Below are positions 1 through 64,000 of a stretch of 64,000 nucleotides of DNA, in pieces. Every line of letters begins with the position of its first letter. Position 1 is the stretch's first letter. The notes beneath the pieces are model-generated. The model saw only the letters and a program-made list of their open reading frames with translations, had not been told where the DNA came from and did not search any database. The stretch spans positions 1,426,001 to 1,490,000 of the forward strand of contig NZ_QASA01000001.1 of NCBI RefSeq assembly GCF_003340495.1. Reading direction: 5' to 3'. Position numbers and translations under genes: made by a program. Origin of the DNA: Adhaeribacter pallidiroseus. Its GTDB lineage: Bacteria; Bacteroidota; Bacteroidia; Cytophagales; Hymenobacteraceae.

Positions 1-466
1 GGCCTAGCACCTGGGTTTGTTTCATGCGGCCGGTAATCCGCATTTCCATTTGGCCGGCTAAAGGATCAGGTTGCACGATGGATTCTATTGCGGCGGGAAT
101 ATTACTGATTTGACCGTGTAAGCCTAGTTCGCCGGTTGCACTGTTTTCGGGGCCGCCCACGTGCGATAAGCCACAGGTAGTTACCAAGCCCCCGCCAAAG
201 GTACGGAGCCATTCCAATCCGTGGTTCGAGAATGGTTCCGGCGATGTAACACCCGAATGACTCAGCCAGGCTAAACTGTGCTGATTAAAAAAGGCATCGG
301 CAATGTCCATGGCCCGGTCCAGCACTACTTTGTACCGCAAGCCGGTGCCGGTATTAATCCAGGCAATGCGGGTGCCGCGGCCCGGTCCATTATCCAGGAC
401 AGCTGTCTCAATGCCGCCCAATTGGGCAAAGTTCGAAATTTTTTGATGCCAGGGAAAGCGTGTCAA
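1..466 (-). CDS. DUF4432 family aldose-epimerase-like protein (partial, 3' end outside window)
   Basis: Translating the minus strand from about 466 to the window edge gives an uninterrupted frame with LTRFPWHQKISNFAQLGGIE near the start and FGGGLVTTCGLSHVGGPEN further on, which is the pattern of DUF4432 proteins (galactose-mutarotase-like fold). Such proteins are thought to bind or epimerise sugars; the exact reaction is unknown to me. The frame has no ATG. It is open back to position 508 and the first conventional start is TTG at 466-464, so the 5' end is uncertain. It lies downstream of the SusC/SusD pair on the same strand, so a role in mutarotation of rhamnose or a related deoxysugar is plausible but inferred. 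The C-terminus is cut off by the window. Confidence 0.7.
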   Translation of the reverse strand, partial: MTRFPWHQKISNFAQLGGIETAVLDNGPGRGTRIAWINTGTGLRYKVVLDRAMDIADAFFNQHSLAWLSHSGVTSPEPFSNHGLEWLRTFGGGLVTTCGLSHVGGPENSATGELGLHGQISNIPAAIESIVQPDPLAGQMEMRITGRMKQTQVLG

Positions 467-582
467 TTTTCCGTTTTGGTTAATAGGCTTATAAACTAGG
501 AAGAATACTTAATAAATAAAAATAAAATCCGGAAATCCATTTAAACGATTAAGCCACTTGGACCGGCAGGCATTAGATTTTA

Positions 583-631
583 CGAAACAAAGCAACAAAA
601 TGAAATAATCTCATTTTGTTGCTTTGTTTCG
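583..631 (-). terminator. 21-bp perfect hairpin after susD
   Basis: The arms 583-603 and 611-631 are exact reverse complements (CGAAACAAAGCAACAAAATG plus one base) around a 7-nt loop. It sits 20 bp past the susD stop and before the DUF4432 gene on the same strand. There is no clean U-tract after it, so it could be a terminator, a processing site or an mRNA stabiliser. Confidence 0.55.
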
Positions 632-650
632 ACACAAAAATATAAAAATT

Positions 651-2147
651 TTAAAAATAAGGGCTTAAAGCCGCTTCATCGGCTGGTAATGGATAGTATA
701 AGGTAATATTGCTAAAAGCATGGCCACGGGGCGAACGGTCATTGGGATAATAATAAGCTTGCGGATTGGCTTTAATGCGGCTGCCGTAAGCCGTGATTGT
801 TTCAATAGCCCGGCCCGTGCGCACGAGATCGAACCAGCGTTTGTTTTCAAATGCGAGTTCTACGCGCCGTTCCTGGTAAATAGCCTCCCATAAATCGCCG
901 GTAGCTTCGCCCAAACCAGCCCGGGTACGAACCTGATTCAGGAAGGTAGCCGCCTCGCCGGATTTTCCTTGTTCGTTTAGAGCTTCGGCTAAAAACAGTA
1001 AAACTTCGGAATAACGATAAACCGGCCAATTAGTACCGGTATTATTGAATAAAGCGTGCGTTTTGGCGTATTTTTTTATGTACGGGTAGGCTTCCTTCGC
1101 CCGCGGGCCGCCGCTGAGAGTAACATAACCAATCGAAGCTTCTTTGCGGGTGTCACCGGGTTCGTAAGCCGCAATAATGTCGGGGGTCGGAATATTGTTG
1201 CCTTCGCCGCTAAGCGGCTGCGGATTGGAAACTCCGGTAATAGCGCCTAGTTCCGCCGCGGTAATGTCGCGGGGCATAAACTGATAAATAAAGTTGCCGT
1301 TTAAACCGGCGGAGCCCTCCAAAAACTGAACTTCAAATACCGACTCTTTATTATTTTTATTACCCGTGGAAGTAGAAAAAACATCGGCGTAATTGGGAAT
1401 AAGAGCGTACTCGTTGCTGTTTACTACTTCCCGCAGAACGGTTTCGGCTTCGGCCCACTTTTTCTGCACGATGTACACGTTGGCCAGTAAAGTACGGGCG
1501 GCGCCGGAGGTGGCCCGGCCGGCTTCCTGCTTGGATTTAGGTAGCAATAAAGTGGCGGCTTCGGTGGCATCTTTAATAATTTGGTTATATAATTCTTCTT
1601 CCGAGGCTAAAGGTAAAGCGGCTTCTTCGCGGTTGGCTACCGGCGTTAAATGCAAAGGCACCTTTTGGAAGTAACGAACGAGTTCAAAATAAGCAAAAGC
1701 CCGCAAAAACAAGGCTTGGCCTTTTAAATTATTCTTTGATTCGGCAGCAAAATCCACGTTATCAATGGTGGCTAATACCTGGTTGGCCCGGGAAATTAGT
1801 AAATAATCCTGCCGGTATTGGTTAAGCACGTGCGTATTAGAAGTAACCCCATTAGCCGTGGGTAAGGCAAAATCTGCCAGGTCTTCCTGTTGCTCGGTAG
1901 CCCCAAAAAGCGGATTACGAGCGTAATACGTGTTATCGGAGTGCATTTCGCTTAGTAACCAGGCCCGGTCGTTAAAGATGGTGCGCAGGGGAACGTAAGC
2001 AGCATTCACGGCTTGTTGAAAATCGGCTTCTTTGGTAAAAAAGATGGCCGAACTCAACTGCGTTTCCGGAACAATAGTTAGAAAATCATCTTTGCAACTA
2101 GTAAGCAAAGTACCGGTAAATAAGGTATATAGGATTAACTTTTTCAT
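651..2147 (-). CDS. SusD/RagB family outer-membrane nutrient-binding lipoprotein (rhamnose-linked)
   Basis: SusD proteins are surface lipoproteins that cap the SusC channel and hand glycans to it. I start the protein at the ATG at 2147 because it gives a lipoprotein signal (MKKLILYTLFTGTLLTSC) with the lipid-bearing Cys at residue 18. The longer frame to 2258 only adds translated intergenic repeat. The mature protein is alpha-helical with TPR-like repeats, and motifs such as FLRAFAYFELVRYFQKVPL and WLNQV/RRVELAFENKRWFDLVR-type sequence near the C-terminus match SusD. Length is 498 aa, within the usual range. It follows its SusC partner on the same strand after a 187-bp spacer that contains a palindromic repeat. 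Proximity to rhamnose genes suggests rhamnose-containing glycans as ligand (inference). Confidence 0.93.
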   Translation of the reverse strand: MKKLILYTLFTGTLLTSCKDDFLTIVPETQLSSAIFFTKEADFQQAVNAAYVPLRTIFNDRAWLLSEMHSDNTYYARNPLFGATEQQEDLADFALPTANGVTSNTHVLNQYRQDYLLISRANQVLATIDNVDFAAESKNNLKGQALFLRAFAYFELVRYFQKVPLHLTPVANREEAALPLASEEELYNQIIKDATEAATLLLPKSKQEAGRATSGAARTLLANVYIVQKKWAEAETVLREVVNSNEYALIPNYADVFSTSTGNKNNKESVFEVQFLEGSAGLNGNFIYQFMPRDITAAELGAITGVSNPQPLSGEGNNIPTPDIIAAYEPGDTRKEASIGYVTLSGGPRAKEAYPYIKKYAKTHALFNNTGTNWPVYRYSEVLLFLAEALNEQGKSGEAATFLNQVRTRAGLGEATGDLWEAIYQERRVELAFENKRWFDLVRTGRAIETITAYGSRIKANPQAYYYPNDRSPRGHAFSNITLYYPLPADEAALSPYF

Positions 2148-2190
2148 TCTATTTCTAAAGTTTAGAATATCTATAAAAACAATCTTTTGT

Positions 2191-2322
2191 AAGGCCTCAC
2201 CCCCTGCCCCTTCTCCGGTAGAGAGGGAGTGTATGTTAAGGAGTTTGCTCCAAGCCATCTATAGGGTTAGAAATGTGAACTTTAATTCCCCTCTCCACCG
2301 GAGAGGGGTTAGGGGAGAGGCT
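2191..2322. repeat. REP/BIME-like inverted repeat between susC and susD
   Basis: Two C/G-rich arms (2191-2231 and 2285-2322) are imperfect reverse complements. Each carries its own smaller palindrome around CTCCGGTRGAGAGG, and about 53 bp separates them. The sequence type (CCTCACCCC...CTCTCCGG...GAGAGGGG) resembles dispersed intergenic palindromic repeats that I recall from Bacteroidota genomes. It would form a strong structure in the susC-susD transcript. Confidence 0.75.
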
Positions 2323-2334
2323 TCTTGGCTCTTT

Positions 2335-5300
2335 TTAAAAATTTACATTAATACCAATGGTATAGGTGCGGGGCACGGGGTAATTAGAGAAGTCAATGCC
2401 CTGGCTTAAATTACCGCCGTTGCCATCGCCGGCCCCGTTACCGCTGGTTTCCGGATTAGGCCCGCCGGTATATTTCGTAAATACATATGCTTGTTGGATG
2501 GAAGTATACAAGCGGGCAGAACGAAATACATTTTTGAGCGCTCCCAGGGTATAGCCCAAGGTGATGTTTTTAATGGTAAAGAAAGAAGCATCCTGAATAA
2601 AGTGGGTACTCATCCAGTCCCGTTCGATGCCGGTAACATTGCCGCCGCCTACCGTAGTACCAAAAACACCTTTCCCCGGATTTTCCGGCGACCGGAAACG
2701 ATTGGTTACTCCTTTCACCATGTTAAACACCCCATCCAGGTTGGCGGTACTGTATAGATGGCGCACCAATAGATCGTTGCCGTGCGAACCGGAACCCACA
2801 ATGGAAAAATCAAACTTGCCGTATTGCAAATTGTTGGTGATGCCATACGTAAAGTCCGGAAAAGGATTGCCTATGATGGTACGGTCGTCGTTGTCGCCGC
2901 CGTTGGTGATAATGCCGTCGCCGTTAAGATCTTTTAACTTAATACTACCCACGGTGGAGCGGCCCGGAACCTGAGGCGAATTATTGAGATCTTCCTGGTT
3001 CATGTAAAGCCCTTCTTTAATCAAGCCGTAAAACTGGCCGAAGGGCTCGCCTACTTTGGTGATGTGGAAGGTGCCATAAACCCGGTCAATGCCTTCGGCG
3101 AGGGCAATTACCTTGTTGCGGTTAAAAGAAATATTGGCATTAGTGGTCCAGATCAGTTTGCCTTCGGTGTTACGGGTATTAATGGCAAATTCATGGCCCC
3201 AGAAGTTGATTTCACCGATGTTATCGTTGTAATTGGTAAACCCGGATTCCTGGGCAACCTGCACGCTGTATAATAAATTGGTGGTTTTCTTTTTGTAGAA
3301 ATCATACATAAAAGTAATACGGTCGTTAAAAAGGCCCAGATCCAAGCCCGCATCAAACTGTTTGGTAGTTTCCCAGCTTAGGTTGGGATTTGCTAAAGAA
3401 ATTACCGCGGCACCAGGGGTTACCTTATCGCCGAAAGCGGCATTTAAACTTGTATTATTGTAGGTATTACTGATAAGTGCATAAGGGGTGTAATTACCAA
3501 TATTATTATTACCGGTTACGCCATAACTGGCCCGCACCTTGGCAAAAGATATTTTGGGAATATTTTTTAAAAATTCTTCATCCGAGATTACCCAACCTAC
3601 CGAAGCCGAAGGAAAAGTTCCCCAACGGTTCTGGGAACCAAACCGCGACGAGCCATCGCTCCGGACGGCGGCCGTAAACAAGTATTTACCTTTAAAATTA
3701 TACGTTAGCCGCGATAATACCGAAGATAAACTCCATTCCTGCACGTCGTTGCTGGTACCCGCGCGGTTAATGTTCAGAGCCCCCTGAATGGTAGGAAGCT
3801 GGTCGTTGGCGTAGGTGTCGGCCTGAATGCGGCTGCCATCGAACTGGAACCGTTGATTGGTATAACCGGCCAGCAATTCAAAACTATGATCGTTGAATTT
3901 TTTAGAATACGTAGCCAGGTTCTCGTTCAGCCAGGTAAAAACCTGCAGGTTATTGCGGATGGATACGGCCGTTGTAGGTATGGGGGTATTAATGGCGCTG
4001 GTAGCGGTGGATGGATTAAAAAATAAAAATTTAGAACTGTATAACTCCGCGTTAAAGGTAGATTTTAAAACTAAATCTTTGAAAGGTTTAAACTGAATGT
4101 AGGTATTGCCCAGCAAGTTGACGTTGCGGCTTTCATTGGTTAGTTCTTCGGCGGCCCGCACCCAGTTCGGGTAGTCGAAAATGTTACCGGTGTTGGACGG
4201 GAAACGATTGACTTTGGTTAACTCTCCATTTTCGTCGCGAATGGGCATTATCGGCCAGGTATGCAGGGCATTAAATAAAATACCGGTGCCCCGGTCGCCG
4301 TCGGTGCGGGGCGTATTATCGAAAATGTAAGATGGCGCCAGGTTAAAGCCCAGGCGCACCTTTTCTGATACTTCGTAATCGGTGTTTACCCGTAAAGAGT
4401 ATCTTTTGTATGCGTTATTCAGCACTACGCCTTGCTGGTTAAATACGCCGGCCACCACCGCGGTATTTACTTTTTCTTTGTTGGAGGTAATGGTTAAGTT
4501 ATAGCTTTGGATAGGCGCCGTGCGTAATAAAGCGTCGTACCAGTCGTTGTTTTTGCCTGCGTACTGCGCCGGATTCTGAAAAACTTCGGGTACGGTTTTG
4601 CCTTCGTCTTCGTAATATTCTTTTTTAAATTGGGCAAATTCTTCGGCGTTCATCATTTCGATGCGACCCCGCTGTGGTACCTGTTGAATCCCGACAAAAG
4701 AATTAAAACTCACGTTGGTTTCGCCGCTTTTGCCTCTTTTGGTAGTGATTAAAACCACTCCGTTTGCCGCCCGCGAGCCGTACAACGACGTAGAAGCGGC
4801 ATCTTTTAAAATCGAAATATCTTCAATCTCGTCGGGGTTTAAAGTACCAATACCGCCGGTTATCGGGAAACCATCTACTACGTACAAGGGGTCGCTGCCG
4901 CCCGAAACCGATAATTGGCCGCGAATACGCACCGAAATTCCCTGACCGGGTTTACCAGTTGCCTGGGTAATTTGTACGCCAGCCACCCGGCCCTGCAATT
5001 TTTGCGTTACCTGCGAAACCGGAATGTCTTTAATTTCTTTGGCGGTTACGGTTTGCACCGCCCCGGTTACTTCTTTTTTAAGCTGACTGCCGTAGCCCAC
5101 CACTACTACTTCTTCCAGCGCTTTGGTATCAGGAGCCAGGGTGACGTTAATGGTACTGCGGTTATTAATAGCTACTTCCTGGGTAATATACCCGATAAAA
5201 GAAATTACTAAGGTTCCGGTAGCATTAGGTACGGTTAAAGCATAGCTCCCGTTTGCATCGGTGGCGGTGCCGGTGGAAGTGCCTTTTAATAAAACTGTAA

Positions 5301-5439
5301 CTCCCGGTAAGCCTTCCCCATTGTTGCCGGATACTTTTCCGGTAATGGGTACACTTTGCGCCCAGGCGTTGGTAAGCGATAGAAATACTAGATGCAGCAT
5401 TCCAATCAACTGCATCGTTTTAAGTAATTTGTGTTTCAT
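2335..5439 (-). CDS. SusC/RagA family TonB-linked outer-membrane protein (rhamnose-linked)
   Basis: This is a TonB-dependent outer-membrane transporter of 1034 aa, normal for SusC. In order it has a signal peptide ending near NAWAQ (about residue 28), a carboxypeptidase-regulatory-like domain (ITGKVSGNNGEGLPGVTVLL, about 32-110), the TonB-box-like EEVVVVGYG, a plug domain with SVRIRGQLSVSGGSDPLYVV and DAASTSLYGSRAANGVVLIT, then a 22-strand barrel ending in the aromatic-rich PVPRTYTIGINVNF. It lies upstream of its SusD partner and downstream of the rhamnose kinase gene, after an 829-bp spacer. A candidate direct-repeat operator lies 148 bp upstream of its start. Substrate assignment to rhamnose-bearing glycans is by neighbourhood only. 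Confidence 0.95.
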   Translation of the reverse strand: MKHKLLKTMQLIGMLHLVFLSLTNAWAQSVPITGKVSGNNGEGLPGVTVLLKGTSTGTATDANGSYALTVPNATGTLVISFIGYITQEVAINNRSTINVTLAPDTKALEEVVVVGYGSQLKKEVTGAVQTVTAKEIKDIPVSQVTQKLQGRVAGVQITQATGKPGQGISVRIRGQLSVSGGSDPLYVVDGFPITGGIGTLNPDEIEDISILKDAASTSLYGSRAANGVVLITTKRGKSGETNVSFNSFVGIQQVPQRGRIEMMNAEEFAQFKKEYYEDEGKTVPEVFQNPAQYAGKNNDWYDALLRTAPIQSYNLTITSNKEKVNTAVVAGVFNQQGVVLNNAYKRYSLRVNTDYEVSEKVRLGFNLAPSYIFDNTPRTDGDRGTGILFNALHTWPIMPIRDENGELTKVNRFPSNTGNIFDYPNWVRAAEELTNESRNVNLLGNTYIQFKPFKDLVLKSTFNAELYSSKFLFFNPSTATSAINTPIPTTAVSIRNNLQVFTWLNENLATYSKKFNDHSFELLAGYTNQRFQFDGSRIQADTYANDQLPTIQGALNINRAGTSNDVQEWSLSSVLSRLTYNFKGKYLFTAAVRSDGSSRFGSQNRWGTFPSASVGWVISDEEFLKNIPKISFAKVRASYGVTGNNNIGNYTPYALISNTYNNTSLNAAFGDKVTPGAAVISLANPNLSWETTKQFDAGLDLGLFNDRITFMYDFYKKKTTNLLYSVQVAQESGFTNYNDNIGEINFWGHEFAINTRNTEGKLIWTTNANISFNRNKVIALAEGIDRVYGTFHITKVGEPFGQFYGLIKEGLYMNQEDLNNSPQVPGRSTVGSIKLKDLNGDGIITNGGDNDDRTIIGNPFPDFTYGITNNLQYGKFDFSIVGSGSHGNDLLVRHLYSTANLDGVFNMVKGVTNRFRSPENPGKGVFGTTVGGGNVTGIERDWMSTHFIQDASFFTIKNITLGYTLGALKNVFRSARLYTSIQQAYVFTKYTGGPNPETSGNGAGDGNGGNLSQGIDFSNYPVPRTYTIGINVNF

Positions 5440-5586
5440 CTGCTTGTTTTTAAAAGTGGAGAAATGAGGTAAATGCGTAAAGTATGCTTGTTAGGTAGAT
5501 AACACGTAGACATTATTACTCGTTAAAAAAGCGTGCGCTGTTATTTTTAATAATTTTAAATTTACCGGCTATTAAATACCAGACTA

Positions 5587-5601
5587 TCCTGCTGTGTCCG
5601 G
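5587..5601 (-). promoter_or_regulatory. Candidate operator, direct repeat CCGGA-N5-CAGGA
   Basis: On the minus strand this reads CCGGACACAGCAGGA followed by TAG. It is a one-mismatch version of the CAGGA-N5-CAGGA repeat found upstream of the aldolase/dehydrogenase and rhaT. It lies 148 bp upstream of the susC start. The 10-bp period suits an AraC-type regulator (inference). Confidence 0.4.
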
Positions 5602-6204
5602 GCCAGTAAGGTAGAATTTTGAAAATTTTATAATTTGGGAAGTTTTGCTAAGAAAGCAGTTTGTATATGGTATACTTAACCTATAATTTTAAAAAGATAG
5701 TTTTTAATTTTTTAACTTTTTAAAAATGCCTGATCCTGGAAGTAAGGCTGTTTAGAACTTGATTTCAGGAATTTTACGTGCCTGGGCATTTACCGAGATT
5801 TACATCAACGACCTAAATTGGGCATAGGCGGTTCCGGATAAAAGAGCCCAGTTAACCTCACAACCCAATCCGGAGGAGAGTAAAGCGGAAGGAATAGGGA
5901 ATTATCTTTTCAGGGGTATGAATTAGTTACCGCAAATACCCAAGATAGTGGCTCTAAATCCGGTAATTTTTAAAAAATCCAGGATTTACAATCGATTATG
6001 TAAGTAAATTCTAAAATCTATAATGAAGCAATTTGAAAAGAAGCCTTAAATCAAAAATTTGGGGAATATTGTCAAAAGAAAAACTAATTGAAGAGTAGCT
6101 GGCAAACCTCGGGCACCGGGCTAATTTTAATCCTAAAAATTTGCCCGCTAGTTTTAAAACAGGATTGTGCCTGGCCAATTTTTTCCGAAATTATACTGGG
6201 TTTA

Positions 6205-6219
6205 CAGGATAGAGCAGGA
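6205..6219 (+). promoter_or_regulatory. Candidate operator, direct repeat CAGGA-N5-CAGGA, opposite orientation
   Basis: CAGGATAGAGCAGGACA (6205-6221) is an exact 17-bp reverse-complement match to 13439-13455 upstream of rhaT. Here it points away from susC and lies 50 bp past the kinase stop codon, so its target is unclear. Confidence 0.4.
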
Positions 6220-6268
6220 CACTGCCGGTTACGGGAAAGTTAAGTTTAAAACGGGGTGCATAGTGCTT

Positions 6269-7591
6269 CTACCAAACATTTAGGACCATGGCGGCCCCCA
6301 GGGCGGTGCCTTGCGAATCTTCCGAAATAAATATTTGCAGGTTGGGAAAGGCGGCCTGAAGCAAATTCATGAAAATCTGATTTTTGCAGAAACCACCGTC
6401 TACTAAAAGCTTTGTAAAACTGGCAATGCGGTACTCACTGGCCAGGTGAATGGCTTTAATCTGGGGTTCTATAATCTGGTTTAGTAAGGCGTGGTAGGCT
6501 TCTTCGTAGGATGGGTAAAGTTGGTAATCAAATTCTTTGGGGGTTTGGTAGTTTACCTTTGTACCCGAATGGCGGCTCGGCTCCTCTACCTGACCCGCCG
6601 CGGCGGGTTGGCGCATAAGCTCGGGTTGGTAAGTAACTTTTTTAAAAAAATCGAGCGGTTTGTTAAAATGGGCCGCGAGTTTTTTGGTTTGTACTTCGTG
6701 TTCGTTACCGATAAACACCCGGGAAGCGCGGACCGGGTTGCCGTCGTAGGTTAAATAATTCAAGCAATCTTGTTGCAGCATTTCTTCGGTTAAGGGCTCT
6801 TGCGCAAACGGATTTAAAGTTATACCCCAGGTGCCGGTGGAAAGTAACAAGAAAGGTTCTTGGTATTTTTTTAGGTACGGAATTAAAGCGGCAGAACTAT
6901 CGTGCAAACCAATGCCTACCGGAATTCGGTTTTCCCGAAAACGAATGCTGAAGGTAGTAGTATGATCCGTAATGGGAGGCAATCGAGGAATGATATCTTC
7001 CTGGTAAACCCAATTATGATACTGATTTCGGGTGAAATCCCACAAACCAGTGTGACAACCAATACTGGTATATTCGGATACCCGTTGACCGGAAAACAAA
7101 AAAGCGCAGTACTGGGGTAAATGCAAGGACGTTTTTATCTGCCGGAACAATTCCGGTTTCTTGTATTTGAGCCAATAAATTTGCAAACCCGAATTTAGCA
7201 TGCCTAAATCAGGGGAGGCCGTTACCGCCGAAAACGCCAGCTTAGAGCCATACTGCGCGTGAAATTGCTGATCAATGTCTTCGGGAAACGATTTTAAATA
7301 ATTATACAGGGGCGTAGCCGGTTTATTTTGCGCATTTAAATGCACAAAGCTGGCCCCGTAAGTGGTAAAATTTAGCCCCCGGATATCAAATTGGGCGTTA
7401 GTTTGCAAGATTTGCCAGGTTTCTGCCAGCCAATTGGTTAAGGCGGGTAAATCTTCGCTCGCGTCGCCGTCATCATCGGTAACTTCGGAAAAGCGGGTTT
7501 CAATTTCGTGTACAATATGGTACTCCTGATCAAACAGAACGCATTTTTTGTTGGTTTTTCCAATATCAAACACCGCTACGCAAGAAACCAT
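6269..7591 (-). CDS. rhaB: FGGY-family carbohydrate kinase, probable L-rhamnulokinase
   Basis: This would phosphorylate L-rhamnulose to L-rhamnulose 1-phosphate in the cytoplasm using ATP. The N-terminus VAVFDIGKTNKKCVLFD is the FGGY phosphate-binding strand. A central GIGLHDSSAALIPYL and LLLSTGTWGITLNPF give the second ATPase half, and LLVDGGFCKNQIFMNLLQAA plus GTALGAAMV is the typical C-terminal signature. Length (440 aa) is a little under classical enterobacterial rhamnulokinase. Substrate choice rests on its place between the rhamnose isomerase and the SusC/SusD pair; fuculokinase or xylulokinase activity cannot be excluded from sequence alone. It is separated from rhaI by a 262-bp spacer of degenerate repeats. 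Confidence 0.8.
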   Translation of the reverse strand: MVSCVAVFDIGKTNKKCVLFDQEYHIVHEIETRFSEVTDDDGDASEDLPALTNWLAETWQILQTNAQFDIRGLNFTTYGASFVHLNAQNKPATPLYNYLKSFPEDIDQQFHAQYGSKLAFSAVTASPDLGMLNSGLQIYWLKYKKPELFRQIKTSLHLPQYCAFLFSGQRVSEYTSIGCHTGLWDFTRNQYHNWVYQEDIIPRLPPITDHTTTFSIRFRENRIPVGIGLHDSSAALIPYLKKYQEPFLLLSTGTWGITLNPFAQEPLTEEMLQQDCLNYLTYDGNPVRASRVFIGNEHEVQTKKLAAHFNKPLDFFKKVTYQPELMRQPAAAGQVEEPSRHSGTKVNYQTPKEFDYQLYPSYEEAYHALLNQIIEPQIKAIHLASEYRIASFTKLLVDGGFCKNQIFMNLLQAAFPNLQIFISEDSQGTALGAAMVLNVW

Positions 7592-7595
7592 TTTT

Positions 7596-7650
7596 TGAGA
7601 GTTTAGAGTGAAGAGTTTAGAGTTATAAGTTAGGAGTTAAATAGGGTTTA
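7596..7650. repeat. Degenerate short-word repeat next to the kinase start
   Basis: Loose reiterations of AGAGTTTAGAGT and AGTTAGGAGTT occupy the first 60 bp upstream of the kinase start. The units are irregular, unlike a microsatellite or CRISPR array. Confidence 0.5.
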
Positions 7651-7826
7651 TTATAGGTGATAAATGATATTTGAATAAGTAAGGAATCAGGAAAATTTAA
7701 AAATTGACTACTTTTTTAATTTATGTTATTGCTTCATAGCAAAATAGTTTCCTCCTGAATGACAACTGCTGTGATTTTATTGTGATTGTATTTAGATCAA
7801 AATTGTATTTAGATTAAAGTTTAATT

Positions 7827-7860
7827 GGCAACCTGCAACTTGGAACCTGCAACCTACAAC
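7827..7860. repeat. Degenerate AACCTGC/CAAC repeat abutting the rhaI stop
   Basis: GCAACCTGCAAC, GGAACCTGCAACC and TACAACCC follow one another and run into the rhaI stop codon (7854-7856). The same kind of word-repeat occurs in several other spacers of this window. Confidence 0.5.
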
Positions 7861-9137
7861 CCGGTGGTGTAGGTTTTAGCGCCCCGTTGTTTTATCAATT
7901 TCTGCCGGATTTTTTGTTCGCGGTAAAAAGCTAAGGGCTGAATGGCAGCACCGTAGTCCAGGCGGACCTGCGCCAGCAAAGGGCGAACATCAGTCCGGTA
8001 AGCTTGTTGTAATATTTCCTGAGCTTGGGTGGCATCGTTTTGCTCCTGCGCTTTTTCCAAGGCTTTACGGTCGATGATTAAAGCTTGGGCGTACGCTATT
8101 TTTATGGCTTCCACCGATTGCAGTAAATCTTCCAGGGGGTCTTTTACATTGTGGCTCGCGTCAATCATCCAACTCAGCGCCGGATTTTTTACTTCGGAAC
8201 TAGTCATGCCTTCCACTAATTCGTTAAAAATTAAAAAAAGCTGAAAAGGCCGCATGGCGCCCACGGTTAAATCATCGTCGCCGTATTTCGAATCGTTAAA
8301 ATGAAAACCGCCCAGCTTGCCTTCCATTAAAAACCGCGAGACAATTTGCTCGATATTGGTGTTGGGCAAGTGGTGCCCTAAATCTACCAGACCCAAGGCT
8401 TTTTCACCGAGTTTTTGGCAGAACAAAAGGGAAGTGCCCCAATCGGCCACCACGGTGGAGTAAAAGTGCGGTTCGTAGGGTTTGTATTCAATAAAAACTT
8501 TCCAATCTGCGGGTAAAGCTTCGTAAATCTGGTGAAAAGAATCCAGGGTACGGTTAAAGGCTCGCCGGAAGTTTTGCTGCCCCGGAAAATCGGTACCATC
8601 GGATAACCAAATGGTTAAAGCCTTGGAACCTAAATCCACACCGTGTTTAATTACTTCCAGATTATGCGCTATGGCCTGGTCACGCACGTGCTTATCGGTG
8701 TGCGCTAAAGAGCCAAACTTATAGGAATAATCCTGCTCGCTTTGGTCCTGAAACGTATTGGAATTTACCGCATCAAACTGTAAATCGAACGAAGCCGCCA
8801 GTTGCTTAATGGCCACCGCATTTTGCGGAATATCCCAGGGAATGTGCAGCGAAATAGCCCCGCTGGATTGATTGAGGGCGTGCAGTAAACCCACGTCTTC
8901 CAGTTTTTCTTCGAGGCTGCGAGGCTCACCGCCGCCGGCAAACCGCCCAAAGCGGGTGCCGCCGGTGCCCAATGCCCAACTCGGAATGGCAATTTGAAAA
9001 GCTGCCAATTGCTCCAGAATAGCGGCAACATCATGACCTTCGTCCTGTAAACTACTTTGCAGAAAATCAAATTTCTTTTGCTGCGCCGAAGCTAAAGTCT
9101 CGTTGTGTTGGTCAATCAGAGATTTATCTAGGATCAT
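7854..9137 (-). CDS. rhaI: L-rhamnose isomerase (RhaI-type sugar isomerase, TIM barrel)
   Basis: Converts L-rhamnose to L-rhamnulose, the first cytoplasmic step. The 427-aa protein shows the xylose-isomerase-like TIM-barrel pattern of the non-enterobacterial RhaI group: TGGTRFGRFAGGGEPRSLEE near residue 58, HTDKHVRDQAIAHNLEVIKH near 146, and candidate metal ligands Glu217 (FIEYKPYEPHFYST), Asp252 (LVDLGHHLPN), His279 (GGFHFNDSKYGDDD) and Asp287 or Asp289. The adjacent kinase, aldolase/dehydrogenase and symporter complete the phosphorylative rhamnose pathway. The start at 9137 is supported by an A/T-rich leader and by the N-terminal helix typical of this group. Confidence 0.93.
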   Translation of the reverse strand: MILDKSLIDQHNETLASAQQKKFDFLQSSLQDEGHDVAAILEQLAAFQIAIPSWALGTGGTRFGRFAGGGEPRSLEEKLEDVGLLHALNQSSGAISLHIPWDIPQNAVAIKQLAASFDLQFDAVNSNTFQDQSEQDYSYKFGSLAHTDKHVRDQAIAHNLEVIKHGVDLGSKALTIWLSDGTDFPGQQNFRRAFNRTLDSFHQIYEALPADWKVFIEYKPYEPHFYSTVVADWGTSLLFCQKLGEKALGLVDLGHHLPNTNIEQIVSRFLMEGKLGGFHFNDSKYGDDDLTVGAMRPFQLFLIFNELVEGMTSSEVKNPALSWMIDASHNVKDPLEDLLQSVEAIKIAYAQALIIDRKALEKAQEQNDATQAQEILQQAYRTDVRPLLAQVRLDYGAAIQPLAFYREQKIRQKLIKQRGAKTYTTGL

Positions 9138-9187
9138 TTCTTTTTGTTAGGCATTTGATAAAAAATGGATAAATAGTTAAAGGTTAT

Positions 9188-9331
9188 ATCGCGAGCGTCT
9201 TCGCTCGTGATGCGTATCGTCCGGCCTCTGGGTGGTAGGAATGTGACTGAAATTGCTTCGTTCCAAAGTAAATCCGTTTGCCCGGCCAGAGGCCTCCCCA
9301 ATAGTAGACACGAGCGTGGACGCTCGCGCCA
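9188..9331. repeat. Nested inverted-repeat element upstream of rhaI
   Basis: Outer arms (GCGAGCGTCTTCGCTCGTG at 9191-9209 and CACGAGCGTGGACGCTCGCG at 9309-9328) are each self-complementary and also pair with one another. Inner arms GGCCTCTGG (9223-9231) and CCAGAGGCC (9286-9294) pair exactly. The element is about 144 bp, has no coding capacity, and looks like a REP/MITE-type unit. Confidence 0.7.
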
Positions 9332-9384
9332 TTTGGTATTTATAGTATCAATTGTACTTAGATAAATAGTAGCAGAGCTAATGT

Positions 9385-9777
9385 TTAAAAGTTGCCGGAT
9401 TTAGCTTTTTTATTCATTATTAATCGTATCGAATCATAAAATATCATTATCAAGAATAAAGAATTAGTCAAAAAAGCAACTTGCAAAATAGTAGGTTGTT
9501 GGCTGCCAGCAAAGCTATAACCAAAAGAAGTTAAGGCTATAATCCGGAAATTAAAAAGTACGCCTGTTATTAGTATTCCATTAATTGAAAGCCAAAGCCA
9601 TACGAGAGAAAGAATATTCCTTCTAAAAAGCCTTACTCTATTAAAAATCAATAATAGACCAATTGCCAGCAGGTACTTAAATTCAAAGTTAAATACATCC
9701 GTTACAAAGAAATCATAAGCCAATAGTGCTATGGAAAGTAAAGAAATAGTGATGTAGCATAACTTATAATTTAACAT
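9385..9777 (-). CDS. Small four-helix membrane protein of unknown function
   Basis: I do not recognise this protein. It shows about four hydrophobic segments (YITISLLSIALLAYDFFV, YLLAIGLLLIF, ILSLVWLWLSINGILITGVL, ILQVAFLTNSLFLIMIFY) and a basic C-terminus. The frame extends to an upstream ATG at 9801, two bases from the aldolase/dehydrogenase stop, so translation may be coupled to that gene; the internal ATG at 9777 follows an A-rich stretch and gives a more natural N-terminus. It is AT-richer than its neighbours. Its position inside the rhamnose block could reflect a role there or simple insertion. Confidence 0.6.
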   Translation of the reverse strand: MLNYKLCYITISLLSIALLAYDFFVTDVFNFEFKYLLAIGLLLIFNRVRLFRRNILSLVWLWLSINGILITGVLFNFRIIALTSFGYSFAGSQQPTILQVAFLTNSLFLIMIFYDSIRLIMNKKAKSGNF

Positions 9778-9803
9778 TTTATTTTTTCTGCAACTAAGCA
9801 CTA

Positions 9804-11930
9804 TTACCGAACGAATGCGGCGGGTACACCACCGTCCACGTTGATCACGTTGCCGGTACTCTTATTTAGTAAGCCACCCACGTATAAAAACACGGCATTG
9901 GCCATATCTTCGGCCAGCAGTTCTTCGTTGAGTACGGTGCGTTTGGCGTAGTAAGCGGGTAATTCGGCTACGGAAATACCGTAAGCTTTAGCCCGACCTT
10001 CGGCCCAGCCGCTTTCCCAGATTTTGCTACCCCGGATTACCGCATCCGGATTAACCACGTTTACCCTGATTTTGTCCGGCCCGAGTTCGGCGGCCATTAA
10101 GCGCGACATGTGTAACTGGGCGGCTTTCGCCGTGCCGTAGGCAATGTTGTTGGGTCCGGATACCAAGGCGTTTTTACTTACAATATTTACAATATCACCC
10201 CCCAATTGCTGCTTGCGCATGATCTTAACTCCTTGCTGCGATACCAAAAACTGCCCTTTTACCAGTACATCCTGCAAAATATCATAGTCCGCCTCGGTAG
10301 TATCCATCATGGGTTTAGAAATAGATAAACCCGCGCAGTTTACCACAATATCTACGCCGCCAAAAGCCAGGTTTGCGGTTTTGAAAGCATTGGCAATGGC
10401 TTGGGAACTCGTCACGTCAACTACGGCGGTGGCGGCGGTGTCCCGGCCAAATTTTTTATTAAACTCGGTTTGCGCTTCCTGAATATCATTTTCGCGCATA
10501 TCTACCATTACCACGCAGGCGCCTTCCTGAGCCAGTTTATCAGCAATGGCTTTACCAATGCCCCCGCTACCGCCCGTGATTAATGCAATCTTGCGCGACA
10601 AAGGTTTTTCTTTGGGCATGCGTTGCAGCTTGGCTTCTTCCAAAAGCCAGTATTCAATGTCAAACGCTTCTTGCTCCGGTAAACCCTGGTACTCCGAAAT
10701 AGCCTCGGCTCCCCGCATGACGTTAATGGCGTTTATGTAAAATTCGCTGGCAACGCGGGCCGTTTGCTTGTCTTTGGCGAAAGAAAACATGCCAACTCCC
10801 GGGTAAATAATAATCACCGGATTGGCATCGCGCACGGCGGGACTATTCGGGTGTTTGCTGCGCTCGTAATAACCGGTATAATCGGCCCGGTAAGCTTCAA
10901 ACTGATCGGAAAGCTGTTTTTTTAAATTTTCGGCATCGGAGATGTCCGCCTCGGGCGTTAAGTCTAATACCAAAGGCCGGATTTTGGTCCGTAAAAAGTG
11001 ATCGGGGCAACTGGTACCCAGGGGAGCTAGTTTAGCTAAATCATTACTGTTGCTGTATTCCAGCACGCGTTCATCGTCGGTAAAATGCCCGATCATGCGG
11101 TTTTGGCTGGAGCACAAGCCCCGGAGCACCGGAATCATTTCACTGGCTTTCGCTAATCGTTCTGCGGCGGGTAAAGATTGAATCCGGGCTCCGCCAAACA
11201 CCGCCCGGGTTTTACCGTAATTTTTTTGCAGGTATTCCGAGGCTTTTTCAATGGTTTCTAAGGTGTTGATGTAACTTTCGTAAGCTGTGTCGCCCCAGGT
11301 AAATAAACCATGGCTACCCAGAATAATACCGGTAATGCCCGGATTGTCCTGTACTGCTTTTTCCATTTGCAAACCTAAATCGAAACCCGGCCGTTGCCAC
11401 GGCACCCAGGCTACTTTGCCGCCGAACAACTCACGGGTAATTTGCTCACCATTTTTCGCCGCCGCAATGGCAATAATGGCATCGGGGTGCAAATGGTCGA
11501 TGTGCTTAAAAGGTAAAAAGGCGTGTAAAGGTGTATCGATGGAAGGCGCTTTGGAATCCAGATCGTAAATGCAATGGTTAAATAAGGCTACCATTTCGTC
11601 TTCGTAAGCCAGACCGCGGTACCGGTTTTTTAAACTATGCAGTTTATCTACGTACAAGGCCGCTAAACCACTCTTTTTTAAAGTACCCAGGTCGCCGCCC
11701 GAACCTTTTACCCACATTACTTCCACGTCCTGGCCGGTTAAGGGATCGGGCATATCTACTTTGCAGCTGGTATTGCCGCCGGCGTAATTGGTTAAGCGTA
11801 AATCGGCCCCTAACAAGTTAGAACGATAAATCAGAAGAGCCACCTCATCATCTTTTAAAGAATTGGCCACTTGCTCGTCCCAGAGATAACTTACGTATTT
11901 AAATGTAGTAGTTGCGGTCGCATTATCCAT
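9804..11930 (-). CDS. rhaD: Bifunctional rhamnulose-1-phosphate aldolase / (S)-lactaldehyde dehydrogenase
   Basis: A 708-aa fusion. Residues about 25-430 form a class II aldolase that splits L-rhamnulose 1-phosphate into dihydroxyacetone phosphate and L-lactaldehyde; the zinc region is FKHIDHLHPDAI (His143, His146, His148) with His207 in ILGSHGLFTWGD. Residues about 445-708 form a short-chain dehydrogenase with the NAD-binding ITGGSGGIG (451-459), NCAGLS (531-536) and the catalytic pair Tyr598/Lys602 in AYGTAKAA, oxidising lactaldehyde. The fusion is well known in Bacteroidota and Bacilli rhamnose clusters. It follows rhaT on the same strand, and a candidate direct-repeat operator lies 168 bp upstream. 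The 253-bp spacer before it holds no gene. Confidence 0.93.
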   Translation of the reverse strand: MDNATATTTFKYVSYLWDEQVANSLKDDEVALLIYRSNLLGADLRLTNYAGGNTSCKVDMPDPLTGQDVEVMWVKGSGGDLGTLKKSGLAALYVDKLHSLKNRYRGLAYEDEMVALFNHCIYDLDSKAPSIDTPLHAFLPFKHIDHLHPDAIIAIAAAKNGEQITRELFGGKVAWVPWQRPGFDLGLQMEKAVQDNPGITGIILGSHGLFTWGDTAYESYINTLETIEKASEYLQKNYGKTRAVFGGARIQSLPAAERLAKASEMIPVLRGLCSSQNRMIGHFTDDERVLEYSNSNDLAKLAPLGTSCPDHFLRTKIRPLVLDLTPEADISDAENLKKQLSDQFEAYRADYTGYYERSKHPNSPAVRDANPVIIIYPGVGMFSFAKDKQTARVASEFYINAINVMRGAEAISEYQGLPEQEAFDIEYWLLEEAKLQRMPKEKPLSRKIALITGGSGGIGKAIADKLAQEGACVVMVDMRENDIQEAQTEFNKKFGRDTAATAVVDVTSSQAIANAFKTANLAFGGVDIVVNCAGLSISKPMMDTTEADYDILQDVLVKGQFLVSQQGVKIMRKQQLGGDIVNIVSKNALVSGPNNIAYGTAKAAQLHMSRLMAAELGPDKIRVNVVNPDAVIRGSKIWESGWAEGRAKAYGISVAELPAYYAKRTVLNEELLAEDMANAVFLYVGGLLNKSTGNVINVDGGVPAAFVR

Positions 11931-12097
11931 ATCCGATTATGTTTAAGTTTTTTAATGCTAAAAATAGTTTGGTAGGTAAAAGTTAGTAATCGTACGCGGG
12001 CAGTAAAAAGAAAGCGCGTAAAAAGTTAAACATACGTATCCTGCGCCGCGCCAATTTTTGTCCTTATCAAATGTAAATATATTGCTTGTAGGCCCCA

Positions 12098-12112
12098 TCC
12101 TGTGCTATCCTG
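12098..12112 (-). promoter_or_regulatory. Candidate operator, direct repeat CAGGA-N5-CAGGA
   Basis: On the minus strand this reads CAGGATAGCACAGGA, two perfect CAGGA half-sites 10 bp apart. It lies 168 bp upstream of the aldolase/dehydrogenase start and shares CAGGATAG with the sites at 13441 and 6205. Confidence 0.5.
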
Positions 12113-12183
12113 TCGTTTTTGCGGTCATTTTCCAGCCCGTTTAAGCTAGTAAAAATCTGCCCGAGATACTAGTAAATAATCCC

Positions 12184-13254
12184 TTAAGCGGCCAAGTAAT
12201 TGCCATAACCTACCACCATGGTAGAAACAATTACGGTAATAATGCCCAGAACAATAACGCGCATGGTTCGCGGACTGGCTCCCTTCCATTCGTTAAAGTA
12301 AATACCCCAGATATTGCTCACAATAATAATAAATGCCATGTGTAAGGTCCAGCTACTAAAACCCAGGCCGTTGGCCGAAAAAAGACTTTCGCCCATGCCG
12401 TAGAAAAAGAACTGCAAATACCAGGTGGTACCCGCTAGGGCTGAGAAAAAGTAATTCCGGGCGAGCGGGGCCGCGGTGTTGGTGTAGTCGCCACCGGTTT
12501 TATTTTTAAAATTTAAATAAACACACCAGATCAGGTTAGTAGTTAAGCCACCCAGTAAAATAACGACCAAAGTGGGATTATTCTGCCACAACGGATCAAT
12601 GCCCCGAGCCACGGTAGCCTCGGCAATGGGCTTGCCGGTTTCGTAGCCAAACGACATAAACGCACTGAGCACCCCGGAAAAGATGGCTACCAGAATGCCT
12701 TTCGGGAAGTTGAATTCTTTAATGTTTTCGGTTTTTTGTTCGGCCGATAATTCCTGTTCTTTTAAGGTACCTGCTTTGCCGCAAATAGCAATGCCGGCCA
12801 AACACAATAACACGCCGGCAAAAATAATCAACCCGGAAGTAGTGCTGAGCAATTCCGAGATGGTTTTGGCATTACCCGACCGGCCAAAAAACTCGTAAAA
12901 AATGGGGGGAATCAGCGTACCGAAAGCTGCACAAAAACCCAGCACGATGGCCATGCCCAACGATAAACCCAAATACCGCATGGTTAACCCAAAAGTTAAG
13001 CCCCCAATACCCCAGAGCAAACCCATTAAGTAGGTATAAAAAAGCGTAGATAGGGGCGTGCGGGTGAGCGTGGCCAGGTAACCAGGGGCCGTTAGCGCCG
13101 CGCCGAGCGGTGGCACAATTAACCACGAAAAAATGCCGCCTACCAGCCAGTAACTTTCCCAGGCCCATTGCTTTACTTTTTTAAACGGTATGTAAAAACT
13201 GCCGGAGGCAAAACCCCCGATAAAATGGTAGAAAAGTCCCAGAATAACCTGCAT
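12184..13254 (-). CDS. rhaT: L-rhamnose/proton symporter RhaT
   Basis: An inner-membrane protein of 356 aa with about ten hydrophobic helices, matching the RhaT branch of the drug/metabolite transporter superfamily. The N-terminus ILGLFYHFIGGFASGSFYIP and KVKQWAWESYWLVGGIFSWL, and the late TTWYLQFFFYGMGES, are typical of RhaT. It imports L-rhamnose with H+ after release in the periplasm. It is the first gene of the minus-strand catabolic run (rhaT, aldolase/dehydrogenase, rhaI, kinase). A perfect TCCTG-N5-TCCTG repeat lies 187 bp upstream. No frameshift or truncation is visible. Confidence 0.93.
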   Translation of the reverse strand: MQVILGLFYHFIGGFASGSFYIPFKKVKQWAWESYWLVGGIFSWLIVPPLGAALTAPGYLATLTRTPLSTLFYTYLMGLLWGIGGLTFGLTMRYLGLSLGMAIVLGFCAAFGTLIPPIFYEFFGRSGNAKTISELLSTTSGLIIFAGVLLCLAGIAICGKAGTLKEQELSAEQKTENIKEFNFPKGILVAIFSGVLSAFMSFGYETGKPIAEATVARGIDPLWQNNPTLVVILLGGLTTNLIWCVYLNFKNKTGGDYTNTAAPLARNYFFSALAGTTWYLQFFFYGMGESLFSANGLGFSSWTLHMAFIIIVSNIWGIYFNEWKGASPRTMRVIVLGIITVIVSTMVVGYGNYLAA

Positions 13255-13777
13255 AGAGGAATGTACTGTTTAATTAACGGTTAATGGTTGTGTAAACTAT
13301 TATTAAATTTTTCTAGCAATGCCCTGCTTTCCCGTACATCCACCAGAATGTTTTTAACTAGGGAGCACTAAAAATTTTAAAATTTTAAAAATTAAGCTTT
13401 ACGGTACTGGGAAATGTAGTTTTTTTGAAAAAAGAAACTGTCCTGCTCTATCCTGCAAAATTCGTAACGGAAGTACTTGGCTTTTTTTATTTTCCGGAGT
13501 AGCCTTTAGCAGATGCAGCAGTATTAATTTTACGGGTACCACCCGAACGAACCGGCTATCAACGGCTTATCCATTTTAGCCTATTCAGATCCAGGAGCTT
13601 ACTAGAACAGCCCAAAAGCGGCTTTTCCCAGTTTTTTCTAACAACTAAAAAAAGTGGTGGAAGCCTCCGCATTAAAAAGCCAGATTTGTTAATGGCTTCC
13701 CGCGTAAAATCTTCTGGGGCCTGGTAAATCTATTCGGCTAATCTTGCGTACGCGTACTAAATAAATAATTAAGAATT
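13255..13777. other. 523-bp divergent spacer between rhaT and a lipoprotein gene
   Basis: No gene seen. It contains the rhaT-side direct repeat (13441-13455) and an AT-palindromic run of AAAATTTT units (13370-13393). Regulatory signals for both flanking genes probably lie here. Confidence 0.6.
13441..13455 (-). promoter_or_regulatory. Candidate operator, direct repeat CAGGA-N5-CAGGA
   Basis: On the minus strand this reads CAGGATAGAGCAGGA. It is the best copy of the rhamnose-block repeat and is identical over 17 bp to 6205-6221 in reverse complement. It lies 187 bp upstream of rhaT. Confidence 0.5.
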
Positions 13778-14341
13778 ATGAAGCTGCTTTTTACGAGTGT
13801 GTTTTGCTTTTTCGGACTACTGGGTTGCACAACTAACCAATTCTTAACTACCAACCAATACACGAATGCGGACATTCCGCTTTCCATTGTATTACCCGAA
13901 AGTAAATCGCCCCTACGGCATACCGCCTCTTTACAACGTTCCGCTAATAAAAGATTTAATAAATACGCAGCCATGCTCACGGCGCAAACCCCGCAAAAAA
14001 TATTGTTTTACAGCGGCGGAGCCGATAATCCCGATCAGGTGCTCTACACGGCGGTGGGCAGCGTTATCAGTTTAGAAGATACCGTGAAAATTAAAAATGC
14101 GGGCTTTGCCAACCGGCAAGTAAATGCCCAACCGTATTTGCATAAAACCACCATCGATAAAGCCAATAAAGTAGTTTCATCGGAGTACATCGTGAAAATG
14201 CCGAAAGATTATTTTTATCTTTTTGCTTCGGCACCCATCACCAAAGCCATCCGGCAAAACGAAGAAGCCATGATTATTGTGCAGGATAGTTTAAACCGAA
14301 AATACGCGGCGGCTATTGGTACTTTAAAAATAACAAAATAA
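13778..14341 (+). CDS. Hypothetical lipoprotein
   Basis: I do not recognise this family. The 187-aa protein starts with a lipoprotein signal (MKLLFTSVFCFFGLLGC, lipid Cys at residue 17). The rest is mixed alpha/beta with QKILFYSGGADNPDQVLYTA in the middle and a C-terminal half rich in Lys and Tyr. It stands alone on the plus strand, divergent from rhaT and convergent with the LacI-type gene 17 bp downstream, so no pathway can be assigned from context. Confidence 0.7.
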   Translation: MKLLFTSVFCFFGLLGCTTNQFLTTNQYTNADIPLSIVLPESKSPLRHTASLQRSANKRFNKYAAMLTAQTPQKILFYSGGADNPDQVLYTAVGSVISLEDTVKIKNAGFANRQVNAQPYLHKTTIDKANKVVSSEYIVKMPKDYFYLFASAPITKAIRQNEEAMIIVQDSLNRKYAAAIGTLKITK

Positions 14342-14358
14342 TATTTGGGGCCACGGCC

Positions 14359-15432
14359 TCAGGTTTGGGGCAAAGCCGAACCCAAATAAGAATTTACATT
14401 TTCACGGGTAATAATTTCCAGGGGCAGTAAATTGCGGGCGGGTGGTTCTTTTTTTAAAAATAAAAAGTTGGCCAGGTGCTGAATGCCCAGAAAAGTCTGG
14501 TGTTTGGAATTTTGATTAATCAGAAAGTCGATGGTACCGGCCTGCAAGTGCTCAACATTTTCGGGCAGTAAATCATAACCGATCAGCCGCAAATCTTTAT
14601 TCCCCAGCTTTTCTAAAATACCGGCAATGGTAGAAGTACCTTTAGAAGTAGTTACAAAAATTCCTTTTAGCTGATTGTCTTTCAACAGGCCCTGTACTTG
14701 CTTTAATAACTTCGCTTCTTCGGTTTCGGTAATATCCAGCGCCATGGTTTTAAATTCCGGCTGGTTTTTAACTTTAAAAAAGTGCTCAAAGCCTCGTTGT
14801 TTATCTAGCAAATGGATGGAGTTTTCACTGGCTTCGTTTACGTGCAACACCGCAAAGGTTCCCGGTAAATCTTGACCTAAACTCATTAATTCGGCGGCTA
14901 CCCGGCCACTGTCGAATAAATTCTGCCCGATAAAACTAAGCGGGTGGATTTCCGGGATGTTGGTATTAAAAATAACAAAAGGTATTTTACTGGCCTGGCA
15001 CTGGTGCAGAAAATGCAAGGCCTCGTGGTAAAAAATGGGCGCAATTACAATGCCGTCGGGTTTGGTAAGGTGCGCCGATTGGGTTAGTTGCAGAAAGGAT
15101 TCTTTGTGGTACAGGTCAAAAAAATGCGTTTCCACGTACACATCGTATTGGTCCCATTCGGCGGCAGCGTGCCGGATACCAATGTGCGCCTGGGCCCAGT
15201 ATTCGTCCTGGGCAGGATCCGGAATAATAACCGCAATCCGGAAAACTTTTTTGGTACCCAGGGTGCGGGCAATTAAATTAGGTTTATAGTCAATCTCGCG
15301 CAAGGTGCTGAGTACTTTCTGCAAAGCTTCTTCCGAAACTTTGCCGCGGTTATGCAATACCCGGTCGACGGTACCTATGGAAACCCCCGCTAACTGCGCA
15401 ATATCCTTGATTCTAATATTCTTTTTTTCCAT
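14359..15432 (-). CDS. LacI-family transcriptional regulator
   Basis: A 357-aa LacI-type repressor or activator. The N-terminal helix-turn-helix is IKDIAQLAGVSIGTVDRVLH (residues 7-26), with the hinge helix LIARTLGTKK, followed by a periplasmic-binding-protein-like sugar sensor (IAVIIPDPAQDEYWAQAHIG onward). It is divergent from a SusC/SusD pair with 529 bp between them. That spacer holds two 14-bp palindromes with the central CG typical of LacI operators, and two more of the same kind lie upstream of the fucosidase genes at 27.1 kb. I infer that it senses a sugar released from fucosylated glycans. Autoregulation is likely, since the twin sites also lie 224-258 bp upstream of its own start. 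Confidence 0.92.
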   Translation of the reverse strand: MEKKNIRIKDIAQLAGVSIGTVDRVLHNRGKVSEEALQKVLSTLREIDYKPNLIARTLGTKKVFRIAVIIPDPAQDEYWAQAHIGIRHAAAEWDQYDVYVETHFFDLYHKESFLQLTQSAHLTKPDGIVIAPIFYHEALHFLHQCQASKIPFVIFNTNIPEIHPLSFIGQNLFDSGRVAAELMSLGQDLPGTFAVLHVNEASENSIHLLDKQRGFEHFFKVKNQPEFKTMALDITETEEAKLLKQVQGLLKDNQLKGIFVTTSKGTSTIAGILEKLGNKDLRLIGYDLLPENVEHLQAGTIDFLINQNSKHQTFLGIQHLANFLFLKKEPPARNLLPLEIITRENVNSYLGSALPQT

Positions 15433-15655
15433 TTTTAAAAAGCTGCCAGAAACCCCAATTTAAGGAGACTTCCAGTACAATATATAAGCTGCCTTAAATA
15501 TATTTTAATCTCAATAGAATTCCTGGTTTATAACCCTGGCTAAAATGTTAAAATATCCACGATAAACCACGGGGCTATTATTCTTTGTATCAGAAAATGC
15601 TAAACAAGTACCATGTATTCACTTATTACATTCAAAAATAGCATTTCGTATTATA

Positions 15656-15669
15656 TGTTAGCGTACACA
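15656..15669. promoter_or_regulatory. LacI-type operator 1 (TGTTAGCGTACACA)
   Basis: A near-palindrome with central CG fitting TGTKWNCGNACACA, where the perfect form is TGTGTNCGNACACA. Its centre is 21 bp (two helical turns) from operator 2. Confidence 0.65.
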
Positions 15670-15676
15670 ACTACCA

Positions 15677-15690
15677 TGTTAGCGCACACA
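15677..15690. promoter_or_regulatory. LacI-type operator 2 (TGTTAGCGCACACA)
   Basis: Same pattern as operator 1, with 12 of 14 positions shared with the palindrome at 27113. Located about 15 bp upstream of the putative -33 element of the susC promoter. Confidence 0.65.
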
Positions 15691-15705
15691 TTTTAAAATT
15701 TATGC

Positions 15706-15736
15706 TTTGTTTTTCGATTTGTTTGTTCTAGTTTTA
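15706..15736 (+). promoter_or_regulatory. Bacteroidota-type promoter candidate for susC
   Basis: TTTG at 15706-15709 and TAGTTTTA at 15729-15736 (7 of 8 to TAnnTTTG) are separated by 19 bp, the spacing known for the Bacteroidota primary sigma factor. The predicted start would leave a leader of about 220 nt before susC. Confidence 0.4.
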
Positions 15737-15961
15737 AGCTACACAATTACGATGCATGTAATAAGCACAGCTGGCGGTTAAATTGCCGGAAAACCAGTTA
15801 AACTTAGTGGTAATTTTAAAAATTTCTGCTGCTGCTGCGGTGTTTTATTAGCAAATTTCCTTTTACCGGACTCTCCCCCTATGATTGTAAAAATCATACC
15901 TGTTCCTCTACCTACCGCACAAAGTTTTGTGCGGCTATTCATTCACTAACTAATACTTTAT

Positions 15962-18900
15962 ATGAAAAACAACTACAAATTTTATCTTCTCGGGGCTTTA
16001 CTCTTGTGCTGCCAGGTAAGCTGGGCCCAGTTCGTGGTTAAAGGCCGGATCACCGACGAGGCCCAACAACCCATGCCGGGCGTAACGGTATTGTTGAAAG
16101 GCACCACTACCGGTACTGCTTCTAATAACGAAGGAACGTATTCTCTGCAAGTACCTAACGGCAGCGGAACTTTGGTTTTCTCGTTTATTGGCTACGTTAC
16201 CAAAGAAATTGCCATTAATAACCAAGCTACCCTTAACACCAGCCTGGCCTCGGATGCCCAATCGCTGAACGAAGTGGTGGTTACCGCCTTAGGAATTAAG
16301 CGGGAACAAAAAGCTTTAGGCTACGCCGTCAGTACGGTTACTTCCGAGCAAATCAATCAGGCCGGAAATACTAATTTTGCCTCGGCCCTTTATGGGAAAG
16401 CACCTGGCGTACGCATTAACACCGCGCCCGGCGGTGCTACCGGAGCTGCAAACGTGCAGATTCGGGGAATCAATTCTTTAAATTACAATAACAACCCGAT
16501 TTACGTGGTTGATGGTATTGTAATCCGGAACACCAGCGAAACAGGTAGCACGCGTTTTAACAACGATGGTTACTATAGCGACACTAAAATCCGGGGAAAC
16601 GGTATTCTGGATATTAATCCGGCGGATATTGAATCCTTAAGCATCCTGAAAGGCGCGAGTGCCTCGGCTTTGTATGGTTCCGAAGCGGCTAACGGCGTTA
16701 TTGTTATTACCACCAAGAAAGGTACCAAGGGCAAAGGATTGGGAGTAGATTTAAATTACGTTTTTAATACCGAAGAAATTGCTTTTTCTCCGGACTTCCA
16801 GAATACCTACGGACCAGGTTACGACCGGGAGACCAACTTGGCTAACGGGGCCGATGAAGAAGGCTGGATTGCCGTAGATACCGATGGCGATGGGGTAAAA
16901 GAAAGTAAGCGGCCTTATTTTCGGGCTTACGGCCAGTTTGGACCTAAAATGGAGGGACAAATGGTGCCGTGGTGGGATGGTACTACCCGGGCTTACTCGG
17001 CCAAACCCGATAATTACAAAGATTTGTACCGTCGGGGTTACAATTCTTCTTTAAACGTGGCCTTGTCTAATCAAACGGATAAGTCGGCTTATCGTTTTTC
17101 GTTCACGCGTTTAGATAACGAGGGCATTCAGCGGGGTGGTAAGTTAGAACGTAACACATTTAACCTGAACAGTAATTTAAAACTGAATGATAAGGTTAAT
17201 ACCGACGTTATTATCAACTATGTGAACTCCCATGTTCATAACCGCCCAGAACAAATTAACCGGATAACCGCCAACTACGGAGGTTTTTTTAGCCGCGCCG
17301 ATGATATGTCCGCGTATTTAGATAAATACCAAACTTCACAAGGTTATAAATACGTGCCGTATGATCAACCGCAGCGTAATCCGCAGGAAGCCCTGAAGTA
17401 CAACATCCGGGCTTACGATGTCCTGGATTTCTTATGGCGCCAGGTTAAAAACAACGAAGATGAGTACCAGGACCGGTTAATTTCGAGTGTTACGCTGAAC
17501 TATAACGTAGCCAAAAATTTAAAATTCCGGGCCCGGGTAGGAAACGACTTTACCAGCGTCAACATCGAGAATCAGCAATTTAATGAGTATCCCTTGGTAT
17601 TTAACGGTACCAGCAGCACCGGTAATTACAGCATCAACAACGGCCGGTACTCGGTGCTTTATACCGATGAGCTGTTAACTTATACTAACCAGATCTCGGA
17701 AGATTTTGATTTTTCGGTTAGCGGTGGTTTTCAGGGCCGGAAAGAAACTTTACGGTACCAAACATCCGGCACCAACGGTGGTTTAGTGGTTGAAAACTGG
17801 TTTAACTTAGCGAACTCTAAATCATTTGGCACAACCTCTGCCTGGCGCAAAGAATTATTAAAATACGCTTTCCTGGGTATTGCCAACGTTAGCTACAAAG
17901 ATTTCTTGTTTTTAGAAGGTACCGCTCGTAAGGAATATTCTTCTACGTTAGCTCCGGGCAATAATAGTTATTTTTACCCATCGGTAAACGGTAGCTTTGT
18001 ATTTACCCAGGCCTTGCAATTACCAGCTTTTTTAAGTTTCGGTAAAATACGGGCCGGCTACGGCGTGGTGGCCAACGCTCCGGAAATCTACGCCGCTAAT
18101 ATTGCCTACGACCAAAATACCATTCAGTACGGGGGCGGGGGCGTACCTGTATTAAGTGCTAAAAGTTCCTACGGCAATAACAACATCCGCCCCGAAGAAA
18201 AACGGGAATTGGAATTTGGTTTAGAGACCCGTATCCTGAATAATAAATTCGGGATCGACTTAACTTATTACACCAACCGGATGATCGACCAGATTATTCA
18301 GATGCAACTGCCTACCAGCACAGGAGCCAGCAACGTGTTATCTAATTTAGGAGAACTCCGCAGCTACGGATGGGAATTAGGCTTAAATGCCACTCCGGTT
18401 TCTAAAGCATTCCGTTGGGATGCTCAATTAAACTTTGCCATAAACCGGACCAAAGTTCAGAAATTAATGCCCGGCCTGGATCGCTTGACTTATTACGATG
18501 GCGACGGAGGTGCCGTTAGAATGTACGCCGAAGTGGGCGAATCTTTAGGTAACATCTACGTGCATCCGCGGGCTACCGACGCCAATGGAAATTATATCAT
18601 TGACGAAGGCGGATACTATACCTTCAGTACCGACTACGTTAAAGTGGGCAATACCTTACCCAAAGTTATCGGGGGTTTAACCAACACGTTTTCTTATAAG
18701 AATTTATCGTTAAACGTATTGGTGGATTACCGTTTTGGCGGTAAATTAGTATCTACCCCGTTACTTTACGGCAAGGGCGCTGGTTTGTACGAGGAAACCA
18801 TGCAATACCGCGATGCTGAAAATGGGGGACTCCCGTATTACCTTGATGCCGCAAATAACAACCAAAAAGTACTTTTACCGGATCATAACAGCGCGGCGCC

Positions 18901-19297
18901 AAACGGGGCCAAAGTATACCACGATGGGGTTTTACTCGAAGGAGTTACTGCCGATGGTCAGCCCAACCAAACTATTGTGGATGCTCCTAATTATTACCTG
19001 AATACATTTACCTGGAGTTCTGGCTGGTACGAAAACGGCGCGGTTTTTAAAAATTCTTACATTAAAATGCGGGAATTAACTTTAGGTTATAACCTGCCGC
19101 AAGCAGTTGCTTCTAAACTGAAATTCCAGAATATCCGGGTTTCCCTGATTGGTCGCAACTTGTTTTACTTCTGGAAAACTTTGCCGCATTTAGATCCGGA
19201 AACTGGTATTGGCACGGCCTGGAACCGCCAAGGCGTTGATGAAGGTACCATGGCTCCTACGCGCAGCTACGGCGTATCTCTGAACGTGAGCTTCTAA
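15962..19297 (+). CDS. SusC/RagA family TonB-linked outer-membrane protein
   Basis: Outer-membrane TonB-dependent glycan importer of 1111 aa. Signal peptide ends near SWAQ (about residue 22). A carboxypeptidase-regulatory-like domain (VVKGRITDEAQQPMPGVTVL) follows, then SLNEVVVTALGIKREQKALG, the plug (VQIRGINSLNYNNNPIYVVD; GASASALYGSEAANGVIVIT) and the barrel ending in TRSYGVSLNVSF. It is the larger type of SusC. It is divergent from the LacI-type regulator and 32 bp upstream of its SusD partner, so the two are surely co-transcribed. The twin CG-palindromes 270-306 bp upstream predict control by that regulator. Confidence 0.96.
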   Translation: MKNNYKFYLLGALLLCCQVSWAQFVVKGRITDEAQQPMPGVTVLLKGTTTGTASNNEGTYSLQVPNGSGTLVFSFIGYVTKEIAINNQATLNTSLASDAQSLNEVVVTALGIKREQKALGYAVSTVTSEQINQAGNTNFASALYGKAPGVRINTAPGGATGAANVQIRGINSLNYNNNPIYVVDGIVIRNTSETGSTRFNNDGYYSDTKIRGNGILDINPADIESLSILKGASASALYGSEAANGVIVITTKKGTKGKGLGVDLNYVFNTEEIAFSPDFQNTYGPGYDRETNLANGADEEGWIAVDTDGDGVKESKRPYFRAYGQFGPKMEGQMVPWWDGTTRAYSAKPDNYKDLYRRGYNSSLNVALSNQTDKSAYRFSFTRLDNEGIQRGGKLERNTFNLNSNLKLNDKVNTDVIINYVNSHVHNRPEQINRITANYGGFFSRADDMSAYLDKYQTSQGYKYVPYDQPQRNPQEALKYNIRAYDVLDFLWRQVKNNEDEYQDRLISSVTLNYNVAKNLKFRARVGNDFTSVNIENQQFNEYPLVFNGTSSTGNYSINNGRYSVLYTDELLTYTNQISEDFDFSVSGGFQGRKETLRYQTSGTNGGLVVENWFNLANSKSFGTTSAWRKELLKYAFLGIANVSYKDFLFLEGTARKEYSSTLAPGNNSYFYPSVNGSFVFTQALQLPAFLSFGKIRAGYGVVANAPEIYAANIAYDQNTIQYGGGGVPVLSAKSSYGNNNIRPEEKRELEFGLETRILNNKFGIDLTYYTNRMIDQIIQMQLPTSTGASNVLSNLGELRSYGWELGLNATPVSKAFRWDAQLNFAINRTKVQKLMPGLDRLTYYDGDGGAVRMYAEVGESLGNIYVHPRATDANGNYIIDEGGYYTFSTDYVKVGNTLPKVIGGLTNTFSYKNLSLNVLVDYRFGGKLVSTPLLYGKGAGLYEETMQYRDAENGGLPYYLDAANNNQKVLLPDHNSAAPNGAKVYHDGVLLEGVTADGQPNQTIVDAPNYYLNTFTWSSGWYENGAVFKNSYIKMRELTLGYNLPQAVASKLKFQNIRVSLIGRNLFYFWKTLPHLDPETGIGTAWNRQGVDEGTMAPTRSYGVSLNVSF

Positions 19298-19329
19298 ACC
19301 AGAAATTTTAAAATTTAAACAGATTCATC

Positions 19330-20922
19330 ATGAAAAGAATAATTATAAATATCGGTTGCGCTTTATCGCTACTCGCAGGGGTTAGTGCGTGTACCGACAA
19401 GCTGGAAGAACTTTACGTTGACCCTGGCACCACATCGGCCCCATCCATTGAAAAGTTTTTTACCCGTATGCTCGACAATGGTCGGGTGCGGCCCAATTAC
19501 TGGGAAATCCGGACATTTGCGTTACCGCACACGGCTAAATATACCCAAACGGCCAGTTTTGTAAATGGCACCAAAATGTACCAGCAGCAGCAATCGTATC
19601 TGCAAAACCGTTGGGACGATTATTATACCCCTGGTGGGAATGGTGGCGGCATTGTGGCCCAGTACCGCGAAATTGAGAAAACTTACGCAGGCTTAACGGA
19701 TGCCGAAAAAGCAGATGCCGAGGTTTTTGTGCAGGCTTCTAAAGTAGTGTTTCTGGACCAAACCGCTCAGATGGTAGATCTGTGGGGTGATATTCCGTTC
19801 TCGGAGGCAGGTGCTTTAAATTTAACCGGTCAGGTAGTACGACCTAAATTTGATGATGCTCGCCAGGTGTACGAGACGGTACTAACCGGTTTAAAAGAAG
19901 CTTCTGATTATTTTGCAACCGCTGAGTTAGGTTCCGTTTCTAAAGTTACTTTTCAGAAGCAGGACATTATGCTGGGTGGTGATTTAAACAAATGGCGCCG
20001 CTATACTAACTCATTGCGGTTGCGGTTGCTCATGCGTCTTTCGTTTGTAGATGAAACCAAAGCCAAAACCGAAGTTGCCGCTATATTGGCAGATCCGGTG
20101 AAGTATCCTTTGGTGGACGAAGCGAAATACGACGTTTTACTGAAACCCCTGGATAATAACACCAACAGTTTAGAAAGCGCTTTAACGGAAGTATCGGCTC
20201 AAGTAGCGCCCGGAACTATACTGGAAGGTTTAATGAAGCCAACGAACGATCCCCGTATTCCGGTAATGTTTGACAAAGGCGTGCGTACCGAAAACGGTAA
20301 TTCCGTTCGCAACGAAGATTATTTTGGTCTTCCGGTTAATTTGGCTTCGGCGGAACAGGAAACAAACATTAGCCAGGGCCGGTACGCGGTGCTGGACTCG
20401 GCTACTTTTATTCGCAACAGCAAACTGCCGGGCATTGTATTTACATCTGCCGAAGTGTCTTTCCTAAAAGCCGAAGCGTTTGAACGTTGGGGCGGGGGAG
20501 ATGCCCTAATGGTTTATAATATGGGAGTGCAGCAATCCATCACTTTTTATTATTACCTCAATAGCTTAAGCGATCTGGCAGGTAGCAATCCGCTGGATAC
20601 CCCTACGGCCGCTGCAGTTACCGAATATTTAGCTAATCCTACTATTGCATACGCTGGTGCTCAGAACGAAAAATTAAGTAAAATCTGGACGCAGAAATGG
20701 GTACATTTTGGCTTTTTGCAATCGGTACAAAACTGGGCGGAAGTAAGAAGAACTAAAACCCCTGGATTAGCTTTCCAGGAAGATAGCAGCACGCCCGCCG
20801 AAAAATTACCACCTTCCCGGTTGATTTACCCGGGTAACGAAAAAAGCTTAAATGGTGAACATTACAGTCAGGTAGCCGCTAAAGATTTACCTACCACGCG
20901 GATTTTCTGGGATGTAAGGTAA
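19330..20922 (+). CDS. SusD/RagB family (SusD-like 2) outer-membrane lipoprotein
   Basis: Glycan-binding surface lipoprotein partner of the SusC just upstream. Lipoprotein signal MKRIIINIGCALSLLAGVSA with the lipid-bearing Cys at residue 21. The body fits the SusD-like 2 group: TAQMVDLWGDIPFSEAG near residue 150, NKWRRYTNSLRLRLLMRLS near 220, and the C-terminal PPSRLIYPGNEKS with a final ARIFWDVR-like end (TTRIFWDVR). Length 530 aa is normal. A 26-bp perfect hairpin with an A/T tract directly follows the stop, closing the transcript. Confidence 0.94.
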   Translation: MKRIIINIGCALSLLAGVSACTDKLEELYVDPGTTSAPSIEKFFTRMLDNGRVRPNYWEIRTFALPHTAKYTQTASFVNGTKMYQQQQSYLQNRWDDYYTPGGNGGGIVAQYREIEKTYAGLTDAEKADAEVFVQASKVVFLDQTAQMVDLWGDIPFSEAGALNLTGQVVRPKFDDARQVYETVLTGLKEASDYFATAELGSVSKVTFQKQDIMLGGDLNKWRRYTNSLRLRLLMRLSFVDETKAKTEVAAILADPVKYPLVDEAKYDVLLKPLDNNTNSLESALTEVSAQVAPGTILEGLMKPTNDPRIPVMFDKGVRTENGNSVRNEDYFGLPVNLASAEQETNISQGRYAVLDSATFIRNSKLPGIVFTSAEVSFLKAEAFERWGGGDALMVYNMGVQQSITFYYYLNSLSDLAGSNPLDTPTAAAVTEYLANPTIAYAGAQNEKLSKIWTQKWVHFGFLQSVQNWAEVRRTKTPGLAFQEDSSTPAEKLPPSRLIYPGNEKSLNGEHYSQVAAKDLPTTRIFWDVR

Positions 20923-20933
20923 AATATTATAGC

Positions 20934-20994
20934 AAACTTTATTCATAAAAAAAGAGGCGGGATTTTTTCGCCTCTTTTTTTATGAATAAAGTTT
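20934..20994 (+). terminator. 26-bp perfect terminator hairpin
   Basis: Arms 20934-20959 and 20969-20994 are exact reverse complements with a 9-nt loop. The GC core AGAGGCG/CGCCTCT is followed by a seven-T run that itself pairs with an A run, and pairing continues beyond. It lies 12 bp after susD. Confidence 0.9.
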
Positions 20995-21875
20995 ATACCC
21001 AAAAAGGAAATTTCTAAAATTAATAAGCTATAATACCAAGTAGTAAATAAACTTTACCATAGTGGTTTGCTAGCTCGTGCGGAAGAGCCAAACGGGGCCC
21101 CGCCGGCCATGAGGCAAACTCAGCCCGTTCCAACTAGATAGCACCAGCGAATGGAAAGAGGCACTCTTTCCAAAGATCAGCTCAAGTAAACTTATTTTAC
21201 GCTATGGAAGATTCTATTTACTAGATGGTATAAATTATACATTTTTAAAATTTTGGTACTAAAGCTACTACCACCAGAACCTGTCTTGCCTACATTATGT
21301 ATTGCTAAATAACCGGAGTTTGAGTTAATAAAAGTAAAACGAAGAACAACGCTATACTGCTTATTTTTTGTTATTCAGAAGGAAACTATTTGGCCACGGA
21401 GCGGCAAAATTTTATTTCTTAATGACAAACATAGAGGAGAAAAGACCATTTAAATAAAATTTAAATCTTCTGGTAAATACTTTTAATAGCTGTTTGTACC
21501 AGCTAGTCCTTATTTCCAACTCTTTTTGCATAGCATAAATTCACCAAATTTAAAAGTTGAGTCGATCTAAATATATGCTTGAAAAATCAATTTATAATAT
21601 GTAACTAATTGCTTGTTTTGGCAGCATGATCAATCATGCACTACAATCATGCCCAACAGGATTGTTATGCATTTTGCTATTTTCTAACAGCGTACTTAGG
21701 TATATAAAAGGTTTATGCCGAACTTCACAGTTTGTTTAAGAACCAAACCAATAAAAGTACTACAGCCTTTTATCCCTGATTATATTGTCCGGCATTACTG
21801 GTAACGACTTTTTTTTAAATTTTTATTATGGGTGACGTAATTAACAAAGTTGATTCTTTGTAGAGAGTAGAAAGC
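20995..21875. other. 881-bp spacer between convergent susD genes
   Basis: No gene-like frame on either strand. The first part holds a MITE-like inverted-repeat unit (21034-21230). The remainder is AT-rich with no recognisable element. Confidence 0.6.
21034..21230. repeat. MITE-like element with 29-bp terminal inverted repeats
   Basis: The ends 21034-21062 and 21202-21230 match as inverted repeats at 23 of 29 positions (TACCA..TAGTAAATA.......CCATAG). The 139-bp interior is GC-richer than its surroundings and holds a small palindrome GGAAAGAGGCACTCTTTCC at 21153-21171. There is no transposase. It could be a non-autonomous element or a structured RNA. Confidence 0.55.
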
Positions 21876-21911
21876 AACAAAAAAGCTCCTGATTGCAGGA
21901 GCTTTTTTGTT
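21876..21911 (-). terminator. Terminator for the second susC/susD pair
   Basis: AACAAAAAAGCTCCTG (21876-21891) pairs perfectly with 21896-21911 around the loop ATTG. It lies 23 bp past the stop of the minus-strand susD. Being symmetric, it would also work on the plus strand. Confidence 0.88.
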
Positions 21912-21933
21912 TAAACTATAATAGGGAACAATT

Positions 21934-23526
21934 TTATTTATCCCACCAAACCCGGGAGGTTAGCAAGTCACCGCCTTGGAGATTAGCTACTCCGGACTGT
22001 AAACCAGCCGGATTGTTGGAAATTTCGGAAGCTGGGTAAATCATGCGGCGCGGAATAGTCGCGTTGGTGATGTTACCCGGGTAATTTACCGGGGTTAATT
22101 CCGGATAACCCGAACGGCGCCAGTTAAACCAACCTTCAATAAAGTTAAAGGTAGTGGATGTTTCCAGCCAGTATTGTTCGTTTATTTGTTTTAACGGGTT
22201 AACGGCTCCTAACGGATTAGCGGTTACGTAAGCCGATATGGCGGCTTCGCTTACGGTTGCTGCTGCGTCTATTTGCGATAAAGATTGCATGGCTCCCCGT
22301 ACCCCGTTAGCGTAGTGGGTAGCGGCTGTACCGCCTACGGTCCAACCGCGGTTAGCGGCTTCGGCTAATAACAATTCGGTCTCGGCGTAGGTTAATACAA
22401 AGTTTGGCGCATTACGTTTCATGTACACATTTACGCGGGGACGGGAGTACTTACCCAACGGGGCAATGTCGCTTCCGGTGCCGGTGGCTCCCGGATAGTT
22501 AGGATGCTGGCGGATATCAAAAGCGCCACCCGATAAGTCGTAACCGTTCGGCATTCCCACTTGTAGCGTTGGATCGGTGTTGCCGGTGGCACTTTGGTTG
22601 GCATTGGCAGTAGCACCTGCTCCCGGTATTTCCCCAATAACTCCTAAACGCGGATCATTCTGGGTCCGTAAGTAATCAATTAAAGTTTTGCTCCATCTTA
22701 CTTCCCGGAAATCATCCGGGGTAAGCAAAGCACCCGTGGTACTGTTCTGGGTATCGCCATTAGCGGCATCGGTTCTGACCAAGGCATTGTCGTTGTAACT
22801 GGCCAGGGTACCCGCGGCGGCAGCTTTTTCGGTCCAGGATTTGGCCGTAGCCGGATCAACTTTCGTTAAACGCATGGCTACCCGCACCATTAAAGAATAA
22901 CCAAACTTTTTCCATTGCGCTACATCCCCGGCGTAAAATAAATCGCCGGTAGGTTTTGGCGCTGCTGCATCCAGGCTGTTAATGGCCGCTTCCAGTTTAG
23001 TTAACAAGTCCAGGTAAATGTCCTGCTGCTTGTCGTATTTAGGAGCAGTTACGCCTTCCGCAGCTTGTAAGGCTTCGGTATACGGAATATCGCCGTAGGT
23101 ATCGGTAATGCGCTGAAAAATCAATACCCGCATAATATTACTAACCGCAATTACATTTTTAAAACGCGCCGGATCCTGGGTGTTTGCAATTAAAATGGCC
23201 TGGTTCAAACGGCTCAAAGAGGTGTATCCATCGTTAAATATCCGGCCCTGGTAATCGGTAAAATTACCGGCATTCACATATTTGTCGCCGTTACCGTAAT
23301 AATTGTAGGTGCTGGCCAAAGCCTGAATACCGGTAGCCTGATACAATAATTGCGCATAACCGGTGTTCGAAAATCCCAGCTGGGCATCGGCTAGTAAAAA
23401 GTTCGGATTAAACTGGGTTGCATTCGCCGCATTCGGATTGGTATTTACTTCGTCTAAGTGGTCCTCGGAGCAGGCCGGGGCCAAAAGCACCGAGGCAAGG
23501 GCGATGTATATAAAAGTCTTTTTCAT
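21934..23526 (-). CDS. SusD/RagB family (SusD-like 2) outer-membrane lipoprotein
   Basis: Surface glycan-binding lipoprotein of 530 aa. Signal MKKTFIYIALASVLLAPAC with lipid Cys at residue 19 and the common EVNTNPNAA start of the mature chain. DTYGDIPYTEALQAAEGV and AQWKKFGYSLMVRVAMRL, and the C-terminal IPRRMIYPASE and LTSRVWWDK, are SusD-like 2 hallmarks. It lies 4 bp after the broken SusC gene. It is intact, so it may still be made even if the SusC partner is not. The first SusD (19330) is a distant paralogue and the two genes are convergent. Confidence 0.93.
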   Translation of the reverse strand: MKKTFIYIALASVLLAPACSEDHLDEVNTNPNAANATQFNPNFLLADAQLGFSNTGYAQLLYQATGIQALASTYNYYGNGDKYVNAGNFTDYQGRIFNDGYTSLSRLNQAILIANTQDPARFKNVIAVSNIMRVLIFQRITDTYGDIPYTEALQAAEGVTAPKYDKQQDIYLDLLTKLEAAINSLDAAAPKPTGDLFYAGDVAQWKKFGYSLMVRVAMRLTKVDPATAKSWTEKAAAAGTLASYNDNALVRTDAANGDTQNSTTGALLTPDDFREVRWSKTLIDYLRTQNDPRLGVIGEIPGAGATANANQSATGNTDPTLQVGMPNGYDLSGGAFDIRQHPNYPGATGTGSDIAPLGKYSRPRVNVYMKRNAPNFVLTYAETELLLAEAANRGWTVGGTAATHYANGVRGAMQSLSQIDAAATVSEAAISAYVTANPLGAVNPLKQINEQYWLETSTTFNFIEGWFNWRRSGYPELTPVNYPGNITNATIPRRMIYPASEISNNPAGLQSGVANLQGGDLLTSRVWWDK

Positions 23527-23530
23527 TCGA

Positions 23531-26500
23531 TTATTTAAATTTAACGTTTAAAGTAAAGCCATACGTTCTGGCAAACGGCAGCGAACCACCTTCTACGCCG
23601 GCGTAGGTTACTAAAGATGAAATGGTGTTTTCGGGATCGATGTTGTCGGTATGTTTCATGAGCGTAAATAAGTTACGTCCCACCAACGACAAACTAATCG
23701 CCTGGAACGGCGTTTTAGTTAAGATGCCTTGCGGTAAGCTATAGCCGAGGGTTAACTGACGGAATTTAATAAAGCTACCATCCAGCACCGATACCGCGGA
23801 TACGTTATTAGCCAACTGCGGATAATAAATGTAAGCCGGTACCACAGTTTCGTTTACGCTACCATCTTCTTTCACACCAGCGGCTACTACTCCGGTTTCA
23901 CGACCCACTAAGGTGGCTTGGTTTAAGCCCCGTACGTACGAGTAATGCTCCGTTGCCGAAAGTACTTTATTGTTGTACTTAAAGTCGATTAAGAACGACA
24001 GGTTAAAGTTTTTAAACGAGAAATCGTTATTCCAACCGCCGTACAGGTTTGGTAAACCAGATCCCATCGGTTTTAAATCGCCCCGTAAGGGAACACCATT
24101 GGCGCCAACAATTACATTCCCGTTGGCATCGCGCTTGTAATCATAAGCCATAACCTGGGCAATTGGTAAACCTTTCACGATGGAAATATTACCGTTTAAT
24201 GGGCGGTAAGTACCGGTTTGCAGCGGCGATGGATTCTCCGATTGGTCAATTTCTAAAACTTCGTTGCGCAGTTTGGTAAAATTAAAGGAGGTATTCCAGT
24301 TGAAAGCAGAACGGATAGGGGTACCCGATACCATTAACTCAATACCCCGGTTGGAAGTAGAACCTAAATTAACCGAACGGCTGGTAAATCCAGTAGAAGA
24401 AGACAAGCTGGCCGATACAATTTCACCTTCGGTTTTACGGTCAAAGTACGTTACGTCTAAACCTAAACGGTTATCCAGAAACTTCATTTCGGTACCCACT
24501 TCAAATTCGTTCAGGCTGAAAGGTTCCAGGTTCGCGTTTGGTAACTTGGCATCAAAAGAACCGCGGGGGGTGCCGTTAATAGGGTTGTTAACGTTGTAAT
24601 AAAAAGCAGTTTGGTACGGTTGGGCGGGCTCACCGCTGGTTTCGGCGTAAGATGCCCGGATTTTACCGTAGTTTAAAGCCGGGGTATTCAGCAGATCTGA
24701 GAATACAAAGCTAGCCGATACCGAAGGCGTGAATAAGCTCCGGTTGCCCCGTGGTAAAGAAGAGAACGTATCGTAACGGCCAGTGGTGCTTAAAGTTAAA
24801 TACTTGTAGCTGAAATCGGCGGTATAATACACCGAAGGCGTTTCCAAAGCCGAATACAGGTACTCGGAGTTCCGGGTGCGGGTGTTGGTTGGGGTATACA
24901 AATAAGGTACAATAAACTGGCCACCGTATAAACGAGTACTTTCCGAATTATTGCGCCGGAAGTTACCTCCTACGCTGGCATCGATCGAGAAATCGTCGTT
25001 GATGTTTTTGCTGAAAGATAACAACGCATCGGTGTTTAATTCTAAACGGGTGCCCTGGTATAAAGCTTCCAGAGATCCTTCGCCATTAGATGAAAATAAA
25101 GTACCGTAAGGAAACACCGTAAAGCGGCGGTCGCTGGAAAAGTCGTAACCAATCCGGGCTTGTAACGATAGAAAATCAAAGAACTGGTAACGGGCCGAAA
25201 TAGCCGAAATTAAACGCCGACGGGTGTTATCATTTTTAAATTGATTTACCACAAACCAAGGGTTAGTAGCGTAGATATCATCGCTCCAGGCTCTTTCTAA
25301 ACCATTATTGGTAGCATCGTAACCCGGCTTCAGGCTCGCCTGATCTACGTTGGTAGCCAAAAACGTAATGTTATTAGCGTTCATAACGGCATCGCTCAAA
25401 TACGGACGGTTTTTGTCTTTTTGGTCGATGTAATTAGCCATTAAGTTAAAGCTTAACTTTTTGGTTAATTCGTAAGAAGTGTTAAAGTTTACGGTTTTCC
25501 GGTCTAAGCCGCTGTTGCGCAAAATCGACTGACCATCCAGATTTGAAAGCGATAACCGGTAAGTACCGCGGTCGCCGCCACCCGAAATAGCGAGGGTGTT
25601 GGTCCAGGAAGCAGCCGTGCGGTAGAAATTTTCAATATTATTTTTTACCGCGGAGTAAGGATGCAGTTGCCCGTCGGATTGAATGGTGGGGGTACCATCT
25701 AAACGTTCGCCCCAGGAATTACGGCCGGATAATGCCGCGGAAGCCACATCCACTGGTCTTTTGCCTTGGGTTCCCTGGCCGTATTCGTATTGCCAATCGG
25801 TATTATCCACCGCCCGGTCGAACTGTAAGTTGGTGTTGTATTCAATAGTGGTTTTTCCTTTCACGCCGCTTTTGGTGGTTATCTGAATAACCCCGTTAGC
25901 AGCCCGGGAGCCGTACAAAGCCGAAGCTGTAGAACCTTTTAAAACAGTCATGGTTTCGATATCGTCCGGATTAATGTTACCGATCCCATCGCCCTGGTCG
26001 GCACCGCCCCACTCGCCGGAACTTCCCCGGTTGGTATTATCCATCGGCACACCGTTTATAACAATCAGGGGCGAAGAACTACCGGAAAACGAAGTAACCC
26101 CGCGAATATTAATGCGGGCCGAAGAACCTGGGCCGCCGCTAGTACCTGCCACGTTTAAACCCGAAACCCGACCCGATAAAGAGTTGGCCACGTTACTTTC
26201 GCGGGCTACGTTTAATACTTCGCCACCTACTTTAGAAACGGAATAACCCAGTTTACGCTCGTCTTTTTAATACCGAGCGCGGTAACTACTACTTCCTGCA
26301 AAGCGGTGGCATCGCTTTCGAGCACAACGTTTATTACCGACCGGTTATTTACCGGCACGGTCTGGTTTTTATAGCCAATGTAGGAAAAAATAAGGGTGCC
26401 ATTGGCCGGCACATCGATCTGGAAGTTGCCATCTACATCCGAAATAGCTCCTTGGGTGGTGCCGCTAATTTGGATACTAACGCCCACCAAGGCGGTGTTA

Positions 26501-26604
26501 TCAGAGCCAGTTACCTTGCCGGTAACCTGGTTACCCTGCGCAAAGCCGTATAATTGGCTCAGCAGCAAGAGTAAAGTAAAAAGGGGTAAAGCTTTTTTTA
26601 GCAT
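23531..26604 (-). pseudogene. SusC/RagA family TonB-linked outer-membrane protein, interrupted by a one-base frameshift
   Basis: The first frame (26604-26227, 125 aa) has a signal peptide ending near YGFAQ, the regulatory-like domain (GNQVTGKVTGSDNTALVGVS) and EVVVTALGIKK, then runs off into unrelated residues and stops. The other frame continues the protein exactly: just after the break it reads ERKLGYSVSKVGGEVLNVAR, then ANSLSGRVSGLNVAG, the plug (INIRGVTSFSGSSSPLIVIN; SALYGSRAANGVIQIT) and a full barrel to TYGFTLNVKF. Adding one base in the A-tract (26264-26268 on the plus strand) would restore a normal 1024-aa SusC. Either the gene is a recent pseudogene or the base is a homopolymer sequencing error. 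An internal ATG at 26191 could only give a protein lacking its signal peptide. Confidence 0.9.
26264..26268 (-). other. Frameshift site in susC (A5 tract)
   Basis: On the coding strand GGTATTAAAAAGACGAGCG should, by comparison with the homologous IKREQKALGY of the first SusC, read ATT AAA AAA GAC GAG CGT. One A is missing from the run. Confidence 0.8.
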
Positions 26605-27080
26605 GAATGAAAGTGTTTAGGTAGGTAATAGAGTGGTAAAAGAAAAATCGAAAACAGGATTGAACCTAAGGTAAGGTTCCGATGGAAGTAAAAGAAAAGG
26701 GTAAAAATTTAAAAAATCAGGGTTAAGGATAGTTCTTGATCATGCACATTTTGATATAAAGTAGGAAGTAAAGGACGATGGTGCATACCGCATGTACTAA
26801 ACGGATGTATATTTAAGGCTAAATTTTGTCAGCTAACGGCAGATGGTTGGATTTAAAAGGTGAAAAGATGTTTTTATAGATGCTTTTAAAACTTTTACTA
26901 TTATTTCTTGGCCTTGTTTTTAAAAAAATGATCTATTTACCGGAACCAGCATTAAAGTTTAAAGTAGTTTGGTAAAGCAAATAAAATAATAAAATGTTAA
27001 CCTTGAAATATTTTATTTAAAAATAATTATAAAATAGCAATTTACAACCTAAAAGCATTTCAGGTAGAGAAACTTAGGCT

Positions 27081-27094
27081 TGTGTTCGGACACA
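27081..27094. promoter_or_regulatory. LacI-type operator 3 (TGTGTTCGGACACA)
   Basis: Matches TGTGTNCGNACACA with only the positions beside the centre breaking symmetry. Its centre is 32 bp (three helical turns) from operator 4. It lies 451 bp upstream of the fucosidase start and 477 bp upstream of the broken susC. Confidence 0.65.
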
Positions 27095-27112
27095 CCTAAA
27101 ATTATGAAAATA

Positions 27113-27126
27113 TGTGTGCGTACACA
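27113..27126. promoter_or_regulatory. LacI-type operator 4 (TGTGTGCGTACACA)
   Basis: The best copy of the motif. It shares GCGTACACA exactly with operator 1 at 15656, eleven kilobases away, linking the two transcription units to one regulator. Confidence 0.68.
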
Positions 27127-27544
27127 ATTTTAGATTAAATAAATTTTTCGGAATTAATTTTTTGATTAAGTTTAGGTCAAAATCAAGTTTATATAAGCAA
27201 AGTTCAATTACATAATACTAGTTAAGATCACGATAGGTTGGCTCTTTATAGGCAATCTTAATTTGGAAATAACCTATTATCGTTTACGCTTGGTTTTGCT
27301 GTTCTTGCTTTCATTTCGGTCCAGGCGCCACCACCCGAAAGAACCCGTTCAGGTATTCTGAAAACAGCTTGCCAGTAATGAATGTACGCTTGCAAGGGAT
27401 GAAGGGCTAATTTAGGGAACATAAAAGAGCTAGAGCGTAAAGGCTTTCACCGGACCAGCTTTATAGAACCATCTGTCTTTATTGTTTACTGCTGAATCAA
27501 CGATTAGTCTACTTATATCATACCTATTTTTTACTCTACACAAC

Positions 27545-28984
27545 ATGCGTTACATTTTAAGCTGTTTACTGGTAATTACCTGCCTGCTCAAGAGCTGGGG
27601 ACAGCAGCATAATACGTCGCAAACTTACGTGGTGCCCACCGACCCCCAGGTACAGGCCAAACTGGCTACCTGGCAGGATTTAAAATTTGGTTTGTTTATG
27701 CACTGGGGTACTTACAGCCAATGGGGTATTGTGGAAAGCTGGAGCATTTGCCCCGAAGACGAAGGCTGGACACAACGCAAAGGTCCTTATGCAGCGGATT
27801 ATAACACTTACAAAAAAGCCTACGAAAACATCCGGACTGAATTTAATCCCGTGCAATTTAACCCGGAAAAATGGGTGGCGGCGGCTAAAACCGCCGGCAT
27901 GAAATACATGGTTTTTACCACCAAGCACCACGATGGTTTTGCCATGTTTGATACCAAAGAATCCGACTACAAAATCACCGACTCCAAATCGGCTTTTGCC
28001 GCTAACCCCAGGAGTAATATTACCAAAGAGGTTTTTAATGCTTTCCGGAAAGAAAACTTTTTAATCGGGACTTACTTTTCTAAACCCGACTGGCACAACG
28101 AAAATTACTGGTGGCCTTACTTTCCGCCCAAAGACCGCAACGTAAATTACGATCCGGCTAAATACCCGGAACGCTGGCAAAAATTTAAAAATTTTACCTA
28201 TAACCAGATTAGCGAGCTGATGACTGGTTATGGACCGGTGGATATTTTGTGGCTGGATGGCGGCTGGGTACGCCCAAAAAACACCATCGACTCCAGCGTA
28301 GATTGGCAAAAAGCTATTACCTACGAGCAGGATGTAGACATGGCCCGGATTGCCAAAATGGCCCGCGAAAAGCAACCCGGCTTAATTGTAGTGGACCGCA
28401 CCGTGGCCGGGGAATTCGAAAATTACACGACACCGGAACATACCGTGCCCGATAAACCGCTTAACCATCCTTGGGAAACCTGCATGACCATGGGCGACTC
28501 CTGGAGTTATGTGCCCAATGATACCTATAAAACCACGAACCAGTTAATTCAATTGTTAGTAAAAATAGTATCGCGCGGGGGTAACTTTTTACTCAACATC
28601 GGACCCAGCCCTAAGGGCGATTGGGCTCCGGAGGCCTACAGCCGTTTGGCGCAGATTGGCGACTGGATGCAAATAAACGGAGAAGGTATTTATAATTCCC
28701 GCGCCGTAGCGCCCTACGAATTTAAAAATATTTACTACACCCGGTCCAAAGATCAAAATACGATCTACGCTTTTTACTTATCCGATAAAGAACAGGTAAA
28801 CTTGCCGGCTACGCTGGAAATTCCTTTGCCAAACATAACACAAGTAAAAAAAGTGAGCTTATTGGGCCAGCCGGAAAAACTGAAATGGCAATACCAGGGT
28901 AAAAGTTTACGGGTGCAACTTTCCGGCAAGCTTCAGAACAAGGCAGATTTAAAGCAGGCAGCCACTTTCAAGATTGAATATTAG
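27545..28984 (+). CDS. GH29 alpha-L-fucosidase, secreted
   Basis: Hydrolyses terminal alpha-L-fucose from glycans. I take ATG 27545 as the start because it gives a signal peptide (MRYILSCLLVITCLLKSWGQ, cleavage near residue 20); the frame upstream to 27482 is leader. The 479-aa protein shows GH29 signatures: LKFGLFMHWGTYSQWG (about 46-61), KYMVFTTKHHDGFAMFD (120-136), and VDILWLDGGW with the likely nucleophile Asp238, and SRGGNFLLNIGP later. A beta-sandwich C-terminal part follows. The acid/base residue cannot be fixed by eye. It is the first of a plus-strand group with ROK kinase, CBM9-like protein and glycosylasparaginase, and lies downstream of LacI-type operators 3 and 4. Confidence 0.93.
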   Translation: MRYILSCLLVITCLLKSWGQQHNTSQTYVVPTDPQVQAKLATWQDLKFGLFMHWGTYSQWGIVESWSICPEDEGWTQRKGPYAADYNTYKKAYENIRTEFNPVQFNPEKWVAAAKTAGMKYMVFTTKHHDGFAMFDTKESDYKITDSKSAFAANPRSNITKEVFNAFRKENFLIGTYFSKPDWHNENYWWPYFPPKDRNVNYDPAKYPERWQKFKNFTYNQISELMTGYGPVDILWLDGGWVRPKNTIDSSVDWQKAITYEQDVDMARIAKMAREKQPGLIVVDRTVAGEFENYTTPEHTVPDKPLNHPWETCMTMGDSWSYVPNDTYKTTNQLIQLLVKIVSRGGNFLLNIGPSPKGDWAPEAYSRLAQIGDWMQINGEGIYNSRAVAPYEFKNIYYTRSKDQNTIYAFYLSDKEQVNLPATLEIPLPNITQVKKVSLLGQPEKLKWQYQGKSLRVQLSGKLQNKADLKQAATFKIEY

Positions 28985-29087
28985 CGTTAGGCACGAGGAA
29001 ATTTTTTACTAAATGCTGATGCTGGCTTTATTTTTTTAAATTTTAAGCTTGGCTCTTTGTCCGGTTTCGCCTATATAATTCCGCATC

Positions 29088-29969
29088 ATGGAAAGAATAG
29101 TATTAGAAGAAAAAATTATTGGTTTAGATATTGGCGGTACCAAAATCCATTTGGGTTTAGTGCAGCAAGGTGCTATTCTGCGCGATATTAAACTGCCCAC
29201 TTCGGCCCAGGCCGGTCGCGAGCAGATCTTGAGCGAAATCCGGCAGGGCATTCAGGAGCTCATGGAGCCCGGCGTAACGGGGATTGGCATTGGGGTGCCC
29301 GGTTTAGTAGATGAGGAAAAAGGATTGGTGTTTGATGTGCAAAATATTCCTCATTTTACCCAGGTGCCGATAAAGCAATACCTGGAAGATTATTTCGGGA
29401 AGCCGGTTTACTTAACCAACGATGCCAACAGCTTTATTCTGGGCGAGAAATTATACGGACGGGCGCAGCCCTATAAAAATGTGGTTGGTTTAACCTTGGG
29501 TACCGGTTTAGGCGGCGGCATTATTTTAAATAATCAACTGTATTCCGGGGCTTTTTCCAGCGCGGGCGAGTTTGGGGGCATTCCTTACCAAGGTAAAACC
29601 ATGGAAGATTATTGCAGCGGCAAATTTTTTCCTTCGCAATGCGGATTAACGGGGCCGGAAGTTCACGACCGGGCGACTAAAAATGATCCGGAAGCTTTAT
29701 CGATTTTACACCAATTTGGGGAGCACCTCGGCGAAGCCATTAAAGTAATTATGTATGCCTTAGCTCCGGAAGCTGTTTTTCTGGGCGGCTCGGTAAGTAG
29801 TTGTTTTCCGTATTTCAAAGAAGGGATGTGGAATCGTGTGCAGCAGTTTCCGTACGAAAAAGTCCGAAACAATTTAATTATTGAGCGTTCCCGGATGAAC
29901 GACGGCGCTATTTTAGGAGCGGCCGCCCTGGTACACATGAAAAGCAAAGAAGTAGCTGCTAAATGGTAG
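29088..29969 (+). CDS. ROK family sugar kinase
   Basis: A cytoplasmic sugar kinase or kinase-like protein of 293 aa. It has the N-terminal phosphate loop IIGLDIGGTKIHLGLV (about residues 10-25), GIGIGVPGLVDEE, the sugar-binding LTNDANSFILGE (Asn/Asp pair), and LGTGLGGGIILN. The usual ROK zinc motif CxCGxxGCxE is degenerate here (FPSQCGLTGPEVHDRA keeps one Cys). It begins 103 bp after the fucosidase gene. In this setting N-acetylglucosamine or glucose are reasonable substrates, but specificity cannot be read from sequence. Confidence 0.88.
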   Translation: MERIVLEEKIIGLDIGGTKIHLGLVQQGAILRDIKLPTSAQAGREQILSEIRQGIQELMEPGVTGIGIGVPGLVDEEKGLVFDVQNIPHFTQVPIKQYLEDYFGKPVYLTNDANSFILGEKLYGRAQPYKNVVGLTLGTGLGGGIILNNQLYSGAFSSAGEFGGIPYQGKTMEDYCSGKFFPSQCGLTGPEVHDRATKNDPEALSILHQFGEHLGEAIKVIMYALAPEAVFLGGSVSSCFPYFKEGMWNRVQQFPYEKVRNNLIIERSRMNDGAILGAAALVHMKSKEVAAKW

Positions 29970-29994
29970 CCCGCAAATACGTAAAACGCTTGGC

Positions 29995-31113
29995 ATGACG
30001 AATAATTTTTTAAAAATACTAATTACCTGTTTATTCTTGGGGTTGGCAGAATCTGGCTGGGCACAGGCAAATATTAGTGGCAAAGAAGCGCTATTTACGG
30101 AGCCCCAACGCTACACTACTTACTTTGCCCCCAACCCGCCGGTAGTGGATGGCAATATAACCGAAGCTGCCTGGCAAGCGGCCCCCTGGACCGACTACTT
30201 TACCGATATTGAAGGCGACCAAAATCCCCGGCCAACTTATAAAACCCGGGTTAAAATACTGTGGAACGATACCTGTTTGTTCCTGGCGGCCGAATTAGAG
30301 GAGCCCCAGGTGTGGGCTACTTTAAAAAAGCACGATGCCATTATTTACCAGGACAACGATTTTGAAATTTTTATCGATCCGGATAATGATACCCATCATT
30401 ATTTCGAAATAGAAGTAAATGCCCTGAATACCTTGTTTGATTTATACCTCGACAAACCGTATCGCAACGGCGGGTTGGCGTTAATTCCGTGGCGGGCCGA
30501 AGGATTACAGTCGGCGGTTCAGGTGCAAGGCACATTGAACCAGCCCCAGGACATTGATAAAAGCTGGACCGTGGAAATGGTTATTCCCTTCCGGACTATG
30601 AAAACCGGCAAAATAACCACTCCCTCCGATAAAGATTTCTGGCGTATAAATTTTTCGCGGGTGCATTGGGATACCTCCATTAAAAATGGCCTTTATGAAA
30701 AAATTACCGATTCGCAGGGTAAACCTAAGCCCGAACATAATTGGGTCTGGTCGCCGCAAGGCCTGATAAACATGCATTTCCCGGAGCGCTGGGGTTATTT
30801 GTTTTTTAGCCGGCAACCTGCTCCTAAAGAACCGGCCGCTGTTTTTACTTTGCCCACCGCGGAGAAGCAGAAAAAATACCTCTGGAATATCTACTACCTT
30901 CAAAAAGAATATTACCAGAAACACCGGCAATACGCCCGTACTCTCCTGGATTTAGCTGCCCCCGCCAATAAGTTATTGCCGCCGGAAACAAGTCCGGAAA
31001 TAAAATTAGAAGCTACCACCCACCAGTTTATGGCGTATTGCACCGGGCCGGATAACCTGACTTATACCATTAACCAGGATGGACACCTGCAAAAATTGAA
31101 TTTTAAAAAATAA
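29995..31113 (+). CDS. Carbohydrate-binding family 9-like secreted protein
   Basis: A 372-aa exported protein with signal peptide ending at SGWAQ (about residue 24). Residues about 45-240 fit the CBM9-like fold: PPVVDGNITEAAWQAAPWTD, VKILWNDTCLFLAAELEEPQ, and the acidic DNDFEIFIDPDNDTHHYFEI, which resembles calcium- and ligand-binding positions of CBM9. The C-terminal part (about 270-372) is unassigned. It starts 25 bp after the ROK gene, so the two are co-transcribed. Such proteins sit in many Bacteroidota sugar-utilisation operons; this one probably binds glycan fragments in the periplasm or at the surface. Confidence 0.85.
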   Translation: MTNNFLKILITCLFLGLAESGWAQANISGKEALFTEPQRYTTYFAPNPPVVDGNITEAAWQAAPWTDYFTDIEGDQNPRPTYKTRVKILWNDTCLFLAAELEEPQVWATLKKHDAIIYQDNDFEIFIDPDNDTHHYFEIEVNALNTLFDLYLDKPYRNGGLALIPWRAEGLQSAVQVQGTLNQPQDIDKSWTVEMVIPFRTMKTGKITTPSDKDFWRINFSRVHWDTSIKNGLYEKITDSQGKPKPEHNWVWSPQGLINMHFPERWGYLFFSRQPAPKEPAAVFTLPTAEKQKKYLWNIYYLQKEYYQKHRQYARTLLDLAAPANKLLPPETSPEIKLEATTHQFMAYCTGPDNLTYTINQDGHLQKLNFKK

Positions 31114-31479
31114 TTATTAACAGCAGATTTCTCCGGAAAAGCTGCGGGGTAGGTTATTTATTATTTAGGCTGAGTGACAAGGCAACTTGCTTTTGGTTAC
31201 CCGGTGAAAATTTTAAAAACAGGTAGCCTGGCTGCACCCGAGGTATTCGGTAATAAGTACAACGCTGAAGTTCGATTGGAGGAGAAATTATGATAACTTT
31301 AAACCTAACACCAGAAAACTTCTACTTTAGCTGATGCAAGCATCGCTACCAGCAACGTTTCGGGTGCGTGCTTGTTTTATACTTTGGATACCTGAATTAT
31401 AAACGGATTACCTGAGCAGGCATTATTAGTATCACAACGACTAACTCCATACCGTCCACTCCTTACATTTTAAAATTTT
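31114..31479. other. 366-bp spacer before the glycosylasparaginase gene
   Basis: No gene seen. An AT palindrome ATTTTAAAATTTT (31467-31479) directly abuts the ATG at 31480, and TACTTTG near 31380-31386 is a weak -7-like element. Confidence 0.5.
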
Positions 31480-32511
31480 ATGCTTTTTCGTAGCCGCCGT
31501 CAATTTTTGAAAGCTTCTTCCCTAGGCCTGTCGCTTTTAGCTGTAGATCGTAGTGCCTTGGCCCGCCGTTTAGCCCCAAGTAATCCAGCACCCGCGTCGC
31601 CTATTGTTATTTCTACCTGGGATTTTGGAATACCGGCCAACCAGGCAGCCTGGAAAATCTTGAGCCAGGGTGGCCGGGCGCTCGATGCCGTAGAAGCCGG
31701 GGCTCGCGTGCCGGAAGCCGATTTAAACAACCACAGCGTAGGCCGCGCCGGCTATCCCGACCGGGACGGCCACGTAACCCTGGATGCCTGCATTATGGAC
31801 GAAAAGGGGAATTGCGGTGCCGTGGCGGCCCTGGAAAACATTGACCATCCGATTTCGGTAGCGCGGTTGGTAATGGAAAAAACGCCGCACGTATTTTTAG
31901 CCGGCGAAGGAGCCATGCAGTTTGCTTTGGAAAACGGATTTAAAAAAACCAAGCTACTCACCCCCGATTCGGAGAAAGCCTGGCGAGAATGGCTGAAAGA
32001 AGCCAAATACAAACCCACCATCAACGTCGAAAATAAACTGTACCAACCCGTTGATAAACTACCCGGCAATAAGTTAAACCACGACACCATCGGCATGATC
32101 GCCCTGGATGCCAAAGGAAATTTAGCGGGAGCCTGTACCACCAGTGGCATGGCTTTTAAACTGCACGGCCGGGTAGGGGATAGCCCCATTATAGGGGCAG
32201 GATTGTACATTGATAACGAAGTGGGCGGCGCTACTTCCACGGGCGTAGGTGAAGAAGTAATCCGGAACGTGGGCAGCTTTTTGGTAGTAGAATTAATGCG
32301 CCAGGGTTACACCCCCGAAGCCGCCTGCAAAGCAGCCGTGCAGCGCATCATTGATAAAAAACCCGCCAAAGCCAAAGAAATTCAGGTTGGCTTTTTAGCC
32401 CTAAATAAAAAAGGCGAGTATGGCGCGTACGCCATCCAGGGTGGTTTTTCGTACGCGGTATGCCACGCGCAAAAACAAGATTTGCTCATTAAAAGCAAGA
32501 GTAGCTATTAA
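31480..32511 (+). CDS. N4-(beta-N-acetylglucosaminyl)-L-asparaginase (glycosylasparaginase), Tat-exported
   Basis: An N-terminal-nucleophile hydrolase that splits GlcNAc-Asn, the last link of an N-glycan. The N-terminus has a twin-arginine signal (SRRQFLKASSLGLSLLA), implying export folded. Features of the family: VISTWDFGIPANQAAWKIL, ALDAVEAGARVPE, and the autoprocessing site HDTIGMIALD with nucleophile Thr203 preceded by Asp202, then GRVGDSPIIGAGLYIDNEVG for substrate binding. Length 343 aa is typical. It follows the fucosidase/ROK/CBM9 group. The eukaryotic enzyme needs core fucose removed first, which fits the linked fucosidase. It could also act on other asparagine conjugates. Confidence 0.9.
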   Translation: MLFRSRRQFLKASSLGLSLLAVDRSALARRLAPSNPAPASPIVISTWDFGIPANQAAWKILSQGGRALDAVEAGARVPEADLNNHSVGRAGYPDRDGHVTLDACIMDEKGNCGAVAALENIDHPISVARLVMEKTPHVFLAGEGAMQFALENGFKKTKLLTPDSEKAWREWLKEAKYKPTINVENKLYQPVDKLPGNKLNHDTIGMIALDAKGNLAGACTTSGMAFKLHGRVGDSPIIGAGLYIDNEVGGATSTGVGEEVIRNVGSFLVVELMRQGYTPEAACKAAVQRIIDKKPAKAKEIQVGFLALNKKGEYGAYAIQGGFSYAVCHAQKQDLLIKSKSSY

Positions 32512-33022
32512 GTAATATTTAGGCTTTTGTTTTTTACTTATCAAATCGACTTACATTTTGCTAATCAATTAACTATTCTAATATTTGCGATTTGTTTAGT
32601 TGAAAAATTAATTCAAGAATTGAAGTATTACTTTGAAATCAACGGCTGTTCTGTGGAGACGAGCAAGATCTCCACGGAACAACGCGGGTAGTGCTTCTTC
32701 ATTCCGCTTAGCCGGACTATGCTGCCTTGTTATTACCATTTAGCTTAAGTTCTAGAACCAGAAACACGGCGGTCTACTTCCGGGTAATTTTAATTTATTA
32801 AGCGAATAGTTACTTTATTTTGCTTCAGCAATTATTTAATTAGACCTTTGCTTTGTAGGTTGCTGATCCGGTTTTTCGATGAAAGAAAATAAGAGACATT
32901 CCGGTATAAATATTTAAAATAATCAACTTTTTTAAATATTAATTGTTGTAAGGTAATCATTCACCGATTCAGTCTTTTAAGATAAAGTTAAGCAGAGAAT
33001 TAATAAAGAGCGTGGTCCCCGT
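32512..33022. other. 511-bp spacer with one palindromic unit
   Basis: No gene. A hairpin with arms GTTCTGTGGAGA (32648-32659) and TCTCCACGGAAC (32669-32680), 11 of 12 pairs, lies near its start and looks like a REP-type unit. The rest is AT-rich. Confidence 0.55.
32648..32680. repeat. REP-like hairpin
   Basis: Twelve-base arms with a single G-T wobble and a 9-nt loop ACGAGCAAG-like centre. It is not followed by a T-run, and lies 136 bp past the nearest stop, so a terminator role is less likely than a dispersed palindrome. Confidence 0.5.
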
Positions 33023-33445
33023 ATGAGCCAGATTAATTGCGTATTATTGATAGATGACAACGAAACAACTTCTTTTATTAACCGGTTACTCATTGAAAGA
33101 TTAAAAATTTCGGAACACTTATTAATGGCTCAGGATGGCCGCTCGGCTTTAAACCTGCTTCAGGAGCGTTTGGCCTCCGGAGCAGTTTTACCAGATTTAA
33201 TTTTACTGGACATCAAAATGCCGGGTATGGATGGTTTCGAGTTTTTTTCTGCCTTTAAAGAAAAACCCGAATACGCGTCGTGCCTTACCGTGATGCTTAC
33301 CACCTCGCAAAATGCCCGCGATCTGGAACAGGCCAAAGCTTTAGGTATTCCTTATTTTTTAACGAAACCTTTAACGCCACAAAAAATTACAGATATTATT
33401 CAGCTGCATTTCCAGTCAAAACAGGCCACCGGCAACAGTTATTAA
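33023..33445 (+). CDS. Single-domain response regulator (CheY-like receiver)
   Basis: A 140-aa receiver domain without an output domain. The acidic pair is Asp11/Asp12 (VLLIDDNETT), the phosphoacceptor Asp63 in LILLDIKMPGMDGFEF, the switch Thr in VMLTTSQN (about 93-94) and the conserved Lys115 in FLTKPLTP. It fits the stand-alone receivers common in Bacteroidota that pass phosphate between sensor kinases. No kinase gene is adjacent. Its last 4 bp overlap the stop of the convergent ATP-grasp gene. Confidence 0.93.
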   Translation: MSQINCVLLIDDNETTSFINRLLIERLKISEHLLMAQDGRSALNLLQERLASGAVLPDLILLDIKMPGMDGFEFFSAFKEKPEYASCLTVMLTTSQNARDLEQAKALGIPYFLTKPLTPQKITDIIQLHFQSKQATGNSY

Positions 33446-34341
33446 GCTTTAAGAGCAGCGCTTTTTAAAAGTTGCTCTAACGCTTGATAATAATTATCCA
33501 GGGACGCATTGTGCGTGAATAAAAATAAAAACGGCTCGATCAGTTCTAGTTCCATGAGCATAAAAGCGCCATTCACCTCTAAACCGTCCACGCGCGCATA
33601 CAAACAATCGGCGGCAAATTGCTGCACAATGCCGCTGGCCTCTACGAGCAAGTGCGCGGGCGGCTCCGTCGGGAAAATGCTGCCGCCTAAATAATGTTGT
33701 ACCCGAAAATCGCCGGGTTGTGGGGTTTTGAGCAAGCAATGGCTAAACCGGCCTTTGAAAAATATAAAAGACCACTCTCCCTGTGTTTGCACCTCCGGTA
33801 AAAATGGTTGCGCTAAAAACGACTCTTGCGCGAACAAAGCATTTAATTTAATGGCTTGCTCCTCGGCATTTTCGCGCGAAATGGCAAACGTATTTTTGGC
33901 CCCGCCGCTCACGCAAGGCTTTATAATAATCTGGTTGGTGCCGTAGTGCCGGAAAATTTGCTCGAGTTTAAAGGCCTCGCCGGGTTCAATCCAGAGAGTA
34001 GGAGTAATGGTAAAGCCGGCGGCTTCTATTTCGCGCAAATAATGTTTATCCGTGTTCCAGCGCACCGTTTTAAGCGGATTCAGCATCGGAATGTTTTTCT
34101 GTTCGATAGCATCCAGCCACTCCCGGAAATCAATGATGTAATCAAAATAATCCCAGGGCGATTTTAAAATTAACAAATGGTAGTTATCCCAATTAACCTC
34201 CGGGTTGTTCCAGACTTCAAAAGTAAGATCCAGGCCTTTGTTTTTTAAAAAATTAAATAAAACCGTATCCTCGTCTTCTACGGTAGAAGTGTATTTTCCT
34301 TGGTCCTGATAAGTAATTAAAGCAATTTTGGGAGAAGCCAT
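33442..34341 (-). CDS. ATP-grasp domain protein (RimK/DcsG-like)
   Basis: A 299-aa protein with an ATP-grasp pattern: N-terminal pre-ATP-grasp domain (IALITYQDQGKYTS; LLILKSPWDYFDY), NTDKHYLREIEAAGFTITPT, the ATP lysine region IIIKPCVSGGAKNTF (residues about 138-152), AQPFLPEVQTQGEWSFIFF, and the metal-binding end YARVDGLEVNGAFMLMELEL followed by IEPFLFL. This is the group that includes the cycloserine ligase DcsG and many unassigned ligases. The substrate is unknown. It is monocistronic and convergent with the receiver gene. Confidence 0.82.
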   Translation of the reverse strand: MASPKIALITYQDQGKYTSTVEDEDTVLFNFLKNKGLDLTFEVWNNPEVNWDNYHLLILKSPWDYFDYIIDFREWLDAIEQKNIPMLNPLKTVRWNTDKHYLREIEAAGFTITPTLWIEPGEAFKLEQIFRHYGTNQIIIKPCVSGGAKNTFAISRENAEEQAIKLNALFAQESFLAQPFLPEVQTQGEWSFIFFKGRFSHCLLKTPQPGDFRVQHYLGGSIFPTEPPAHLLVEASGIVQQFAADCLYARVDGLEVNGAFMLMELELIEPFLFLFTHNASLDNYYQALEQLLKSAALKA

Positions 34342-34505
34342 AATAAAGTTTACGATAGAAAATGAAAGTTCTTAAAGGCTTTATCAAGGCCAGGTTAGTT
34401 TATTTTTAAATTCAGGTGTACCTGAATTCCTAATAAATCCATAAAAAGACACAAACAACAGCAATGCCTTGTTATTACCTACGCATTAGCTGCAATTTAA
34501 AAAAA

Positions 34506-35291
34506 CTAAAATCCATACACCGAGAAACCCCCGTCGATGGCCAAACACTGGCCGGTGATGTAACTGGCGGCGGGCATGCACAAAAAAGCGGCCGCCGCGG
34601 CCACTTCGGCTGGTTCGCCCACCCGGCCCATGGGTGTTCGTTCCAACACACTATTGAGGTAATCCGGATTTTGCAAAACCGCATCGGCCAAAGGCGTGCG
34701 AATGTACCAGGGAGCCAGGGCGTTTACCCGAATATTATCCGGGGCCCATTCTACGGCTAAGTTTTTCGTTAATTGAATCATGGCGGCTTTAGTCATGCCG
34801 TAAATAGCGCCGGTGCGTAAATGATTTAAACCGGAAACCGAAGAAATTTGAATAATGTTGCCTTGCGCAGATTGTTTCAACAAAGGATATAGTAATTGAC
34901 TCAGGTGAAAAGCCGAGGTAAGATTGGTATCCAGGAGTAACTGGTATTCTTTTTCGGAATAGGCAACGGTTTTTTTCCGGATGTTGGTGCCTACGTTATT
35001 TACCAGAATGTCTAATCGTCCCCATTTTTCAATTACTTTTTCGGTTAAAGTTAGCCGATCGGTGGAGCGGCTTAAATCAAGGGCGTAACCACTGGCGGGT
35101 AATTGCTGCGTGTGCCATTCGGCTAATAGCGTGTCTAATTCTGTTTGCTTCCGGGCTACAATAATAACTTCGGCGCCTAAATTTAAAAATTCTTCGGCAA
35201 TGGCCCGGCCTATGCCTTTGGTACCGCCGGTAACTACCGCTTTTTGGCCGCTTAACCGCCAGCGGTTGGTATTACTTTCAAGTTGGTTCAT
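34506..35291 (-). CDS. SDR family oxidoreductase (tropinone-reductase-like)
   Basis: A 261-aa classical short-chain dehydrogenase. NADP-type fingerprint [14 protein letters not shown] (residues 19-32) with ARK following strand 2, NNVG (98-101), and catalytic Ser150/151, Tyr164 and Lys168 ([14 protein letters not shown]). The C-terminal [20 protein letters not shown] is typical. It resembles the plant tropinone-reductase-like group, whose bacterial members mostly have unknown substrates. Its ATG overlaps the end of the patatin gene by 4 bp (35288-35291), so the two are co-translated. Confidence 0.9.
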
Positions 35292-36337
35292 TTTTTTAAT
35301 TTTAAAAACTGCTGCACGCCATCGTGGCCACTTTGCAGCAAAATAGTTTTATCTTTCTCGGATAAGCGGCGGATTTTTGCGCCGTACCCTTTGGTACTAA
35401 CCGAGATGGTACGCTGCCAATCGGCAGGAGTTAACTGCGGCCGGTTTAAATTTTCGATAATGATGGTGTAAAAAGCCCTTACGTATTCCTGAAAATTTAG
35501 GACGGGCAAAGGCGCCAGGCCCGCCTGGGTTTGGTCGTAAGCAATCTGCGAATCGGTATCTAAGCGGATGCCCAAGGTTTCGGGGTTACGAAAAGGCGGG
35601 GGTACTACTAAGTCCGGGTTAGCTAAGAATTTGGGGTCGTCGAATAAATTAAGGGGATAGTTGGCAATAATACCGCCATCCACTAAAATATCCGCCGGTT
35701 CTCCTTTTTGAGGTTTCGAAATTACGCTGCCGGTTGAATCCAGAAACACTGCTTGAAAATACAAAGGAATCGACATGGAAATGCGCACCGCATCGCTGAT
35801 TTTAAGGTTAGGCGAAGTTTCGTAAGAAAAAACAGCTACCCGTTGTTGGGTTAAATTGGTGCCGGTGGCGTAAAAATCGCGAAAATGATTGCTGTAGGTT
35901 AATTGGTGCAATTGGGCAAATGTAAGATCAGGGTGGCCGGTTTTAGCCGCAATAAGTTGTTCCAGCCAGGCTTTAAACTTTTCGCCGCGGTACCAACCGT
36001 ATCGGTTTCGCAACCGGTGTAAACCGCCAAAAAAAATAAAGCGGCCATCCGAAAACTTTTGAATAGGCGTTTTAAAAGTAATCGTCGTTATTTCTTCCGG
36101 CGAATACCCTACCGCTAAGAGCGCCGCCTGAATGGCCCCGGCCGAAGTTCCGGCCACTCGTTTGATTTGGGGTAAAATGCCGGCTTGTTGTAATTCGGCT
36201 AAAGCGCCGCCGTACGCAATACCCCGAATGCCCCCGCCTTCCAGAACCAGGTTACGGTAAACAACGGGGTTTTGGGCTGGTGCCACTACAGCTACCAGGC
36301 AACTTAGAACGAATAATAAGAAACAACGCATACACAA
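35288..36337 (-). CDS. Patatin-like phospholipase, exported
   Basis: A serine-aspartate lipid acyl hydrolase of 349 aa. Signal peptide ends at VAPAQ (about residue 22). Oxyanion motif [13 protein letters not shown] (32-44), nucleophile elbow GTSAG with Ser65, and catalytic Asp220 in [12 protein letters not shown]. It probably acts on phospholipids or other acyl esters in the envelope. It is first in a two-gene unit with the SDR enzyme, whose start it overlaps. A functional link between lipid release and reduction is possible but unproven. Confidence 0.92.
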
Positions 36338-36414
36338 AAATCAGAAGCTTAAAGCCACCTCCAGTATGGAAAGATACTACGTAGAGAACTGATTTCCGAA
36401 CAGGTTTGCTGGCC

Positions 36415-36876
36415 TTAGTCTGCTTTAACAGGGCTTCTCAAACGTAATAAGAAGTCAGCCACATCAATCCGGCCATACTGATCGTCGTAAAGTTGATAAT
36501 TTTTTAAATTTAGATGCAATTCACCGGCCTCTACTGGCTGCGCTGAATGCCCGTACAAGATAAGAGCTTGAGAACCGCTCATCTGGGCACCTTGCAGAAT
36601 TAGATTTTTACTCAAGATCTTTTCCCTGGCCGTGATGGGTGGGCGATCACTAGTAGTTTGCGGATAACTCAGGTAAAACAGATTAGGTTGACCCATTAAT
36701 ACTAACCGCAAAATTCGGGTAAGCCAGAACATTTTAGTTTTTGCCGGCAGTTGCCAATCCAACCGGATAGTTGACCCGTCGGGATTGGTTACAAGATCTA
36801 TTAACTGGCTCCCAGTTAAAAACTCCAATAAATGCTGGAGCGTAGCTATCGGGTTAGAAATAGTATTTGGAAGCAT
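36415..36876 (-). CDS. Hypothetical protein
   Basis: I do not recognise this 153-aa protein. It has no signal peptide or membrane helix. It contains LRLVLMGQPNLFYLSYPQ in the middle and a charged C-terminus (YDDQYGRIDVADFLLRLRSP). Codon use resembles its neighbours and the frame is uninterrupted. It is on the same strand as the patatin/SDR pair with a 77-bp gap. A perfect 14-bp palindrome lies 40 bp upstream of its start. Confidence 0.55.
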   Translation of the reverse strand: MLPNTISNPIATLQHLLEFLTGSQLIDLVTNPDGSTIRLDWQLPAKTKMFWLTRILRLVLMGQPNLFYLSYPQTTSDRPPITAREKILSKNLILQGAQMSGSQALILYGHSAQPVEAGELHLNLKNYQLYDDQYGRIDVADFLLRLRSPVKAD

Positions 36877-37247
36877 CGATAAAAGGCATTGATATCCAAA
36901 ACAGAATTAAGGGTGCTTATACGTATAAGAGCAAAAAATTTTGTTTCGATGGCAGAAATTTTCTGCACAAGACCTGTATTTTTAAATTTTTAGTTACTCT
37001 AAGCTCTAAATAAAACTTATGAATACTTGCAAGCGCCGATCTGCTGCATAAGAATTAATAGCGGATCCAGGTAACTATTAAAAATACTTCCGAATAAGTA
37101 AATAGCTAAACTTGTAAGCTTATTTGTAAATAAATTGCCTGTTACGGTATCAAATAAAAGAATAAATAAAAGTTCTGAACCTACGCCTATATAATTTATG
37201 GCAACTAAGTAATTCTATTATTTACTTAGGCTTACTGCAAGAAATAA
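36877..37247. other. 371-bp spacer after menE
   Basis: No gene seen. It holds the palindrome CTTATACGTATAAG (36916-36929) and a hairpin CTAAGTAA/TTACTTAG (37205-37212 and 37222-37229) 19 bp past the menE stop that might end the men transcript, although it has no clear U-tract. Confidence 0.5.
36916..36929. promoter_or_regulatory. Perfect 14-bp palindrome CTTATACGTATAAG
   Basis: Fully symmetric and located 40-53 bp upstream of the hypothetical gene start at 36876, a position suited to an operator. No matching copy was noticed elsewhere in the window. Confidence 0.35.
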
Positions 37248-38348
37248 CTACAGGAGGTTCGCTAACGTAGTAGTTTTATCAATTTTACCGGAACCAGTAG
37301 TGCAAAAGGCTTTCGCATACTGAAACGCCTTTGGCACTTCAAATTTGTGGAGCAGGTGTTTTAATTGCCGTTTGATTTCTTTTTCCTGGTCGGTGGTTAG
37401 TTTTGCACCTTCCAACAGGGCGATTACCCGTTGCCCTAACTTCTCGTCGGGTACAGCAGTAATAAACGACCGGCGATCTATTTGCAGCTCTGCTAAAACT
37501 TGAGCCAAATAAACTTCTACTTTCTCCGCCTGAATTTTAATTCCTCCACTGTTTATGGTATTATCTACGCGCCCCAGCCACTCAAATTCATGCTCGGATA
37601 CCAGGTTAACTAAATCGTTGGTGGTGATTAATTGCTTATTGGTGAGTTCGCCGGTAATGGTCAGGCAGCCGCGATTATCCTGAGCAAGTTGTACCGTAGG
37701 TGTCGCCCGGAAGTAACGATCGGGTTGGCTGCCGTTTAACTTTTTTAAGGCAACATGCGAAGCAGTTTCGGTCATGCCGTAGGTGTGGTAAACGGGCGCG
37801 GCTATTTCCTGAATTTGTTTGTTTAGATCGGCGCTAAGCGGTGCTCCCCCAACCAGCATGCCCTTCATTTGATCTAATAAATATTTTTTTTCAGGAGATT
37901 CGGTTAAAATAGCTTGTAGTTGCAAGGGCACAAACGAGCCAAATTCATACTGTTCGGGTCCGTTGGGCGGTAAGTAACGAAACGGATTGCCAATAGGCTC
38001 CAAAATAGTGAGGTGCAGGTTGCCAATTAAGCCCCGTACGAGCATCATTATTCCGCCAATGTATTCGGTGTTTATGCAAACCAGTGCATGATCGTTTTCC
38101 TGCAAGTGCAAGGCTTGAAGGGTGTAGCGGGCGCTTATTTCCATCTGGCGCCGCGTTAAAGTAATTAATTTAGGCGCGCCCGTGGAGCCGGAAGTATTAA
38201 TGGCAATTTCTTGTACGCCGTTGAGCCAATTGCGGCAAAATTCCAGGGTGGTAACCTCGTAGCCGTTTAACGGTATGCTGTTCCGAAAAGAATAATTGGC
38301 TATTTCTTCGTAGTAAAACTTTTTTCCGTTGAGCAGCAGATGATCCAT
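37248..38348 (-). CDS. menE: O-succinylbenzoate-CoA ligase (short form)
   Basis: Activates o-succinylbenzoate to its CoA ester in menaquinone synthesis. It has the AMP-binding signature INTSGSTGAPKLITLTRRQM (about residue 57 on), YHTYGMTETASHVALK, LGRVDNTINSGGIKIQAEKV and the C-terminal catalytic lysine region GSGKIDKTTTLANLL. I start at ATG 38348 (MDHLLLNGKKFYY, 366 aa), since the alternative at 38366 lies in a degenerate repeat. The protein is shorter than enteric MenE, as usual in Bacteroidota. It lies downstream of menB on the same strand. Confidence 0.9.
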   Translation of the reverse strand: MDHLLLNGKKFYYEEIANYSFRNSIPLNGYEVTTLEFCRNWLNGVQEIAINTSGSTGAPKLITLTRRQMEISARYTLQALHLQENDHALVCINTEYIGGIMMLVRGLIGNLHLTILEPIGNPFRYLPPNGPEQYEFGSFVPLQLQAILTESPEKKYLLDQMKGMLVGGAPLSADLNKQIQEIAAPVYHTYGMTETASHVALKKLNGSQPDRYFRATPTVQLAQDNRGCLTITGELTNKQLITTNDLVNLVSEHEFEWLGRVDNTINSGGIKIQAEKVEVYLAQVLAELQIDRRSFITAVPDEKLGQRVIALLEGAKLTTDQEKEIKRQLKHLLHKFEVPKAFQYAKAFCTTGSGKIDKTTTLANLL

Positions 38349-38400
38349 GTTATTATCAAGTATCAAGTAGTAAGTATCAGGTACTAAGAGTTAAGTATTA
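38349..38400. repeat. Degenerate AGTATCAAGTAGTA repeat upstream of menE
   Basis: Loose reiterations of AAGTATCA and AAGTAGTAAG fill the leader of menE. A reverse-complement relative (CCTGATACTTAATACCTGCT) follows at 38449-38480, and closely related words recur at 63852-63884. Confidence 0.5.
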
Positions 38401-38485
38401 GGTTTGATAATTTAGTGAACTATAATTTTAAATTTTACAAATAAAAAGTCCTGATACTTAATACCTGCTACCTGCTACTATAACA

Positions 38486-39310
38486 TCAAGGAAACTTCGG
38501 GTATTTCGAAAAATCAGGTTGGCGTTTTTCCATAAAGGCGTTTTTGCCTTCTTTGGCTTCATCGGAAAGATAGTAGAGCAACGTAGCATTACCGGCTAAT
38601 TCCTGAATGCCGGCCTGGCCGTCTAACTCGGCATTAAAGGCTGATTTTAACATGCGCAGGGCCAAAGGGCTTTTTTCGAGAATTTTCCCGCACCATTCCA
38701 CGGTGGTTTCTTCCAGCTTGTCTAGTGGCACTACTTTATTTACTAATCCCATATCTAAAGCTTCCTGGGCATTGTACTGGTCGCACAAAAACCAAATTTC
38801 GCGGGCTTTTTTCTGACCCACAATCCGGGCCAGGTACGACGCACCAAAGCCACCGTCGAAAGAGCCTACTTTTGGGCCGGTTTGCCCGAAGCGCGCGTTT
38901 TCGGCCGCAATGCTTAAATCGCAAACTACGTGTAATACGTGGCCGCCGCCAATGGCCCAACCCGCCACCATGGCAATTACCGGCTTGGGAATGCGCCGGA
39001 TTTGCATTTGTAAATCCAATACGTTTAACCGCGGTACGGTATCTTCGCCGATGTAGCCGCCATGGCCCCGTACACTTTGGTCGCCGCCGCTGCAAAAGGC
39101 CTGGCCGCCTTCGCCGGTTAAAATAATTACGCCTATCTCGGGGTTTTGCCGGGCCAGTTCCATGGCCTCACTCATTTCCTGCACGGTAAGCGGCGTAAAG
39201 GCATTGTGTTTCTGCGGCCGGTTGATACTTATTTTGGCAATTCCTTTGTAATAAGAAAAAATAATTTCCTGGTATTCTTTCAGCGGTTGCCAAGGATAAT
39301 TGCTTTGCAT
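38486..39310 (-). CDS. menB: 1,4-dihydroxy-2-naphthoyl-CoA synthase
   Basis: Ring-closing enzyme of menaquinone synthesis, crotonase family, 274 aa. Highly conserved MenB features: [18 protein letters not shown] (about 72-89), [40 protein letters not shown], and the C-terminal [20 protein letters not shown]. It is separated from menE by 137 bp of degenerate repeats and from menD by two DoxX genes. A terminator for the DoxX pair stands between, so menB probably has its own promoter. Confidence 0.95.
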
Positions 39311-39404
39311 GTTTATTGTCGTTAGCGGATTTCTAAATCTAAATCAAATTCGAAGGTAGATGATACAGCGGATAAAATAAAATTATTCCCCTTTTTATAA
39401 AAAC

Positions 39405-39438
39405 AAAAGCCATCGTTTACCTACACGATGGCTTTTTT
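39405..39438 (-). terminator. Terminator after the doxX pair
   Basis: AAAAGCCATCG (39405-39415) pairs with CGATGGCTTTT (39426-39436) around a 10-nt loop, with T/A tracts on both sides. It lies 159 bp past the doxX stop and 95 bp upstream of menB. Confidence 0.82.
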
Positions 39439-39596
39439 AAAATTTCTCCTTGGAAACCAATAAAAATGAAAAACAAAAATTTGGTTTACTACCCAAGTAC
39501 TTTAACCAAATTTAACAAACGAATGTGTTAGCAGAAGCATCTTATTTTAAAAAATGTTATCAGTCGAACAACGAGCCACTAATAACTACCAACTAT

Positions 39597-40112
39597 TTAT
39601 TCCTCTTCATAATGTTCCAGGTATTTATCCACGGACCAAGGGCCGGAGCCAATTATAAACATGCTGATTAATAAAATAAGAGTAATCAAGGCAGTCCACC
39701 ATTCTACCGGATTATGCGTCAGGTTAATTTCGGACCAGACAAAATTAACACCTCCCTGGGCCAGGTTGTTTTCAGCACTCATCCGGATACCGGGCATGGT
39801 AAAAAATACGGCTCCCAATAAGATTGGTATCTGAAAGAATATTGCCAGGCGGGTAATAAAACCTACTGCCATAAACAAACCCCCAATAATATGGATGTAA
39901 GCAATAAATTGTACCAACAGCTGAGCACTCCAGTTAATATGGGAGCCATTTAATAAATTAATGTTGGTAATAAAAGTTTGAACGGCATCTATTTGGCTAA
40001 GAACTATAAAGCCCTTAGCAAACAGAAAAACCCCTAAACCCATCCGGACAAAGTCGAACCAGGCCGGATAATGCAAGGAGGCCCAGTTTTCAATTTTTTG
40101 GGTAATTTCCAT
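39597..40112 (-). CDS. DoxX family membrane protein (copy 2)
   Basis: A 171-aa four-helix inner-membrane protein of the DoxX family. It opens with the amphipathic KIENWASLHYPAWFDFVRMG and continues with GVFLFAKGFIVLSQI, IHIIGGLFMAVGFITRLAIF and a last helix LITLILLISMFIIGSGPW. It is a tandem paralogue of the next gene: the openings KIENWASLHYPAWFDFVR and KIEHWADQHHPIWLDFIR align without gaps. DoxD/DoxX proteins include a subunit of thiosulfate:quinone oxidoreductase. Location inside a menaquinone cluster fits a quinone-linked role, which remains inference. Confidence 0.88.
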   Translation of the reverse strand: MEITQKIENWASLHYPAWFDFVRMGLGVFLFAKGFIVLSQIDAVQTFITNINLLNGSHINWSAQLLVQFIAYIHIIGGLFMAVGFITRLAIFFQIPILLGAVFFTMPGIRMSAENNLAQGGVNFVWSEINLTHNPVEWWTALITLILLISMFIIGSGPWSVDKYLEHYEEE

Positions 40113-40156
40113 AACGTTCTACATTTAACGATTGAAACGTGGTATATAAATGGAAT

Positions 40157-40594
40157 CTAACGTTCGCGGTGAGTACGCATATACTGGTCCACAGACCACC
40201 GGCCGGAATCAAAAATAAAAGAAACAATCAATAAAAGCAGCGTTACTACCGAAACCCACCATTCGGTATTAATAGAGCCAAAATCGATACCTGGGCGAAC
40301 AAACAATACCGCTCCGATTAAAATGGGGAGCTGGAACAGAATAGCCGTACGGGTAACTAAGCCCATAGCAATGAGCAAGCCACCCACCAAATGAGCAAAA
40401 GCAATGTAGTGCGCAAACCAGAAAGACGACCAATCCATGTTGATCTGAATAAGCAGTCTTTCGAGCACGCCAATATCGCTGATAAAAATCAGCCCTTTAA
40501 CGAAGAGGAAGATTCCGAGGCCAAACCGGATAAAGTCGAGCCAAATGGGATGATGCTGGTCAGCCCAATGTTCAATTTTGTGCGTTACTTCCAT
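40157..40594 (-). CDS. DoxX family membrane protein (copy 1)
   Basis: A 145-aa paralogue of the adjacent DoxX protein, 44 bp upstream of it on the same strand. It has four hydrophobic segments (FGLGIFLFVKGLIFISDI, HYIAFAHLVGGLLIAMGLV, ILFQLPILIGAVLFV, WVSVVTLLLLIVSFIF) and the DoxX GLxxRTAxxxQLPILIGA pattern. It is shorter than copy 2, lacking the loop of about 25 residues before the last helix. It begins 81 bp after the menD stop. Confidence 0.88.
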   Translation of the reverse strand: MEVTHKIEHWADQHHPIWLDFIRFGLGIFLFVKGLIFISDIGVLERLLIQINMDWSSFWFAHYIAFAHLVGGLLIAMGLVTRTAILFQLPILIGAVLFVRPGIDFGSINTEWWVSVVTLLLLIVSFIFDSGRWSVDQYMRTHRER

Positions 40595-40674
40595 AATCCT
40601 GATTGTTTTAAAAACGTGTAATTAAATATACGATTTTAAATTAAATCCTAATTAAGTAGTTGACACAAAGTTAC

Positions 40675-42369
40675 TTACTTTTTAAAAGGAGATTGTTTCC
40701 GGTACAATTCAAAAAATGCAGCATTTTCGAGGCTTTGCGTACAAATTTCTAAAATACCTGGGCCACCAGTCCAAAAAGTAGTAAGAGAAGTAGCTAATTG
40801 TTGTAGATTTTCGCAGCGGTAATACGCTAAATTAAATTCCTGTGCCGTTAATTTAGCTTCTAAAGGTTGGTGCGTTTCGAAAAATTCAGCTAGTTCGGGC
40901 TGTTGTTTGGAGCCATCAATTAACCTAAAAATACCGCCTGCGTGGTTATTTAAAATAATAATCCGCAAATTAGTGGGCAGGTAATTGTGCCACAAACCGT
41001 TACGATCGTAGAAAAATGCTAAATCACCGGTTATTAAAACGGTGAGTTTATTTGTACTTAAAGCACTGCCTACGGTGGTGCTGGTGCAACCATCGATGCC
41101 GCTGGTGCCGCGGTTGGCAAACACTTCTATATTTTTATTTGGTTCTAAACCAATAATATTTGCGTAACGCACCGCCATGCTGTTGGCTACATGCAACAAG
41201 CAATTAAGGGGTAACTGATCTAACATCCGTTTAAAAACAGTAAACTCATTAAAAATTTCCTGATTTAAGAATTGATTTAAGTAATTCTTCGCCGCTGTTT
41301 CTTGGGTTGCCCATTGTTGTTGGTAAGTAGGGTGGGGTGCATCGTGGCCGGAAGCCATCCCGGAAAAAAAGTTGAACGGAGTAACCCGGATAATTTGGGT
41401 TAAGGATTGAAACGGATCGGCTACTTTACCAGCCGGTTGCAGGTGCCAATGTTGCTGCGGAGAAAAAGCTCTTAGAAATAATTTTAAATTTTTAGAGATA
41501 TTAGATAAGCCAAAGGTAATCAGCAGATCGGGTTGTAGGCCTGTACCGTTGGCAGTGGCTTTGCCATTTAAAAAAACATCGTGGTGATTGATTACACCAG
41601 GCAAACTTTGTTGATTGCTAATAACATCGGCTACTATTACGGCACCAGTTTGTTGAGCGAAAGTTTGTAAAGCAGCTTGCAGTTCGGGTTGCCAGGCTTG
41701 CTGACCGGCCACTAAGAGAATGCGGGAAAATTTTTTTAAATTTTGCTGTAATTCCAGCGATTGGTTTTCGGTTAAACTAAAACTACTGGCTATTTCCCGA
41801 ATTACTTTGGCATTTTTTTTAAATTTTATTTCTTCTCCGGGCGGCGGATAAAACGGTTCGCGTAAGGGCACATTAATTTGCACCGGCCCCGCGGGGTAAG
41901 CCTGGGCTGCCAAAATGGCCTCGGAAAGAAGGCGCTCCGCGAACCATTCTACATCGGGGTGTTGCGTATCCACCGGAAAAGAAAAACTCTGTTTTACATG
42001 GGCGCCGTAAACATTTTCCTGCCGGATGGTCTGGCCATCCAGCTGGTCAATCCATTCGGCCGGCCGGTCGGCGGTAAAAACTAATAGTGGCACTTGTTGG
42101 TAAAAAGCTTCGGCTACGGCGGGTGCAAAGTTTAGAGTGGCCGTACCCGAAGTACACACCAAAACTACCGGTTGGCGCTTGGTTAGAGCCATGCCCAACG
42201 CGATAAAAGCCGCGGCCCGTTCGTCGCTGATGGTGCGTACCTGAATGGCAGGGTGCCGCACAAACGCCAACGTAAGCGGGGCACAACGGGAACCCGGTGA
42301 AAGAATTACCTCTTTAATGCCGTGCTGGGCGCAAATTTCGGCAATCGAAAAAACAGATGTTAGATTCAT
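40675..42369 (-). CDS. menD: 2-succinyl-5-enolpyruvyl-6-hydroxy-3-cyclohexene-1-carboxylate synthase
   Basis: Thiamine-diphosphate enzyme of menaquinone synthesis that joins isochorismate and 2-oxoglutarate. I start at ATG 42369, which overlaps the menF stop as ATGA; upstream frame to 42429 lies inside menF. The 564-aa protein has EVILSPGSRCAPLTLAF, SDERAAAFIALGMAL with the catalytic Glu, VCTSGTATLNFAPAVAEAF, TADRPAEWID and the cofactor motif ITGDLAFFYDRNGLW with IIILNNHAGGIF. All parts are intact. It is translationally coupled to menF. Confidence 0.95.
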   Translation of the reverse strand: MNLTSVFSIAEICAQHGIKEVILSPGSRCAPLTLAFVRHPAIQVRTISDERAAAFIALGMALTKRQPVVLVCTSGTATLNFAPAVAEAFYQQVPLLVFTADRPAEWIDQLDGQTIRQENVYGAHVKQSFSFPVDTQHPDVEWFAERLLSEAILAAQAYPAGPVQINVPLREPFYPPPGEEIKFKKNAKVIREIASSFSLTENQSLELQQNLKKFSRILLVAGQQAWQPELQAALQTFAQQTGAVIVADVISNQQSLPGVINHHDVFLNGKATANGTGLQPDLLITFGLSNISKNLKLFLRAFSPQQHWHLQPAGKVADPFQSLTQIIRVTPFNFFSGMASGHDAPHPTYQQQWATQETAAKNYLNQFLNQEIFNEFTVFKRMLDQLPLNCLLHVANSMAVRYANIIGLEPNKNIEVFANRGTSGIDGCTSTTVGSALSTNKLTVLITGDLAFFYDRNGLWHNYLPTNLRIIILNNHAGGIFRLIDGSKQQPELAEFFETHQPLEAKLTAQEFNLAYYRCENLQQLATSLTTFWTGGPGILEICTQSLENAAFFELYRKQSPFKK

Positions 42370-43619
42370 AAAGCGCTGTTCTGGAAAACCTGGCGAATAG
42401 TATCCATTTTTAAACGGGTTTCCAGCCACTCTTTATCGGGTTCCGATTCGGCGGTAATGCCGGCACCCGCGTAGGTCAGCGCTACCTGTTCTAATAGTTG
42501 CGAGCAGCGCAGGTTCACGTAGATATTTGATTCGCCGTCGATGTGCACTGGTCCCAGAAAGCCGCTGAAATACGCCCGATCGTAGCCTTCTTTTTGCATA
42601 ATAAATTCCATAGCCGTTTCTTTAGGCATGCCGCAAACCGCCGAGGTTGGATGCAGTAATTGCAGCATGTGGGTGCCCAGCATTGGAAATGCCTCTTTTT
42701 TCATGTCCACGGTAAAGTCCGTGCGCAGGTGCATTAAGTTGCCCGCTACTACAGTACGTGGGCCTATCTCGGTATAATCGCGTAGCTGGATGCGCTTAAA
42801 ACAATGCAGAATGTATCTCTTAACCAAAGATTGTTCTTCAATTTCTTTTTGCTGCCACAAAGCTTTAGCCGGATTGCAATCAGGTGTTAAAGCCTGGGTG
42901 CCGGCCAAGGCCACTGTTTTAAAAATACGGTCTTTGGAAACTTGCACTAATATTTCCGGCGAAGCGCCCATCCAGGTGCCCATTTCCGGAATGGAAACCA
43001 GCGAAACAAAGGCGTTGGGGTACGTCTTTTGTAGCCGGAGGTAGGTAGCCATTAAATCAAAACCGGCCGTTAACTCCGTAGATCTTACCCGGGATAATAC
43101 CACTTTCTCCATCTGCCCGGCATCTATGGCGGCTACGCTTTCCTCCACCAAGTGCTTAAAGTTAGCTTCGGAGGTTTGGTAAGGTTTTACTTTGCGGCTT
43201 ACGTGCCAGTTGCTGGTATGAGCCGAGCCTTTTATCTTTTCAAAATACTCCTGCAGCCTTTGTACCAAAGCCACGTATTCTGGGTTCTCGTTCAGTTTAA
43301 AGTTAAACTTTAACTTTGCGGATAAGCTGCTGTAGGTAATATCGGCTTTTATAAAATGAGCTGGGTATGTAGCGGAAACCTGAAACGGGTAAAAAGCAAA
43401 ACCAGAAACGCCAGATTCGAGTTGGGGTACGTCGCCGGAAGTTTGCGCCGGCCTTAAAGAAACGCATAATTTAATTTCGCTGGTATTGGGTAACCGCCAT
43501 ACAGCTACCGGCAAATGGAAACGAATGGCGGTGGCAAATAATGCTTTTAATATAACGTTAGAATCACCTTCTAAATTTACCCGGCTGTTTTCTAATTCTA
43601 TCGGTAAGGCAGAAATCAA
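42366..43619 (-). CDS. menF: Isochorismate synthase
   Basis: Converts chorismate to isochorismate, the entry step to menaquinone. The 417-aa protein belongs to the chorismate-binding family: KVVLSRVRSTEL (about 180), MGTWMGASPEILVQV, TVALAGTQAL with the conserved Ala-Gly-Thr, QLLHPTSAVCGMPKETAMEF, and the C-terminal YVNLRCSQLL and YAGAGITAESEPDKEWLET. It is the first gene of the menF-menD unit. A siderophore-type isochorismate synthase is unlikely given coupling to menD. Confidence 0.93.
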   Translation of the reverse strand: MISALPIELENSRVNLEGDSNVILKALFATAIRFHLPVAVWRLPNTSEIKLCVSLRPAQTSGDVPQLESGVSGFAFYPFQVSATYPAHFIKADITYSSLSAKLKFNFKLNENPEYVALVQRLQEYFEKIKGSAHTSNWHVSRKVKPYQTSEANFKHLVEESVAAIDAGQMEKVVLSRVRSTELTAGFDLMATYLRLQKTYPNAFVSLVSIPEMGTWMGASPEILVQVSKDRIFKTVALAGTQALTPDCNPAKALWQQKEIEEQSLVKRYILHCFKRIQLRDYTEIGPRTVVAGNLMHLRTDFTVDMKKEAFPMLGTHMLQLLHPTSAVCGMPKETAMEFIMQKEGYDRAYFSGFLGPVHIDGESNIYVNLRCSQLLEQVALTYAGAGITAESEPDKEWLETRLKMDTIRQVFQNSAL

Positions 43620-43816
43620 TTGACTTAGTAATTAGTTTTATGGTAAAACAAATTAAAACGGTTAGTGTTTCATGAGCTTATTCTTATTCCATCTATCTGA
43701 TTCCATTATCGTATTTAGTATTTCATCAGATTACATGAACACTGGTTATACTGGTATGGTATAACGAACAAAATCAAGAATTATCAAGCGTATTTACAAT
43801 TTTTTTAAATTTTACC

Positions 43817-44242
43817 TCAGCCGTTGGCTCTATCCAGCACCGCCAAGGTTAAACGGCTCACGCAAACTAAATTGCCCCCAGCGTTGGTAATGCGAATATC
43901 CCAAACCTGCGTTTTCGTACCAATGTGCACGGCCGTGGCTTTGCCGTAGACATAACCATTCCGAACACTTTTTACATGGTTGGCGTTTACCTCTATTCCG
44001 ACACAAGCCTGTTTGTCGGAATCTACCTGCATGATGCCGGCTACACTGCCCAGTGTTTCGGCGAATGCCGCCGAAGCGCCGCCGTGTAACAAGCCCATTG
44101 GCTGGTGCGTACGATGGTCAACGGGCATTTTTCCGCATAAGTAATCATCTCCAATTTCGGTAAATTCCATTCCCAGGTGGCCACCCATGGTATCTTTGTT
44201 CCAGGCGTTTAGTATTTCAAGGGTATAATCGGCTTTTTTCAT
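43817..44242 (-). CDS. menI: Hotdog-fold thioesterase, probable 1,4-dihydroxy-2-naphthoyl-CoA hydrolase
   Basis: A 141-aa single hotdog domain of the PaaI/YdiI type. The helix signature GLLHGGASAAFAETLGSVAG holds the active-site Glu62 and the HGG at 53-55, followed by CVGIEVNANHVKSVRNGYVY. It would release 1,4-dihydroxy-2-naphthoate from the product of MenB. It lies 197 bp upstream of menF on the same strand, supporting the MenI role, though phenylacetate-type thioesterases look similar. A perfect TATTTTTG -7 element on the minus strand (44088-44095 offset +200, i.e. 44288-44295) lies 46 bp upstream of its start. Confidence 0.82.
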   Translation of the reverse strand: MKKADYTLEILNAWNKDTMGGHLGMEFTEIGDDYLCGKMPVDHRTHQPMGLLHGGASAAFAETLGSVAGIMQVDSDKQACVGIEVNANHVKSVRNGYVYGKATAVHIGTKTQVWDIRITNAGGNLVCVSRLTLAVLDRANG

Positions 44243-44303
44243 GAATTTGGGGCAGCATTTTACCGGTTATTCGTATTTTGCGCGAAACAAAAATAGACCA
44301 AAA

Positions 44304-44927
44304 TTGAGTATCAAAAAAGTTTACCTACTTCGGCACGGGCAAACCGATTTTAACCTGCAAGGAATTATTCAGGGCAGCGGCGTAGATTCTTCGCTGAATA
44401 GTACCGGAAGGGAACAAGCACGGCTTTTCTTCGCGAGCTACCAACATGTTCCCTTTGATAAGATTTATACCTCGGTTTTGCAACGCAGCATTCAATCCGT
44501 GCAAGGGTTTATTGATTTAGGGATACCGCATGAAAAACACGCCGGTTTAAACGAAATTTGCTGGGGCTCTCGCGAGGGCACCCGAGTAACTCCCGAAGAA
44601 GATGCTTATTACTTTGACACTTTACAAAAATGGCAAGACGGAGAAATAAATGTACGGATAGAAGGTGGCGAAAGTCCGCAGGATGTGGCCGACCGGCAGC
44701 AAGTTTTTTTGGATATCCTTTTATCCCGGCCCGAAGAAAAAACCGTGTTAATTTGCATGCACGGCCGGGCTATGCGGGTGTTGTTGTGTAAACTCATGAA
44801 CTATCCTTTACAATGCATGGATATTTTTGAACATCATAATTTATGCTTATACCAGTTGTACTATACGGGTTCTATGTTCAGCATTCACCGGCATATGGAT
44901 ATTGCGCATTTAAAACCGATGTTTTGA
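44304..44927 (+). CDS. Histidine phosphatase family protein (phosphoglycerate-mutase-like)
   Basis: A cytoplasmic phosphatase of the histidine phosphatase superfamily with the catalytic VYLLRHGQTDFN, the second-arginine region KIYTSVLQRSIQS, the Glu in EICWGSREG and the second His in VLICMHGRAMRVLL. The first ATG of the frame (44241) overlaps the start codon of the divergent MenI-like gene and adds 21 residues that do not fit the family. I prefer the TTG at 44304, which places the catalytic loop right at the N-terminus (LSIKKVYLLRHG). The substrate is unknown; alpha-ribazole phosphatase and broad sugar-phosphate phosphatases are relatives. Confidence 0.85.
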   Translation: MSIKKVYLLRHGQTDFNLQGIIQGSGVDSSLNSTGREQARLFFASYQHVPFDKIYTSVLQRSIQSVQGFIDLGIPHEKHAGLNEICWGSREGTRVTPEEDAYYFDTLQKWQDGEINVRIEGGESPQDVADRQQVFLDILLSRPEEKTVLICMHGRAMRVLLCKLMNYPLQCMDIFEHHNLCLYQLYYTGSMFSIHRHMDIAHLKPMF

Positions 44928-45050
44928 TTGAGTCGATAGTCCCTGGCCGACAGTCCACAGTCATCAACGGTTGGGTTTAAAGTAAGCTGTTAATGGTTAA
45001 GCTTTCCGAATTTTTAAATTTTTAACTAAATGGTTTACTTTCTCCTAAAA

Positions 45051-45107
45051 TAAGGTCCATCGGCTAAGGACTATCACCATGGACCGTGGACTATGGACTA
45101 TTGACTA
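45051..45107. repeat. Degenerate GGACTAT/ATGGACC repeat upstream of the E2 gene
   Basis: GGTCCAT, GGACTAT, ATGGACCGTGGACTATGGAC and TATTGAC follow each other. Related words occur at 44931-44963 (ATAGTCC, CAGTCCACAGTC) and at 55800-55852. Confidence 0.5.
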
Positions 45108-45116
45108 ATATAAAAC

Positions 45117-45147
45117 TTTGATAAAAATAATTTTCAATCTATTTTTG
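45117..45147 (+). promoter_or_regulatory. Promoter of the pyruvate dehydrogenase E2 gene
   Basis: TTTG (45117-45120), a 19-bp spacer and TATTTTTG (45140-45147) match the Bacteroidota -33/-7 consensus TTTG/TAnnTTTG exactly. The start codon is 22 bp downstream of the -7 box, so the leader would be short. Confidence 0.7.
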
Positions 45148-45169
45148 AACATCTAAAACAAAATAAAAC

Positions 45170-46939
45170 ATGGCCGAAGTTATAAAAATGCCGAAGATGA
45201 GTGACACCATGACCGAGGGGGTGATTGCATCGTGGCTAAAAAAAGTGGGTGATACCGTAAAATCCGGGGATATTCTGGCGGAAGTGGAAACTGATAAAGC
45301 CACGATGGAACTGGAGTCGTACGAAGATGGAACGTTGCTTTTTGTCGGACCAAAAGAAAAAGACTCGGTACCGGTAGACGGTGTTTTAGCTATTATCGGC
45401 AAAAAAGACGAAGATATTTCGGCCTTGTTAACTGATATTCAAGGAGGGGGCGGGGCCTCAAAACCGGCTGAAAAGCCAGCGGAACCGGCGTCAGCTCCGG
45501 CCGAAAAACCCGCACCCGCACCAACAGCATCTGCCGCCGCACCAGCAGCACCAAGCGCTTCGGCCAAAGCCGCCGTAAACGCCTCCGTAATCACCATGCC
45601 CAAAATGAGCGATACCATGACGGAGGGCACCATTGCCAGCTGGCTGAAAAAGGTAGGCGATAAAGTAAAATCCGGTGATATCTTGGCCGAAGTAGAAACC
45701 GATAAGGCTACCATGGAACTGGAGTCGTACGAAGATGGCACCTTGTTATACATTGGTGTAGAAGCCGGTAAATCGGTGTCGGTAGATGGTATTCTAGCTA
45801 TTATCGGCGAAGAAGGTGCTGACTTTCAGCAATTACTGAACGGAGGTAGTGGTGGCGCAGCTCCGGCGCAGGCTACACCGGACCAGGCTTTAGAGCAGGC
45901 CGATGAACAGGTAGAAAACGCGCAAACCGATAACCAAATTAAAAATAGTACCCCGGCTAACTCTAACCCGGAAGTTGCTGTTCCGGCTGCGGGAGCTAAC
46001 GGCCAGGCTAGTTCCGCTGCTTCGGCGAATACCGGCGGACGTATTTTTGCTTCTCCGTTAGCCAAGCGCATCGCCGAAGAAAAAGGCATTGATATAGCCC
46101 AGATTAAAGGTAGTGGTGATAATGGCCGCATTGTAGTAAAAGACGTGGAATCGTATACGCCGGCCGCTAAACCAGCTGCACCAGCTACAGCGCCAACACC
46201 TGCTCCAAGTCCGGTGGCGGCTCCTGCTCCGCAAACCCAACCGGCTTCTAAACTAAGTGCCGATTACGAGGAAGTATCCGTTTCGCAGATGCGCAAAGTT
46301 ATTGCCCGGCGTTTAAGCGAAAGTTTATTTACCGCGCCCCATTTCTATCTCACGATGGAAATTGATATGGACAAAGCCATTGAAACCCGCACTGCTTTAA
46401 ATGAGGTAAGTCCGGTTAAAATTTCTTTCAACGATTTAGTAATCAAGGCAGCCGCGGCGGCCTTACGCTCGCACCCGGCGGTTAACTCCTCGTGGTTAGG
46501 CGATAAAATCCGGTACAACAAACAAATTAATATTGGAGTAGCCATGGCCGTGGAAGAAGGGTTGCTGGTACCCGTGGTGCGCCAGGCCGATCAAAAAAGC
46601 TTATCGCAGATTGCCGGTGAAGTAAAAGATTTTAGCGGTAAAGCCAAATCTAAAAAATTACAACCGGCCGATTGGGAAGGTAATACTTTTACTATCTCGA
46701 ACTTAGGTATGTTTGGTATTGAAGAGTTTACGGCTATCATTAATCCGCCGGATGCCTGTATTATGGCGGTAGGCGGCATTAAACAAACGCCGGTAGTTAA
46801 AAACGGTCAAATTGTAGTGGGTAATGTCATGAAAGTTACCATGTCTTGCGATCACCGGGTGGTAGATGGAGCCGTTGGTTCTGCTTTCTTACAAACTTTT
46901 AAAAAATTGCTCGAAGATCCGATTAGGATTTTAGTATAA
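45170..46939 (+). CDS. pdhC: Pyruvate dehydrogenase complex dihydrolipoamide acetyltransferase (E2), two lipoyl domains
   Basis: Carries acetyl groups between E1 and CoA in the pyruvate dehydrogenase complex. The 589-aa protein has lipoyl domain 1 (residues about 2-80, lipoyl Lys43 in ETDKATMELE), an Ala/Pro linker, lipoyl domain 2 (about 139-217, Lys179), a second linker, a peripheral-subunit-binding domain (ASPLAKRIAEEKGIDIAQIK, about 288-320), and the catalytic domain ending with SCDHRVVDGAVGSAFLQTF. The two lipoyl domains are almost identical, also at DNA level, showing internal duplication. E1 genes are not adjacent. It is monocistronic, framed by a consensus promoter and a terminator. 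Confidence 0.95.
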   Translation: MAEVIKMPKMSDTMTEGVIASWLKKVGDTVKSGDILAEVETDKATMELESYEDGTLLFVGPKEKDSVPVDGVLAIIGKKDEDISALLTDIQGGGGASKPAEKPAEPASAPAEKPAPAPTASAAAPAAPSASAKAAVNASVITMPKMSDTMTEGTIASWLKKVGDKVKSGDILAEVETDKATMELESYEDGTLLYIGVEAGKSVSVDGILAIIGEEGADFQQLLNGGSGGAAPAQATPDQALEQADEQVENAQTDNQIKNSTPANSNPEVAVPAAGANGQASSAASANTGGRIFASPLAKRIAEEKGIDIAQIKGSGDNGRIVVKDVESYTPAAKPAAPATAPTPAPSPVAAPAPQTQPASKLSADYEEVSVSQMRKVIARRLSESLFTAPHFYLTMEIDMDKAIETRTALNEVSPVKISFNDLVIKAAAAALRSHPAVNSSWLGDKIRYNKQINIGVAMAVEEGLLVPVVRQADQKSLSQIAGEVKDFSGKAKSKKLQPADWEGNTFTISNLGMFGIEEFTAIINPPDACIMAVGGIKQTPVVKNGQIVVGNVMKVTMSCDHRVVDGAVGSAFLQTFKKLLEDPIRILV

Positions 46940-46962
46940 TTTTAAAAATTTTAGTTTTTAAG

Positions 46963-46989
46963 AGCCTTCCCCACACGGAAGGCTTTTTT
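46963..46989 (+). terminator. Terminator after pdhC
   Basis: AGCCTTCC (46963-46970) pairs with GGAAGGCT around CCACAC, followed by a T6 run. It lies 24 bp past the stop. Confidence 0.88.
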
Positions 46990-47106
46990 GCTGGATTATT
47001 TTCCTGAACAAGATTTAGGAATTACTCAGTTTTAATTTACCTATTGGCTTTAAACCCCATCCGGCCACTGAAGTAAAACAGTACAATTTAAAAACAATAA
47101 GCATTA

Positions 47107-47661
47107 ATGAACATTGAAATAATTTCCGGAAGTCCGCGGAAGGAAAGTATTACTAACCGAGCCGCTGTTTTCCTGCACCAGTTATTATCCCGTACCACCT
47201 CACACCAAGTAGGTTTAATTGACGTACGCGACCATGCTTTTGGGTTACTGCAAAAAGTAATTGTTTCGGTGGAGAAAGCGCCGGAAGAGCATAAAATTAT
47301 AGCCGAAAGAATGTTTTCCGCCGAAGCTTTTATATTAGTTACTCCCGAGTACAACGGTAGTTATTCGCCGGCCATGAAAAATTTACTAGATCATTTTCCG
47401 AAGCAAATGCACAAACCTTTCGGTATTGTTACGGCTTCTACGGGAGCTATGGGGGGCATGCGAGCCAGTCAGCAATTGCAGCTGCTTATCAATGCTTTAT
47501 TTGGTATAGCCTCGCCCTACATGTTAGTAATTCCGTTGGTCGATAAAAAATTGGATGCAGCGGGTAATTTAATCGATGGCAGTTTTCAGAGTAACGTAGA
47601 TACCTTTGTGCACGAATACTTGTGGTTAGCAGAACGGATTACGAAAAAGGAAACGGAGTAA
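47107..47661 (+). CDS. NADPH-dependent FMN reductase family protein
   Basis: A flavodoxin-like flavoprotein of 184 aa. The FMN phosphate loop is IISGSPRKESITNRAA (about 5-20), the isoalloxazine-contacting motif is LVTPEYNGSYSPAMKNLLDH (about 79-98), and ASTGAMGGMRASQQLQ is the third conserved loop. Members reduce quinones, azo dyes, chromate or flavins with NAD(P)H; the natural substrate here is unknown. It stands alone between pdhC and a convergent lipoprotein gene. Confidence 0.9.
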   Translation: MNIEIISGSPRKESITNRAAVFLHQLLSRTTSHQVGLIDVRDHAFGLLQKVIVSVEKAPEEHKIIAERMFSAEAFILVTPEYNGSYSPAMKNLLDHFPKQMHKPFGIVTASTGAMGGMRASQQLQLLINALFGIASPYMLVIPLVDKKLDAAGNLIDGSFQSNVDTFVHEYLWLAERITKKETE

Positions 47662-47826
47662 TTTAAATAATAACGCATTAGCCAAAACACTCTTAAAACG
47701 TATCTCTCAGCATTAAATTTTTTAAAATTTATTCCTCAGGAAAGCGCTTATATCTTAAAATTTAAAAAAAACTTGCCTAGCTGGTTTGTACGAGCAGATT
47801 AAGTTTAAGCGTAGGTAAAAAGTAGC

Positions 47827-48453
47827 TTATTTCAGGTAATACCAAATTCCTTGAAAATCGCTAAAAGCTACTAAACCTACATGTTGGGCATAATAAATTT
47901 CTAAAAAGCTGGTTCCTGGCACTGGGAAATTAGCGTAAATGTGCAGCACGTTTTTATAGGTTTTCCCATTCAGGCTTATTTCGCTTAAATACCGGTCGCG
48001 CCAATCATCACTGACAAATTGCTCCGACACCGTGTTAAACATAGCGGTTAAATTTTTAGCTCTTGGCTGCGCCCGATAAGAATCTAGTTTTAGTAAAACT
48101 TCCTGGGTAAGCGCTATCTTAAACTGAAAGGTAGTATCGGCGGGATTAAACAGCATTGTTTCAACGGTTTCAATATCGTAATTGCCGCATACTTTATCGT
48201 GACCAATTTCGGTGCGGTTAGTTTTTTTAATTCTAAACAAGATGGAATCCTGCTTTTCATTCTGAAACACAACTTCTTGATTAGTAAAATAAGGAGCCCA
48301 GCTTTTTATTTTAGAATTTAAATTTTGATCCACATCCGGGCAGCAAGCTGAGAGGAGTATAATTAACCAGAGCAAGCATTCTTTTTCAAAATATTTTTTA
48401 AAAAAAGTAATTCGTTTTTCGGAGCTCTTAGGCAAATAAAATAGAGTAATCAA
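47827..48453 (-). CDS. Hypothetical lipoprotein
   Basis: I do not recognise this 208-aa protein. A lysine-rich N-terminus precedes LLWLIILLSACC, a likely lipobox with the lipid Cys near residue 37-38, so the true start may be internal. The mature part is mixed alpha/beta with SDDWRDRYLSEISLNGKTYK and ends FSDFQGIWYYLK. It is AT-rich relative to its neighbours. It is convergent with the FMN reductase gene and divergent from hslV. Confidence 0.65.
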   Translation of the reverse strand: MITLFYLPKSSEKRITFFKKYFEKECLLWLIILLSACCPDVDQNLNSKIKSWAPYFTNQEVVFQNEKQDSILFRIKKTNRTEIGHDKVCGNYDIETVETMLFNPADTTFQFKIALTQEVLLKLDSYRAQPRAKNLTAMFNTVSEQFVSDDWRDRYLSEISLNGKTYKNVLHIYANFPVPGTSFLEIYYAQHVGLVAFSDFQGIWYYLK

Positions 48454-48726
48454 GTGGCTTATGAGTAAATATTTAAAAAATTATGTTAAGTAACTGTGCA
48501 ATTAGTGATATAAATTATCCAGTAGCTACTACCCGCAAAAATATTCTTAGTACTAGCCTAAAAAAGTAGTAAGCTTCAGTACCGCCGACTGTTGAGGAAA
48601 TATATGCGGCATTTCCATTTAAAATAAATAGCTTTGCGCCACAAATTTAAAAGTACTTATTCTGAGTCGCCAAAACCATTCGTGGGCTCAATAAGTTTTA
48701 TTTAACAAGAACTTAAATCTGAAAAT

Positions 48727-49275
48727 ATGGCGCTTGAAAAAGTGAGATCGACCACGGTTTTAGGAGTGGTACATAACGGCCAGGTAGCTTTAGGAGCTGA
48801 TGGTCAGGCTAGTATGGGTAATACCATTGCTAAAAGTAATGTCAAGAAAATCCGGAAACTTCTGGATGGTAAAATTGTGATGGGTTTTGCCGGATCTACG
48901 GCCGATGCTTTTACGTTGCTGGAACGGTTTGAAGAAAAATTAAATGCCTACAGTCAAAACATGAAGCGGGCAGCAATAGAGTTGGCGAAAGACTGGCGCA
49001 CCGACCGGTATTTACGCCGCTTAGAGGCTATGATGGTTGTGGCCAATAAAGACGAATTGTTGATAATTTCCGGCACCGGCGATGTGCTGGAACCTGATAA
49101 TCAAATTGCGGCCATAGGCTCGGGAAGTATGTACGCGCAAGCAGCCGCTACGGCTTTAAAAAAACATGCTCCGCACTTATCCGCCGAAGAAATGGTGCGG
49201 GAAGGTTTATCGATCGCGGCCGATATTTGTGTGTTTACGAACCACAACTTAATAATAGAAAAACCTGCCGGATAA
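48727..49275 (+). CDS. hslV: ATP-dependent protease proteolytic subunit HslV
   Basis: Peptidase of the HslUV protease, a self-compartmentalised threonine protease of proteasome type. The protein is 182 aa with [20 protein letters not shown] at the start. By alignment with mature HslV (TTIVSV), the nucleophile is Thr9, so an eight-residue propeptide is removed. [17 protein letters not shown] and [16 protein letters not shown] are conserved. The hslU partner is not within the window, unlike many genomes where the two are adjacent. A TAGCTTTG element (48629-48636) matching the -7 consensus lies 91 bp upstream. Confidence 0.94.
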
Positions 49276-49401
49276 ATTCGGGCTTTATTGAATTAAAACA
49301 ATTAGTTTACAGTTTGTCCATTAGTTTAAACAAAATCTAATTGGCCGCCTTAAGGGCTTTGATTTAGCAGAGTTTTTAAATTTTAATTACATATTAACAG
49401 C

Positions 49402-50373
49402 ATGAAAGTAACAGATTTTTTAAAAAATCAATATAGACATTTTAATGCGGCTGCTTTAATTGATGCCGCCGAAGGGTATAAAACCCACCTGGCTAAAGGC
49501 AACAAAATGCTGGTAACCCTGGCGGGAGCTATGAGTACTGCTGAGTTAGGGATTAGCCTGGCCGAAATGATCCGGCAAGATAAAATACACGCGATTAGCT
49601 GCACCGGCGCTAACCTGGAAGAAGATATTTTTAACTTGGTAGCCCACGATTTCTACGAACGCATTCCGCATTACCGCGACTTAACCGCCCAGGACGAAGA
49701 AGATTTGCTAAACCGCCACATGAACCGGGTAACCGATACTTGTATCCCGGAAATGGAAGCCATGCGGCGCATTGAAGATACCGTTTTAAAATTCTGGGAA
49801 AAAGCCGATCAGGCAGGCGACGCTTATTTTCCGCACGAGTTTTTCTACCAGATTTTGCTTTCCGGCGAACTAGAGCAGTATTATCAGATAGACCCTAAAG
49901 ACTCCTGGATGTTGGAAGCCGCTAAGAAAAACCTGCCGATTTTCGTACCCGGTTGGGAAGACTCTACTTTGGGCAATATATACGCGGGTCACGTAATTAG
50001 CGGCGATATTAAAAATGTACATACCATGAAAACGGGTATCCAGTACATGATGCAATTAGCCGAATGGTATACCCAAACCGCGAAAGAAGAATCGACCATT
50101 GGCTTCTTCCAGATTGGTGGCGGTATTGCCGGCGATTTCCCCATTTGCGTGGTGCCTATGTTGCACCAGGATTTGCAACGAACCGGCGTGCCTTTGTGGG
50201 GTTATTTTGCGCAGATTTCGGATTCTACCACTAGTTACGGTTCTTACTCGGGAGCCGTGCCAAACGAGAAAATCACCTGGGGTAAATTAGGAAAAGAAAC
50301 GCCCAAGTTTATAGTAGAATCGGATGCCACCATTGTAGCTCCGCTCATATTCGCGATTGTTTTGGATTTATAA
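49402..50373 (+). CDS. Deoxyhypusine-synthase-like protein
   Basis: A 323-aa member of the deoxyhypusine synthase family. Features: MLVTLAGAMSTAELGISLAE, ISCTGANLEEDIFNLVAHDF, FVPGWEDSTLGNIYAGHVIS, IGFFQIGGGIAGDFPICVVP and the active-site region PNEKITWGKL, which keeps the catalytic lysine (Lys295) that forms the enzyme-butylamine intermediate. Bacteria lack eIF5A, so such proteins are thought to act on polyamines, for example as homospermidine synthases. It lies 126 bp after hslV and has its own terminator, so the role is not given by context. Confidence 0.9.
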   Translation: MKVTDFLKNQYRHFNAAALIDAAEGYKTHLAKGNKMLVTLAGAMSTAELGISLAEMIRQDKIHAISCTGANLEEDIFNLVAHDFYERIPHYRDLTAQDEEDLLNRHMNRVTDTCIPEMEAMRRIEDTVLKFWEKADQAGDAYFPHEFFYQILLSGELEQYYQIDPKDSWMLEAAKKNLPIFVPGWEDSTLGNIYAGHVISGDIKNVHTMKTGIQYMMQLAEWYTQTAKEESTIGFFQIGGGIAGDFPICVVPMLHQDLQRTGVPLWGYFAQISDSTTSYGSYSGAVPNEKITWGKLGKETPKFIVESDATIVAPLIFAIVLDL

Positions 50374-50397
50374 TATTAATTTTTTTTAATATTTATG

Positions 50398-50428
50398 GCC
50401 GGAGATAAATTAAGTCTCCGGCTTTTTT
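50398..50428 (+). terminator. Terminator after the deoxyhypusine-synthase-like gene
   Basis: GCCGGAGA (50398-50405) pairs with TCTCCGGC (50415-50422), followed by T6. It lies 24 bp past the stop. Confidence 0.88.
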
Positions 50429-50485
50429 GTTAATATTGTAAAAAATTAATATTTAATAGTTTTACAATATTTTCAATCCAAATCT

Positions 50486-51787
50486 ATGTTTAAATATTTA
50501 ACCTTAGCTCTTTGTGTAAGCTTTCTCTTAATTCTACAATCACCTGCATTCGGTCAAAAAAACTTTGTAAAGGGTAACCTTTTTCTCTCTTCCGGTGATA
50601 CGCTATCGGGTTTTATTGATGATCAAAACTGGGATCATAATCCTAAATCAATCAGTTTTAAAGATAACACTGCCGGTTCCATTCAACAATTTAACTTAAA
50701 TCAACTTAATGGTTTTAATCTCGAAGGTGGTGACGTTTATAAAAAGGCTGTTGTACAAGTAGATAAAACACCAGTCACACATCAAGAGATTATAAATCAC
50801 CCAAAACCAATTATTGTATTAGATACGGTGTTTTTGTTAGAACAAGTAAAAGGAAAAGTAAGCCTATACCATTTACTCGACGAAGCAAATAAAAATCATT
50901 TTTTTATTCAGAAAAAAGATGGTTCTCTGGAAGAGTTAGTACTACGCTTGTATGTAACGTATAAAAACGATCAACCATTAGTTGGTACAGCCGAACAATT
51001 TAAAAATCAACTAAAGTATTCCATCTTAACAGATTATCCGGCTTTGTTTTCTCAAATTGATAAGGCAAGCTACACAAAATCATCTTTAAGTTCTTTGATT
51101 GAAAAGTATAATAATTGGCTTAATCCTGAAAACCCGGTTCAAATAAGTAAAATAAGTAAACCACTAAGTAAGTTTGGATTAATTGCCGGAGGAAATATAA
51201 CCAACTATAAGTTTCACGGACAAGGGTATGATTACCTCCTTGCCACTTCGTTTAAGTGGGAAAATAATCCGATGATTGGCTTGTTTTATCAACTTCAATT
51301 ACCTCGAAATCGTCTGAAGTGGTCGATTTACAATGAATTGGCTTGGAAAAGAAATAATACGCAAGGCCATTTTAACATGCAAGATGTGCATTATATCTAT
51401 GTTCAAGAGGCGTACTACACCGGGGAAGGAACGGTTCAAATAAAAACGAACTATCTTGGATTAACTTCACTGGTGCGTTATTCTTGGATGAACCAGCATT
51501 ACCAACCTTTTTTAAATTTTGGTTTAGCCGGAAACTTAGGCTTAAATGTTAAAACCTTTGTGCAAGGTCAGGAGGATTACAAAGCAGAGAATACTAGTAC
51601 AAACAGAGAAATATTTGGAAACCCGAGTAAGTACGAGGTAGGAGTTGTTGCTGGCGGCGGTTTAAAAATTAATAAAGTGGCAGCTGAAATACGGTTGGAG
51701 AAAGGCACTGGCTATTTAAATTCAAACGCAGATGTATCCGTGCGAAAAGTTATGGTTGCCTTATTGCTTAATTATTACTTTAATTAA
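50486..51787 (+). CDS. Outer-membrane beta-barrel-like protein, paralogue A
   Basis: I do not know a function for this 433-aa family. The signal peptide ends at SPAFGQ (about residue 23). An N-terminal domain (about 25-175) opens with GDTLSGFIDDQNWDHNPKSI and contains VFLLEQVKGKVSLYHLLDE. The C-terminal part (about 225-433) has alternating strands (LPRNRLKWSIYNELAWK, NYLGLTSLVRYSWMNQHYQP, GVVAGGGLKINKVAAEIRLE) and ends LLLNYYFN, as in outer-membrane barrels. It is a paralogue of the gene at 53701. The region is markedly AT-rich, for example 17 G/C in 60 bases at 51001-51060. Confidence 0.78.
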   Translation: MFKYLTLALCVSFLLILQSPAFGQKNFVKGNLFLSSGDTLSGFIDDQNWDHNPKSISFKDNTAGSIQQFNLNQLNGFNLEGGDVYKKAVVQVDKTPVTHQEIINHPKPIIVLDTVFLLEQVKGKVSLYHLLDEANKNHFFIQKKDGSLEELVLRLYVTYKNDQPLVGTAEQFKNQLKYSILTDYPALFSQIDKASYTKSSLSSLIEKYNNWLNPENPVQISKISKPLSKFGLIAGGNITNYKFHGQGYDYLLATSFKWENNPMIGLFYQLQLPRNRLKWSIYNELAWKRNNTQGHFNMQDVHYIYVQEAYYTGEGTVQIKTNYLGLTSLVRYSWMNQHYQPFLNFGLAGNLGLNVKTFVQGQEDYKAENTSTNREIFGNPSKYEVGVVAGGGLKINKVAAEIRLEKGTGYLNSNADVSVRKVMVALLLNYYFN

Positions 51788-52094
51788 AAAAATTTGTAAT
51801 ATTATGGGTTAATTAATCGCAAGGAAAAATATTATCTGCTTAAATAATACAGTCAAATAAATTATTTTAATTCATAAATATTTTCAAAAATTTAAGTTTT
51901 ACGAAGAAGCTGTGAGTTTAGTTTCTATGATAAGTTACAATTTAAATTCTGCCAATTGCTTTTAATGTAGTTCAAGCTCATTTAGGTGCAGGTACTATAG
52001 TAAAAAAGTGCAATATCGATGTAAGTTTAGGCTTTCATAAAAATGGTTTTTATTTGTACTTTTGCATAATATTTTAAGGTAAATTATTATTCTA
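51788..52094. other. 307-bp AT-rich spacer with a promoter
   Basis: No gene seen. It carries the promoter-like pair at 52033-52064 for the lyase gene. Confidence 0.55.
52033..52064 (+). promoter_or_regulatory. Promoter candidate of the alginate-lyase-like gene
   Basis: TACTTTTG (52057-52064) is a perfect TAnnTTTG -7 box. TTTC at 52033-52036 is a near -33 element 20 bp upstream. The start codon is 31 bp downstream of the -7 box. Confidence 0.5.
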
Positions 52095-53315
52095 ATGAAA
52101 ACACGTATCTCCTCTACCACCCTCTTATTACTACTCTCATTGGTACTTTCGGTTCGGGTACTGGCTCAAGTAAGACCAAATACTTTTCTGATGAATGGTG
52201 ATCACTTATTAGAAACTAAAATTAAAATTAACTCGGGTAATGAGCAGTGTTTAGCCGCTTTAAAAGTGCTTATCTCAACCGTAGGTGCACCGTTAAATCG
52301 CGTGCCTTATACTGTTACCGATAAAACAATAATGCCCCCTAGTGGTGATAAGCACGATTACATGAGTTTAGCCCCTTATTGGTGGCCAAACCCCAATACG
52401 GCGAATGGACTGCCTTATATTAACAAAGACGGGCAAACTAATCCGGATATTGATAAAGTGAAAGATGGTGATCATGCACGTGGCGTAAGCCGGGATGTGC
52501 GTTTACTCGGGCTTGCTTACTATTTTACCAATGATGAAAAATATGCCAAGAAAGCTGCTGAATTATTAAAAATTTTTTTCCTGAATAGTGCTACCCGCAT
52601 GAATCCTAATATTAAGTATGCTCAAATAATTATGGGATACGATAAGGTGTATGGCACCGGTACCATTGATACCGAAAAGTTTCCTGATTTAATAGATGGG
52701 GTTCAACTATTAGCTAGTTCGCCTTCTTGGACTGCAGAAAATAATGAAGCTTTGAAAAGTTGGTTTAGCCAATATTTGGACTGGTTGCAAACCAGCGAAA
52801 TGGGAAAAGCAGCCAGTATTGCCCCTAATAATATCGGTACCATGTATGACTTACAAACGGTAACCTACGCTTTATATATCGGGAATAAGGCTTTAGCTAA
52901 ATCTTTTCTAGAAACTAGAACTTTTAAACGAATCGATGATCAATTAAAAGTTAATGGGGAGCAGCCCTATGAACTAGCCCGTACCGGATCCTGGTCTTAC
53001 AGTAATAAAAATTTAGAAGGTTGGTTTAACCTAGCCACCTGCGCCGAGAACTTAGGCATTAATTTATGGAATTATACTTCGGTAAATGGGAAAAGTCTGA
53101 AAAAAGCATTTGAATTTATGGTGCCTTATGGGGCGGGTACAAAGGCTTGGCCCTACCAACAAATTGGAACATTTAAAAGAGAATCTTTTATTTCCATTGC
53201 TCGCACCGGTTCGGCAGTTTATAAAGATTTAAACCTGCAACCTGTTTTGTCTGGCACCCACGCTAAATTTGTGGCGGGTACCGATATTGGCCTTTTAACT
53301 TCCCGCTATTATTAA
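52095..53315 (+). CDS. Alginate-lyase-like protein (PF05426 / PL38-like), secreted
   Basis: A 406-aa exported protein with signal peptide ending at VRVLAQ (about residue 25). The body is an (alpha/alpha) toroid of the alginate-lyase family: HDYMSLAPYWWPNPNTANGL (about 92-111), YINKDGQTNPD, LGLAYYFTNDEKYAKKAAEL, APNNIGTMYDLQTVTYALYI and LARTGSWSYSNKNLEGWFNL. The WWPNP and YINKDGQTNP sequence points to the PL38-like branch, whose known members cleave glucuronan or alginate-type uronic-acid polymers. No SusC/SusD or other lyase is adjacent. It is flanked by two paralogous barrel genes, an arrangement I cannot explain. Confidence 0.85.
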   Translation: MKTRISSTTLLLLLSLVLSVRVLAQVRPNTFLMNGDHLLETKIKINSGNEQCLAALKVLISTVGAPLNRVPYTVTDKTIMPPSGDKHDYMSLAPYWWPNPNTANGLPYINKDGQTNPDIDKVKDGDHARGVSRDVRLLGLAYYFTNDEKYAKKAAELLKIFFLNSATRMNPNIKYAQIIMGYDKVYGTGTIDTEKFPDLIDGVQLLASSPSWTAENNEALKSWFSQYLDWLQTSEMGKAASIAPNNIGTMYDLQTVTYALYIGNKALAKSFLETRTFKRIDDQLKVNGEQPYELARTGSWSYSNKNLEGWFNLATCAENLGINLWNYTSVNGKSLKKAFEFMVPYGAGTKAWPYQQIGTFKRESFISIARTGSAVYKDLNLQPVLSGTHAKFVAGTDIGLLTSRYY

Positions 53316-53700
53316 AATTTGCTTTTAAACTATCGGTTCAAGATAGAATGTAGTCTCCATAATGGAGGAAAAGTGTTTGTGCCCTTTGTCGTCCGTTTGG
53401 TTTATAGCCATCTAAGTTGTTAAGATATTGATCAAGCATTTGTCATAATTCGGGAATTACTTTTATAATTAAAAAATTAGTGGTTTTAAATAGAAATAAA
53501 GCCTCGTGTACATTTCATTGCAAGCCGCAAAATACTATGTTTATTAAATACGCAAAGTAGTTCAAGCAAAGCAATTCCATAATACGCATAAACAGTATAC
53601 CGTCAGCGGACTAGAAAAACTACTTACCTTCCTCAAATTTAAAAATTTCAATTCACCACCAAATTACCTGTTTCAAGTACCTCGAATTACTATTTATTTT
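53316..53700. other. 385-bp AT-rich spacer
   Basis: No gene seen. The only notable feature is the 13-bp palindrome CTCCATAATGGAG near 53355. It separates the lyase gene from paralogue B. Confidence 0.5.
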
Positions 53701-54984
53701 ATGATTAAAATTAATACTCAGCCCATTTGGCTATGCATTGCATTTATTTTACTAGCCTTATCTGCTTTCGCGCAAAAAAATTATGTGCCCGGCTACCTCG
53801 TTTTACCTCCAGGTGATACCGTTCGAGGCTTGATTGATGACCAAAACTGGGAACGTAACCCTACGGCCATTAATTTTAAAAAAGAAATAAATGCTAATTC
53901 TCAGAAATTTACCGTGGCGCAAATAGAAGGATTTGGTGTTGTGGATGGCGATATTTACCACAAGAAAATTGTAAAAGTTGACAAAACTCCTACTCAATTA
54001 GAAGAACTTTCTCGAACCGTAGGGAATGTAATTACCACAGACACAGTCTTCTTAGCGGAACAGGTTAGAGGACCTATAAATCTATACTACCTGCATGATG
54101 AGAACCGCAAAAACCATTTTTATATTCAAATAGAAGATGGCACTGTAGAAGAGTTGATACAAAGAAGTTATTTAGTTAATAAAAGTGGTCAAAATCTATT
54201 AGGTATTTCTGATCAATACAAAGATCAATTACGTTACTCGTATCTTATTAGCTGCCCAAACTTGCACTCCGAAATAAATAAAACCACCTATACAAAAGCC
54301 TCATTAAAATCATTGATTTATAAATACAATGCGTGCTTAAACCCGGCTATTTTGGTTGAGCAGAAACCAACTGCCAAAGAAGAGTATAAGTTTAACTTGG
54401 TGGCTGGTCTGGATGGTACCAGTTACACCTTTAAGGGTGACCCGTATTCTTTTAAAGATTTAGTTAATGCAAAGTTTGATCTAAAACCAAGTATTATGAT
54501 GGGTTTGGGTTTTCAGATTTTGTTACCCCGCAACCGGCATAAATGGTCGCTTTACAACGAAGTAGCTTATAAAAAGAATTACGCACAAGGCCACTCGCAG
54601 AACCAACAATATTACCGGAATGAACAATCCAAAATAACGATAAAGGCAGATTACGTTGGATTTACCACAATGCTGCGCTATTCCTGGTTGAAACAAAATT
54701 ACCAGCCTTTTGTAAATATTGGTTTTGCCGGGAACTATGCCCTCCAAATTTCTACGCATAAACAAACAATTATGTCCACGAGTAGTGAAGCAATAACGCG
54801 AGAAGCAACTATTTTGAAAGACTCTAAAAAGGTAGAAGTAGCAGCAGTTGCCGGTGCAGGAGTAAAAATTAAAAAAATTACCGCTGAGTTAAGATTAGAG
54901 AAAGGTTCTGGTTATTTGAATTATACTAATTTATCGGTTACCAAGAACATGCTGGCCTTTTTATTAGGATATAATTTTAACTAA
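53701..54984 (+). CDS. Outer-membrane beta-barrel-like protein, paralogue B
   Basis: A 427-aa paralogue of the protein at 50486. Signal peptide ends at LSAFAQ (about residue 24). It shares the opening (GDTVRGLIDDQNWERNPTAI), VFLAEQVRGPINLYYLHDEN, and the barrel motifs LLPRNRHKWSLYNEVAYK, LRYSWLKQNYQPFVNIGFAG and AAVAGAGVKIKKITAELRLE, ending LLGYNFN. The function is unknown; the shared N-terminal domain and C-terminal barrel argue for a surface role. It is closed by a 31-bp hairpin. Divergence between paralogues is mainly in the middle, about residues 225-260. Confidence 0.78.
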   Translation: MIKINTQPIWLCIAFILLALSAFAQKNYVPGYLVLPPGDTVRGLIDDQNWERNPTAINFKKEINANSQKFTVAQIEGFGVVDGDIYHKKIVKVDKTPTQLEELSRTVGNVITTDTVFLAEQVRGPINLYYLHDENRKNHFYIQIEDGTVEELIQRSYLVNKSGQNLLGISDQYKDQLRYSYLISCPNLHSEINKTTYTKASLKSLIYKYNACLNPAILVEQKPTAKEEYKFNLVAGLDGTSYTFKGDPYSFKDLVNAKFDLKPSIMMGLGFQILLPRNRHKWSLYNEVAYKKNYAQGHSQNQQYYRNEQSKITIKADYVGFTTMLRYSWLKQNYQPFVNIGFAGNYALQISTHKQTIMSTSSEAITREATILKDSKKVEVAAVAGAGVKIKKITAELRLEKGSGYLNYTNLSVTKNMLAFLLGYNFN

Positions 54985-55050
54985 AACTCTAAAACTTCTG
55001 TTTTTTTAAATTTCAATTAAAAACAGGGTGATAATAGGTAGCTATATTTA

Positions 55051-55117
55051 AAAAATACACATTAATAAAAAAGCTTCTCTTATTTAAAGAGAAGCTTTTT
55101 TATTAATGTGTATTTTT
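55051..55117 (+). terminator. 31-bp perfect terminator hairpin
   Basis: Arms 55051-55081 and 55087-55117 are exact reverse complements around a 5-nt loop. The core AAGCTTCTCTT/AAGAGAAGCTT is flanked by paired A6/T6 tracts and then by a further paired AATACACATTAAT. It closes the convergent genes at 54984 and 55194 and should work in both directions. Confidence 0.9.
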
Positions 55118-55193
55118 AGTTTTTTAGGTTTTGTATTTTACGGACAGAAGAAAACGGAGTAAATTAAACAGCTTGCAAACTATGGAATGTAAT

Positions 55194-55745
55194 TTAACCT
55201 ACTTTTACGGAGTTAGCAAACATATACGTTTCGTCCAGGAGGTACTGGTTAGCTTCATTTTTTAAAATACTAATGTTATCCAACTGAATCTTCCAATTGT
55301 AGGTTCTTTGGTTTAAGTACTGCACAATCTGGGGCAGTAAATCGGAGGTAGTATCGCGTAAGGCTAAGGAAATGTGTGGTACCCAATTATCCGGATCGTA
55401 AAAGTTAACCGTTTGGCGACTAAATGTGCGAATGCCTCTGAATAGCTCCGCATGGACCTGGTTAAATCCGTCAGCCCGTATCACTGGCACAAATATAACG
55501 GGGTGCTCGCCCGTAAAAATGCCGATACCCGTTGTTTTAACCTGAACAGAAGTGGTTTGTCCGGCAACTTCTTTTAAATAAGACTTTAATTCGGTAAGTT
55601 TTTCAACTTCGCAAATAAGCCAGGTGATATGCGGATCCGCGGTAATTTTAACGCCCTTTAAACCAAAAATTCGCTCCAGATCAGCAATGATCTCGTTCAC
55701 CATTCGGGTATGTTTTGCATCCAGTAAAGAAACTACTGCTACCAT
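55194..55745 (-). CDS. 2'-5' RNA ligase family protein (2H phosphoesterase)
   Basis: A 183-aa cytoplasmic protein with the two HxT/S motifs that define the 2H fold: DPHITWLICEVE (His39, Thr41) and WVPHISLALRD (His124, Ser126). The domain has two-fold internal symmetry around a catalytic cleft. Members cleave or form 2'-5' bonds or open cyclic phosphates in RNA or nucleotides; the physiological substrate is not predictable here. It is a single gene between a convergent terminator and the divergent ABC-F gene. Confidence 0.85.
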   Translation of the reverse strand: MVAVVSLLDAKHTRMVNEIIADLERIFGLKGVKITADPHITWLICEVEKLTELKSYLKEVAGQTTSVQVKTTGIGIFTGEHPVIFVPVIRADGFNQVHAELFRGIRTFSRQTVNFYDPDNWVPHISLALRDTTSDLLPQIVQYLNQRTYNWKIQLDNISILKNEANQYLLDETYMFANSVKVG

Positions 55746-55799
55746 TATATATTTTTAAATAGCAAACGAAAGTTTTTTATGGTTCGTTGTGCTTGTTTT

Positions 55800-55852
55800 C
55801 AATAGTCCATAGGCGATAGTTCATGGCCCATGGTCTTTAGCCATGAATCATA
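55800..55852. repeat. Degenerate ATAGTCC/CATGG repeat
   Basis: AATAGTCCATAGGCGATAG, TTCATGGCCCATGGTC and CCATGAATC follow one another. The words match, in reverse complement, those upstream of pdhC. Confidence 0.45.
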
Positions 55853-55893
55853 AACGATGTTAATGATAAGCGTTAAAATTTAAAAACTTCGTT

Positions 55894-55968
55894 TTAACCT
55901 TCTAACCTTCCAACTCTTCAACCTTTTAACCTTACAACCTTTTAACTTTCCAACCTTCCAACACCTTA
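55894..55968. repeat. Degenerate pyrimidine repeat (AACCTT units)
   Basis: About ten loose copies of a 6-9 bp unit AACCTT/CCAACCTT fill the leader upstream of the ABC-F promoter. The strand is strongly pyrimidine-biased. Confidence 0.6.
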
Positions 55969-56000
55969 CTTGCAACTTGAAGCCCGGCTGCGTACCTTTG
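55969..56000 (+). promoter_or_regulatory. Promoter candidate of the ABC-F gene
   Basis: TACCTTTG (55993-56000) is a perfect TAnnTTTG -7 box with CTTG (55969-55972) 20 bp upstream. The transcript would begin near 56007, which rules out the upstream ATG at 55970 and supports the start at 56021. Confidence 0.6.
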
Positions 56001-56020
56001 CATTTTTATTTCTGCCATTC

Positions 56021-57970
56021 ATGATTTCTATTAACAACCTTGATTTTCACTTCGGGAGCCGCACGCTTTACGAAGATGCCAATTTACACATTAAACCCAA
56101 AGACAAAATCGGCCTGATAGGTTTAAATGGTACCGGTAAATCTACGTTGCTGCGGGTGCTGGTAGGCGAGTACAAACCCGACTCCGGCACCATTCAAATG
56201 AGTCGCGAAACTACCTTGGGTTTCTTGAACCAGGATTTATTGTCGTACCAAACCGAAGATAGTATTTTGTTGGTGGCCATGCAGGCTTTTGAGGAAGCTT
56301 TATCGCTGCAAAAAAAAATTGACGAGGTGTTACATCAATTTGAAATTGATTACCGCGATGAACTGGTAGATAAATTAGCTAAACTACAAGAGCAGTTTGA
56401 AGCGCTGGATGGATACAATGTGCAAAATAAAGCCGAGGAAATTCTGGAAGGATTGGGTTTTAGCACCGAAGACCTTCAGCGCCCATTAAGAACTTTTTCG
56501 GGAGGCTGGCGCATGCGCGTTATGCTGGCTAAAATTTTATTGCAGAAACCTTCGTTGCTGCTACTCGATGAGCCTACCAACCACTTGGATTTACCTTCTA
56601 TCAAATGGCTCGAAAATTACCTGGAAAACTACGAGGGCGCGGTAGTGATTGTGTCGCACGACCGGGAGTTTTTAGATAAAACTACGAATACAACGGTAGA
56701 AGTAGCGCAACAAAAGTTAAACCTTTATGCCGGTAATTATTCTTTTTACCTGGAAGAAAAAGAATTGCGGAACGAAATTCAAAAAGGAGCCTTTGAAAAC
56801 CAACAATCGCAAATAAGACAGGCCGAGCGATTTATTGAACGCTTTAAAGCCAAAGCTTCCAAAGCCAAACAAGCGCAAAGCCGGGCTAAAATGCTGGATA
56901 AACTGGAACGCATTGATGAGGTAGCCAGCGATGCACCCAAAGTAAATTTTAAATTTCAGTTTAATGTGCAGCCGGGCCGTCATATTCTGCGGTTAGAGCA
57001 CATGAGTAAGAGCTATGATCAAAAAGTAATTTTCCGGGATACGCACGTTAATATTGAGCGGGGAGATAAAATAGCTTTAATTGGGGCCAATGGAAAAGGG
57101 AAATCTACTTTAATGCGCATTATTGCCGGTGATGAGCCCATTAATGGCAAACGCCAGCAAGGTCATAACGTGATTATGTCTTTTTACGCCCAGCATCAGT
57201 TAGAATCGTTGCACGTAGATAACGAAATTTTGCAGGAGTTAACCGAAGCGGGTAGCAAGCGGAACGAGATGGAATTACGCAGTATTTTAGGCTCTTTCTT
57301 GTTTACCGGCGATGCGGTTTTTAAAAAAATTAAAGTTTTATCCGGGGGCGAAAAATCACGGGTAGCCTTAGCCAAAACCTTAATTTCAGAAGCTAATTTC
57401 TTGTTGCTCGATGAGCCTACCAACCACCTGGATATGCAATCGGTAAACATTTTGATCCAGGCTTTGGAACAATACGAAGGTACATTTGTGGTGATTTCGC
57501 ACGACCGGTATTTCGTGGAAAATGTAGCCAACAAAATCTGGTACATCGAAGATTATCAATTAAAAGAATATCCGGGCACTTACCACGAATACGAGTACTG
57601 GCAAGAACAACGCGAAAAAAACGAAAAGAAAGCAGGAACAGCGGCCAGTAAACCAGTAGAAATTAAGCCAACCCCGGCCAAAGCCGCTCCAGCAAATACC
57701 TCCGGAAATCAAGCTAATCTACAGCAAGATTTAAAAAAAATGAATCAGCAATTAAAAGACGTAGAAAACCAGATCAGTAGCCTGGAGTCGAAACAAACTG
57801 CTTTAGAAAGCCAATTAGCTGATCCTAAAATCTACGGCAATCCGAATCAATTACGAGAGGTTACCCAGCAGTTTGAGTCTATAAAAAAGCAGTTAGAAGA
57901 AAAAAATAGTCAGTGGGAAAATACCTTGCAGGCTATTGATGAACTGGAAAGCCAATCAAAAAATATTTAA
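56021..57970 (+). CDS. ABC-F family ATP-binding protein
   Basis: A soluble twin ABC ATPase of the ABC-F class, which act on ribosomes rather than in membranes. From ATG 56021 it is 649 aa. ABC domain 1 has GLIGLNGTGKST (31-42) and FSGGWRMRVMLAK with LLLDEPTNHLD. The linker between domains is Lys/Gln-rich. Domain 2 has ALIGANGKGKST, LSGGEKSRVALAKT and a second LLLDEPTNHLD. A C-terminal coiled coil (about 540-649: KMNQQLKDVENQISSLESK) follows, as in the Uup-like group. Paralogue type (EttA, Uup or YbiT) is not certain. Confidence 0.92.
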   Translation: MISINNLDFHFGSRTLYEDANLHIKPKDKIGLIGLNGTGKSTLLRVLVGEYKPDSGTIQMSRETTLGFLNQDLLSYQTEDSILLVAMQAFEEALSLQKKIDEVLHQFEIDYRDELVDKLAKLQEQFEALDGYNVQNKAEEILEGLGFSTEDLQRPLRTFSGGWRMRVMLAKILLQKPSLLLLDEPTNHLDLPSIKWLENYLENYEGAVVIVSHDREFLDKTTNTTVEVAQQKLNLYAGNYSFYLEEKELRNEIQKGAFENQQSQIRQAERFIERFKAKASKAKQAQSRAKMLDKLERIDEVASDAPKVNFKFQFNVQPGRHILRLEHMSKSYDQKVIFRDTHVNIERGDKIALIGANGKGKSTLMRIIAGDEPINGKRQQGHNVIMSFYAQHQLESLHVDNEILQELTEAGSKRNEMELRSILGSFLFTGDAVFKKIKVLSGGEKSRVALAKTLISEANFLLLDEPTNHLDMQSVNILIQALEQYEGTFVVISHDRYFVENVANKIWYIEDYQLKEYPGTYHEYEYWQEQREKNEKKAGTAASKPVEIKPTPAKAAPANTSGNQANLQQDLKKMNQQLKDVENQISSLESKQTALESQLADPKIYGNPNQLREVTQQFESIKKQLEEKNSQWENTLQAIDELESQSKNI

Positions 57971-58022
57971 GAATAAAACTAGAAAGGGTAGTCCATTCGT
58001 TTAATTATATTTAAGCTTACTA

Positions 58023-59375
58023 ATGAATAGACATAAACCTTTTCTGATTGTGGCTTTGCTGGGCCTAGTTTGGTTAATTAAGGCCTGCGTGCCCGTAGAG
58101 CAAACTACCGCTTCTTCGGGCACTATTTCGGGTAAAACCGAATACTATAGTTCTACGGCCTTGCGCTACGAAGATTTTATCTATGATCCCAACATTAAAT
58201 CGGTACAATTTTATGTGCAAACCGGAAATGCCGAAGAAGTTTTTAATGCGCCGGTGATACCTGTTGCGCAAACGGAACCGGTAGTTTTGGAGTTTGACCA
58301 GCTAAATGCGTCGCAGCAACGCTTTACTTTAAAATTTGTGTATTGCAACCTGGACTGGACGGAGGCCCGCCTTACCCAAATTCAATTTATCGACGAATTT
58401 AACGAGTTTTACATTACCGATGGATTAACTTCTTTTAACACCAAAGTACCTTATATTCATTATCGTCATCAATTACCCCGGGTAAAATTACCCGGTAATT
58501 ACCTGGTGGTAGTTACCGATCGCAGTGGCAATCCGGTATTAACCCGTCGGTTGCTCGTATACGATAACAAAGTTACGGTTGCCGGCAGACCCGTAATACC
58601 GGTTGGCGCCAATGATCGGGTCACGAATCAGCAGATAGATTTTAATGTTTTATACCCGGAATATCCGGTAGTAAATCCTTCTCAGGAAATAAAAGTGGTT
58701 TTGCGCCAGAATAGCCGATGGGATAATGCCAAAATTAACTTGCGTCCTTCCTTTGTACACGATACCCAAAAGCGGCTGGAGTATACTTTTTTTAACGGAG
58801 CCAGCAGTTTTCCGGGCTTAAAAGAATACCGGGGTTTTGATGACCGGAACTTACGCGGAAGGGGCTTTAATGTGGAAGCAGTAAGCTTAGAAGCTAACCC
58901 GGTAGCGGTGCGGTTATATCCGGAAAAAAACCGGTCTCGGGATGTGTACTCCCAGGATGTAGATATTAATGGTAAAGTGGTATACGAAAACCGGCGATTT
59001 GGCAGTACCAACACCGGCGACCCCGATTACGTGGAAACCCAGTTTACATTAGCCGCTCCCGAGAAAGCACCCGGCGAAGTTTTTGTTTTTGGCCAATTAA
59101 GCGATTGGAAATTAGCGCCCGAGTGTAAATTAACTTACGTACCGGAGGCGCAGCAGTACACCGGCAAAATGTTACTGAAACAAGGGTATTATAATTATTC
59201 CTTTGCTTTGCAAGCGGCTAATCAGCCCCAGAAAGTAAATGAGGTTTATTTTGAAGGTAGCCACTTTCAAACCCGTAATACCTACGATATCTTGGTTTAC
59301 TACCGGCCGCCTGGTACGCGCACCGATTTACTCGTTGGTTACCAATGGCTCGAAACAAATGGGGAGCGTCGGTAA
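58023..59375 (+). CDS. DUF5103 family protein, type IX secretion system plug protein
   Basis: A 450-aa exported protein with a hydrophobic N-terminus and likely lipobox (LVWLIKAC, Cys22). The sequence matches the DUF5103 family, since identified as the plug of the type IX translocon SprA: YYSSTALRYEDFIYDPNIKS, QFYVQTG, FVYCNLDWTEARLTQIQFID, HYRHQLPRVKLPGNYLVVVT and RSRDVYSQDVDINGKVVYEN. The C-terminal third has an E-set-like segment (GEVFVFGQLSDWKLAPECKL). It lies 52 bp after the ABC-F gene. The Kelch protein at 62019 is a predicted T9SS substrate, consistent with an active system. Confidence 0.88.
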   Translation: MNRHKPFLIVALLGLVWLIKACVPVEQTTASSGTISGKTEYYSSTALRYEDFIYDPNIKSVQFYVQTGNAEEVFNAPVIPVAQTEPVVLEFDQLNASQQRFTLKFVYCNLDWTEARLTQIQFIDEFNEFYITDGLTSFNTKVPYIHYRHQLPRVKLPGNYLVVVTDRSGNPVLTRRLLVYDNKVTVAGRPVIPVGANDRVTNQQIDFNVLYPEYPVVNPSQEIKVVLRQNSRWDNAKINLRPSFVHDTQKRLEYTFFNGASSFPGLKEYRGFDDRNLRGRGFNVEAVSLEANPVAVRLYPEKNRSRDVYSQDVDINGKVVYENRRFGSTNTGDPDYVETQFTLAAPEKAPGEVFVFGQLSDWKLAPECKLTYVPEAQQYTGKMLLKQGYYNYSFALQAANQPQKVNEVYFEGSHFQTRNTYDILVYYRPPGTRTDLLVGYQWLETNGERR

Positions 59376-59491
59376 AATCCGGGTAAATCTATTTCGATAT
59401 TTTACGTATATTCCAAAAATGTTTTTGCGTTAGTAAGATTCCGTTTACGTAGAACGGTTAACTGCTTTTTATACCTTTTAAGTTTGAATAA

Positions 59492-61156
59492 ATGAATTTT
59501 AAAAAAATTGCTTTAACCGGGCTTTTGGCAGCAGCTTCGGCCACTACTTGGGTGCAAGCCGACACGGGGCACCAAGAACTTCATAAAAAATACCGCCGCC
59601 TATTTACCGTTGACTCCACCACTTTAAAAGCACCGGAAAACTGGTTTAACTTGGATTTTGCCAATGATAAAGTGCCGGGAATCAGCACCGAGAAAGCTTA
59701 CGGATTATTACAAAACCGCACTCCCCGTACGGTAATAGTGGCCATTATTGATTCCGGAATTGATATTAAGCACGAAGATTTGCAGGGAATTATCTGGGTA
59801 AATGCCAAAGAAGTAGCCGGTAATGGTGTAGACGATGATAAGAATGGCTACGTAGACGATGTAAATGGTTGGAGCTTTTTAGGGGGTAAAAGCGGGGAAA
59901 ACGTAAAAGATGATACCTATGAGTTAACGCGGCAATACGCGCGATTACGGCAGAAATTTGAAAATCCGAAATCCAAAAAAATAAAGCGGAAAGATCGCGC
60001 GGAATACGCGCAATACCAGAAGATCAAGGTTGATTACGAGAAGGAAGTAGCCGAAGCGAAAGCCCAGGCCGCTGATTTTGAAAAATTTTATGATACGTTT
60101 AAGCAAGCACAAGGGATCATTCAAAAACAATTAGGTAAAACGGAGTATACCCAACCGGAGGTAGAAGCCATTACTTCGCCGGACTTACGGGTGATGAAAT
60201 CTAAAGCCTTATTGCAGTACGCTTATGAAAATAATTTAGTAGAAGAAATTAAGAAAGCGGCGGAGCACTTCGATTATGTATTAAAAGTAGGTTTAAACCC
60301 GGATTATGATCCACGGTCGATTGTGGGGGATGATTACAGCAACGTGAAAGATAAATTTTACGGGAACGGCGATGTAATTGGGCCGGATGCCGAACACGGA
60401 ACCCACGTGGCGGGTATTGTGGGTGCTAACCGGAAAAACAACCTGGGGGTAAAAGGCATTGCTGATAACGTGAAAATTATGCCGATCCGGGCGGTGCCCA
60501 ACGGGGATGAACGCGATAAAGATATTGCGAACGCTATTTACTATGCCGTCGATAATGGCGCCCAAGTAATAAACATGAGCTTCGGAAAGAAGTATAGCTC
60601 CGATAAAGAAGCCGTTGACGCTGCCATGAAGTACGCTGAAAGTAAAGGAGTTTTGCTCGTGCATGCCGCTGGAAACGATGGCGAAGATTTAGATCAAACA
60701 CCCAATTACCCAACCCGAAAATTAAAGAATGGCCAAACCATTGCGAATTGGTTGGAAATTGGTGCCTCGTCGTGGGAAAACAGTGAAAAATTTGTGGCTA
60801 GTTTTTCGAATTATGGGAAACAATCGGTAGATGTATTTGCGCCAGGGGTAGATATTTATTCTTTGAAACCAAACCAAGAGTACAACGAAAATAGTGGCAC
60901 CAGCATGGCTTCGCCGGTTACTACCGGAGTGGCGGCTTTGTTGTTTTCTTATTTTCCGGATTTAACGGCTGCCCAGGTGCGGGATATTATTTTAAAATCT
61001 TCTGTTAAATACGCTACCTTAGAAGTAGCTAAACCTGGAACAACTAAGAAAACAGAAGCTAATTTAGTGCCTTTTGGTACTTTATCTATTACCGGGGGAG
61101 AAGTGAATGCCTACCAAGCCGTTAAAATGGCTGAACAACTTACCGCGCAGAAATAA
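59492..61156 (+). CDS. S8 family serine peptidase (subtilase) with a large insertion
   Basis: A secreted subtilisin-like protease of 554 aa. Signal peptide ends near WVQA (about residue 23). The catalytic triad is Asp87 (VAIIDSGIDIKHEDL), His302 (AEHGTHVAGIVGA) and Ser471 (NSGTSMASPVTTG), with the oxyanion Asn in HAAGNDGED. About 215 residues separate Asp87 and His302, far more than in subtilisin; the insertion (about 140-265) is charged and helical (KIKRKDRAEYAQYQKIKVDY). There is no C-terminal T9SS sorting domain. It follows the T9SS plug gene by 116 bp and ends with a strong terminator. Confidence 0.92.
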   Translation: MNFKKIALTGLLAAASATTWVQADTGHQELHKKYRRLFTVDSTTLKAPENWFNLDFANDKVPGISTEKAYGLLQNRTPRTVIVAIIDSGIDIKHEDLQGIIWVNAKEVAGNGVDDDKNGYVDDVNGWSFLGGKSGENVKDDTYELTRQYARLRQKFENPKSKKIKRKDRAEYAQYQKIKVDYEKEVAEAKAQAADFEKFYDTFKQAQGIIQKQLGKTEYTQPEVEAITSPDLRVMKSKALLQYAYENNLVEEIKKAAEHFDYVLKVGLNPDYDPRSIVGDDYSNVKDKFYGNGDVIGPDAEHGTHVAGIVGANRKNNLGVKGIADNVKIMPIRAVPNGDERDKDIANAIYYAVDNGAQVINMSFGKKYSSDKEAVDAAMKYAESKGVLLVHAAGNDGEDLDQTPNYPTRKLKNGQTIANWLEIGASSWENSEKFVASFSNYGKQSVDVFAPGVDIYSLKPNQEYNENSGTSMASPVTTGVAALLFSYFPDLTAAQVRDIILKSSVKYATLEVAKPGTTKKTEANLVPFGTLSITGGEVNAYQAVKMAEQLTAQK

Positions 61157-61172
61157 ATTATAACCTATTCTG

Positions 61173-61221
61173 CCTTAAATAAAAAAGATCAGCTGCTAAA
61201 GCTGGTCTTTTTTATTTAAGG
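61173..61221 (+). terminator. 22-bp terminator hairpin after the subtilase
   Basis: Arms 61173-61194 and 61200-61221 pair at 21 of 22 positions plus one G-T. The AGATCAGCT/AGCTGGTCT core is flanked by paired A6/T6 tracts and CCTTAAAT. It is shared with the convergent VOC gene. Confidence 0.9.
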
Positions 61222-61297
61222 TAATTACTAGTAATACTGGTAACAGAAAACGAATAAATCAAGATTTTAATAGTTTTATTTCGGGCAAAGATTAGCT

Positions 61298-61693
61298 CTA
61301 CTTTTTATTGGTTTGAATAAAATCCCAGAGATTGCCGTATAAATCTTGAAACACTGCCACCAGGCCGTAAGGTTCTGTTGTTGGTTTCCGGACAAAGCTT
61401 ATACCAACGGCCTGCATAGCAACATAATCGCGCATTAAATCATCGGTGTACAGAAAAAGGAATACCCGTCCGCCAGTTTGGTTGCCTACCCGGCTTTTTT
61501 GCTCCGCAGTGGTAGCTTTAGCCAGCAGCAAGCAACAACCCGAACCTCCTTCTGGAGCCACTACCACCCAACGTTTACTCTCGGAAAGGGGAGTGTCTTC
61601 TAACAATTCAAAAGAAAGTTTCTGCGTGTAAAAAGCAATAGCTTCGTCGTAATCATCTACTAATAAGGCAAGCTGACCTATTTGCTGGTGCAT
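61298..61693 (-). CDS. VOC family protein (glyoxalase-like)
   Basis: A 131-aa vicinal-oxygen-chelate domain with the usual two beta-alpha-beta3 halves: IGQLALLVDDYDEAIAFYTQ at the start and VAVFQDLYGNLWDFIQ at the end. Candidate metal ligands include His2 or nearby and Glu/Asp in the second half, but the canonical His/Glu set is incomplete, so the enzyme may be metal-free or use another chemistry. Members include dioxygenases, antibiotic-binding proteins and uncharacterised lactoylglutathione-lyase-like enzymes. It is a single gene. Confidence 0.85.
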   Translation of the reverse strand: MHQQIGQLALLVDDYDEAIAFYTQKLSFELLEDTPLSESKRWVVVAPEGGSGCCLLLAKATTAEQKSRVGNQTGGRVFLFLYTDDLMRDYVAMQAVGISFVRKPTTEPYGLVAVFQDLYGNLWDFIQTNKK

Positions 61694-62018
61694 GGTATGA
61701 ATAAGCTTATATATATCCTGATTAAATATAAATACTACAATTACCTTTAATTCAGAACTATATAGAGTATAAAATTTAAATAAAAATAGACATTTCTATT
61801 ATCTACTCGTATGTTTATAAATAAACTTGTTATTATTCTATACTATAGGTTTGATGCATTATTCTTGCCTAATCTGTGAAATTTAGTATAGCTACCCAAT
61901 TAAGATACGAGATAGTTGATGCCTTATTTAAAAGTAAGATAAACCACCGCATGAAAAAAATATTTACTTCCGCGCCCACTAATAATTTAAATTTTTAAAA
62001 AAAAGTTTTTTTGCGGCC
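61694..62018. other. 325-bp AT-rich spacer before the Kelch gene
   Basis: It holds a 14-codon frame from ATG 61951 ending at 61998 and homopolymer runs (T5A8 and T7) just before the Kelch start. No terminator or promoter was identified. Confidence 0.5.
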
Positions 62019-63725
62019 ATGTTCCTTGGCTTAGCGGTTAGTTCGGAAAGTAAGCCGAGGATTAAAATCGAAAAGAATAATTTGACTCTGAATGGTAGTT
62101 ATCTTAACTGGGTAATTCCTACTCCTCAGGTCGCTGCTTCTGCTACCGGAGTTTGGGCAGCGATTGTTCCTAGTTCCGGTGCACCAACTGCCCGTCACGA
62201 AGCCAGTTACGTGCAGGCCGGTAACAAATTTTATTTAATGGGAGGCCGAAGAATAAAGCCTGTACAGGTTTTTGATCCGGTAAATAAAACCTGGGTGAAT
62301 AAAGTAAACACTCCCATCGAACTGCATCATTTTCAGGCCATCAGTATTGATGGTTTAATTTACGTGGTGGGAGCTTTTACCGGTTCTTATCCGCACGAAA
62401 AGCCGGTTGCCACTATTTATATCTTTAACCCGGCTACTAACAAATGGATTACTGGCGCCACTATTCCTGCTGCAAGACGTCGGGGTTCATCGGGAGTGGT
62501 GGTGTATAATAAAAAGATTTACATGGTTGGAGGCATTAAGGATGGGCACTGGAGTGGTCATGTAAACTGGTTCGATGAATATAATCCGGCTACCAATACG
62601 TGGCGTACTTTACCCAATGCTCCCCGGGCTAGAGACCATTTTCAGGCCGCTATTATTAATGGTAAATTGTACTTGGCGGGCGGACGCCGATCTTCCGCCA
62701 GCACTAATCAAACTTTTGAGTTAACTGTTCCCCAAGTAGATGTGTTCGATTTTGCGGCTTTTAAATGGGCCACCTTACCCAGCAGCGGTAATATACCCAC
62801 CCAGCGGGCGGGTGCTGCAACCGCTGTTATCGGGAATGATTTAATTATAATAGGAGGCGAAAGTGGTTCTCAAACGCAAGCGCATAAACATACCGAGGCT
62901 TTAAATGTAACTACCAACACGTGGCGCCGGCTAGCTGATTTAAAGCAAGGCCGGCATGGTACGCAAGCTATCGTAAATAACAATAATATTTACTTAGCGG
63001 CGGGTTGTGGTAACCGGGGAGGCACTCCGGAGCTCAATACGCAGGAAGTATTTTATTTCTCTGGCCGTACTACACCTAATGGTTCTGCTGTTACACAGAG
63101 TAAATTAAGCACCCCTGCCGGTGTTAATTTCGGTGCAATAACTGTAAATTCAACGAGCACCAAAACCATTACCTTAACCAATACCACCGGAAATCAGGGA
63201 ATATTAGTTAGTTCTTTAACTAAAACCGGATCGAGTTACTTTTCGGTTAGTGCCCCGTATGCGTTTCCATTTGTATTGGCTCCTGGCAAAAGCGTTAGTT
63301 TAACTTGTAAATTTAATCCGAAGACTACGGGTAGCCAGTCCGGTAGTATCCTTATTAAGCATTCGGGGCAGGGTGGAAGTACTACAGTAACTCTTAGTGG
63401 ATCGGGGGTAAAAGCAAGCGTAAAGAACACGGAAGCTGTTCCTGAATTAGCGGCTGCTAAGAACCAGTATTTAAGTACTTATCCCAATCCGATTACCGAT
63501 GGGCAGTTTAGCGTACATGTTCCGGAAAAACTAACCGGTGAAGTGCCATATACTTTAGTAAACCAAACGGGTACTATTGTATTATCTGATAAATTAAACT
63601 TAGCCACTGCAACCGCTACCTTGCCATTTAATTTTTCGGGTCGATATTTAAACTCAGGATTATATTACTTGCAGATCACGCAGGGTACCCAGCGTTACAC
63701 AGTGAAGGTGTTATTAGAAAAATAA
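62019..63725 (+). CDS. Kelch-repeat protein with choice-of-anchor-type domain and T9SS C-terminal sorting domain
   Basis: A 568-aa exported protein. Residues about 45-340 form Kelch blades (KFYLMGGRRIKPVQVFDPVN; KIYMVGGIKDGHWSGHVNWF; KLYLAGGRRSSASTNQTFEL; DLIIIGGESGSQ). Residues about 365-460 form an Ig-like repeat of the choice-of-anchor D type (VNFGAITVNSTSTKTITLTN). The end (YLSTYPNPITDGQFSVHVPE ... GLYYLQITQGTQRYTVKVLL) is a type A T9SS sorting signal, so it is probably secreted or surface-bound. The ATG at 62019 gives a poor signal peptide; the in-frame codons just upstream (LKKSFFAA) would complete one, but lack a normal start codon. Confidence 0.85.
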   Translation: MFLGLAVSSESKPRIKIEKNNLTLNGSYLNWVIPTPQVAASATGVWAAIVPSSGAPTARHEASYVQAGNKFYLMGGRRIKPVQVFDPVNKTWVNKVNTPIELHHFQAISIDGLIYVVGAFTGSYPHEKPVATIYIFNPATNKWITGATIPAARRRGSSGVVVYNKKIYMVGGIKDGHWSGHVNWFDEYNPATNTWRTLPNAPRARDHFQAAIINGKLYLAGGRRSSASTNQTFELTVPQVDVFDFAAFKWATLPSSGNIPTQRAGAATAVIGNDLIIIGGESGSQTQAHKHTEALNVTTNTWRRLADLKQGRHGTQAIVNNNNIYLAAGCGNRGGTPELNTQEVFYFSGRTTPNGSAVTQSKLSTPAGVNFGAITVNSTSTKTITLTNTTGNQGILVSSLTKTGSSYFSVSAPYAFPFVLAPGKSVSLTCKFNPKTTGSQSGSILIKHSGQGGSTTVTLSGSGVKASVKNTEAVPELAAAKNQYLSTYPNPITDGQFSVHVPEKLTGEVPYTLVNQTGTIVLSDKLNLATATATLPFNFSGRYLNSGLYYLQITQGTQRYTVKVLLEK

Positions 63726-63851
63726 AAATTTAAAAAATTAAAATACTTGAAAGTAAAATGGAGCTAAGTAAAAGGACAAATTAAAAGATACATTCCAATA
63801 TTGAAAATACAAGGTTAAATCACTGATATTTAAATTGTTACGTTTTGTTTT

Positions 63852-63884
63852 GTCTTGATACTTGTGTCTTACTACTTGTGTCCA
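63852..63884. repeat. Degenerate ACTTGTGTC/ACTACTTG repeat
   Basis: CTTGATACTTGTGTCTTAC and TACTTGTGTCC follow one another. The reverse complement shares CAAGTAGTAAG with the repeat upstream of menE. Confidence 0.4.
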
Positions 63885-63932
63885 TTTACTTAGCTTAGTT
63901 GCCAGCTCCTTTTTTGTCGAAAATTTAAAAAA

Positions 63933-64000
63933 TTAGACGTTAAACCGGAAGTGCATGATATCGCCATCTTGCACCACGTACTCTTTTCCTTCTACCGCCA
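63933..64000 (-). CDS. ychF: Redox-regulated ATPase YchF, C-terminal end (partial)
   Basis: The last 68 bp of the window, read on the minus strand, encode AVEGKEYVVQDGDIMHFRFN followed by Val and a stop. This is the conserved end of the TGS domain of YchF/OLA1 GTPase-family ATPases, which bind ribosomes. The rest of the gene lies beyond the window edge. Confidence 0.82.
   Translation of the reverse strand, partial: AVEGKEYVVQDGDIMHFRFNV

Follow-up and report, generated by a model that had tools for sequence, protein, structure and literature searches.

Among the described systems closest to the present locus, the LacI-family regulator NagR of Shewanella is reported to be released from DNA by N-acetylglucosamine (GlcNAc) in gel shift assays (PMC3223726). 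In Algoriphagus, the accessible part of the published account describes a LacI-family regulator of uronate use, UxuR2, and names no LacI regulator for GlcNAc (PMC5507952). For the family at large, the distances between tandem operators are reported to peak at 22 and at 32 bp, which was interpreted as cooperative binding, and pairs of sites two and three helical turns apart are known to mark the cooperation of two LacI-family dimers (PMC4052901). A search of the open-licence literature returned no account of a Cytophagales LacI-family regulator of N-acetylglucosamine.

The window, as the whole 64-kb stretch of Adhaeribacter pallidiroseus DNA analysed here is called, carries four CG-centred 14-bp sites in two pairs. 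These are most readily understood, at a probability of roughly 85%, as paired operators of the LacI-family regulator encoded at 14359–15432, which would cooperatively repress genes for N-glycan use and be released by an effector of the GlcNAc type. This case is built on a tree of LacI proteins, a binding-site matrix derived from other genera, and conservation in a sister species. The first pair lies between the divergent lacI (minus strand) and susC1-susD1 (15962–20922), and the second between the divergent susC2/susD2 (minus strand) and a run of GH29, ROK kinase, CBM9 and glycosylasparaginase genes (27545–32511):

14359–15432, minus strand: LacI-family regulator (PF00356 helix-turn-helix and PF13407 Peripla_BP_4; helix-turn-helix region SIGTVDRVLHNRG)
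15656–15669, unstranded: putative operator 1a, TGTTAGCGTACACA, between divergent lacI and susC1 (sequence, matrix, sister-species conservation)
15677–15690, unstranded: putative operator 1b, TGTTAGCGCACACA, 21 bp from 1a (evidence as for 1a)
15962–19297, plus strand: SusC-like TonB-dependent importer, SusC1 (family domain search)
19330–20922, plus strand: SusD-like surface lipoprotein, SusD1 (family domain search)
21934–23526, minus strand: SusD-like surface lipoprotein, SusD2 (family domain search)
23531–26604, minus strand: SusC-like importer, SusC2 (broken frame, two ORFs: 26227–26604 and 23531–26191)
27081–27094, unstranded: putative operator 2a, TGTGTTCGGACACA, between divergent susC2 and the predicted fucosidase operon (evidence as for 1a)
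27113–27126, unstranded: putative operator 2b, TGTGTGCGTACACA, 32 bp from 2a (evidence as for 1a)
27545–28984, plus strand: GH29 alpha-L-fucosidase (family assignment)
29088–29969, plus strand: ROK-family sugar kinase (no substrate assigned by the family models)
29995–31113, plus strand: CBM9-domain protein (family domain search)
31480–32511, plus strand: glycosylasparaginase, N(4)-(beta-N-acetylglucosaminyl)-L-asparaginase (best solved relatives)

The regulator joins an N-terminal PF00356 domain (1.3e-14, 54.1 bits, cut-off 27) to a C-terminal PF13407 domain (3.8e-33, 115.6 bits, cut-off 35.1), an architecture that, like PF00356 with PF00532 or PF13377, marks the LacI/GalR family. None of the 18 matched NCBIfam models for named LacI equivalogs (RbsR, CcpA, PurR and others) was reached at cut-off, the best scoring 75.8 against 382 bits. 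The protein at 31480–32511 is far closer to solved glycosylasparaginases (2.8e-120) than to the best isoaspartyl peptidase (7.3e-38). The frame of susC2 is broken near its start (window 26191–26604) and is a single 1024-aa ORF in the sister species, the break reflecting either recent pseudogenization or misassembly of an A-rich run.

Direct inspection places all four CG-centred 14-mers at the positions given in an earlier note on this DNA, and the start-to-start spacings within the two pairs are the 21 and 32 bp recorded there. The description of all four as palindromes suits the second pair, in which 6 of 7 symmetric positions match at each site, but is slightly generous for the first, because only 4 and 5 of 7 do so. 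Within the 64-kb window, exact matches to the core TGTNNNCGNNNACA are confined to these four. The consensus of the corresponding sites in other genera, TGTGTGCGCACACA, is an even palindrome with a central CG, as in LacI operators, the CG having been preset in the search core.

A consensus taken from the window's four sites, TGTKWNCGNACACA, was scanned over the 6.43-Mb genome and matched exactly at five distinct places: the four in the window and one at C1:28667. Frequent random matches across the genome, which the earlier note had named as a danger to its own proposal, are therefore not a feature of the full consensus. When one mismatch is allowed, 20+21 genome matches compare with 18+19 for a reversed control, and the bare core TGTNNNCGNNNACA occurs at 59 places genome-wide against 33 for its control; the full consensus is thus the only informative form. 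A matrix derived from 61 sites at 30 loci, all outside the window's genus (the window, L070, L088, L107, L109, L120, L122, L124, L153 and one site word being left out), yields TGTGTGCGCACACA and places the four sites at ranks 1–4 in the window, with 23.4, 20.6, 19.2 and 17.3 bits. The fifth-ranked position reaches 5.3 bits, a gap of about 12 bits, and one simulated Markov-1 genome of equal size held 0 to 2 positions at the scores of the four. Because the search pattern fixed the TGT/CG/ACA core, only the remaining six positions of the matrix count as independent evidence; those in its left half show clear preferences (G 78%, T 79%, G 56%). Plainly accidental matches do occur elsewhere in the genome, among them apparently TGTGGGCGTACACA, which sits within a gene and, at 18.4 bits, exceeds the score of the fifth exact site, but the rank, pairing, conservation and phylogenetic linkage of the window's four leave only a vanishing probability that they arose by chance and have no function.

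In the sister species (G291), the LacI protein is 87% identical to that of the window, and both pairs are kept with both spacings (21 and 32 bp), even though the two intergenic regions are no more than 49% and 41% identical in alignment. The fifth exact-consensus site, at C1:28667, lies 1.4 Mb from those of the window and precedes a GH20 hexosaminidase gene by about 120 bp. It scores 14.4 bits in the cross-genus matrix, a level that 9 positions of one simulated genome reached, and the case for it stands on its position and its conservation in one sister species, where the GH20 orthologue (93%) has a single putative operator at equal distance (133–134 bp, start to start).

The window's genome has seven LacI genes, one of which (L034) has this fifth site just downstream of it, before GH20, so that the sites could be imagined as operators of another paralogue, such as L034 itself or the SusCD-linked L035. 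This appears very improbable. In the sister species, a SusC-like gene and a 554-aa ORF stand upstream of the GH20 operator, with no LacI gene there; because the site is kept nonetheless, the local paralogue of the window's own genome is not its necessary partner, and the GH20-adjacent LacI was rejected as the binder. The susC gene of L035 is preceded by different CG-centred inverted repeats, and across genera the presence of the motif follows the LacI clade to which the window protein belongs. In this second LacI-SusCD locus (L035:7340–7480, C1:3.02 Mb), the repeats lie in the lacI–susC interval, around GGGAACGTTCCCG and TGTTCCGGGAACGATGCC, and are possibly the operators of that paralogue.

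Across the order, 70 of 390 genomes have a relative of the window LacI (P0001) at E<=1e-40, and 11 of 390 have the 21-bp pair pattern, for which a reversed control gave one (G261). The pair directly adjoins the LacI orthologue in 8 of these 11 genomes, and in a further one (G286) lies about 5 kb from it within one gene cluster; of the remaining two matches, one falls in a tandem-repeat array (G170) and the other on a contig that has no lacI match (G248). The ten genomes that match P0001 best comprise nine with the pair and a tenth (G049) with a single TGTGTGCGCACACA, and among the other 60 the pair was found in G248 only. Fisher tests gave p=2e-7 for pair against LacI match and p=2e-14 for group against site, values that overstate certainty because related genomes are treated as independent. 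The array of G170 (contig C104, 47426–47586), in a genome without a P0001 match, consists of TGTAAACGCTTACA-type palindromes at 21-bp spacing, and may be a repeat or may serve some other regulator as a multi-site operator.

Further loci were gathered from named genomes. A single-protein query against their contigs found no relative, and an alignment query supplied the best 80 of 569 relatives, giving 99 loci from which L034, L071 and L073 had been left out. Intergenic calling set aside sites overlapped by predicted ORFs, such as both sites of L110 and L111. In these 99 loci, the best 80 of 569 relatives included, the core motif occurs 86 times in intergenic DNA, against 0–8 times for nine control palindromes, none of which formed a site pair within 60 bp in the same loci. 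Removal of the site-bearing duplicates L120, L122 and L124 left 96 loci, again including those best 80 of 569, of which 36 have at least one site (76 sites in all); the site-less duplicates L123, L125, L126 and L133 (of L083, L084, L082 and L089) are still among them, and some of the loci kept come from near-identical species (L079, L080). The deduplicated loci, with the same best 80 of 569, contain 26 neighbouring pairs, spaced by 21 (n=19), 22, 23, 31 (2), 32 (2) and 56 bp, such that 25 of 26 fall at 21–23 or 31–32 bp, close to the 22 and 32 bp of LacI-family tandem sites.

The maximum-likelihood tree of 101 distinct LacI proteins (identical ones counted once, midpoint root) contains a group of 34 rows holding the window LacI, picked from the tree afterwards and supported at 99/99. 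Within 500 bp upstream of lacI, the word TGTGTGCGCACACA is found in 29 of these 34 rows and in 6 of the 67 outside; as a label on the tree it requires 10 changes, compared with 29.4 in shuffles, none of 500 of which was as low. Its occurrence falls as the proteins diverge from P0001, from 15 of 18 at 50% identity or more, through 12 of 16 at 45–50% and 7 of 29 at 40–45%, to 1 of 38 below 40%. Pairing is common but not general: among the 70 genomes matching P0001 at E<=1e-40, 60 show no 21-bp pair, and of the 35 LacI genes in the tree that carry the motif, only 21 have at least two sites. In a mainly Hymenobacter group the word is absent near lacI in 13 of 14 rows and the helix-turn-helix residues are nearly unchanged; relatives of this type include L082–L084, L123, L125 and L126. 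With the pairs kept in the sister species and the word following the LacI clade across Bacteroidota, the earlier proposal that the sites are operators of the neighbouring LacI gains strength as a prediction. The proposal that one regulator links susCD1, susCD2 and the fucosidase–glycosylasparaginase unit likewise finds support, in two conserved pairs and the clade linkage, and its predicted reach now extends to GH20.

The genes beside the operators point to a common substrate. Besides GH29 and glycosylasparaginase in the window and GH20 elsewhere in the genome, relatives contribute nagB, NagP-like, ROK and GH92 genes, as expected of an N-glycan/GlcNAc regulon: in other families, the genes preceded by the word encode a NagB/PIG-L fusion (NF002557), a ROK kinase and, as a pair, GH92 and NagP-like proteins, the second of which scores 390 bits, under the model's 625-bit cut-off. 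In G253 a GH3 gene directly follows lacI and the word lies between GH29 and GH20 genes, while in G286 it lies between a GH29 gene and a GH20–glycosylasparaginase pair. Pontibacter silvestris (L105) brings together a fucosidase (50%), SusCD (63/55%), the 21-bp pair, LacI (60%) and glycosylasparaginase (62%). The nagB homologue of the window's own genome, at C1:5.88 Mb, is far from every exact-consensus site. In the related genome G140 (L224:2621–10594), a 414-aa ROK-like gene is followed by genes for a NagB fusion, a ROK kinase, a NagP-like protein and a GH20 enzyme, and the LacI operator word is missing, an arrangement that suggests other control of the nag core in that family.

Taken together, the operator-linked gene set fits a pathway that takes fucosylated N-glycans apart step by step and uses the GlcNAc thereby freed. 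A different fucose-containing oligosaccharide as substrate or effector is unlikely, yet is the most serious of the competitors: for susCD1 an N-glycan substrate is a prediction, and in Chryseolinea and Ohtaekwangia the neighbours of lacI are unrelated (queuine transferase, LptF/G, glycosyltransferase), so that regulon content is not uniform. Against it, the operator is common to glycosylasparaginase, GH20 and GH29 and, in relatives, to GH92 and nag genes, a set that N-glycans fit best.

For the preferred reading, paired operators of a GlcNAc-responsive LacI protein, a mechanism may be outlined. At each pair, two LacI dimers would occupy adjacent sites on one face of the helix, separated by two or three of its turns, and keep lacI itself, susCD1, susCD2 and the putative fucosidase–kinase–CBM9–glycosylasparaginase operon repressed; the single operator would act in the same way on the GH20 hexosaminidase gene 1.4 Mb away. 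On entry of N-glycan fragments, the Peripla_BP_4 domain would bind N-acetylglucosamine or a derivative of it, phosphorylated or Asn-linked, and the effector-bound LacI would leave the DNA, so that uptake and degradation of (fucosylated) N-glycans are switched on jointly. To judge from gene content, the effector is most probably GlcNAc or a derivative. By analogy, repression relieved by such an inducer would be the likeliest mode, because GlcNAc frees NagR and GlcNAc-6-P induces NagI. For the earlier suggestion of looping across 11 kb, the analysis gave evidence neither for nor against; the 21–23 and 31–32 bp spacings fit two side-by-side dimers per promoter region, and looping between the two loci was dropped as unnecessary.

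It is rather improbable, though less so than control by a paralogue, that the regulator is instead an activator or acts in both ways. The window's operators lie far from the start codons, at about 220–480 bp, as against the 30–140 bp reported for most LacI sites (PMC4052901), and no TAnnTTTG box emerged at a fixed offset from the operators: 93 operator–gene orientations at 42 loci (some overlapping) gave no clear peak, in AT-rich DNA and without a shuffle control. Conversely, the box abuts or overlaps the operator in several relatives, as would be expected for blocking, and LacI-family members are described as mostly local negative regulators (PMC13055268).

The paired LacI-operator arrangement is of a well-known type, of which the present gene set is a new example. 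What is new, in our moderately confident estimation, is a LacI clade, spread over several Bacteroidota families and undescribed in the literature searched, that would read TGTGTGCGCACACA, often in double form at 21 bp, and control N-glycan use, with nagB in the window's genus placed under other control and the import and glycan-cutting genes kept at separate chromosomal places. The word TGTGTGCGCACACA was not found in the open-licence literature. Environmental Bacteroidota contain many SusC/SusD loci without an assigned regulator or substrate. A regulator–operator pair recognisable from sequence would allow scattered loci to be joined into one regulon and would provide a predicted substrate for SusC/SusD pairs, here N-glycans, and the LacI orthologues offer a ready system for studies of cooperative binding at paired operators.

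In comparison with known systems, the window's sites share with those of the LacI-family survey the even palindrome, the central CG and the tandem arrangement, whereas that survey covers one Bacteroides group only, and its accessible part does not mention the present clade or word (PMC4052901). Bacteroides NanR (ROK) and HTCS regulators at GlcNAc and N-glycan/mannan loci serve related substrates in the same phylum but belong to other families, and the four LacI regulators listed in the part of that account consulted act on uronates (PMC3878776). Stenotrophomonas NagI is a LacI-family repressor of nag genes with GlcNAc-6-P reported as inducer; it is proteobacterial, and its likeness to the window protein is one of family and of the effector predicted here (PMC13055268). 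The Shewanella NagR regulon differs in phylum and has nagB among its members, while none lies at the exact-consensus sites of the window regulon, which instead has SusC/SusD, GH29 and glycosylasparaginase. As described in the available parts of the two reports (PMC3223726, PMC2996990), it nevertheless places an outer-membrane receptor, NagP, a kinase, a NagB-type deaminase and hex under LacI-family GlcNAc control, a likeness to the predicted window regulon in gene content and proposed effector.
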